From: Acidimicrobiia bacterium
Lineage (GTDB): Bacteria > Actinomycetota > Acidimicrobiia > Acidimicrobiales > Poriferisodalaceae
DNA: 32,787 bases
Assembly (NCBI GenBank): GCA_012960315.1
Contig: DUBN01000014.1
Location: forward strand, 1-32,787
Direction of reading: 5' to 3'
Shown here one piece after another: positions 1 through 32,787 of the stretch (positions within the stretch are counted from its first letter, which is position 1; every line of letters starts with the position of its first letter). The notes below the pieces were generated by a model, which searched no databases, was not told where the DNA came from, and worked only from the letters and a program-made list of their open reading frames with translations. Made by a program: the position numbers and the translations under genes.

Positions 1-57
1 AGTAGATGGCACACCGGCGATGTCATAAAAATCGATGGTGGATTCAGCATCTTCTAA
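1..57 (+). CDS. C-terminal tail of an SDR-family oxidoreductase (partial, 5' end outside window)
   Basis: Reading frame 1 is open from the first base and ends with TAA at 55-57. The visible residues finish GDVIKIDGGFSIF, which is the typical C-terminal strand of short-chain dehydrogenases/reductases of the FabG type (G-x-V-I-x-V/I-D-G-G). Only 18 codons are inside the window, so the substrate cannot be judged. The stop codon overlaps the ATG of the next gene (TAATG), so the two are probably translationally coupled in one operon. Confidence 0.6.
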   Translation, partial: SRWHTGDVIKIDGGFSIF

Positions 58-695
58 TGAGCGGCCAGTCGTTAAGTTCTCAAGGCGCATTTTTTGATGA
101 ACCAACTACTCACCGAATCGATTTACCAGGCGCCGACATAGTTCTGCACCATCAAGTGTGGTCCCCGGCGCGCGGCGACCGACTCTCTAACCAATTGGTA
201 CAAGAGATCAAGTGGCGCCAAGACAAGATTTCGATGTTTGGCCAAGTTCACAATGTGCCGAGACTCAACGCTTGGTATGGCGATCCCGACTGCTCGTATG
301 CCTGGTCAGGAATTCAGATGAAACCATCTGCCTGGACACCGACTCTTCAGCAAATAAGGGCGCAGGTAAACACCCTTGCCGCAGTTCAATTCAACTCTGT
401 TCTACTCAACCTTTATCGCGACGGAAATGACAAAGTCGACTGGCACGCTGACGATGAAAAGGTACTTGGCGTCAACCCAGTGATCGCCTCAGTCAGCTTG
501 GGAGTAACACGAAAGTTTCGTATGCGACGCAAGGACCGGTCGCAAACACCGACGGACATCGTTTTACAGTCAGGCGACGTTTTGATCATGCGAGGCTCCA
601 CACAACAGTTATGGGAACACGAAGTACCCCGTTCAAAACGAATTACTCAACCAAGGGTGAATCTGACGTTCAGAGTGGTCGAATCATCGTCGTAA
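57..695 (+). CDS. AlkB-like Fe(II)/2-oxoglutarate-dependent dioxygenase (212 aa)
   Basis: The protein resembles AlkB homologues of the ALKBH2/3 type, which oxidatively remove alkyl groups from nucleic-acid bases in the cytoplasm. The region around residues 118-134 carries NLYRDGNDKVDWHADDE with the metal ligands His130 and Asp132. The second ligand His188 sits in WEHEVPRSKR, and Arg200 and Arg206 in the final QPRVNLTFR match the 2-oxoglutarate-binding arginines of the family. I chose the ATG at 57 rather than the in-frame ATG at 6: it overlaps the stop of the upstream SDR gene (TAATG), while the 17 extra codons would lie inside that gene and look unlike an AlkB N-terminus. DNA/RNA repair is the family role; the exact lesion is not visible. 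Confidence 0.88.
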   Translation: MSGQSLSSQGAFFDEPTTHRIDLPGADIVLHHQVWSPARGDRLSNQLVQEIKWRQDKISMFGQVHNVPRLNAWYGDPDCSYAWSGIQMKPSAWTPTLQQIRAQVNTLAAVQFNSVLLNLYRDGNDKVDWHADDEKVLGVNPVIASVSLGVTRKFRMRRKDRSQTPTDIVLQSGDVLIMRGSTQQLWEHEVPRSKRITQPRVNLTFRVVESSS

Positions 696-726
696 CATTG
701 GCCACACTCCCGTACCGTTACAACCC

Positions 727-1335
727 GTGAGTAACCAAACTGCCTCTTCGCTGCGCTACCTACGTCTAGCGATCGGTCTCGTGTTGTTTGGTGTTGGACT
801 TGGCTTAGTGGTCCTGGGCGATTTTGGTCTACCACCCTGGGATATTTTTCATCAGGGACTTGCCGAACAAACGTCCCTCACCATCGGCATAGCCATGATT
901 GTTGTTGGCGCCGCATTACTGATTGCGTTGGTCGTCCTCAAAGAACCCATGGGTGTAGGGACGTTGGCCAACGTGTTCGTCATCGGATTGGTTGTCGATG
1001 CCACGGTGAGTATTGGAAATGCTCCAACAAATTCGCTCGTACGAATGCTATGCACTCTTCTCGGACCGATCGTCGTCGCGATCGGGTCCGGCTTTTACAT
1101 CGGAGCGCGACTTGGGCCAGGTCCGCGGGATGGGCTCATGACGGCGCTAGATCGTCGCGGGATTGCGATATGGAAAGCTCGCACTCTTATTGAGGGAGCC
1201 GCCTTAGCCTGCGGACTGGCAATGGGGGGAACTGTTGGTTGGGGCACATTGTGGTTTGTTGTCTCTATCGGTCCCACGGTGCAGTTCTTTTTGCGTCTGC
1301 TCGACACTGCCTCCCACAACGGCACTACCGAGTGA
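727..1335 (+). CDS. YczE/YitT-like multi-pass membrane protein (202 aa)
   Basis: A hydrophobic protein with about five predicted membrane segments, beginning near residue 10 (LRLAIGLVLFGVGLGLVVLG) and followed by the loop FGLPPWDIFHQGL. The pattern of G-rich first helix, LPPWDIxHQGLA loop and later GPRDGLM motif is that of the YczE group of bacterial integral membrane proteins. No biochemical function is established for this group that I can name. The start is GTG at 727. It lies 31 bases after the AlkB-like gene and is probably co-transcribed with it. It converges on the flavoprotein gene, with 32 bases between the stops and no clear terminator hairpin. Confidence 0.75.
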   Translation: MSNQTASSLRYLRLAIGLVLFGVGLGLVVLGDFGLPPWDIFHQGLAEQTSLTIGIAMIVVGAALLIALVVLKEPMGVGTLANVFVIGLVVDATVSIGNAPTNSLVRMLCTLLGPIVVAIGSGFYIGARLGPGPRDGLMTALDRRGIAIWKARTLIEGAALACGLAMGGTVGWGTLWFVVSIGPTVQFFLRLLDTASHNGTTE

Positions 1336-1367
1336 TCAATTAGTCCAAATCGAAAAGTCCCAGTTCG

Positions 1368-2516
1368 TTAGTCTGTGAATATGGGTTGAAAGGCTGACGA
1401 AGGTAGCGCATCGGACCAATTTTCCGACTCGAACAACGTTGACGCTAAGCGCCCTAATTCGTCACTGCTCTTCGCGGCAGACCCACATCCGCCAATTGCT
1501 ACGGCGATGCCGTCTTCAACCCAACCGATATAAGGATGTTCCGTCGCTGTGTTCGTAACCACGCAGGGCTTCTGGGCCCAACTACGAACTTCAATCCCAG
1601 GGAGAAGACCAAAAAGAGAGTTCCGCAAAGCATCTACCTCCGTCTCATCTCCTTCACTTTGGAACCAGTCCGTGAGCGCCGCTTGTTCAACTGGCTCCGA
1701 ATGGCGCAGCGATCCACCTATCTTGAGCGCCACCCGACCATCGGAGTATCGGACCGGAGGTACCCAGTAAATTTCGTCTAATCGTTCATCGGGAGGGTCT
1801 GCACAGATCAGGCTCGGTAGCGAATCTCCCATCAATATCTCCGCTGTGACCGTTGTGCGAGGCATGCGGTGAAGATTTAGCGAACGCGGAAGCAACTCAG
1901 ATCCAAAGGCTCCAGTGGTGACGAGCACTCGGTGAGCGGTTGATGACCCCCAGCTCCCGCCGATCACGTAGCCGACACCCGATGCTTGGAGTGTGTGAGC
2001 CGTCTCTTTTATGAGCACTGCACCTGCCGCTTGGGCGAGTTTTGTTTGAGCTGCCACGAGCCGACGAGGATTGATGTATCCGGCGGGGCCGCCTTCGTAT
2101 AGAGCGGGGTGACCATTGCTGAGAACAATTCCAGTGTGTTCCGATACCCAATCGGTGGTCACTGAGCGGGCGTCGCCTCCGGCTGTTGTCGAGTTTTCGA
2201 GCCACTCAGATATTTTCGGCGACGAACTCACCAAACCACATGGAACATGAAACTCGATACCGGCTCGCTCCTCGATATCTGCGTAGCGTTCTATGGAGCG
2301 GGCCGCTAGCTGCGACCACACGGCTGTCCGCCCTGCTATGCGAGTGATTCGCCCCTCATCGGGGTGGCTGCAAAACGGTCCAGGACTGGTTCGCCGGTCG
2401 ACGGGTTCGTCAGGACCGATGAGAACCACCCGATGTCCCGCTTCCGCGAGGTGCCGAGCCGCTGCCGAACCAATTAGCCCCCGCCCAATAACAGCTACTT
2501 CGAAGAGTTCAGGCAC
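1368..2516 (-). CDS. FAD-dependent amine oxidase of the DAO/monomeric sarcosine oxidase family (382 aa)
   Basis: The N-terminus has a Rossmann dinucleotide-binding motif (GRGLIG at about residues 11-16). It is followed by a SHPDEGRITRI segment resembling the SHGxxRIxR region of monomeric sarcosine oxidase and N-methyltryptophan oxidase. Near the C-terminus KPCVVTNTATEHPYIG aligns with the segment of those enzymes that carries the covalent-FAD cysteine, here Cys318. The likely activity is oxidation of a secondary amine or amino acid to an imine with H2O2 release; the substrate is unknown. I chose GTG at 2516, just after the stop of the upstream Rid gene (2522). AGGAG sits only 2 bases away, which is unusually close, so an earlier start inside the Rid gene (up to 2585) remains possible. 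Confidence 0.82.
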   Translation of the reverse strand: MPELFEVAVIGRGLIGSAAARHLAEAGHRVVLIGPDEPVDRRTSPGPFCSHPDEGRITRIAGRTAVWSQLAARSIERYADIEERAGIEFHVPCGLVSSSPKISEWLENSTTAGGDARSVTTDWVSEHTGIVLSNGHPALYEGGPAGYINPRRLVAAQTKLAQAAGAVLIKETAHTLQASGVGYVIGGSWGSSTAHRVLVTTGAFGSELLPRSLNLHRMPRTTVTAEILMGDSLPSLICADPPDERLDEIYWVPPVRYSDGRVALKIGGSLRHSEPVEQAALTDWFQSEGDETEVDALRNSLFGLLPGIEVRSWAQKPCVVTNTATEHPYIGWVEDGIAVAIGGCGSAAKSSDELGRLASTLFESENWSDALPSSAFQPIFTD

Positions 2517-2521
2517 GACTC

Positions 2522-2908
2522 CTAGCTCAGCACCGCTTGAGCTCGGATTTCCACCACGGCACCAGGCATTGCCAACTCGGTGCATCCAATCGCTGTCCAG
2601 GCAGGATACGGCTTCCTGATTAATTCATCTTTGACGGCTATGAAGTCCCTGAGATGCTCTCGCATGCCGATGTGGTAGCTGGTCATTTCCACGATGTTGG
2701 AGAGATCCCCGCCAGCTTCGGCCAGAATTTCTCCAATATTTTCGAATGCGAGGCGGAACTGTTCTGCGACATCGTCAGGGCACTTCCCCGAAGCGTCCAT
2801 GCCCACCTGCCCAGACATGATCAGTAAATCACCAGTTCTGATCCCCGGTGCGAAATGGAAATTGTCATACATGGCCTGCTGAGAGGCCGGAATTATGCGC
2901 TCTGTCAT
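2522..2908 (-). CDS. RidA-superfamily protein, YjgH-like (128 aa)
   Basis: A small Rid/YER057c/UK114-type protein. It contains the family segments SGQVGMD and FENIGEILAEAGGDLSNIVE and the C-terminal PYPAWTAIGCTELAMPG followed by VVEIRA. Classical RidA has a catalytic arginine in a PARS motif; here that position reads PAWT. This is also how I remember E. coli YjgH (PNWTAVG), so imine/enamine deaminase activity of the RidA type may be absent. I chose the ATG at 2908 because the upstream 14 residues do not resemble Rid proteins. It is immediately upstream of the amine oxidase gene (stop 2522, next start about 2516), so a paired role on the oxidase product is likely by context. Confidence 0.85.
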   Translation of the reverse strand: MTERIIPASQQAMYDNFHFAPGIRTGDLLIMSGQVGMDASGKCPDDVAEQFRLAFENIGEILAEAGGDLSNIVEMTSYHIGMREHLRDFIAVKDELIRKPYPAWTAIGCTELAMPGAVVEIRAQAVLS

Positions 2909-2997
2909 CGCCGCACAGTAGCGGTGCAACGACTCCGTTCTCCACAGCAACTCATATTCGGTGCGATGAAGGCTTGGTTTAAGCCGTCTGGACTTAA

Positions 2998-4026
2998 TTA
3001 AATTCGGCCTGAGTTTGCCTCTGAAACCAGTTCAAGAATTGGTTCGTAGGCCGCTATTCCGACAGGTTCGTTGCGTTGCGCAACACGCATCATGACAATT
3101 TGATCCGCGACACCTTCGTACTGGGCTACGCGACGTGAACATTCCGCTGGGGTTCCGCTAATAGTAAGAGAGTCGACGATCTCTTCTGGCAGCAATCCTT
3201 TTGCTTCAGCGGTCCTCCCTTGCGGCATAAGTTCGGTGAGCATGTCTGCGGCTTCAGCAAAGCCCTGCTGCCGCATCTGAGAGTCGTAGTAGGGGTGAGG
3301 TACTGGATGAAACAGACCACATATCGATGCTCTCGCCGCATCGCGAGCGGCCTCCGAGTCCTGGTTAACACTCACAAGCGCACCCATAGGGAAAGCTAGA
3401 TCTGCGCGTTCACGACCAACAGCCTCAGCTGCCACGATTGCGTTAGGCCGAACGGTGTCACGCATAAATTCGACCGAGGCCATGATTCCGACTCCAATAC
3501 CGTCACTTACCTCAGCCGCCAAGCGCATCATGTTCGGTCCAGATGCCGAAAGATACACTGGGATAGAGCTACGAAAAGGTGGAAAGGTTGCTCGCCATTT
3601 GTGCATTTCGTGGACCTGGCCGCTGTAGGTGACTCGTGTCCCCGCGGGCGCGGCCACCACTTCGCGGACAATGTTCACAAAGTCACGCATGGCGTTGAGA
3701 GGTCGGGAGGAATCGATACCCATATACCAATTGTTGAAGTTGGGGTTGCCTGTTCCCACTCCTAGGACGAAGCGTCCACCGCTCATTTCGTCGAGGTCTC
3801 TTGCTGTGAGGCCCGTTAGCCATGGGGAGCGAGCAAATGCGTTGACCACGTACGTACCAACTTCGATTTCGGTGGTTGCTGCGATGACTGCTGCGGCCTG
3901 TGTTATGGCGCTTCGCCCTGCTTCTGCGAGCATCACTGAAGCGGCACCCACCGCTTCCATTTCTTTAGCAACTGTTACGACTGTGTCGAAGCTGTTTTCA
4001 AATCCAAGTAGAGGTCCTAATCGCAT
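2998..4026 (-). CDS. LLM-class flavin-dependent oxidoreductase, probably F420-dependent (342 aa)
   Basis: A TIM-barrel luciferase-like monooxygenase family protein of usual length. The diagnostic segment LTARDLDEMSGGRFVLGVGTGNP (around residues 72-94) is the conserved L-D-x-L/M-S-x-G-R-x-x-L-G-V-G-x-G of bacterial LLM proteins. IPVYLSASGPNMMRLAAEVSDG matches the later phosphate-binding region. Actinobacterial members commonly use coenzyme F420 rather than FMN; the choice cannot be proved from sequence. A TGGAG ribosome site sits 6 bases before the ATG. The gene is divergent from the CaiB operon, with about 97 bases between the starts that must hold both promoters. The substrate is unknown. 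Confidence 0.88.
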   Translation of the reverse strand: MRLGPLLGFENSFDTVVTVAKEMEAVGAASVMLAEAGRSAITQAAAVIAATTEIEVGTYVVNAFARSPWLTGLTARDLDEMSGGRFVLGVGTGNPNFNNWYMGIDSSRPLNAMRDFVNIVREVVAAPAGTRVTYSGQVHEMHKWRATFPPFRSSIPVYLSASGPNMMRLAAEVSDGIGVGIMASVEFMRDTVRPNAIVAAEAVGRERADLAFPMGALVSVNQDSEAARDAARASICGLFHPVPHPYYDSQMRQQGFAEAADMLTELMPQGRTAEAKGLLPEEIVDSLTISGTPAECSRRVAQYEGVADQIVMMRVAQRNEPVGIAAYEPILELVSEANSGRI

Positions 4027-4123
4027 GGGTACTCCAGATGCTGGTCAACACAACGACCGTAGCGGCCATCTCCTACCCAAGGTCGGGCCGTAGAGCCTAA
4101 CGTCATGTCGATAGGGGGATGAG

Positions 4124-5314
4124 ATGACCGCTCTCAAAGAATTACGCGTCCTTGATATGACTCAATACGAGGCTGGGCCTTCGTGCACTCAGGCACTCGC
4201 TTGGTTCGGCGCCGATGTAGTCAAGGTGGAACCACCAGGGCGTGGTGATCCAGGCCGAGGAGGAGACATCATTCCACAGAACTATTTCTTGCAGTGGAAC
4301 AGTAATAAACGATCCATCGCCATCGACCTGACCGACGAGGAAGGCAGGCAACTTCTACTCGAAATGGTCCCTCACTACGATGTCTTTGTAGAAAATTACG
4401 GCCCTGGAGTCGTTGATCGACTTAACCTCGGATATGACGTCCTCCGGGAAGTAAACCCATCAATTATTTATGCGTCGGTTAAAGGATTCGGCTCCACGGG
4501 TCCCTACGCGGATCGCAAATGTTTCGACGGAGTCGCTCAAGCGATGGCTGGAGCATTGTCGATAACCGGAAGACCTGGCGACGAACCTCTCCTACCGGGA
4601 ACTACTACGGGAGATTCAGGCACTGGCGTGCAACTGGGAATGGCAATTCTCGCTGCCTACATTCAGAGACTCCAAACCGGCGACGGCCAGTACGTTGAGA
4701 TCGCAATGCAAGAAGCAATGACGTACTACATGCGCACGCGGATGGCGATGGCACCTGGCTGGAATGACGAACCCGTAGCTCGAATAGGAAACGGGTCTCG
4801 CGCAGTGAACAACTTGTATCCATGCAAAGGCGACGGAGCCAATGATTACGTGATGATCATGGCAATTACGCCAAAGATGTGGATCAACCTCTGTTCCGCA
4901 ATGGGGAAACCCGAACTTGCCGACGACCCCCGATTCGCTCGGAACCGAGACCGAGTCGATAATAATGATGTGCTGCGAAACGAAATTTCCGCATGGACGA
5001 AAGGTCTAACCAAGCAACAAGTCGCTGAATTACTCGCCGCTGAAGATGTCCCAGGCGGACCGGTTCTCGACACCAGCGAACTCTTGAACGACCCACATTT
5101 AAAAGAACGCGGGTTCATAACCACAATCGACCATCCCGATCGCGGTGAGGTTCCCATCTTGGGATGGGCACCTCGATTGTCAGCTAGCTCAGTAGATCTG
5201 GTGGCAGCTCCAGCCTTAGGCGAACACACCGTAGAAATTTTGACACAAGACCTGCAACTGCCAGCGGCGACAATCCAACGGTTAGTTGACAAGTCGATCA
5301 TCGGAGGGTCCTGA
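4124..5314 (+). CDS. CaiB/BaiF-family (class III) CoA-transferase (396 aa)
   Basis: Full-length class III CoA-transferase. The N-terminus LKELRVLDMTQYEAGPSCTQ and the LAWFGADVVKVEPPGRGD segment are family hallmarks. TTGDSGTG supplies Asp164, matching the catalytic aspartate of formyl-CoA transferase (Asp169) that forms the aspartyl-CoA thioester. SIIYASVKGFGSTGPYAD is also conserved. These enzymes move CoA between an acyl-CoA donor and a carboxylic acid. An AGGGGG ribosome site lies 5 bases upstream of the ATG. Its stop overlaps the start of the ThuA-like gene (TGATG), and it heads a five-gene run that includes a ThDP-dependent lyase, so it probably activates the pathway acid as a CoA thioester. 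Confidence 0.93.
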   Translation: MTALKELRVLDMTQYEAGPSCTQALAWFGADVVKVEPPGRGDPGRGGDIIPQNYFLQWNSNKRSIAIDLTDEEGRQLLLEMVPHYDVFVENYGPGVVDRLNLGYDVLREVNPSIIYASVKGFGSTGPYADRKCFDGVAQAMAGALSITGRPGDEPLLPGTTTGDSGTGVQLGMAILAAYIQRLQTGDGQYVEIAMQEAMTYYMRTRMAMAPGWNDEPVARIGNGSRAVNNLYPCKGDGANDYVMIMAITPKMWINLCSAMGKPELADDPRFARNRDRVDNNDVLRNEISAWTKGLTKQQVAELLAAEDVPGGPVLDTSELLNDPHLKERGFITTIDHPDRGEVPILGWAPRLSASSVDLVAAPALGEHTVEILTQDLQLPAATIQRLVDKSIIGGS

Positions 5315-6132
5315 TGGCAAGGCCTGCCGCTCCCGGGGTTCATTTAGTTGTCGGAGGGTTTCCGCCGGGTTCCACCGCTGGGCACGATATGCACTACGCC
5401 CGAACGGAACTCCTCCAATTCGTCGGCGAAGTAAATCACGTGCAACCCACGATTTCGTCAAACTTCGCTGACCTCGAGACCTGGCTTCCCACTAGTCAGT
5501 TGCTTATCACCTACACATCGGGCCCATTTCCTTCTGACACCGCGCTCACTCATTTGAATTCATGGCTTGAAAGAGGCGGCCGTTGGCTAGCTCTGCACGG
5601 CACGAGCGGAGGAAAGGCCGAGGCGGTCAACGGCGACCGTCGACGGCGGCGCATGGTCAAAATGTCTCACCATCAAACACTCGGAGCTTTTTTCCTTAAT
5701 CACCCACCGATTCGAAAGTTCGAAGTCAAGGTCCACGGTGGCCACCCCATCGTGCACAACATGCCCGCGTCATTTGAAACCACAGACGAGTTGTACTTCA
5801 TCGAAATTCTCGACCCAAACGCAAAGGTCTTGCTGAGTACTGAACTACCTGATGATCCGGATCCAGCTTTCGGTTTCGAGGTCGATTTGGATACCTCGTT
5901 GATGGAAGATGGCCACAACCGGGCCCTTGGCATTGTGTGCGACAGAGGGAGCGGTGCCGTTGCCTATATTGCGCTCGGCCACGCACACTCCCCCGCTACC
6001 AATGGGCAACCATACGTCGACGTTTCAGTCACCTCGGACCAAGCCACCCCAACAACTTTTCGGGGGTCGTGGGAAACCAAAGGGTTTAGCACCCTCATCC
6101 GCAACGCAATCCAATGGGGACTGTCAACCTGA
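5314..6132 (+). CDS. ThuA-like (trehalose-utilisation/glutamine amidotransferase-fold) protein (272 aa)
   Basis: The first 100 residues follow the ThuA pattern: an N-terminal strand, then LLITYTSGPFPSD, then LNSWLERGGRWLALHGTSGG, corresponding to the L-x-x-F-V-x-x-G-G-G-x-x-x-L-H turn of the family. The C-terminal half contains HPIVHNMPASFETTDELYF and GAVAYIALGHAHSP, both typical of ThuA-domain proteins (H-P-I, E-x-Y, G-R/A-x-x-Y-x-x-x-G-H). The ThuA fold resembles class I glutamine amidotransferases, but I see no clear Cys-His-Glu triad. The start codon overlaps the CoA-transferase stop and has a GGAGGG ribosome site. The role within the operon is unknown; a sugar-derived or lactone substrate is possible. 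Confidence 0.75.
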   Translation: MARPAAPGVHLVVGGFPPGSTAGHDMHYARTELLQFVGEVNHVQPTISSNFADLETWLPTSQLLITYTSGPFPSDTALTHLNSWLERGGRWLALHGTSGGKAEAVNGDRRRRRMVKMSHHQTLGAFFLNHPPIRKFEVKVHGGHPIVHNMPASFETTDELYFIEILDPNAKVLLSTELPDDPDPAFGFEVDLDTSLMEDGHNRALGIVCDRGSGAVAYIALGHAHSPATNGQPYVDVSVTSDQATPTTFRGSWETKGFSTLIRNAIQWGLST

Positions 6133-6262
6133 GCATGAACAAAGCGCCGCGTGGGATGCTGTGTTGCAAGAAGATCCTGGCCTACAGGGTCGACCAAGTT
6201 AGCGGCACCATTCTCTGACCGGGCCAACAGGCTGGTTAGTTCCAGAAATAAGGAGACCACGA

Positions 6263-7900
6263 ATGCTGGGACACGATGCAGTAGCTCAAGCCCTTGTCGA
6301 CCATGGGGTCGACACCGTCTTCGCCGTTCTCGGCGACGGCAATCTTTTCATCGGCGAAAGCCTGGAACGTCAACATGGGGTCAACTTGGTGGGAGCTACC
6401 CACGAAGCAAACGCGGTATGCATGGCCGAAGGCTGGGCAAAGGCAACCGGAAGGCTTGGCGTAGCTACCGTGACTCACGGTCCTGGTCTGACAAATACCA
6501 TCACGGCTTTGGTGGAGGGTGTGAAAAACGGAACACCAATGATCCTGGTGGCCGGCGACACTCCCGTTGAGAATGAACAACACCTTCAGAACCTCGATCA
6601 GCATGCATTGGTGGCCGCGACCGGTGCTGGTTTTCAACCCGTGCGTAATGTTCAAACAATTGCTGAGGACGTTTCCACAGCTGTGCGGCGCGCTCATGCC
6701 GAACATCGTCCAGTGGTACTCAACGTGCCATTGAACATCGAATGGGACGAAGTCGAATATGAGGCCCGCCCCGCACTCACTCCCACTTCTCTGCGTCTCG
6801 CGGCTGATCCCGATCACCTTGAGACGGCTTTAGGCATTATTGCTTCATCAGCGCGTCCCTTGATCGTGGCTGGACGCGGAGCAGTTAAGTCAGGCGCGCG
6901 CGACACTCTGATTCGGTTGGGAGACGCCTTGGGGGCGCCTCTAGCAACTTCGTTACTTGCAACTGGTTATTTCCAAGAAGAACCATTCAATCTGGGCATT
7001 CACGGCACCCTCAGCCATCAAATCGCTGGGGAGACATTCGCAATGGCGGATTGTCTGATCGTTTTTGGTGCCGGATTGAATTTTTTGACTACCGACTATC
7101 AGAGTTTGTTAGCTGGGAAACGAGTCGTGCAGGTAGATCTCAATCCCGCCAACATTGATCGTTACGTAACGGTTGACGCGGGAGTGGTCGGAGATGCGAC
7201 GGTGGTAGCGGAAGCAATGATGGAATTGCTTTCCGCTGCTGAGCATCAGCCTTCCGCTTTCAGAACCACTGAGCTTGAAAGAAAACTAAGGGAGTTCGAC
7301 CCTGCCACAGCGTTCGATGACAAGAGTTACGACGGGGCAGTAGACCCGAGGACGCTCACTCGACGGCTTGACCAAGGGCTCCCGCAGGATCGTCAAGTAG
7401 TCGTTGACGCGGGTCGGTTCATGCTCGACGCGTTGACTTTGTCAGTGCCCGATCCTCTTGATTTGGTAACCAGCCACGGATTCGGTGCGATTGGGTTGGG
7501 TATGTCGACGGCGATCGGTGCGGCCGTAGCGCGCCCAACACGCCCAACCGTGCTCTGTATAGGCGACGGGGGTTACATGATGGGTGGCATGACTGAGCTT
7601 TCGACTGCCGTTCATTTGGGGCTCGACCTGATTGTCATCGTGTACAACGATGGCAGTTACGGTGCAGAACACATTCAACTTGTGGCTAAAGGTATGGATC
7701 CAGCCGCCTCCACGCATGAGTGGCCAGATTTTTGTGCGGTTGCAGCGAGTATGGGGTGCGAAACCGCCAAAATTCAAGCGCTAAGTGACATAGATGCCGC
7801 CATGGACATCGTCAAAAATCGAACGTCAGGGAGGCCAGTTCTCATAGAGGCTTCGATCGATCCCGACGTCGTGTCAAGTATTTACGGGCATCATCGATGA
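6263..7900 (+). CDS. Thiamine-diphosphate-dependent enzyme, acetolactate synthase/2-hydroxyacyl-CoA lyase-like (545 aa)
   Basis: Three-domain ThDP enzyme of normal length. The N-terminal Pyr domain has THEANAVCMAEGWAKATGR with the catalytic Glu48, then VTHGPGLTNT and NGTPMILVAGDTP. The central domain runs roughly from 190 to 330. The C-terminal PP domain has the Mg-ThDP motif beginning GDGGYMMGGMTEL (Gly434-Asp435-Gly436) and ending in Asn462 of VYND. Family members make or break C-C bonds next to a 2-keto or 2-hydroxyacyl group. Sequence alone does not separate acetolactate synthase, benzoylformate decarboxylase-like and oxalyl-/2-hydroxyacyl-CoA lyase types. The neighbouring CoA-transferase favours a CoA-linked lyase. 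It has an AAGGAG ribosome site and overlaps the next gene by 4 bases (ATGA). Confidence 0.88.
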   Translation: MLGHDAVAQALVDHGVDTVFAVLGDGNLFIGESLERQHGVNLVGATHEANAVCMAEGWAKATGRLGVATVTHGPGLTNTITALVEGVKNGTPMILVAGDTPVENEQHLQNLDQHALVAATGAGFQPVRNVQTIAEDVSTAVRRAHAEHRPVVLNVPLNIEWDEVEYEARPALTPTSLRLAADPDHLETALGIIASSARPLIVAGRGAVKSGARDTLIRLGDALGAPLATSLLATGYFQEEPFNLGIHGTLSHQIAGETFAMADCLIVFGAGLNFLTTDYQSLLAGKRVVQVDLNPANIDRYVTVDAGVVGDATVVAEAMMELLSAAEHQPSAFRTTELERKLREFDPATAFDDKSYDGAVDPRTLTRRLDQGLPQDRQVVVDAGRFMLDALTLSVPDPLDLVTSHGFGAIGLGMSTAIGAAVARPTRPTVLCIGDGGYMMGGMTELSTAVHLGLDLIVIVYNDGSYGAEHIQLVAKGMDPAASTHEWPDFCAVAASMGCETAKIQALSDIDAAMDIVKNRTSGRPVLIEASIDPDVVSSIYGHHR

Positions 7901-8637
7901 GTGAGGTCACCAACATTGAGTTGGTGGACCGTTACGTCGGAATGCCAGACACGATGCAGGGGGGCTACGTCGCTGGCTTGGCTGCGGGAGATGTTGACGG
8001 ACCTATCCGAGTGCGAATCCGCAGACCAATGCATCCCGGAGAATTTTTGGTTCGTACCGCAGGGCAAGATGACAATCTGGTGCATCGCAATGATGAACTA
8101 GTCATGGTTGCGACTCCAGGGCCACTCCACGTTCAAGCACGCTCACCCATTTCGCGCCAGGCTGTTGACGTTGCAATGAGGGCTCCTCTTCCTTTTGATC
8201 CCCCCTACCCCGATTGCATCGGTTGTGGTCATGGTCCCGAAGGAATGGGTATTCAGATACGTCCATTAGGTGACGGACAGCACGCTGTTGCCGTCTGGTC
8301 TCCCACTGCAGAATGGGGCGATCAGAACGGTGTGATTCCTCGTAATCTGGTCTGGGCGGCGTTCGACTGCATTACAAGCTGGGCGATTTTCATCGACCCA
8401 CCTAGTTCATCTGGCGGGGGAGCTGTGACGGGGAACATTGCCGCCGAGTTTCGCGGCGATGTGCTGGTCGGTGAAACTTATGTGTTTCAGTCATGGCGTG
8501 AAAGAGACGACGACCGAAGCATCATCTGCGGCGGCGCGTTGTACGGGCCAAATGGACTGGTGGCGGTAGCCGACCAAGAGTTGGTTCGCACCAAGGGGTG
8601 GGGAATGGAAATACCAACCGCCCCTCTAGCCCGTTAA
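7897..8637 (+). CDS. Hotdog/thioesterase-like hypothetical protein (246 aa)
   Basis: The second half (from about residue 100) has the PxCxxCGxGPEGMGIQIRPL arrangement, then RNLVWAAFDCITSWAI (helix) and AAEFRGDVLVGETYVFQSW. This order of strands and a central helix is what hotdog-fold PaaI-like thioesterases show, with an extra N-terminal domain of about 100 residues. No catalytic residue can be assigned with confidence. It overlaps the ThDP enzyme by 4 bases, so the two are co-translated. Release or editing of an acyl-CoA produced by the operon is the natural inference. The call is tentative. Confidence 0.6.
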   Translation: MSEVTNIELVDRYVGMPDTMQGGYVAGLAAGDVDGPIRVRIRRPMHPGEFLVRTAGQDDNLVHRNDELVMVATPGPLHVQARSPISRQAVDVAMRAPLPFDPPYPDCIGCGHGPEGMGIQIRPLGDGQHAVAVWSPTAEWGDQNGVIPRNLVWAAFDCITSWAIFIDPPSSSGGGAVTGNIAAEFRGDVLVGETYVFQSWRERDDDRSIICGGALYGPNGLVAVADQELVRTKGWGMEIPTAPLAR

Positions 8638-8666
8638 ACCACTGCAAGATTCAAGGAGGCTCGAGC

Positions 8667-9473
8667 ATGGTCAAATCAGTTGAACAGCACTACGGCAACG
8701 ACGGCATCGTGCAACGAATCCTTGATGCGCTGACCCAAGCGGGGCACAACATTGACGAACTCGATGCAGACGTTCTTGCCGCGGCAGACGAGTTTCACAT
8801 CGGAGGCCGAGAAGGGACAACTCATGTAGCAGCCGCTATCAATATTGCTGCCGGCGATCACCTGCTTGATGTGGGTTGCGGAATCGGCGGTGCAGCACGA
8901 TTTTTGGCTAGCTCGACGGGCGCTTCGGTCACAGGCATCGACCTCACACCTGAGTTCGTCGATGCCGCAATTCAGTTATCCGATCTAGTTGGAGTCGGTG
9001 CGCTAGTTGATTTCAAAGTTGGCTCCGCGCTCGATCTGCCGTTCCTCGATAACAGCTTCGACGCTGTCACCATGCTTCACGTTGGAATGAACATCGAAAA
9101 CAAAGTCCAGATGATGAGTGAACTCGCGAGAGTTTGTCGTTCGGGAGGAACAGTGGTCGTATACGACGTAACCACTACCGGAGAGGGCGACCTTCCCTAT
9201 CCAATGCCGTGGTCAACAACAGCCGAATTCAGTTTCCCGGAGCCAGCAACGACATATGAAGCAGCCGGAGTTGATGTCGGTCTCGAACACGTCAGTAGCT
9301 CGAATCACTATGATTTAGCTCTCAAATTCTTTAACGAGCCACCATCTACTCCCCCACCAGTATCACTCGGGCATTTAATGGGGCCCCGAATGATGGAGAT
9401 GCGCGACAACGCCTCAGATGCAATCAACCAGGGCTTAATCAGTCCTGTCCTCATGACTTTCCTAGTGCCTTAA
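8667..9473 (+). CDS. Class I SAM-dependent methyltransferase (268 aa)
   Basis: The SAM-binding motif I is clear (LLDVGCGIGGAARFLA). It is followed by the acidic motif VTGIDLTPEFVDAA, then DLPFLDNSFDAVTMLHVGMNI and ELARVCRSGGTVVVYDV. The N-terminal HYGNDGIVQRILDAL segment resembles small-molecule methyltransferases such as sarcosine/dimethylglycine methyltransferases. I chose the ATG at 8667 because AAGGAGG (8653-8659) lies 7 bases upstream. An in-frame ATG at 8598 would overlap the previous gene and add 23 unlikely residues. It is the last gene of the CaiB run and converges, 3 bases away, on the Rid-like gene. Confidence 0.88.
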   Translation: MVKSVEQHYGNDGIVQRILDALTQAGHNIDELDADVLAAADEFHIGGREGTTHVAAAINIAAGDHLLDVGCGIGGAARFLASSTGASVTGIDLTPEFVDAAIQLSDLVGVGALVDFKVGSALDLPFLDNSFDAVTMLHVGMNIENKVQMMSELARVCRSGGTVVVYDVTTTGEGDLPYPMPWSTTAEFSFPEPATTYEAAGVDVGLEHVSSSNHYDLALKFFNEPPSTPPPVSLGHLMGPRMMEMRDNASDAINQGLISPVLMTFLVP

Positions 9474-9476
9474 CGA

Positions 9477-10232
9477 TCAGAGTGTTTTCTCGATTGATAC
9501 ACGTCGAACATCCATCTCAAAGCTCAAACCTTCAATAGGCGGATGGGCAATATGCCAATGCAGACCCACACCAACAGCGGACCCGACGCGCCCCAGTAAT
9601 GTCGCTCCCGCTTGTGAGAACCAGTCGTGAGCACAGTAGACATCAACTGTTGAGCAGTCGTTCCAGGCAACTCCCATTGCCGACATGCGATCTTCCATTT
9701 CCTGACATACCTGGGCAATTCGTAGACGCCACGCCTCGGCCCCCTCCGCTCCATCGCCAACGATGCTGCTGGGCTGAAGATCGCTTTGATCCATCAAGTC
9801 ACCGGCGCCGGCAACCACGAACGATGCCGGTCGCTCCGCTGGTGCCGAGCGAACGTAGCTAAAGGCATACAGGGAGGCCTCATCGGGAGGGTGGTGTGCA
9901 GGTGCAACGTTGGTACGAGCGATGGGGTTGTCGTCTCCCACAAGCAAACCCCAGTCACCGAGAAGGGACCTGTACTCCTTGTTGAAATCAGCGAACCCTT
10001 CAAACGAATGAGGGCGGGGGCACCGCAACTCAACCGCGCACAGCGCCGTTCGCTTCAATCCTTCGTCAGACGCGATCTCTTCAATTCGTTCAAACCCGAG
10101 GCGCCAGGGCACTGCAGTAGCAAGAGTGACATGAACAATCTCGGCTCCCGGAGCAGCGACAACGCCACCGGAGTAAGGATCAATACCGGGCACGTACGAA
10201 AAAGGGGCGTGTGGACTAGGACGCAGATTCAT
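9477..10232 (-). CDS. Two-domain Rid-superfamily-like protein (251 aa)
   Basis: The sequence shows two weak copies of a Rid-type pattern. The first is PYSGGVVAAPGAEIVHVTL ... CAVELRCPRP ... FADFNKEYRSLLGDWGL. The second is FVVAGAGDL ... RIAQVCQEMEDRMSAMGVAWNDCSTVDVYCAHDWF. A Q-x-x-x-x-E/L-x-x-R-x-x-x-x-G-x-x-W-x-D-x-x-x-V-x-V-Y pattern is typical of Rid domains. From memory it resembles proteins annotated as CnbZ-type 2-aminomuconate deaminases, but I could not check this. A CAGGAG ribosome site precedes the ATG at 10232. It is divergent from the PhyH gene at about 10244/10313. Confidence 0.6.
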   Translation of the reverse strand: MNLRPSPHAPFSYVPGIDPYSGGVVAAPGAEIVHVTLATAVPWRLGFERIEEIASDEGLKRTALCAVELRCPRPHSFEGFADFNKEYRSLLGDWGLLVGDDNPIARTNVAPAHHPPDEASLYAFSYVRSAPAERPASFVVAGAGDLMDQSDLQPSSIVGDGAEGAEAWRLRIAQVCQEMEDRMSAMGVAWNDCSTVDVYCAHDWFSQAGATLLGRVGSAVGVGLHWHIAHPPIEGLSFEMDVRRVSIEKTL

Positions 10233-10312
10233 GAGGTCTCCTGATGGGACAATTCAAGTGTTACACCCTTCACCGGGGCAGTAGCGTCGTTCTTGAGGGC
10301 GAGGGGGCGATA

Positions 10313-11203
10313 GTGGAAAGCCTGACCAGTGAGCAACGAGAACAATGGTCGACGGACGGCTATTTGCATCTTCATGGAGTGCTAGCTCCCGACGAGGTGG
10401 AGTTCTTTAGTCAAGAGCTAGACCGAGTGCGTTTGTTGCCGGGCTACGAACCCGGCAAAGCTCAACTAGGTCATTACGAGTGGATGGATACCTCGAAGAG
10501 CATCGACACCGATGGCTTTATGGATAGGCGCGACCTCCTCAACTACGGCCAGCACTTTCTTGACCTAATTGATCGCCCCGGATTGTTCGATTTGCTTGTC
10601 GACATCATGGGGCCTCACATCATGTTGTCCATGACTCAGGCCATTGTTCGCCCCTCGACTGACACCTTCCCGGGGTACACCCATACCGATGGGGGTGAGG
10701 GGCTTCGAGAAATTCGGGTTTCCGAGACGTCGCCACCTTTGGCTATGAAAGCGATGTACCTATTGAGCGACGTCACTGGCGAAGATGCCGGCGCCTTTAC
10801 TGTCTTTCCGGGAAGTCATTTGCGCACTTTCCCGTGGCGCCGCGAAGAGCCACCCACACCCAATTCTCCGGGGGCGGTGCAGCTTCCCGGCAGCGCCGGC
10901 GACTGTTATCTGTTCTCTCACTCCCTGTGGCATGGGCCGTCACCTAATTATTCCGGCAAAGCCAGAAAGACACTTCTCTATAACTACGCTCAGATGTTTA
11001 TTCGCAGCTACGACCATGAGGTAACACCGGAAGTTACTGGGCAACTAACACCGCGCCAGAGACGTCTCTTAGGCGATCTTGGTTACGGGTTCCGACCAGG
11101 TTCGTATTTCTACGTTCCTCCTGATCAACAAGAAATGATTTATCAAGACGACCGAGGGCCGTCAGGTTGGACCGGGCCAAGCATCGTCGATCAGAGCGGC
11201 TGA
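10313..11203 (+). CDS. Phytanoyl-CoA dioxygenase (PhyH) family Fe(II)/2-oxoglutarate oxygenase (296 aa)
   Basis: The N-terminal SLTSEQREQWSTDGYLHLHGVLAPDEVEFF is the usual PhyH opening. The iron site is the H-T-D of YTHTDGG with the distal His in SLWHGPSPN; RKTLLYNYAQ carries the arginine expected to bind 2-oxoglutarate. FPGSH marks the central strand. The family hydroxylates CoA esters or small secondary metabolites. I prefer GTG at 10313 because family homology starts there, with GAGGGGG in front. The in-frame ATG at 10244 (TGAGG upstream) would add 23 residues without family resemblance and leave only 11 bases to the divergent gene. Either may be used. Confidence 0.87.
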   Translation: MESLTSEQREQWSTDGYLHLHGVLAPDEVEFFSQELDRVRLLPGYEPGKAQLGHYEWMDTSKSIDTDGFMDRRDLLNYGQHFLDLIDRPGLFDLLVDIMGPHIMLSMTQAIVRPSTDTFPGYTHTDGGEGLREIRVSETSPPLAMKAMYLLSDVTGEDAGAFTVFPGSHLRTFPWRREEPPTPNSPGAVQLPGSAGDCYLFSHSLWHGPSPNYSGKARKTLLYNYAQMFIRSYDHEVTPEVTGQLTPRQRRLLGDLGYGFRPGSYFYVPPDQQEMIYQDDRGPSGWTGPSIVDQSG

Positions 11204-11230
11204 GCCTCAAACGCGACTACGGTCCTTCTC

Positions 11231-11920
11231 ATGGGTGAGATGGTTACGTTTGCAAGTAATGGGCACGATGCCCGCGGGCATCTAGCGGTTCCTGATAGCG
11301 GTTCTGGACCTGCCGTGATGGTGATTCAAGAGTGGTGGGGGCTAAACCCGCAAATGAAAGGAGTCGCAGACTTTCTCGCAGGACAGGGTTTCGTGGCTCT
11401 TGCGCCTGACTTGTACCACGGTGAGTTGGCTGGCCATGACGAGATGGACAAGGCCGGGCAGTTGATGACGGATCTTCCTCCTGATCGTGCCGCTCGCGAT
11501 ATGAGCGGTGCTGTCGATTATCTGGCCGAACACAATGCGAATAATGGAACCGGCATCGGAGTTATCGGGTTTTGTATGGGTGGTTTGTTGAGTTTCATGA
11601 TTGCTGCGAATCGTGGCGATGTTGTAAAAGCAGCCGTTCCGTTCTACGGCTTTCCTCAGGGTGAAGGCGAACCGGACTGGGAAGGTCTCACAGCGTCAGT
11701 TAATGGCCATATGGCTTCGCCGGACGACTTCTTTCCTCCCAAAGCAGCGCAAGAACTTGGTCAGCGCCTGCGTGACATGGGGAAAGATGTTGAGATCACA
11801 ATCCATGATGCCGGTCACGGATTCATGAACGAAGAAAACCCGGGAGGAACGTTCGACGATGGCCTTGCCGCCGAGCTATGGCCGCAGACAATCGAGTTCT
11901 TGAAGTCGAAACTCAGTTAA
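11231..11920 (+). CDS. Dienelactone hydrolase family protein (229 aa)
   Basis: Alpha/beta-hydrolase of the dienelactone hydrolase group, of normal length. VMVIQEWWGLNP contains Glu34, matching the conserved glutamate that primes the nucleophile. GFCMGG supplies the nucleophile Cys115. NGHMASPDDFFP supplies the acid, Asp165 or Asp166, and DAGHGFMNEENP the base His196. The enzyme hydrolyses lactones or esters in the cytoplasm; the classic role is in chlorocatechol degradation, but many members act elsewhere. It follows the PhyH gene by 27 bases on the same strand, so the pair may form a hydroxylation/hydrolysis unit. It converges on the TauD-like gene 10 bases away with no obvious terminator. 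Confidence 0.93.
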   Translation: MGEMVTFASNGHDARGHLAVPDSGSGPAVMVIQEWWGLNPQMKGVADFLAGQGFVALAPDLYHGELAGHDEMDKAGQLMTDLPPDRAARDMSGAVDYLAEHNANNGTGIGVIGFCMGGLLSFMIAANRGDVVKAAVPFYGFPQGEGEPDWEGLTASVNGHMASPDDFFPPKAAQELGQRLRDMGKDVEITIHDAGHGFMNEENPGGTFDDGLAAELWPQTIEFLKSKLS

Positions 11921-11930
11921 CGCAGCAGAG

Positions 11931-12794
11931 TTAAACCACAGGATCTACACCTGCAACGGTCACTCGATGCATAACCCGCCGGCGTTCTGTGATCTCGTAG
12001 GGGCGAAGCCGATGGAGAGTTGATCGGTTATCCCACACAACTAAGTCGTTGGCTTGCCACACATGTTCGTATACAAAACGTTCTTTTGTAGCTCCTACTA
12101 GCACCTCTTGAATGAGTTCACGTCCTTCGTTGTGATCCATTCCTTCAACGTGGGAGACATGTGCCCCCATGTAGAGGGACTTGCGTCCGTCCGGATGTGT
12201 CCTCACCCAGGGGTGTGTAACAGGGGGGTACTTAGATTCCTCTTCGGGACTCATCGGATCCATTCGGCCCGGGTTGTTCGCTCGGCTGTAGACGTAGCTG
12301 TGGACCAGATTCTTATCCTCAATCTCGTCGCGCAGCGATAGCGGAAGGTATTTCAATGCTGCATACATGTTGGCAAACTGAGTTTCACCCCCAGATTCGG
12401 GAACTTCCACTGCATAGAGCATCGTGCACAGGCATGGAATCTCGCGAAATGAGCTATCGGTATGCCATCGCTCAGTTCCCCTCAAAAACACGGCTTGGGG
12501 TTCTTCGAAATCCACCACCGCGCCGTCTTTGCGGACATTGGTCAGATCAAAAATCTCTGGGTGGTCAGGGTGACGCTTATCGGGCTCGGGGAGGATCTCA
12601 AGTTCTCCAAAAGCCCTGCCTAGCTGGACTAGACGAGCGGGGGAGATCTCTTGACCGCGCACCAACAACACACCGTTCTCGGTGAGTCCGCTTCGGAGTT
12701 CATCAATAAGACCGTCGTCTAAGGCGCGCCCGTCGTCAAGACCATGTAGCCGCGCTCCGAAGTTATTGCTGAAGGGTTCACACTCCAAAATCAT
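11931..12794 (-). CDS. TauD/TfdA-family 2-oxoglutarate-dependent dioxygenase (287 aa)
   Basis: The TauD fold is clear. ERWHTDSSFREIPCLCTMLYA gives His111 and Asp113, followed by the GGETQFANMYAAL strand. WDNRSTLHRLRPYEITERRRVMHRVTV gives His261 and the 2-oxoglutarate-binding Arg272. N-terminal ENGVLLVRGQEIS and FGELEILPEPDKRHPDHPEI match the substrate-binding half of TfdA/TauD enzymes. The family hydroxylates carbon next to sulfonate, ether or amine groups. It is the last gene of the operon headed by the P450-UbiB fusion and overlaps the PhyH gene by 4 bases (ATGA). Confidence 0.93.
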   Translation of the reverse strand: MILECEPFSNNFGARLHGLDDGRALDDGLIDELRSGLTENGVLLVRGQEISPARLVQLGRAFGELEILPEPDKRHPDHPEIFDLTNVRKDGAVVDFEEPQAVFLRGTERWHTDSSFREIPCLCTMLYAVEVPESGGETQFANMYAALKYLPLSLRDEIEDKNLVHSYVYSRANNPGRMDPMSPEEESKYPPVTHPWVRTHPDGRKSLYMGAHVSHVEGMDHNEGRELIQEVLVGATKERFVYEHVWQANDLVVWDNRSTLHRLRPYEITERRRVMHRVTVAGVDPVV

Positions 12795-13588
12795 GCTTGA
12801 CCAGAAGCAAGAAGCTCAGCCGAATCGATGGTGACAATCGGGCTAAAATCACGCGCAGCGTAGTATTCGGGCCGTTCAAAGCTTTCGCCTCGATTGTCGA
12901 CTGGGCACACATTGACGTAGAGGAGAAGTCTGCGGAGTGGGCTGATGTTGACGGTCGAACCGTGAACGATCGTCATATCCATAAACACAACTGAGCCTGC
13001 CTGCCCAGTGATGGTCTCCAAGCCGTAATCATCAACCAATCTGATCATCGTCTCATCACTAATGTCATAACGATATTTCGATACCTGATCAAAGTCCGGT
13101 GCGTCGGGATCCACTCGCGCTGTTGATACCAAACCTTCTTGATGGGATCTGGGCACAGCCAAAAGCGGAGCGTTCACCTCTGTGACGTCATCAAGGAATA
13201 CGGCGATCATGATTCCCCTGGGTTCGGGAACTCCATCAACGCGGTGATAGGTCCCGAAGTCTTGGTGCCAAGCGACAACCGATCCGTTTGTTTGCTTCAA
13301 GTTGATCCGCGATTGATGAACGTACACGTCACTGTTCAGGAGAGTGCGACTTGGATTAATAAGGTTTTTGTGCCGGCATAACAACGCGAGCCGCTTATCG
13401 AAAAGGTGCATACCCCAGGAGACGTGCGGTGAACCGTCCGCTTCGCGCCCTACCTCTGGCCCGGGACGTTCTAGTACCTCAAGCGCAGCGTCACTTAACA
13501 ACTGCACTTCTTCTTGATCAAATACGTTTGGGATTACGAGCCACCCGCGGTCTCGGAATTCCTGATCTTGATTATCAGTGAGATCCAT
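12791..13588 (-). CDS. PhyH-family oxygenase resembling ectoine hydroxylase (265 aa)
   Basis: The iron ligands are His108 and Asp110 in VAWHQDFGTYHRVDGVPEPR, with the distal His209 in MTIVHGSTVNISPLRR and Arg219/Arg220 for 2-oxoglutarate. The H-x-D-F-x-T-x-H-x-x-D-G-x-P block followed by VFLDDVTEVNAPLLAVPRSH is strongly reminiscent of EctD. No ectABC genes are present, so another substrate is likely. I chose the ATG at 13588: it is preceded by CAGGAGTT and matches the family N-terminus. It overlaps the aldolase stop by 14 bases and the TauD-like gene by 4, so all three are co-translated. Confidence 0.88.
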   Translation of the reverse strand: MDLTDNQDQEFRDRGWLVIPNVFDQEEVQLLSDAALEVLERPGPEVGREADGSPHVSWGMHLFDKRLALLCRHKNLINPSRTLLNSDVYVHQSRINLKQTNGSVVAWHQDFGTYHRVDGVPEPRGIMIAVFLDDVTEVNAPLLAVPRSHQEGLVSTARVDPDAPDFDQVSKYRYDISDETMIRLVDDYGLETITGQAGSVVFMDMTIVHGSTVNISPLRRLLLYVNVCPVDNRGESFERPEYYAARDFSPIVTIDSAELLASGQA

Positions 13589-14372
13589 TTTCAATAACTC
13601 CTGCGCGGATTTGGTCAATTCCAGTCTGCAATGCCGATGTCATTAAGCCGATGTCGTAGCTATAGCTGATCATTCGAAATCCACGATTAACCCATTCGAT
13701 TCCCGTCTCTACTGAGCCAGCGAGACATGCGGCTGTTTTTCCGTGGGTTTCGCAAGCTCCGAGAATTATATCGATGCCTTCCTGCATCTTCGGGTGAGCC
13801 GTGTCGCCCGGCACCTCCAGCGAAAGCGAGAGATCACCGTGACCTAGGTGGGCGACATCAATTCCGGGTAACGACATAATTTCTTCAGCGTTTGCAAGGC
13901 CCTTAGCTGATTCGATTAACACGCAAACCATTGTTCTGTCGTGGGCGCCGGAGATGATCTCCGGGACAGATTCGGAACTGTAATCATCATGGGCTCCACC
14001 GAACATGGCTCCGCGTTGGCCCGCCGGGGGGTAGCGAGTCCATTTCAGGAATTCTTCAGCTTGCTCGGCGGTTTCACACATCTGGAAAAGCATTCCCATG
14101 GCTCCGAGGTCTAGAAGACTCGCTGTGTACTGGTAACTGGTGTCGGGAGGTCGAACTAGAGGGACGATGTTGAGCCCTCGACACAATCCAAGTTGGATCT
14201 TCATTTCTGCCATGGAGAAGCCGCTGTGTTCCATGTCGTAGAACACGAAACTCGAACCAGCATTTTCGAGGATTTTGGGTAACCCTGCACTTAGGAATTC
14301 GAAGACCATCGTCCCGTAATGAGTTTCGCCACTTGCCAATGCCGTCTTCAAGGGGTTAGTGCGCATGCTCAT
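13575..14372 (-). CDS. HpcH/HpaI aldolase (citrate lyase beta/2-keto-3-deoxy-acid aldolase superfamily) (265 aa)
   Basis: A TIM-barrel class II aldolase of the HpaI type. It shows SSFVFYDMEHSGFSMAEMK with the conserved D-x-E-H, GAMGMLFQMCETAEQAEEF, VLIESAKGLANAEEI with the metal-binding glutamate, and IDVAHLGHGDLSLSLEVPG with the metal-binding aspartate. It splits or forms hydroxy-keto acids from pyruvate or a related keto acid and an aldehyde. It lies 55 bases downstream of the B12-type regulator in the same operon and overlaps the EctD-like oxygenase. A hydroxylation-then-cleavage sequence within the operon is a reasonable inference. Confidence 0.9.
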   Translation of the reverse strand: MSMRTNPLKTALASGETHYGTMVFEFLSAGLPKILENAGSSFVFYDMEHSGFSMAEMKIQLGLCRGLNIVPLVRPPDTSYQYTASLLDLGAMGMLFQMCETAEQAEEFLKWTRYPPAGQRGAMFGGAHDDYSSESVPEIISGAHDRTMVCVLIESAKGLANAEEIMSLPGIDVAHLGHGDLSLSLEVPGDTAHPKMQEGIDIILGACETHGKTAACLAGSVETGIEWVNRGFRMISYSYDIGLMTSALQTGIDQIRAGVIENGSH

Positions 14373-14427
14373 AGTGTCGCAGATTCAGCGAGCAAAATTT
14401 TAGGTGACCACCACGAGAGATTCGGCA

Positions 14428-15240
14428 CTAGCCACTCAATTGCTCCAGTTGTTCGAGCATGGATGGGAATCCGTTCACTGAAATCACTTCTTCAGGCAAG
14501 CTCGCCCAGATACCGCCCACTAGCACCGGCATTTGAGGCAACGATGAATGCACCTGGTTGACGACATCAACAATCACTGATTCAGGTGTTGAACTCACGG
14601 TGCTGAGAACCAGCGCCAGGAGCTGATCGGTCGACTGCGCCGCTTGAATAATCGTGTCGACCGGGCTGTCCGCACCGAGGTTAAAGGGAACAAAACCGCG
14701 ACTACGAATCAGTTCGGTGCAAATTTCGGCCGGTAGCCCATGGGTTTCGAGCGGGGGGCAGGCAATCAATACGCTGCCGCGTTTGCGGCCACGCCGCTGC
14801 GGCAACCCCTGAATACGACCCAATATGGCAGACACAATGCTGGAGGCTCGGTGTTCTTCGAAAACTTGCAACCGCCCGTGCGCCCATTCATCCCCGATTG
14901 AGCGCAAGGCAGGGACCATCACTTCACAGATGACGTCTTCGACGCTCGCTCCTACATCGAAAGCTCCTTGCACTACAGACCAAGAACCCGGTTGGTCGCC
15001 TGTCAACAACGCTTGCAACAACATGCCGGATTTTTTGCCAAGCGCCCAATTACCTCTTCCCGATGGAGCTGGCGCTGTCCGCGAAAGGCGGTCTAGATCA
15101 GATGCCGATACCTGCCAACTGCCGCCGTCTTTTGTAGCGGTCAACTTGCCTGATCGGACATATTTGTAAACGGTCATGTAATGCAGTCCCATCCGTTCCG
15201 CCGCTTCGTTGAGACTGAGTAGCTCATTTGCGCCAGTCAC
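14428..15240 (-). CDS. CarH/LitR-like cobalamin-binding transcriptional regulator, possible light sensor (270 aa)
   Basis: Residues 7-52 form an excisionase/MerR-like helix-turn-helix (LLSLNEAAERMGLHYMTVYK ... GGSWQVSASDLDRL). Residues about 65-145 form a four-helix bundle with Trp119, Glu129 and His130 (EWAHGRLQVFEEH). This is exactly the W-x9-EH signature that cradles adenosylcobalamin in CarH photoreceptors. Residues about 155-270 form a B12-binding Rossmann domain with PPLETHGLP (candidate axial ligand His167), NLGADSP and VLVGGIW. CarH proteins bind DNA in the dark with adenosylcobalamin and release it in light. The GTG start overlaps the P450-UbiB stop by 4 bases (GTGA), so the regulator is embedded in the operon it may control. 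Confidence 0.85.
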   Translation of the reverse strand: MTGANELLSLNEAAERMGLHYMTVYKYVRSGKLTATKDGGSWQVSASDLDRLSRTAPAPSGRGNWALGKKSGMLLQALLTGDQPGSWSVVQGAFDVGASVEDVICEVMVPALRSIGDEWAHGRLQVFEEHRASSIVSAILGRIQGLPQRRGRKRGSVLIACPPLETHGLPAEICTELIRSRGFVPFNLGADSPVDTIIQAAQSTDQLLALVLSTVSSTPESVIVDVVNQVHSSLPQMPVLVGGIWASLPEEVISVNGFPSMLEQLEQLSG

Positions 15241-18176
15241 GTCTTTAGCCCCCTAGTTCTCGGTATTGATACCTTCGAATCAGTCGGTGACAATCGACTC
15301 TTGATGATGTCTCTCCGATTCGACAGATCTCGCCAGGTCAGCACTTCAACGTCGTCACGAATCCCAGCCGCACGCCGGAAAGACGACTCGGAAACTTCAA
15401 GGTCTTGGGCGCCGAGCCCTAATTCGGCTGACACTCTGAACCCGTGCTTAGTTAAAAAACCAGCGCTTATAGTCGAAAATTCTGACAACAAGTCCATGTC
15501 AGGATCCAACTTCTGGATGAACGACGCTAAGTAGGCGAAGTTCTTCACGAAAAGCATCAGTTCTTTGGGTATCCGAGCGCCGCTAACGAGAAGTTCTTTC
15601 AAGAGTTGCTGAAATTCGGCTACGAACTGTTCCTCCGTGAGTTCCAGAGGGTCAAAGTCGACTCTGTTCAATTGAAGCTTGTCAACTAGCTCGTCGATAT
15701 CTGCATCCGGTGGAAACGCTCCGAGGTCACGAACCGCAAGTACCTGTGCGCGCACGTCTCCCGACATCAGACCAGTCACATACCGCAAAAAAGAAAGTCG
15801 CCGCTCGTGATCGAGTCTTCCGACCATGCCGTAGTCCACGAGGCCAATAACGCCATCGTCTGAGATAAACAAGTTCCCAGCATGGAAATCGCCATGGAAA
15901 ATACCGTGGAGTGCGGCACCCTCAAGCAAAGCCTCGACCATGCTTCTGAATGTTTCGCGCGCTACTTGCTTAGAGAGTTTTTCGGAGTCGAGGCGCGTCA
16001 GAGGAACTCCGGTAACGCGCGACATCACAATCACCCGAGCGCTAGTCAACTCAAGGAGCGGCTCTGGAACCGCCCAGCGACCGCGCTCGCCTGTTGCTAA
16101 TGCTCGTCGAATTTCAAAAAGATTCGCTACCTCCAGGCGAAAGTCCAGCTCTTCGGAAATAGTCTCTGCGAAAAGTTGAACCAAGGCTGGAGGGTTAGTT
16201 AACGCTGCGACAGGAATCTTTCCCACAAGGCGAGGGGCGACCCATGCGAGAACACGTAGGTCCCGCACTACCTTTTTATGGATAGCGGGCCTTTGGATCT
16301 TGACGACCACATCTGATCCATTCAAGAGCACGGCATTGTGGACTTGGGCGATAGACGCAGCAGCGAAGGGTTTTTCTTCGAAAGTTGCAAATACGTCAGA
16401 CCTTCGGCCTAAGTCTTTGCGAATTATGCGCCGTATCTTCCTCCAGTTCGATGCTTTGGCCTGGTCCCTACAACGGGAACATTCATCAACAAGCGCTTGA
16501 GGAAAGACACCTTCCGCCGCGGAGATAAGTTGGGCCAATTTGATGTAAGTCGGCCCGAGGCGCTCCGCTGCGATTCGAAGCCGTCGGTAAAGCGACTCGG
16601 TGCGCTGTTGCGGTGATAGCCGTCGATCGATGACTTTCCACGTCAAGAGAGCCCATGCGAACCGAAGCGTTGTGTGGGTCAAGCGAAAAACTGGTGGAAT
16701 CGACGGGGCATTGACCAAGCGGGGAATACCGGACGAAATAGCGCGCCTGGTGACGTGCGCCTCGCGAATCCACTTATTTTCGTAATCAGGAGCTGCTATT
16801 TGATTCGAAGTCAAGAGGGCGTTGCTAGAAGAGTCGAACAACGATTCCAGATTCTGCTGTTCTTCATCCGGTTCATCCAACAATCGAAATTGAAGCTTTT
16901 CAGGTCCCCAAATACCCATAGAAAGTGGTTTCCATACAACGGGTGCTGCTAACTCAAACGCTGGTACAACATCAAGGAAAGCATTCAGGGCTTCTTGGAG
17001 CTCGGCACGTGCAAGAGAAGCTCCCAAGCAGTGGTGCGGGCCCGAACCAAATGCCAGGTGAGGAGCCCGATCTTTTCGATCAATAGCAAATTGAAATCCG
17101 TCATCTGGCTGGCCTAAACCGGCCGCGTGAAGACCGAGCAACACGGTGGTGCCCGCTCGAAAGAACAATTCGTCGACGGTGGTGTCTTCGGTGGCAACAC
17201 GCGCAGTAGTACGAACAGCACCGATGTATCTGAGTGATTCTTCGATGGCCACAGGGACTAGCTCTCGATCCTCCCGTAGACGCCGATACTGATCCGGGTG
17301 AACAGCCAGTACTGCTAACAACGAGCCCAGTTGGTTTCGGGTGGTATCGGTCCCGGCTAAGAGAATCGCCTCAATCATTGCGACGAGTTCGTCGACGCTC
17401 AATCGATCCTCGTCGTAACTAGCTTCGACTAATTCACTTACAAGATCCTGGTGAGGGCAGCGTTTTCGATCAGCTACTAATCCCGTCGCATAGTCATCCA
17501 GTTCCGCCTGAGCCGAAGAAATAGCTTCAAGCCGTCCGAGAACAGCATTTGCGTCGGCATCTAGACCGGAAAAAATTGTGTCTGCCCATTTACCAAACTG
17601 ATCATGATCATCAGCTTCTATGCCGAGCAGTCGACAAATGACTGGGATTGGGTAGGGGCGACAAAAGTCGTCAACTAAATCTCCCTCCCCTCGACTGACT
17701 AGCGGAGCAAGCAAATCTGTGGCGTGGTTGCGCATAAATGGGCGAAGAGATTCGCTGTTAGCTGGGGTAAAGGAGGAACTAACCAACCGCCGCAGACGTC
17801 GGTGATCTTGTCCCTCTACTGATAAGAGATTGGGTCGCATCTGCATCTGCTGACCTGAACCAGGTAAAAGCTCCTGCGCTCGATCGACCAAGGTGTTGAG
17901 GTCTATTTCGCTGGGCGTTTGAGATTGCAGAGAATCGAGGCCCGACAGGACGGTTATCCATGAGGGGTCGCGCAAAATCTGACGGGATTGTTCGTATCCC
18001 ACAATCAAAGGACCAGCAGGCGTCCTGACCGCCCAGTGACCCGAATCTTGCAGAGCTTGCGTGGCACGAATGAGATCAGCGAAGTCGGAAATTTCAAAAT
18101 CAACGAACGGCAAGGACCCGGGTGCGTTGACATCGATGAGATCGGCAGTTTCCTTCATGATCCTCAAGTAATTCAC
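15237..18176 (-). CDS. Cytochrome P450 fused to a UbiB/ABC1 (AarF) atypical kinase (979 aa)
   Basis: One uninterrupted frame holds two complete domains. Residues about 20-435 are a soluble bacterial P450: I-helix AGTDTT (274-279), ExxR at 313-316, and heme loop FGSGPHHCLG with the axial Cys383. Residues about 470-960 are a UbiB/ABC1 kinase-like domain: KLAQ at 546-549 in place of the canonical KxGQ, alanine-rich loop AAAS (605-608), Lys626 in VVVKIQRP, HGDFHAGN (761-768) and DYG (781-783). A linker of about 35 residues (436-470) joins them. UbiB/COQ8 proteins act as ATPases in isoprenoid-lipid metabolism. The start is GTG at 18176, with ATG at 18158 an alternative. It is the first gene of the operon. 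I know of no characterised protein with this architecture. Confidence 0.93.
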   Translation of the reverse strand: MNYLRIMKETADLIDVNAPGSLPFVDFEISDFADLIRATQALQDSGHWAVRTPAGPLIVGYEQSRQILRDPSWITVLSGLDSLQSQTPSEIDLNTLVDRAQELLPGSGQQMQMRPNLLSVEGQDHRRLRRLVSSSFTPANSESLRPFMRNHATDLLAPLVSRGEGDLVDDFCRPYPIPVICRLLGIEADDHDQFGKWADTIFSGLDADANAVLGRLEAISSAQAELDDYATGLVADRKRCPHQDLVSELVEASYDEDRLSVDELVAMIEAILLAGTDTTRNQLGSLLAVLAVHPDQYRRLREDRELVPVAIEESLRYIGAVRTTARVATEDTTVDELFFRAGTTVLLGLHAAGLGQPDDGFQFAIDRKDRAPHLAFGSGPHHCLGASLARAELQEALNAFLDVVPAFELAAPVVWKPLSMGIWGPEKLQFRLLDEPDEEQQNLESLFDSSSNALLTSNQIAAPDYENKWIREAHVTRRAISSGIPRLVNAPSIPPVFRLTHTTLRFAWALLTWKVIDRRLSPQQRTESLYRRLRIAAERLGPTYIKLAQLISAAEGVFPQALVDECSRCRDQAKASNWRKIRRIIRKDLGRRSDVFATFEEKPFAAASIAQVHNAVLLNGSDVVVKIQRPAIHKKVVRDLRVLAWVAPRLVGKIPVAALTNPPALVQLFAETISEELDFRLEVANLFEIRRALATGERGRWAVPEPLLELTSARVIVMSRVTGVPLTRLDSEKLSKQVARETFRSMVEALLEGAALHGIFHGDFHAGNLFISDDGVIGLVDYGMVGRLDHERRLSFLRYVTGLMSGDVRAQVLAVRDLGAFPPDADIDELVDKLQLNRVDFDPLELTEEQFVAEFQQLLKELLVSGARIPKELMLFVKNFAYLASFIQKLDPDMDLLSEFSTISAGFLTKHGFRVSAELGLGAQDLEVSESSFRRAAGIRDDVEVLTWRDLSNRRDIIKSRLSPTDSKVSIPRTRGLKT

Positions 18177-18201
18177 TTCCGCAGGCTGGAGAAAGTTTAG
18201 C

Positions 18202-18211
18202 GCTAATTAGC
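18202..18211. promoter_or_regulatory. Perfect palindrome, candidate operator upstream of the P450-UbiB operon
   Basis: GCTAATTAGC is a perfect 10-bp palindrome, 25 bases upstream of the GTG at 18176. A second palindrome, TAGCGCTA (18198-18205), overlaps it. The minus-strand TATGCTAAT spanning its edge could serve as a -10 region, so a bound repressor would block transcription. The same 11-base string GCTAATTAGCA occurs at 26255-26265. Assignment to the CarH-like regulator is inference. Confidence 0.35.
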
Positions 18212-18409
18212 ATATCTTCCAGCTTGGGGAGGAAATTAACTCGCCATCATCGTCATGGCCGTACTTCAACTGACCGCTCTATATTCTTGACTCGCGTCGA
18301 CTCCTCGGTGGCTGCGCAATCGCGAAGTCGCCGTCAAGCCCGCGCTTTTCCCAACACTCGATTGCCCCATCGCTACAGTTCACGATACGGCTAACAGTCC
18401 GAGAGCCAA

Positions 18410-18802
18410 GTGACTGACACATCAAATCTGGAGATAGCAAACCAATCGTTCTATTCGCTATTCGAGGGACGAGACATCCAAGGAATGACTGACCTTTGGG
18501 TGAACTCAGAAGAGACTTGGTGCACCCACCCGGGATGGCCCACCCTTTTTGGTTGGGCGAGAATCAAGACATCATTTCAACAGATCTTTTCTGGGCCCGA
18601 ACCACCGCAATTTCTCACTTCAAATGTGCGGCTCCACACAGCTAAGAACGTCGGATGGGTCTTCGTGGAAGAGAACCTTCTCGGGGCCTCACTTTCTGCA
18701 GTCGCAGCAGTGAATGTCTTCAAACACACAGATGACGTATGGGAAATGGTCGGCCACCAAGCCGCTCCATTAGCCCACGATCTAGATCTAGATATTCGTT
18801 AG
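18410..18802 (+). CDS. NTF2-like/SnoaL-family small protein (130 aa)
   Basis: A compact alpha+beta protein. Its opening IANQSFYSLFEGRDIQGMTDLW and later HTAKNVGWVFVEENLL and VNVFKHTDDVWEMVGHQAAP follow the NTF2-like/SnoaL-3 pattern (N-terminal helix, cone-shaped sheet, final strand with a His). Family members are small enzymes or ligand binders; no catalytic residue can be assigned. The start is GTG at 18410. It is divergent from the P450-UbiB operon across 233 bases and converges on the zinc-ribbon membrane protein 8 bases away. Confidence 0.75.
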   Translation: MTDTSNLEIANQSFYSLFEGRDIQGMTDLWVNSEETWCTHPGWPTLFGWARIKTSFQQIFSGPEPPQFLTSNVRLHTAKNVGWVFVEENLLGASLSAVAAVNVFKHTDDVWEMVGHQAAPLAHDLDLDIR

Positions 18803-18810
18803 CTGATCGC

Positions 18811-19503
18811 CTAGACCGCTGCTCGAAATTTCCCTCCGCAATCACGACATTGCGAGAATGTCGGCATATTTACGAGAGATGGAGCGCCACAATACGGGCA
18901 GTACGTCGGGAGTGGCTCAGCAGAGTCGCTTTCGGAAACGCCAGTTCGACGCGATCCGATGAACTCGATGACGGCTAGTAACGAGCACGCTGACAGTGCC
19001 ACCGCAAACAGCGCAAGAATTCTTCCAGAGACCAGACTGACGTCAAACCAGATAAGAACACACACATAGAGGCCGTGCAGAACAGCACCTACCCAACAAA
19101 CGGTGCGCAGGCGACTGCGTGAAGAAATCAAAGAAACGACTGCGCAGTAGGCAGCCACCACCCCAACTACTGCGACCGTTGCGATTGGCCTCCCTGCGAC
19201 TTCGGGGAGCGGCACACCCCAGGTCAGGGCCAACAAAACAAATCCCGTAGACAGCACGCACAACGACCCGACGAACCAGAGCGGCCGCAACCGGTCGCCC
19301 GGTTTGCCTAGCTCTATGCTCATCACGCCAGCTGCAGTAATAACAAGCAGAAAACTGCTGCCATGAACTCGTGCTACAAATTCGCCGTTCTGTCCGATCA
19401 AAATGCCCAGCGCGGCCAACACAGCGTTAATGATTACGAACCACTTCAGTAAGCTTTTCAAAACAGATTTATCGGGGATCAACCTCCAAGCGATGCGGCT
19501 CAC
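18811..19503 (-). CDS. Multi-pass membrane protein with C-terminal zinc ribbon (230 aa)
   Basis: About six hydrophobic segments fill residues 15-195, beginning with WFVIINAVLAALGILIG. The C-terminal 40 residues are soluble and carry CPYCGAPSLVNMPTFSQCRDCGGKF, a C-x2-C ... C-x2-C zinc ribbon. I do not recognise the family. I chose GTG at 19503 because AGGAG stands 7 to 8 bases in front. The in-frame ATG at 19539 would add 12 residues including a cysteine and lacks a better ribosome site. The zinc ribbon probably faces the cytoplasm and could bind nucleic acid or protein. No partner is apparent. Confidence 0.65.
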   Translation of the reverse strand: MSRIAWRLIPDKSVLKSLLKWFVIINAVLAALGILIGQNGEFVARVHGSSFLLVITAAGVMSIELGKPGDRLRPLWFVGSLCVLSTGFVLLALTWGVPLPEVAGRPIATVAVVGVVAAYCAVVSLISSRSRLRTVCWVGAVLHGLYVCVLIWFDVSLVSGRILALFAVALSACSLLAVIEFIGSRRTGVSESDSAEPLPTYCPYCGAPSLVNMPTFSQCRDCGGKFRAAV

Positions 19504-19809
19504 TGAGTGATCTCCTGAGTAACAAGCGTTCTGGATCACGGTAACCGGTCATTACCTCTAACCGAAATGTTCTCCACAACGCTGGAACTTAGTTCTACGA
19601 AACAGACGGACTTGCAAACAACTTATATTTAGTGCCAATTTATACTTGGAAACGCCTCCTAGTCCCCGGTTTTCCCGGGGTAATGATTCAGAATTACTTT
19701 CTGTCACTGTCCCGGGGAACTCTCGGCCGGCATCTCACGTAATTTGATAATCGCCGCAACCATGATTCTTCGAACTGAAAGAAACCGGCGCACCGCAGGA
19801 GTAATAGCC
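19504..19809. other. Intergenic region with GC-rich repeats that can form alternative hairpins
   Basis: No gene is seen in these 306 bases between divergent genes. CCCCGG at 19664-19669 can pair with CCGGGG at 19675-19680 (loop of 5) or with a second CCGGGG at 19712-19717; the two pairings exclude each other. GTAAT/ATTAC (19680-19684 and 19693-19697) can form a third small stem between them. This is an attenuator-like arrangement in the probable leader of the lipoprotein-MpaB pair. It matches no riboswitch class that I recognise. Confidence 0.3.
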
Positions 19810-20382
19810 GTGTCAACAGAATTCGAATCACTGGGCCCGAAGCGAACTCAATTAAATTCTCTGTTGATGGGATTCGGTGTCTTGACGCTGTTGGCCTCTG
19901 GCCTTAGTGGGTGCGCTCCATCAACTGAAGATCAAATATCGAGCGGGGCACCCATCGAGAGCGCCCCAACCGCTACTCCCCCACCCACTTTGGATGGGTC
20001 CGTCGCCCAAGAAACCACTTCCACATGCGGACCATCGCAAAGAGATGCCCTTCAACACCCAATATCGGAACAGTTACTCGCGTTAAACCGAGGAGACTTT
20101 GCTGCTGCTCGAGATCAGGCTTCACCTTCGTTCAGAGCCATCTTTGATGCCCAGGGCTTCGAAGAAATGGTCCGGTCGGGCTTCCCGTTTTTACTTGACC
20201 AAAGTCCCGCAGTCTTTGGTCGCTGTCGGATCACAAATGACACGGCATCTGTTGAAGTCCGATTCAAAACCCGGAGCCCTATCGCTCTCGTGTATTTCTT
20301 GGTGAAGACACAACATGAGTGGTGGATCGCGGGCGCTTCGCCGGTTGCCGATTCCGTAACAGGCAGAGCGGAGACATCGTGA
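19810..20382 (+). CDS. Predicted secreted lipoprotein (190 aa)
   Basis: A positively charged start (GPKRTQ) is followed by a hydrophobic stretch (LLMGFGVLTLLASGLSGC) ending in the lipobox LSGC, so export and lipid attachment at the cysteine are likely. A Pro/Thr/Ser/Ala-rich linker precedes a domain of about 120 residues (LLALNRGDFAAARDQASPSF ... VEVRFKTRS ... HEWWIAG) with the look of small NTF2/DUF4878-like periplasmic domains. I chose GTG at 19810 because AGGAG lies 8 bases upstream and it places the basic residues just before the hydrophobic core. In-frame upstream starts (ATG 19762, TTG 19744) give an implausibly long N-region. The stop overlaps the start of the MpaB-type gene (GTGA). 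Confidence 0.7.
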   Translation: MSTEFESLGPKRTQLNSLLMGFGVLTLLASGLSGCAPSTEDQISSGAPIESAPTATPPPTLDGSVAQETTSTCGPSQRDALQHPISEQLLALNRGDFAAARDQASPSFRAIFDAQGFEEMVRSGFPFLLDQSPAVFGRCRITNDTASVEVRFKTRSPIALVYFLVKTQHEWWIAGASPVADSVTGRAETS

Positions 20383-21263
20383 AACTTCAGGAAAAGATGA
20401 CTGCCAGCGTGGTTCGCCTGTTCTCCCAAGGAGAACAGCCACTTGCCGAGACTCATCTTTACCCCGAAGACGCTGGATTGTTTGGTCCTGAAAGCGTGAG
20501 CTGGAAAGTGTTGGGCGACGTATCCAGCTTTGCGGGAGGAATTAGAGCGCTGCTGCTGCAAGCACTGCATCCTGAGGTGGCCGCAGGTGTCGCCGACCAT
20601 TCTGCCTACGAGTCAGATCCCCTGGGGAGGCTGAACCGGACATCGCTGTTTGTGACAACGGTTAACTACGGAGCGATGCCGGAGGTCTTCTCGGCAGTCA
20701 AACAAGTACGTCAGGCACATAAGCCGGTTTCGGGCATTTCGCAGCGCGGAATAGCCTATTCCGCGAGCCAGCCTCGCCTCGGTGCTTGGGTTCAAAACAC
20801 ACTTACAGACTCGTTTTTAGATGCCTACCAACATTTTTGTCGCCCTCTCGCAGTTCGTGAAGCCGATCAGTTCGTTTGCGAGCAATCCCAAATCGGCGAA
20901 CTTTTGGGTATTACCGATCTGCCGCAGACTGCTACTGACCTCCGGTCTTGGATCATCGAACATCCTGATCTAGAAGGTTCCACAGCGCTTGACCAAGCAT
21001 GGAAATTCTTGCGCACCCCGCCCCTTCAGCCTGCACAACTTCTCGGCTATCGAATACTCAGAAACGCTGCTGTTGCGACCTTGCCTGTGAGCTTGGCTGA
21101 ACTCGCGAACGCCTCACCTCGCGCAGGTTCCATTTTCGCAGGCCAACGTCTGATCTCATCACTTCGGTGGGCTATGAAGCAGAGTCCGGCTTGGAAAGCA
21201 GCACTGGATCGTTGCGACGCGACGTACGACGAAAGTAAATTTCGATCCTTCGATGACAATTGA
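20379..21263 (+). CDS. MpaB/DUF2236-family oxygenase-like protein (294 aa)
   Basis: Family hallmarks are GIRALLLQALHPEVAAGVADHSAYESDPLGRLNRT, with the conserved H-P and D-P-x-G-R-L-x-R-T, and a later LGYRILRNAAVATLP-like helix. DUF2236 members include latex-clearing protein and MpaB, which are heme-dependent oxygenases. The invariant histidines in the HP and DHS motifs are present here. Substrate and heme content are not proven. I chose GTG at 20379 because it overlaps the lipoprotein stop by 4 bases, and the 20 residues of the longer frame read into the lipoprotein gene. Co-translation with an exported lipoprotein suggests a membrane or lipid-linked substrate. Confidence 0.85.
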   Translation: MKLQEKMTASVVRLFSQGEQPLAETHLYPEDAGLFGPESVSWKVLGDVSSFAGGIRALLLQALHPEVAAGVADHSAYESDPLGRLNRTSLFVTTVNYGAMPEVFSAVKQVRQAHKPVSGISQRGIAYSASQPRLGAWVQNTLTDSFLDAYQHFCRPLAVREADQFVCEQSQIGELLGITDLPQTATDLRSWIIEHPDLEGSTALDQAWKFLRTPPLQPAQLLGYRILRNAAVATLPVSLAELANASPRAGSIFAGQRLISSLRWAMKQSPAWKAALDRCDATYDESKFRSFDDN

Positions 21264-21327
21264 GGCAAAGAGATTGACATCAAAGTTCGAGGCATCCGCC
21301 GAAACCGCAACCTCTAATTCAGCTTGC

Positions 21328-21344
21328 TGGCCATCAATTGGCCA
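21328..21344. terminator. Weak hairpin between convergent genes
   Basis: TGGCC and GGCCA flank a 7-base loop in the 106-base gap between the convergent MpaB-type and LLM genes. No T-run follows on either strand, so intrinsic termination is uncertain. Confidence 0.2.
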
Positions 21345-21369
21345 CTAATCCGAAGCCTGAGTTTCGTAG

Positions 21370-22227
21370 CTAGCTGTATTGATCTTTGAACTCGGCGATT
21401 TGATCAAGTTTGGGAATCACGGTGTCCGCGTCGGCGGGCGGAAGTGAGAACACGATGCGACTGCACCCCGCTTCAATGAGGGCGTCCACGATTGCCGCTT
21501 TCGGCGGGGTTCCGAATTGCCCGAAGTCGAATGATTCAGGGTCTCTTCCTGCGTCTGATGCCATCTGCTTGAGAGTGGTGATCTGCTCGCCGAAGTCGTA
21601 CCGTCCGGCGATCGGCATGAAACCGTCGCAGTACTCGATGATGTCTTTCATGGTTTTCGGACCTGCAGCACCACCAAGAATGATAGGTGGGTGCGGTTTT
21701 TGTGTTGGTTTCGGCCACTGCCAGGTAGAACTGAAATCAACATGATCACCATGGAACTCCGCTTCGTCCTTAGTCCAGAGTTCTTTCATCGCGAGAACGC
21801 GTTCTCGCATCACAGCACGTCGCTCGTTGAACTTGACGCCGTGATGATGGAGTTCTTCTTTGTTCCAGCCGTAGCCAATTCCGAATAAGAAACGGCCGTC
21901 AGTAAGCGCGTCTACCGTTGCAACACTTTTCGCCAGCCAAATTGGGTCACGTTGGGCTACAAGGGTGATCCCAGTACCTAGTTTGATTTTGCTTGTGCCC
22001 GCTCCGGCCATACCAAGCGCCACGAATTGATCATGGGTTCGCCAATATTCTTCTGGCAGTGGTGGCGCCTCTGGATTCAGTCCCCAAGGGGTTTCGCGGC
22101 TAGTGGGGATATGGCTGTGTTCCGGGAACCATATCGATTCGAAACCTCGATCTTCGGCTTCTTTCGCCAGCGTCATCGGGTTGATCGCTTTGTCTGTAGG
22201 AAACATATTTATGCCGAAATCAGTCAT
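21370..22227 (-). CDS. LLM-class F420-dependent oxidoreductase, TIGR03619-like (285 aa)
   Basis: A luciferase-like TIM barrel. ESIWFPEHSHIPTSRETPW is the characteristic W-x-P-E-H-x-x-x-P stretch of the TIGR03619 group. SVATVDALTDGRFLFGIGYGWNKEEL is the nucleotide-binding segment, with PHPPIILGGAAGPKTMKDI after it. Actinobacterial members of this group use F420; the substrate is unknown. It differs clearly from the other LLM gene in the window (2998-4026), so they are not a recent duplication. The neighbouring genes give no obvious pathway. Confidence 0.9.
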   Translation of the reverse strand: MTDFGINMFPTDKAINPMTLAKEAEDRGFESIWFPEHSHIPTSRETPWGLNPEAPPLPEEYWRTHDQFVALGMAGAGTSKIKLGTGITLVAQRDPIWLAKSVATVDALTDGRFLFGIGYGWNKEELHHHGVKFNERRAVMRERVLAMKELWTKDEAEFHGDHVDFSSTWQWPKPTQKPHPPIILGGAAGPKTMKDIIEYCDGFMPIAGRYDFGEQITTLKQMASDAGRDPESFDFGQFGTPPKAAIVDALIEAGCSRIVFSLPPADADTVIPKLDQIAEFKDQYS

Positions 22228-22395
22228 AGGGGGATCATAACCATCAACTTGGTCGCCGAGCCCAGTAGTTCGTCCCTCTACTCAGCGAATGCTTCAGTTC
22301 TGGCGGCGATGGCTATCCGGGGTCCTTCCTTTGGGGTGGTTTGCTAAAGTTTGGCCCATTGAAGCGGTCAAGTTCGAGAACGAGAACGGTGGAAA

Positions 22396-23007
22396 ATGTC
22401 ATACATCACGGCGGCGACAGTCACTACCTCAGACCTGGGAGAGTTGATTTCAGGGGTTGGGAGAATCAAAGAAATTGCAATGGGCTTAGGTGCAACTGAT
22501 GTCCGCGGTTCGCAAATGGTGATGGGCGGCGATCAAGCCGGTTTGGTTCAAGTTCAGTTCGATTGCCCGAACATCAACACCTCCTTGGGTGTTTGGGATG
22601 GTCTTTATCAAACAAACGACCAAATTGACCTAATGAAGCGCTCCGGTACCCAACTTGTTCGGCGCAGTCTTTTGCGGGTAGTAGCAGAACGCGGAGAACG
22701 CTCCGGCGCTTGGGTTTCTGGACTTTTAGTTGCCGGCGACGGAGTGGATGACGAGACAAGCGACGTAAACATCGGAACTGCGTGGGGAAACATTTCTGCA
22801 GGTGCCAACGGCATGTTGTTTGCTGAGACGATTGCGGCAGGGGCGACTCAAAACGTAGCTCCCCAATACGCCCTTACCTGGTGCGATGATGTGGACGAGC
22901 TGATGGCTGCCTCAGCGGCGAACATGGCTGATCCCAAGGTTCAGGCATTCATGTCCGCTTCCAATAACACTGTGATGGGACGCATTATCGGGAAAACGAT
23001 TTTCTAA
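22396..23007 (+). CDS. Conserved-looking hypothetical protein, possible duplicated dimeric alpha/beta-barrel (203 aa)
   Basis: I do not recognise a family with certainty. The two halves look alike in layout. In each, a strand is followed by a long helix, then a G-rich turn and a strand carrying Q or A: ITAATVTT, ELISGVGRIKEIAMGLGATD, AGLVQVQFD; and SGLLVAGDG, GMLFAETIAAGATQNV, PQYALTWCDD. Each half also has a helix ending in a run such as LMKRSGTQLVRRS or FMSASNNTVMGR. That is the order of a ferredoxin-like dimeric alpha/beta-barrel (ABM/EthD-type) repeated twice. The ATG has GGTGG just in front. It is divergent from the LLM gene across 168 bases. Confidence 0.6.
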   Translation: MSYITAATVTTSDLGELISGVGRIKEIAMGLGATDVRGSQMVMGGDQAGLVQVQFDCPNINTSLGVWDGLYQTNDQIDLMKRSGTQLVRRSLLRVVAERGERSGAWVSGLLVAGDGVDDETSDVNIGTAWGNISAGANGMLFAETIAAGATQNVAPQYALTWCDDVDELMAASAANMADPKVQAFMSASNNTVMGRIIGKTIF

Positions 23008-23068
23008 GCAATTCAGGGTTCTTCATTTTGGGGTTCTGAGGGTTTTAGGGTCAGTCGAGGCGACTTTT

Positions 23069-23212
23069 ATGACAAACCAACCCGACCCGTTAACACTCAA
23101 TGACACGCAACGCGCAGAGCTATTCGCTCAACTCGTCAAGGAGTACGGGTCCGATGAAGCATCACGTCGTTGGATGGCAGCGTTCGCTTCCCAAGACGCC
23201 ACCGAAACATAG
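23069..23212 (+). CDS. Small hypothetical protein (47 aa)
   Basis: A 47-codon frame from ATG to TAG. GAGG lies 8 bases upstream. The product (MTNQPDPLTLNDTQRAELFA, then QLVKEYGSDEASRRWMAAFA and a short acidic tail) is predicted to be two amphipathic helices with no hydrophobic or low-complexity run. Composition and ribosome site are those of a real small gene. It lies 61 bases after the 22396 gene on the same strand and 168 bases before the tRNA. I recognise no family. Confidence 0.5.
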   Translation: MTNQPDPLTLNDTQRAELFAQLVKEYGSDEASRRWMAAFASQDATET

Positions 23213-23380
23213 TCAGAACAATCAACGCCACGACAAGTTACGTCTTCCATCTGAAACACCTCAAGCCAACAAAGCCACTCTGATAGCAGGCAGCCTCAAA
23301 AATTGGACTCCCCGTAGGTAGCCTGCGTGTACACAAAGCGCTTCCTCGGGTTTCCAAACCCACTGGGCGCCGATCTATCC

Positions 23381-23453
23381 GCCCCCGTAGCTCAGGGGAT
23401 AGAGCATCGGTTTCCTAAACCGTGCGTCGCAGGTTCGAATCCTGCCGGGGGCG
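23381..23453 (+). tRNA. tRNA-Arg (anticodon CCU)
   Basis: The cloverleaf is complete: acceptor GCCCCCG (23381-23387) pairs with CGGGGGC (23446-23452), the D-arm is GCTC/GAGC, and the T-arm is GCAGG-TTCGAAT-CCTGC. The seven-base anticodon loop TTCCTAA places CCT as the anticodon, reading AGG arginine codons. The outermost anticodon-stem pair is a T-T mismatch. The 3' CCA is not encoded. No attachment-site duplication or integrase is visible next to it. Confidence 0.95.
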
Positions 23454-23478
23454 CTCACAACTCGCCTCTGTCAAACGA

Positions 23479-24036
23479 TCACGGTCGAAGGCCTTCACCC
23501 CACAAGACATACATCGCTACCAGCGGAGTGTCTCCCGCCTCAACGGTGTGAATATCTGAAGGATGGTTATACAGGGTGGTTTCGGGTTTGACCTCGATCA
23601 ATTTCTCTGCACCTCCATACCTCCAACGGGCGGAACCGGAAATAGTCAGATACAGCTCTTGTGGAGGGTGGTTGTGAACGGGATACGAGCAGTTTTGGTC
23701 GACGTACATGATTCCTACTTCGAGACCTGGCAACTCAAACGCGTCAGACAGAACACATAGAGCCCGGTCGTTTCCTTCGTCATCCCAACGGTGAGACTGA
23801 ACCCACCGCAGAGATGGTGCAATCGCAGCGAACTCACAGGCGCGGGGAGTGTCAGACACGCGGTGGAGGTTCCGTAAAGCCGGCAGCATTTGAGATTCAA
23901 AGGGGATACTCGCAGCTATCTCAATCGCTGAGCGAAATTTCTCTGCTCCCTCCGCAATTTCGCTCCGGTTCGAAAACTCGATCGCAGCATCAGCAGCTTC
24001 AACCAACCAGAGGCGCAGTTCGTCGTCAACAGTCAT
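23479..24036 (-). CDS. Cupin resembling DddQ/DddL-type dimethylsulfoniopropionate lyase (185 aa)
   Basis: A helical N-terminal half of about 100 residues precedes a single cupin barrel. Cupin motif 1 is YPVHNHPPQELYLTISGSARW, with His121, His123, Glu127 and Tyr129; motif 2 ends in HPSDIHTVEAGDTPLVAMYV with His163. As I remember it, the DddQ metal and catalytic residues are His125, Glu129, Tyr131 and His163, and the spacing here is the same. Such enzymes cleave DMSP to dimethyl sulfide and acrylate. Related DMSP-lyase-like cupins without that activity exist, so the substrate is inference. I chose the ATG at 24036 because it overlaps the dsbB stop (ATGA); the longer frame from 24174 would lie within dsbB. 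Confidence 0.75.
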   Translation of the reverse strand: MTVDDELRLWLVEAADAAIEFSNRSEIAEGAEKFRSAIEIAASIPFESQMLPALRNLHRVSDTPRACEFAAIAPSLRWVQSHRWDDEGNDRALCVLSDAFELPGLEVGIMYVDQNCSYPVHNHPPQELYLTISGSARWRYGGAEKLIEVKPETTLYNHPSDIHTVEAGDTPLVAMYVLWGEGLRP

Positions 24037-24590
24037 CCGATACGCCCTTCCCGGAAACGAAACCCAATCAACAACGTCAGGACTAATACAAACACGGATC
24101 CGGCCATCCAGGGAATCGAGATGAATCCGAATTTTTCGATGTAGGTGACAGAACATGGGGTCGTGAGGCTGCACGATTTCGCGTCAGACAACGATGGAAC
24201 TTGCTGAAGTAAGTAATGCCAAATCGATGCTCCTACGCCCATTAGCGATAACGGGACCGCGTAACGACGCACGTGGCGATCGCGAGTGAGCCAAGCAATT
24301 ACGAGAACGACAGCAAGTGGATACATGAAGACCCGCTGAATCCAACACCACCTACACGGACTCAAATCACCAATTTCGGACAGGTACAACGACCCGAGAG
24401 TTGCGACAACGGTGACCAACACCGAGAGCGGCCCAGCTATTGAACGAACACGAATTACTGCCTTGGTTTTTCGACGGTATTGAACGACGGCTAACACGAA
24501 GAGCATCAGCGTGAGAGCATTAATGAACAAAACGCCCCAAGCGAAAAGAGACAGAACACTCGCCACGGTCATTACTCCAATGTGCGTCAC
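24033..24590 (-). CDS. dsbB: Disulfide bond formation protein DsbB/BdbC (185 aa)
   Basis: A four-helix inner-membrane oxidoreductase. The first cysteine pair is in the conserved LSPCRWCWIQRVFMYPL, and the second pair is in AKSCSLTTPCSVTYIEKFGFISIPWMAG in the second external loop. It passes electrons from the thiol oxidase DsbA to quinone and so drives disulfide formation outside the membrane. An ATG at residue 7 is an alternative start. No dsbA is in the window. It overlaps the cupin gene by 4 bases. The cysteine-containing secreted proteins nearby (for example the metallopeptidase at 27773) could be clients. Confidence 0.92.
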   Translation of the reverse strand: MTHIGVMTVASVLSLFAWGVLFINALTLMLFVLAVVQYRRKTKAVIRVRSIAGPLSVLVTVVATLGSLYLSEIGDLSPCRWCWIQRVFMYPLAVVLVIAWLTRDRHVRRYAVPLSLMGVGASIWHYLLQQVPSLSDAKSCSLTTPCSVTYIEKFGFISIPWMAGSVFVLVLTLLIGFRFREGRIG

Positions 24591-24615
24591 CTGTCGCTAA
24601 ATTGCTAGTCGACCA

Positions 24616-26115
24616 CTAAGGCGCTGATGAACTACGCAGCGGTGACTTCCCAACTGGGATCCACATAGCCATTGCGCTCAACGTCGTGGCGACCAAGAAA
24701 ACCGCCAGAATGCGCTCGTAGTAGGGCAACGCTTCAACCCCAGCATTGGTTGTTAACAACGCGAAAACCATGGCAGTGCCGATAGCACCCGACGCGTATC
24801 GCAGAGTGCCGAAAAGGCCGTTGGTCTCGGCAAAGAACTTTTCTTCCACCCACTCCAACGCCACGCCGTTGAGCAAGGGAATACTCATTCCCCATCCCAG
24901 CCCATACATCACGATTCCCGGTGCGAAATCAAACCAAAAATTGACTTCACTGCCTAGTTGCGTCAGATGCCAACTGACCGCAACCATTTGAAGCATGGTC
25001 CCAAATCGGCACAGCCCGATCGAACCAATGCGGTCCGCCAAACGACTAAATAGAAGAGTCGAGCAACCCGCGGCTACCGGGCCAAGGGTTATACCCAACC
25101 CAACTTGAAGAGTCGAAAAATTCCAGACGTTCTTCATGAAAAGTGGCCAAACAATCCAAAGCGGCGAGGAAGTAATCGAACCGAGGAAATTGACCGTATT
25201 GGCAACCAACACCCCACGTCGACGCAACAGATGCAGATTAAGGAGCGGTTCCGGGTGCCGCGAGGAGTTCACGATGAACAACCCCAAAGCACCGCCGCCA
25301 ATAAGGGCGACTGTGATTGTGATCGGTGAAGAGTAACCCCAGACACGACCCTGCATAATGGCTGTCACTACCGCGGCCACAGCAATTGTTCCAGCTCCGG
25401 CACCGACGAGGTCTAACCGTTGTTGATTGGAAGGAATCGGTAGTTCCTTCAACATTTTCCAGCCGCCCCAAAACATGAGCAGCGCGATGGGAGCACTCAC
25501 CAGGTAAACAGCCCGCCAACCAGCGGCCGCGAGTATGAACGCGGAAGCAGCCGGTGCCACCCCCGCCCCTAAAGGCCCTGCCGCCGACCATAATCCGACC
25601 GCTGTTGAACGTCTTGATTTTGGGAAGAGGGGCAGCACGAGAGCGAGTGAAGCCGGAAGCAATGCTGCTCCAGCGATGGCCTGTAAAACTCTACTCAGAT
25701 TTAGCGTGAGCACAGTTGGAGCAACAGCAGAAAAAACCGCCGATAATGCGAAAAGGAGAAGCCCTAGTTGGAAGATTAGTTTTCTTCCAATGCGATCGGC
25801 GAGACGCCCGGCGAGAGGCATGAAAGCCGCAGTTCCGATGAAAAAGCCTGCTACGCCCCAACCCACGTCAGCGGCCGTGGCACCAGTGAATCCTGCTTGG
25901 ATGTCGTCTAACGCAATGTTGGTTGCTGTGCTGTTGAAGCCGACGAGCACAGTAGCTAAGGACGTAAGAAACAAAGCCCGCCAGGCGCGTGGAGATACCG
26001 TCTCAAGTTTTGGCCGGGTCGAAGAAGACTCGGTGATATCCGGGACGGTTGGGGTTCCATCAGCGAGAGCGACTCTCGGCACTGTGGAAAGCACGACAGG
26101 TATCTGTCGACGCAT
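24616..26115 (-). CDS. MFS transporter, DHA2/EmrB-QacA-like drug exporter type (499 aa)
   Basis: A multi-spanning permease of the length expected for 14-helix MFS exporters. Helix 1 is followed by NIALDDIQAGFTG (the N-x-A-L-P/D-x-I region of EmrB/QacA proteins), motif A is GRLADRIGRKLIFQLG, and motif C-like glycines are in GLWSAAGPLGAGVAPAASAF. A 45-residue hydrophilic, Ser/Thr/Pro-rich extension precedes helix 1 and may indicate a later true start, though no better ribosome site is obvious. It probably exports a hydrophobic compound by proton antiport. The upstream region contains a long nested inverted repeat that could be an operator. Confidence 0.88.
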   Translation of the reverse strand: MRRQIPVVLSTVPRVALADGTPTVPDITESSSTRPKLETVSPRAWRALFLTSLATVLVGFNSTATNIALDDIQAGFTGATAADVGWGVAGFFIGTAAFMPLAGRLADRIGRKLIFQLGLLLFALSAVFSAVAPTVLTLNLSRVLQAIAGAALLPASLALVLPLFPKSRRSTAVGLWSAAGPLGAGVAPAASAFILAAAGWRAVYLVSAPIALLMFWGGWKMLKELPIPSNQQRLDLVGAGAGTIAVAAVVTAIMQGRVWGYSSPITITVALIGGGALGLFIVNSSRHPEPLLNLHLLRRRGVLVANTVNFLGSITSSPLWIVWPLFMKNVWNFSTLQVGLGITLGPVAAGCSTLLFSRLADRIGSIGLCRFGTMLQMVAVSWHLTQLGSEVNFWFDFAPGIVMYGLGWGMSIPLLNGVALEWVEEKFFAETNGLFGTLRYASGAIGTAMVFALLTTNAGVEALPYYERILAVFLVATTLSAMAMWIPVGKSPLRSSSAP

Positions 26116-26642
26116 CAGCCAGAGCCTAGGGGTTCACTGATCCGATAGTTAACCAAATTCAAAAGTTCATTAGAAGAATTTAATTCTTGTTTAACTTTTG
26201 TTACCGCGAAGCTGTCGTATGCCCGCGATAGGCCCTGAGAGTTTGCGTCCACTAGCTAATTAGCAGCACCAACTTTCCTTGCCCAACAAAATTGTCCCAC
26301 CCCCCTGGGAAAGTTGTGCATGGCCACTAAAGGGACCCAACGCAGTGAATTTCGCCCAGGACGACCAATGTCGCCACACACTCGTGATCTTGGCCACTTT
26401 GGCGTACGACAATGTCGTCTCACTCTCGCGGGCACCGACGCACGATGGGAGCTCGAGATATGACGGTGTTTTTTGTGTCACTCGCGGTATCGGCAGTGTT
26501 TGGTTTATGGGAAATGTGTAGCTCTAGAACGGCGGCAGAACAGTAAAGCCAGAGTTTTCAAACATCTGACTCTTCCCCACCTAGGCACCCATTCTCTTCG
26601 AGATCCCAGTCTTTGCATCGCTTAGGGCCCACGTCCCGTCGG
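26116..26642. other. 527-base intergenic region without a convincing gene
   Basis: Overlapping frames exist on both strands (for example 26279-26521 plus and 26260-26481 minus), but neither has a ribosome site or a protein-like product. The region holds the nested inverted repeat at 26160-26200, a copy of the palindrome GCTAATTAGC at 26255-26264, and a small inverted repeat ACGAC-AAT-GTCGT near 26405. It separates divergent genes, so it must contain both promoters. A small RNA cannot be excluded. Confidence 0.4.
26160..26200. promoter_or_regulatory. Nested inverted repeat upstream of the MFS exporter gene
   Basis: CAAAAGTT (26160-26167) and AACTTTTG (26193-26200) flank an inner inverted repeat AAGAAT-TTA-ATTCTT (26174-26188). 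The element is strongly AT-rich against its surroundings and lies 45 bases upstream of the exporter ATG. It looks like an operator for a dimeric regulator or a promoter-proximal hairpin. No regulator gene is adjacent. Confidence 0.4.
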
Positions 26643-27224
26643 GTGACTACCCTCAAACAGGTGAGACCAGAGTGGCAGCGCAGAATTATGTTGCTGGCTA
26701 TTGCCAGCCTGGCCTTGTGCCTTTTAGTAGGACTCGTTGTTCCCATGGAACGCCTCGATGGCAAGGGGTGGCCTGCGCGCGCAGTCGGATATCCGCTGTC
26801 GTCGGTTGCCATGGGAACCATTTGGTTTCTGAGAGGACAGAAAGGGCGGTTCCCGTACATTCCGACAGCGCTACTAGTGACCCCTTTCATCCTCGACCTC
26901 CTCGGGAATCTGTTTCGTTTCTTCGACACCGTTCAGAACTTCGACGACTTCCTACACTTCGTCAACTGGATGTTTTTGTGCGCTGCGTTCGTCGCAATGT
27001 TCGATCCCACAAAACTTGCACCGTGGAATCGAGCCGCTCTAGGAGCAGGTTTTGGAGCCTTTGCAATCATCCTTTGGGAATTCTTGGAGTACGTCATCAT
27101 GCAAAGCGGCACTACTGGCCTGCACCTCAGCTACGAGGACACAATCACCGACCTGCTCCTGAGTTCTGCTGGCGGGCTGGTTGGCTCTCTCGTCATGGTC
27201 CGACTTTTCCCAAAAAGCGTGTAA
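26643..27224 (+). CDS. Membrane protein, YjdF/DUF2238-like (about 193 aa)
   Basis: Five to six hydrophobic segments. Two motifs suggest the YjdF group: NFDDFLHFVNWMFLCAAF (Y/F-D-x-x-x-H-F in a helix) and ILWEFLEYVIMQSG (W-E-x-x-E), followed by YEDTITDLLLSSAGGLVGS (D-T-x-x-D-L). The conserved D, H and E residues inside membrane helices hint at a metal site or enzymatic role; no function is established. The start is uncertain: GTG 26643, GTG 26661 and ATG 26688 are in frame, and TTG 26613 is less likely. Confidence 0.7.
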   Translation: MTTLKQVRPEWQRRIMLLAIASLALCLLVGLVVPMERLDGKGWPARAVGYPLSSVAMGTIWFLRGQKGRFPYIPTALLVTPFILDLLGNLFRFFDTVQNFDDFLHFVNWMFLCAAFVAMFDPTKLAPWNRAALGAGFGAFAIILWEFLEYVIMQSGTTGLHLSYEDTITDLLLSSAGGLVGSLVMVRLFPKSV

Positions 27225-27253
27225 CCCTCCGTTTCCTAACGGGAGCCGAGGGT
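27224..27253 (+). terminator. Stem-loop after the YjdF-like gene
   Basis: ACCCTC (27224-27229) pairs with GAGGGT (27248-27253), with an inner CGTT/AACG pairing, directly after the stop codon and followed by TTC. The T-tract is short, so termination is only suggested. Confidence 0.3.
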
Positions 27254-27324
27254 TTCACTCCCATATCTTCCCAACGGCCCCACTTCGGCTTATCGAACCC
27301 TAGACAACGGGGGGACGATGACCG

Positions 27325-27654
27325 TTAGTGGGCGAGTTCAGCCCACGTTTCTCGCGCAGATGGGACACGAGAAACGGCTTCTTGACATAACTGCCCTAGT
27401 TCGTCGCTAATCTGTTCCGTTTCAAGTGCTTCAAGCCCCTGCAGGAACGCGCTTAGTGCTGAATTCAGATCGTGGTGTGACGTGGTAGCCAGATCTGGCT
27501 CGTCAAGTACCGAACGGAATCCCGTTCCAGCTAGCGACAGATGCTCAGAAACATCATCTGGTAGTTCGGTTCGCTCAAGCAAAGTGACCAACATCGACAT
27601 CGCGGAGAGCTGATTTCGGATGTCGTGCACGAGTGTTGATCGGGACACACCCAT
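27325..27654 (-). CDS. Stand-alone histidine-kinase dimerisation-like (HisKA/DHp) protein (109 aa)
   Basis: The N-terminus LVHDIRNQLSAMSMLVTLLE matches an H-box (H-D/E-x-R-N-x-L-S) at the start of a long helix; a second helix follows (SEHLSLAGTGFRSVLDE). There is no ATP-binding HATPase domain, only about 60 further residues predicted helical. It could be a phosphotransfer or anti-kinase protein acting on the two-component pair encoded at 28653-30304, or a remnant of a kinase. The ATG at 27654 gives a compact gene. It is on the opposite strand, convergent with the YjdF-like gene. Confidence 0.55.
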   Translation of the reverse strand: MGVSRSTLVHDIRNQLSAMSMLVTLLERTELPDDVSEHLSLAGTGFRSVLDEPDLATTSHHDLNSALSAFLQGLEALETEQISDELGQLCQEAVSRVPSARETWAELAH

Positions 27655-27772
27655 GCGTCAAACCTAGCTGTTTCCCTTATCGGGTTGTAGGGACTAGTAC
27701 CGCATTTGCACTAGACCGTGACACGCAATTGCTCTATATGGGCCAGAACCCAAAGTTCTTAACGTCATATGC

Positions 27773-28456
27773 ATGGTCTCCGTTTCCAAAGCAGTTGCTT
27801 TTATCGCCTTCGTTGGCGTTGCACTGGTGTTGGGGTGGGTTGCTTTGTTGCAAGCCACCCAGGCTGAGGCATCCGGTCAAACGGTTGCCGTTCCGGCGCC
27901 CGAAGTTCCCATCAACAGCATCGGCTACCAAGGTGTCGAAGGTGGCTACCAAAACCACGTCGAAAACGTTGCAACAACTATTCCTGAAGAGCTACTACCG
28001 GCACTTAAAGGCCTCACATTCGTCAACGGATGCCATCCCTGGACGACAAGCAAACTTGGCAAATGTGCTCTCGGAACTTTTGACTCTGCAGGATGGGACG
28101 CCGACGAATCCGTTGGGCACAAATGGTCCAACACCATTTGGGTGTCGACCCGTGCTGTTATAACTGGCACGGCGTCGGACGTTGTGCTCCATGAGACAGG
28201 TCACGCCTTTGTTCACAACTTCTTTGACGACTGTTATTTCCCCGGACAAGCAGAAAAATCAGTAAAAGATCTCCTTATGACATATTTCGCTCACGATCAA
28301 GCACCCCCGGCCGAGCTTCTAGCAGACGCTTTTGTCGTCGCCTACGGCAAAGACGGAAGCACAAGGCACACTTACTATCTGGATAAGTTCAACTACGGCG
28401 TTTCCGATGACGCGCTGGCCGCCGTCAGAGCTGCGGTGTGGTTGTGTTCTCAATAA
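27773..28456 (+). CDS. Predicted secreted zinc metallopeptidase-like protein (227 aa)
   Basis: A short basic start and a hydrophobic stretch (residues 7-27) form a signal peptide or anchor. The core contains DVVLHETGHAFVHNFF with an HExxH zinc motif (His140, Glu141, His144). ELLADAF (Glu181, Asp185) lies 37 residues later and may supply the third ligand in a gluzincin-like arrangement. Cys87, Cys98, Cys154 and Cys225 could form two disulfides, as expected outside the cell. I do not recognise a named peptidase family. It precedes the response regulator gene by 196 bases. Confidence 0.7.
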   Translation: MVSVSKAVAFIAFVGVALVLGWVALLQATQAEASGQTVAVPAPEVPINSIGYQGVEGGYQNHVENVATTIPEELLPALKGLTFVNGCHPWTTSKLGKCALGTFDSAGWDADESVGHKWSNTIWVSTRAVITGTASDVVLHETGHAFVHNFFDDCYFPGQAEKSVKDLLMTYFAHDQAPPAELLADAFVVAYGKDGSTRHTYYLDKFNYGVSDDALAAVRAAVWLCSQ

Positions 28457-28652
28457 GCAGCTGCTGAGTTGGTACCCGAACTCCGTCTCTCCGAACACGT
28501 TGACCAAACAGGCCTGCGAGAGCACCGAGCTTTGACCCGTCGAGCAACCTTCTGCGGCGCGGAACTGAAATACCTCTGGCAGTTGATTGACCCTCGGTAC
28601 TCAGCTCAACAGATACACCCCTATCGTTATATGCAGATCATTTGGGAGCGAA

Positions 28653-29030
28653 ATGTTCGGCCGCAAGAACAGTAAGCCAACTAACCAAGAATCAATTCTT
28701 CTAGTCGACGATGACAAAGGTCAGCTCGATGTTTTCATGGCCTGGATGGGCGCCGTGCGTCCCAGCGCTCATCTGCAAACAGCTACCAACGCTGCTGAAG
28801 CAACTCAACTACTCAACTCGACTCGTTTCTCGTTGGTTATTTCTGACTACTCAATGCCGCACCCCGCAGCGGGACTTGATGTCTTAGCTGCAGCGAAAGA
28901 CTCAGGGTTACCTGTATCGCAATTCATCATGTTGTCCGGCACAACCGACAACCTTCCCGACGGAGTTCGTTTAGTCAGCAAAGGCGATCTACCAGCCCTA
29001 GAGGCAGCTATCGAGCAGGCACTGAAATGA
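28653..29030 (+). CDS. Single-domain response regulator (125 aa)
   Basis: A receiver domain alone: acidic pocket LLVDDD (Asp19-21), phosphoacceptor Asp65 in VISDYSMPHP, Ser95 in FIMLSGT, and Lys110 in LVSKGD. There is no output domain, so it probably works as a phosphorelay partner or by protein contact. I chose the ATG at 28653 because GGGAG precedes it by 4 bases; an in-frame upstream start at 28587 adds residues unlike a receiver. The stop overlaps the kinase start by 4 bases (ATGA), so both are made together. Confidence 0.88.
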   Translation: MFGRKNSKPTNQESILLVDDDKGQLDVFMAWMGAVRPSAHLQTATNAAEATQLLNSTRFSLVISDYSMPHPAAGLDVLAAAKDSGLPVSQFIMLSGTTDNLPDGVRLVSKGDLPALEAAIEQALK

Positions 29031-30304
29031 ACGCAAAGGACTGGACGGGGTTCGACACAGACAAATGGAATTTTCTCGATCAGATCCCTGAGGAGTTGTT
29101 CAGCGAAGCTCAAGAAGAAAGTTTGGTTCAGTCGGGATTCGACTTCGCTTATGCAGCCCGCCTCTTCTTTCTTGTCTCTCCTTCACCGGTAGCGCTTCAT
29201 GCTCCTGTTCTCAACGCAGACGGCACGATCCGCGATATTGAGCTGTTGCGCGCCAACCCCGCCTGGTATCGATACCGGCCTACTCCCCCACCCGAGAACG
29301 GCTCACTGGGGACCGACACTCGGTTCAAATTTGATGAGCTCGTTCCTCACCTTCAGGCCTGTTGGGACACACCGCGAGGAGTGCACACTCAACGGTTGAA
29401 TATCGCAGAAGCACTCTCCGATCCCGAATCCCCCTATCGATACCCCGACTCGATGTTCTCGGCCGACTATCAGCTCGTCACTCACTGGATACGCATTCCA
29501 ACCGACCAAAGCGAGCCGGACATCATCTTGGAGTTCTGCAATGATCTTGACCGAGCAGCGTTAGAGAACTATGCCCAACAAGACCGCCGGCTTGAACAGT
29601 TGCTGATGCAACGCCAGAAATGGTTGGGGGATGCTTCTCACGAGCTTCGGGGACCACTCAACGCGGCAGCAATGAGTCTGAACGTCACCACACGCCGAAA
29701 TGACCTCCCCGAAGGAGTACTCGCAACGTTAAAAATCGCTGAACGCTCGTTGCTGCAAATGTCGGATCTAGTGCGAGACATGTTCGATACAGCGAAACTT
29801 GAGAACGACGCCTTCGAATTGTCGATTAATCCCAATGTGCCGGTTCATGAAATTGTTGACGAAATTGTTGACGAGTTTGCCTCAAGTTCAGGCGTTCTCT
29901 CGTTGCGCTCGGTTCCCGATCAAACGATTGAGGCATCCTTGGACAGGGATCGCATTCGGCAGGTGCTCCGAAACCTGGTATCTAATGCCGTCAAATACCG
30001 TCAAGCAGACAAGCAAGCCACCGTTGCTATTCTTCTGCGTCGAGCAGACGACACCCACTTCGAAATTGTGGTCGACGACACTCCTAATGGGTTGGGAATG
30101 ACAAAAACCGACTTAGAAGCCTTGGAATCAAGTGAGCCGTTTTGGAGAGCTGCCACGGCGATAGCAGCTGCTTCAGGCACTGGGCTGGGAGTGCAGCTAT
30201 CGCGCAAACTCGTAGAACGTTCAGGTGGAGAACTCCGCTACGAGTCAAACTTCGGGGTAGGCACGATCGCGACCGTTCGGCTTCCCTACTCCCTGCAAAC
30301 ATAA
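29027..30304 (+). CDS. Sensor histidine kinase, soluble (425 aa)
   Basis: The N-terminal 180 residues have no membrane segment. They contain SPVALHAPVLNADGTIRDIELLRANPAWY, which resembles a PAS domain. The DHp H-box is WLGDASHELRGPLNAAAMSL with His205. The catalytic domain shows the N-box RNLVSNAVKYR (Asn320), a degenerate first G-box (DDTPNGLGM) and a clear second G-box (SGTGLGVQLSRKLVERSGGEL). It should autophosphorylate and pass phosphate to the overlapping receiver protein. The input signal is unknown but cytoplasmic. Confidence 0.9.
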   Translation: MNAKDWTGFDTDKWNFLDQIPEELFSEAQEESLVQSGFDFAYAARLFFLVSPSPVALHAPVLNADGTIRDIELLRANPAWYRYRPTPPPENGSLGTDTRFKFDELVPHLQACWDTPRGVHTQRLNIAEALSDPESPYRYPDSMFSADYQLVTHWIRIPTDQSEPDIILEFCNDLDRAALENYAQQDRRLEQLLMQRQKWLGDASHELRGPLNAAAMSLNVTTRRNDLPEGVLATLKIAERSLLQMSDLVRDMFDTAKLENDAFELSINPNVPVHEIVDEIVDEFASSSGVLSLRSVPDQTIEASLDRDRIRQVLRNLVSNAVKYRQADKQATVAILLRRADDTHFEIVVDDTPNGLGMTKTDLEALESSEPFWRAATAIAAASGTGLGVQLSRKLVERSGGELRYESNFGVGTIATVRLPYSLQT

Positions 30305-30370
30305 AAGTGGAAGCAGACACGCCATACCCCACTCAACAGACAAACCGTTCTGAATAGGAACCGTTGTCTG

Positions 30371-30394
30371 CGCCTTGGACCGCAGGCTAAGGCG
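30371..30394 (+). terminator. Hairpin downstream of the two-component operon
   Basis: CGCCTT (30371-30376) pairs with AAGGCG (30389-30394) across a 12-base loop. The sequence after it (ACATTTACCC) is only weakly T-rich, so this may be either a weak terminator or part of the TetR promoter region. Confidence 0.25.
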
Positions 30395-30405
30395 ACATTT
30401 ACCCT

Positions 30406-30433
30406 TATAATTCTTTGGTGAGACATTTGTCTC
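30406..30433 (+). promoter_or_regulatory. TetR-gene promoter (-10 TATAAT) with adjoining operator palindrome
   Basis: TATAAT at 30406-30411 is a consensus -10 box; no good -35 is seen at 17 bases. Starting 9 bases later, GAGACA-TT-TGTCTC (30420-30433) is a perfect 6-2-6 inverted repeat lying where transcription would begin, 33 bases before the tetR-type ATG. This is the usual position of a self-repressing TetR operator. Confidence 0.55.
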
Positions 30434-30466
30434 TAGTTCTGATTAACGGAGGGGAAGCCGTTACTT

Positions 30467-30997
30467 ATGACTGACCGAAGCCGCATAACGGACCTCGCCA
30501 ATGAAACGATTTTGCAGTCAGCTCGAGCTGTTCTACGAAAGACGTCGGTCTTCGATCTATCTATTCAAAGCGTCGTTGACCAATCTGGGCTGAGTCGAGC
30601 AACGGTGTACCGCCACTACTCCACCCCTAGCGACCTTATTGCTGGTCTTGCCGTGCTAACTGTTGACGACATCAAAGAAGAAATGAAGTCTGGTTTAGAT
30701 GCAGGTCCAGCGGCTGCTTACGCTCGAGCGGCAGTGAAAGTATTGACCTCTGATTCGGAGGTGAATCGCCAAGTAGTGCTTCATGCCAGCGTCCAATCCA
30801 AAGACGGCAAGTGGGTACCCCAGGGCAACCTCCCTGAAAGCCTTTTGGTCAAGTGGGGAGTTGATATCGACGACGCTCAGGTCGGGTTGACGTATTTCCG
30901 TGGGGCGATGTATTCGTGGGCGTGCGGATTCTTCACTGACGAACAGTTCGCGCAAGAAGCAGAACGAGCCTTATCAATGGCGGGTGATGGCAGGTGA
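30467..30997 (+). CDS. TetR/AcrR-family transcriptional regulator (176 aa)
   Basis: The N-terminal 50 residues carry the TetR helix-turn-helix: ILQSARAVLRKTSVFDLSIQ, then VVDQSGLSRATVYRHYSTPSDLIAGL. The remaining 120 residues are helical and variable, as expected for a ligand domain. A GGAGGGG ribosome site precedes the ATG. Its stop overlaps the GTG of the secreted delta-60 repeat protein by 4 bases, so it probably controls its own expression together with that of this surface protein. The ligand is unknown. Confidence 0.9.
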   Translation: MTDRSRITDLANETILQSARAVLRKTSVFDLSIQSVVDQSGLSRATVYRHYSTPSDLIAGLAVLTVDDIKEEMKSGLDAGPAAAYARAAVKVLTSDSEVNRQVVLHASVQSKDGKWVPQGNLPESLLVKWGVDIDDAQVGLTYFRGAMYSWACGFFTDEQFAQEAERALSMAGDGR

Positions 30998-31581
30998 AGG
31001 TTCTGTCTCGGCTCCTGCGTGTTGTGCTGGCGACAGTGATTTCGTTTATGACGTTGACTGTGATCGCTCAAACTCCAGCTGCGGCAGCTGACGGTGACCT
31101 GGACACCAGCTGGGATACCGACGGCATGAAGGTCACTGATCTGCATCAAAGCGGGGAGGACTACATCACGGACATCCTCGTCCAACCCGACGGCAAGGTT
31201 CTGTTGAGTGGCTCGTGGAACAACAACGGCCAAACCGGCAGATACTCGTGGTATCAGCAGCTGAAAGAGGCAGATGGCAGCAATGCGTCTGATTACACCA
31301 CCGGTTCGCTGTTTTGGAGCCCACGCAGTGACCAGATCAACCAAACACTGCTCGACTCAGACGGCAAAGAAGTCTCTGTTGGTTGGGCAGGAACCAACAC
31401 CGGCAACGGAGCCGGGAACTTCTCGAACCACAGCTACGACTACGACTGCGCGGTGATCCGCAAAGATAACGGGGTTTTAGATAGCTCGTTCTCGGGTAAC
31501 GGCAAGATGTTCGTCACCTTCTCCACTTCACGAAACGACTACTGCAAGGCAGTAGTGATCCAGTCCGACGGCAAACATTAA
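30994..31581 (+). CDS. Secreted delta-60 repeat protein, N-terminal part (frame broken at its end)
   Basis: The GTG at 30994 gives a signal peptide (basic KVLSRLLR, hydrophobic VVLATVISFMTLTVIA, cleavage after QTPAAAA). It is followed by repeats of the delta-60/beta-propeller type: DGDLDTSWDTDGMKV, PDGKVLLSGSW, DGKEVSVGWAG, GVLDSSFSGNGKMF, QSDGK. The frame ends at TAA 31579-31581 in the middle of a repeat. The same type of repeat continues in another frame from 31571, so this is the first part of one larger gene. The TetR gene upstream overlaps it by 4 bases. Confidence 0.8.
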   Translation: MKVLSRLLRVVLATVISFMTLTVIAQTPAAAADGDLDTSWDTDGMKVTDLHQSGEDYITDILVQPDGKVLLSGSWNNNGQTGRYSWYQQLKEADGSNASDYTTGSLFWSPRSDQINQTLLDSDGKEVSVGWAGTNTGNGAGNFSNHSYDYDCAVIRKDNGVLDSSFSGNGKMFVTFSTSRNDYCKAVVIQSDGKH

Positions 31582-32787
31582 TCAGTGGACGTTCGCTCGA
31601 ATCAACACCGACGGCACCCTCGACACCACCTTTGGTGGGAACAGCACCGGGATGATGGAACTCAGCTTGTGTGACATCACCAGTGCATGTGGGTCAATGA
31701 CCGGCACCAGTCAGCTGGAGGTGATGGCGTTGCAGTCTGACGGGAAGATCCTTGTTGGTGGATCACAAAACTGCTGCGACGCCAGCGCGAACTTCGCGGT
31801 AGTAAGACTCACCACCACAGGAGCACTCGACACGAGTTTCTCTAGTGACGGTATTCATGCCTTTGATTTGGGGGCATCCAACAGAGACAGACTCAAGGCC
31901 ATGAAGTTGCAGTCCAACGGCAAAATCGTCGTCGGTGGTTACAACGACACCAAAGACTGGGGGTTAGCTCGCCTCAACACTGACGGGTCGATGGATACGT
32001 CTTTTGGTGGGGGTGACGGCATTACCATCACCGACTTCGGTGGCAACGACGACAAAGCGTTCCACCTCGTCATTGAATCTGACGGCAAAATCGTGATGGT
32101 TGGGGACTCGAACGCCGGGGGAGACTATGACTTCGCTATTGCCCGCTACACCACAGCAGGAGCGTTAGACACCTCGTTCTCTGGTGACGGGATGGTGTTG
32201 GTGGACATCTCGAAAGATGATGGTGGGAGTGGAGACGGCAACAATGATGGCGCCAACGCAGCGGCGATAGCAGCCAACGGCAACATCATTGTGGGTGGTT
32301 ACACCGACAACGGCGCTGACCTTGCCGACTGGGCAACAGCCATGATCGTGTCGTCTTCGACAGCACCTACGATCACTATGGCAGCGTTCGGCAAATTCAA
32401 GAAAGACGACGCGAACTCGACCATTGCCACCCACGAAGATCCCAATGTCACCGAAGTCCCAGGTGGCTATCAGACCGGTAACACCATGAACTCCAACCAT
32501 GAGTTCGATGGGGATTACGACGTCAATGGGTCTGACCGCACCTTCACTCTGGTGTTAGGGGCCCAACCACCCACCAACGTGGTGTTCGACTTCACTATCG
32601 GAGCGTGGGTAGGAGCAGACGACCACGCAGCCACCAACACCACCCTTGGCACCGATCTGGTAATCAAAGACTCCGGTGGGAACACTGTCACTGTCGCCAC
32701 GTTCACGAATGGCAACTGGAACGTCGCGCAAACGTTCACTGTGGTTCCGGTGCAGGACGTCGTGATTGAGGGTTTCGAGAACGGTTC
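31571..32787 (+). CDS. Delta-60 repeat/Calx-beta-like surface protein, continuation in a shifted frame (partial, runs off the edge)
   Basis: This frame is open from 31571 to the last base. It begins with the middle of a repeat (WTFARINTDGTLDTTFGG) and shows four or more further units, such as LQSDGKILVGGS, LDTSFSSDGI, SNGKIVVGGYN, MDTSFGGGDGI, SDGKIVMVGDS and LDTSFSGDGM. After about residue 255 the sequence changes to a beta-sandwich type (DRTFTLVLGAQPPTNVVFDF ... GNWNVAQTFTVVPVQDVVIEG), typical of repeats in large actinobacterial and marine adhesins. No start of its own is convincing; the first in-frame ATG is at 31652, inside a repeat. It belongs to the gene starting at 30994. The C-terminus is outside the window. 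Confidence 0.75.

Follow-up and report, generated by a model that had tools for sequence, protein, structure and literature searches.

Why should a cytochrome P450 be joined in a single polypeptide to a UbiB/ABC1 atypical kinase, and what might such a protein do? The question is raised by an open reading frame at 15237..18176 on the minus strand of the window, that is, the whole stretch of 32,787 nucleotides from an Acidimicrobiia bacterium analysed here. The frame is exactly that of the initial annotation and encodes 979 residues, with a GTG start as listed; the plus strand opposite is full of stops. Met7 (18158-18156) is an alternative start candidate, since the alignments of most relatives begin at residue 7 or beyond. 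The protein comprises i) a cytochrome P450 domain (16878..18119, minus strand, residues ~20-433) with AGTDTT at 274-279, the ExxR motif as EESLR at 312-316 and the heme ligand Cys383, ii) a variable linker (16662..16877, minus strand, residues ~434-505) and iii) a UbiB/ABC1 atypical kinase domain (15282..16661, minus strand, residues ~506-965) with AAAS at 605-608, Lys626, HGDFHAGN at 761-768 and DYG at 781-783, so that every residue named beforehand is present. Structure prediction of the linked domains, which had been proposed as a check, gave an AlphaFold2 model with a mean pLDDT of 77.8 and a pTM of 0.77; in the linker, pLDDT is low at 441-446 and 448-458, and a helix is predicted from residue 464.

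Both domains are recognised by Pfam above the cut-off: p450 (PF00067) at residues 109-401 (E 1.4e-21; 77.2 versus 22.8 bits) and ABC1 (PF03109) at residues 569-809 (E 3.4e-53; 180.7 versus 22.9 bits). For motif counts we took 45 fused proteins and counted the 41 longer than 900 amino acids, a set without L045 (clustering), L094 (motif filter), L092, L093 and L095-L100. Cys383, E312/E313, R316, D277 and T278 are kept in all 41 copies, as are the catalytic Lys, GDxHxGN and DxG of the UbiB half. The alanine-rich AAAS loop, which stands in place of a glycine-rich loop, is kept in 40 of them, the exception being a single A606S. Of seven sequence pairs, five give a ratio (dS is saturated in the other two); in these, dN/dS is 0.017-0.083 for the P450 half and 0.031-0.059 for the UbiB half, and that of the linker lies above both. 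Purifying selection acts on both halves, and the conserved motifs support the view that both are probably active.

In the predicted model the P450 half superimposes on 7y97_A with a Z-score of 41.8 and an rmsd of 2.2 over 366 aligned residues, and the structures of AurH, MycG, OleP and PikC are among those closest to it; the VIA match list of the model is filled by P450 chains and has no bearing on the fold of the UbiB half. As the P450 half carries no reductase domain, it should need outside redox partners, and no gene for one lies beside the fusion. The UbiB half, the only UbiB found in the window's genome, matches the mycobacterial-type structure 5yjz (E 4.2e-22) together with COQ8A and COQ8B chains. 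Its score against the ubiquinone UbiB equivalog TIGR01982 stays far below the cut-off (260 versus 487.55 bits), and a role in ubiquinone synthesis is therefore not to be assumed. KxGQ is a motif of UbiB proteins; its site reads KLAQ (546-549) in each of the 41 long fused copies, with K546 and Q549 kept. Unfused relatives read KLAQ in four out of four cases within the same family and KLGQ in nine out of 12 outside it.

A search for the same architecture, as the initial annotation had suggested, returned 34 further loci encoding the fusion (30 nearly whole, 4 in part), which, like the further sequence stretches, come partly from the same genomes and are not all independent. Homologues always split into two genes had been named as a finding that would speak against a real fusion; L046 is the one collected copy that is split, its parts lying in ORFs of two different frames, and the match in G036 contains an internal TGA. 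Chance is excluded because of the 34 further loci and the low dN/dS, and an assembly artefact is rejected by loci from separate records, the domain trees and dN/dS. Going by the best match of each genome, 26 of the 39 genomes in a single Acidimicrobiales family contain the fusion, its carriers being mostly marine actinobacteria, and one locus (L025) has no MAG label. It was found in none of 60 other genomes of the order, in none of 395 genomes of a phylum sample outside the family (threshold 1e-60, with no more than two candidates per genome scored) and on no plasmid, where 17 records gave a match but none covered 80% of the query. Within the window's genus, the best match is a P450 paralogue in four of six genomes (two of the four ~80% complete), and the function therefore looks dispensable. 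Fused rows group together in both domain trees, which were midpoint-rooted, drew a program warning of long branches and hold 60 and 58 rows after identical and short domains were dropped, among them, apart from L046, 16 rows of standalone UbiB and 13 of standalone P450. These results indicate one gene fusion event inside one Acidimicrobiales family, within our sample. The initial annotation knew of no described example of a P450 joined to UbiB/ABC1/AarF, and we likewise found none among the literature matches listed, a search outside of which lie subscription papers and InterPro-type domain databases.

The start of a second minus-strand gene (14428..15240) and the end of the fusion gene share 4 bases. 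This second gene encodes a CarH-like regulator with an HTH_17 domain, two B12-binding domains and a Wx9EH motif; neither this gene nor the photolyase cluster of the relatives appeared in the initial annotation. The CarH-like gene adjoins the fusion in 15 of 34 loci; of the family genomes, 15 of the 24 with the fusion have it, against 0 of the 13 without (Fisher p 2.3e-4, ignoring kinship). Among its best PDB matches are the CarH-named chains 5c8a (E 3.4e-13) and 5c8d (8.9e-13); weaker ones are methionine synthases. Wx9EH, crucial for CarH photoreceptor activity according to the cited part of PMC9304148, is found in 16 of 16 orthologues, and W119, E129 and H130 are invariant in 18 sequences, as is His167 of the B12 motif. 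In the window this motif reads ETHGLP-x42-STV-x26-GG, one residue longer than the published D/ExHx2G/P-x41-SxT/V-x22-27-GG, and its G/P is missing in L032 and L044. The light-response signature includes a GxxH element, as stated in an excerpt of PMC11796333; none of the 16 aligned orthologues has a G there (LETH in the window; LETH, SETH or similar across the alignment), and the GxxW (GDEW) and EH elements are present. The cut-off of the CarH equivalog NF052513 is not reached (66 versus 400 bits). Judged by its sequence, the regulator is thus not a clean CarH.

In many relatives, fusion and regulator lie together with genes for a photolyase, an FAD amine oxidase, an SDR-DUF2867 protein and a DUF1295 protein. 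At least one of these four is nearby in 19 of the 34 loci, with gene orders that differ between loci. Two junctions in the window correspond to such genes. At 18241..18246 the close relative L016 has ~1.75 kb more DNA, containing most of the cluster gene c15 and the FAD amine-oxidase gene c4 minus its last bases, and at 14372..14428, between the regulator and an aldolase gene, relatives carry SDR-DUF2867, DUF1295, acyltransferase, photolyase and sigma factor genes (order as in L021). Protein searches that were positive in G005 found the FAD oxidase and DUF1295 nowhere in the window's genome and thus do not support their relocation; SDR-DUF2867 and the acyltransferase were sought there by DNA search only, without a positive control. 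Such absences are not proof, because the window's MAG is 96.55% complete. In the flank covered, no light-cluster gene is seen in 15 of the 34 loci, which comprise two groups with nine and five members and L048, whose flank ends at the contig end, nor in 11 further g4 loci; the group made up of L039-L041 and L049 has a photolyase and no CarH-like gene. Light control is therefore not general across the fusion loci, and no convincing conserved operator upstream of the cluster emerged when eight intergenic stretches were aligned. Where the regulator is present, the gene arrangement suggests that the fusion operon may be under light control.

Regarding the substrate, phytoene/squalene synthase (SQS_PSY) was found in 0 of 37 family genomes, with a control positive in 7 of 14 genomes, and a carotenoid or squalene/hopanoid substrate made via this enzyme is rejected for the family. 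The menaquinone prenyltransferase MenA is present in 34 of 37 family genomes and in 23 of 24 fused ones. The dedicated hydroxylase for a lipid or isoprenoid proposed in the initial annotation stays plausible, yet unproven, with its isoprenoid part narrowed by these two counts. Among the substrates considered, menaquinone or another membrane lipid is most likely. We tentatively prefer, at somewhat less than an even chance, to read the fusion as a membrane-lipid monooxygenase in which UbiB handles the lipid, under B12/light control in part of the family. In this single bifunctional protein, an N-terminal P450 monooxygenase with a C-terminal UbiB/ABC1 ATP-binding protein, the UbiB half would bind a very hydrophobic membrane substrate, and its ATP cycle could lift or release that substrate to the linked P450 for oxygenation. 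Judging by the gene overlap, the fusion would be co-transcribed with the CarH-like B12 regulator in part of the family; light splitting adenosylcobalamin in the regulator would open the operon, and the activity might belong to a photo-oxidative stress response. Such ATP-driven handling may be set beside COQ8B, which with ATP raises CoQ1 production about five-fold in the experiments excerpted from PMC7615680. The more specific version, a light-switched one-polypeptide oxygenase whose UbiB half extracts a prenyl lipid (menaquinone) from the membrane with ATP and feeds it directly to the P450, so that the long-disputed function of UbiB would be to supply a hydroxylase with buried lipids, we consider unlikely as it stands.

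The joining may instead be regulatory, the UbiB kinase/ATPase modifying or assembling partners or the P450 itself, which would act on a small, soluble substrate with no lipid hand-over. This fits the phosphorylation of COQ3 by COQ8B, with phosphorylated CoQ intermediates not detected (in the cited part of PMC7615680), and the kinase-like residues of the UbiB half are kept; but so is the alanine-rich loop, and UbiB relatives are tied to lipids in the same portion of that source, and we regard this reading as rather unlikely. A joining by chance, retained for co-expression only, would fit the variable linker and the gene neighbourhoods of the fusion, which vary among clades. Against it stand the single broken copy, L046, among those collected and the outgroup locus L077, where genes for an unfused P450 and a UbiB-type protein are likewise neighbours; we hold it to be quite improbable.

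Still more doubtful is the detoxification or tailoring of a polyketide- or macrolide-like compound by a protein uniting a macrolide-binding ATPase with a macrolide-type P450. The UbiB half does match the macrolide-binding ATPase MABP-1 (E 1.8e-23), the closest P450 structures include the four named above, and an EmrB-type MFS efflux gene at 24616-26115 recurs in a number of relatives (cluster c31, 5 records with the window). However, the MABP-1 score is far under its cut-off (83 versus 800 bits), no polyketide synthase occurs among the scanned window genes or the cluster genes, and few bacterial P450s have had their structures solved as often as those of the macrolide type. Finally, the P450 could replace the oxygen-inserting UfaO (DUF1365) in a light-controlled ufa-like cluster making furan fatty acids. 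In the outgroup G053 (L115), a homologous CarH-like gene is accompanied by genes of the CMAS/UfaM type and the DUF1365/UfaO type and by those for an FAD oxidase and a photolyase, and UfaO inserts O2-derived oxygen, as reported in an excerpt of PMC7380195. The first enzyme of this route is missing too, though: a strong UfaM-type CMAS match (E<1e-40) occurs in 0 of 24 fused family genomes, UfaO-type DUF1365 in 0 of 37 family genomes, and c4 has no BLAST match at E<1e-6 to the UfaD-like oxidase of L115. The furan route is disfavoured and, in our judgement, highly improbable.

How UbiB/COQ8 proteins use ATP is an old open question to which the fusion offers a new approach: here a UbiB domain is coupled to an enzyme whose product can be measured, and the role of UbiB could therefore be followed through the oxidised lipid formed, single point mutations in one half or the other serving as probes. 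In addition, the fusion connects UbiB with a B12/photolyase gene set of marine bacteria.

In relation to known systems, the fusion shares its ABC1 domain, alanine-rich loop, Lys626, HGDFHAGN and DYG with COQ8/UbiB proteins and ABC1 structures (4ped, 9tvk, 5yjz), but differs from COQ8/UbiB in the attached P450, in KLAQ for KxGQ and in its equivalog score far below the cut-off. With soluble bacterial P450s of the CYP107/109 kind it has the complete fold and the catalytic motifs in common, and it differs from them in its C-terminal UbiB domain. CYP128A1, which hydroxylates menaquinone-9 according to the cited part of PMC7404182, is a precedent for a P450 acting on a long-chain quinone. Like P450 BM3 and the P450-peroxidase/dioxygenase CYP5619, as far as the literature matches listed describe them, the protein is a multidomain P450, but its partner is a kinase-like ATP-binding protein instead of a redox or oxygenase domain. 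The regulator resembles CarH as a B12-binding protein with Wx9EH (PMC9304148, in part), and differs from CarH/LitR, as characterised in the cited parts of PMC9304148 and PMC9758184, in having HTH_17 for DNA binding. Photolyase, SDR and FAD oxidoreductase genes are common to LitR regulons (PMC9758184, in part) and the surroundings of the fusion, but where the CarH/LitR regulons of these two sources contain carotenoid or ufaM genes, the Acidimicrobiales loci carry P450-UbiB.

Our data show a cytochrome P450 and a UbiB/ABC1 protein joined in a single reading frame (15237-18176, minus strand), which runs stop-free over 979 residues. This architecture had been proposed in the initial annotation and is borne out by Pfam profiles, with p450 matching residues 109-401 and ABC1 residues 569-809. 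The NCBIfam UbiB model matches over 509-898 with 260 bits, below its equivalog cut-off of 487.55, and the structural-database matches of this half include 5yjz (E 4.2e-22) and chains of human COQ8A and COQ8B. An AlphaFold2 model of the fusion, based on an alignment of 38 sequences, has a mean pLDDT of 77.8 and a pTM of 0.77; its weakly predicted parts are residues 79-113 and two places in the linker (441-446 and 448-458). In structure comparison the modelled P450 half shows a predicted P450 fold, the best match reaching a Z of 41.8 with an rmsd of 2.2 over 366 residues. Both families are known and their combination appears to be new: in the literature searched for it, partly as the best matches of larger result sets, no description was found.

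The fusion is real. The search for the same architecture that the initial annotation had suggested uncovered 34 further loci in the genome collection, nearly all titled as MAGs (L025 is not), with the match covering nearly the whole query in 30 and part of it in four (L042, L043, L045, L048). Of the 45 fused proteins collected, 41 exceed 900 aa, and every one of these retains the heme Cys, ExxR, Lys626, GDFHAGN and Asp781. For the five of seven pairs that gave ratios, dS being saturated in the others, dN/dS was 0.017-0.083 in the P450 half, 0.031-0.059 in the UbiB half and 0.109-0.208 in the linker. In each domain tree (60 and 58 rows) the fused rows stay together, and the sole row among them scored as standalone, L046, is a gene broken into ORFs in two frames. 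The simplest reading of these sequences would be a single fusion event that was retained afterwards, with few standalone rows sampled. Besides, at the outgroup locus L077 (8440-11188) an unfused P450, 45% identical to a fused one, precedes an ABC1/UbiB-type gene in the same orientation; about 115 bases separate the two, and a thiolase gene lies beyond them.

Within the order, we surveyed 99 genomes, 39 from the family of the window (f1, including the window's genome) and 60 from other families. Counted from protein matches, the fusion is present in 26 of the 39 and in none of the 60, and a phylum sample of 396 genomes contained no other. Of the 26, 17 have a single, nearly full-length match (with a TGA inside it in G036), seven show two matches in one open frame and two are cut by contig ends. 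The UbiB half alone is the best match in 46 of the 60 non-f1 genomes (E up to about 1e-99), and the match is limited to this half in the f1 genomes G007, G012, G013 and G014. In the window's genome the remaining 14 matches all lie within the P450 half, which leaves the fusion as the sole UbiB found in it. In G001-G004, which belong to the window's genus (g1), the best match is a P450 paralogue and there is no UbiB match among the matches listed; the genus may thus have lost UbiB in these four of its six genomes, two of which (G001, G003) are about 80% complete.

Loci of the L021 type share the order FAD amine oxidase (c4), P450-UbiB, CarH-like gene, SDR-DUF2867 (c3) and DUF1295 (c1), followed on the opposite strand by genes for an acyltransferase, a photolyase and a sigma-70 factor. 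Within 8 kb, at least one of the FAD oxidase, DUF1295, SDR-DUF2867, CarH-like and photolyase genes accompanies the fusion at 19 of the 34 loci (DUF1295 at 17, CarH-like at 15, SDR-DUF2867 at 14, FAD oxidase and photolyase at 13 each); L040, L041 and L049 have photolyase, FAD oxidase and DUF1295 in a different order and no CarH-like gene. None of the five was found within 8 kb at the other 15, several of which have little flank on one side: a group of nine (L031, L033-L037, L043, L046, L047), a group of five (L017, L019, L020, L025, L028) and L048, whose contig stops at the fusion gene. They were also missing from the flanks of eleven additional g4 loci. In the group of five, where light-cluster genes are absent, the fusion adjoins a tRNA-editing gene and genes resembling cysS and mshC, as judged from the domains of L017. 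By position, the CarH-like gene adjoins the fusion in each of the 15 of 37 f1 genomes that have it; it is missing from nine fused genomes and from all 13 unfused ones (Fisher p 2.3e-4, uncorrected for kinship).

Compared with its close relative L016, whose fusion is 92% identical, the window lacks nearly the whole FAD oxidase gene and the region upstream. The L016 stretch past the regulator (SDR-DUF2867, DUF1295, start of the acyltransferase) had no DNA match in the window's genome in a search run without a positive control, and protein searches found neither FAD oxidase nor DUF1295 there. The fusion and the regulator are the only cluster genes left in the window, a reduction that may be a real loss or a matter of assembly. 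Elsewhere, the window holds four non-heme iron dioxygenase-type genes within 14 kb (6-695, 10244-11203, 11931-12794, 12791-13618; one 2OG-FeII_Oxy_2, two PhyH and one TauD). An MPAB/Lcp-type oxygenase (20319-21263) and a DUF4864 gene (19744-20382) recur in 10 and 9 neighbourhood records, window included, and the ORF at 23479-24174, which overlaps a DsbB-like one, matches the DMSP lyase family in its C-terminal part (E 8.4e-13).

Concerning the substrate, the 37 f1 genomes contain neither phytoene/squalene synthase nor DUF1365 (UfaO type), and strong CMAS matches (UfaM type, E<1e-40) occur in four genomes, all unfused. MenA is present in 34 of the 37 and in 23 of the 24 fused ones; menaquinone is therefore the sole one of the tested lipid classes to have its key enzyme. 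Excerpts of two papers provide precedents: CYP128A1 for a P450 hydroxylating a menaquinone (PMC7404182), and COQ8B for an ATP-dependent rise in CoQ1 production, besides phosphorylation of COQ3 (PMC7615680). From MenA and these precedents we infer that the fusion would be a lipid oxygenase with UbiB as its feeder. At the outgroup locus L115 (5596-13882), a homologous CarH-like gene lies beside CMAS, DUF1365, FAD oxidase and photolyase genes, which suggests a role for this type of regulator in the photo-oxidative modification of lipids within the order; any tie of that role to the fusion would be by analogy. The L115 cluster itself may be an Acidimicrobiales locus for furan fatty acids under light control.

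The regulator gene of the window (14428-15240, minus strand) overlaps the end of the fusion gene by 4 bases and encodes HTH_17 and two B12-binding domains in profile searches. Its best PDB matches are 8c35, 8c31 and 3whp ('Probable transcriptional regulator'), which we take to be Thermus CarH, together with CarH 5c8a and 5c8d and cobalamin-binding entries (8j2w and others); methionine synthases follow lower, at 2.6e-6 and weaker. The Wx9EH motif, described as crucial to CarH photoreceptor activity in an excerpt of PMC9304148, is found in all 16 orthologues. In a set of 18 sequences, two of which come from outgroup genomes, Trp119, Glu129, His130 and His167 do not vary. In contrast to published CarH, the B12-motif spacing is longer by one residue, and the orthologues L032 and L044 lack the G/P of this motif. 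The GxxH element of the light-response signature, as given in PMC11796333, is absent, the score against the CarH equivalog is 66 bits for a cut-off of 400, and HTH_17 as DNA-binding domain was counted against a full CarH. For these reasons the gene is not classed as CarH, although, as far as its sequence indicates, the regulator may work like CarH.
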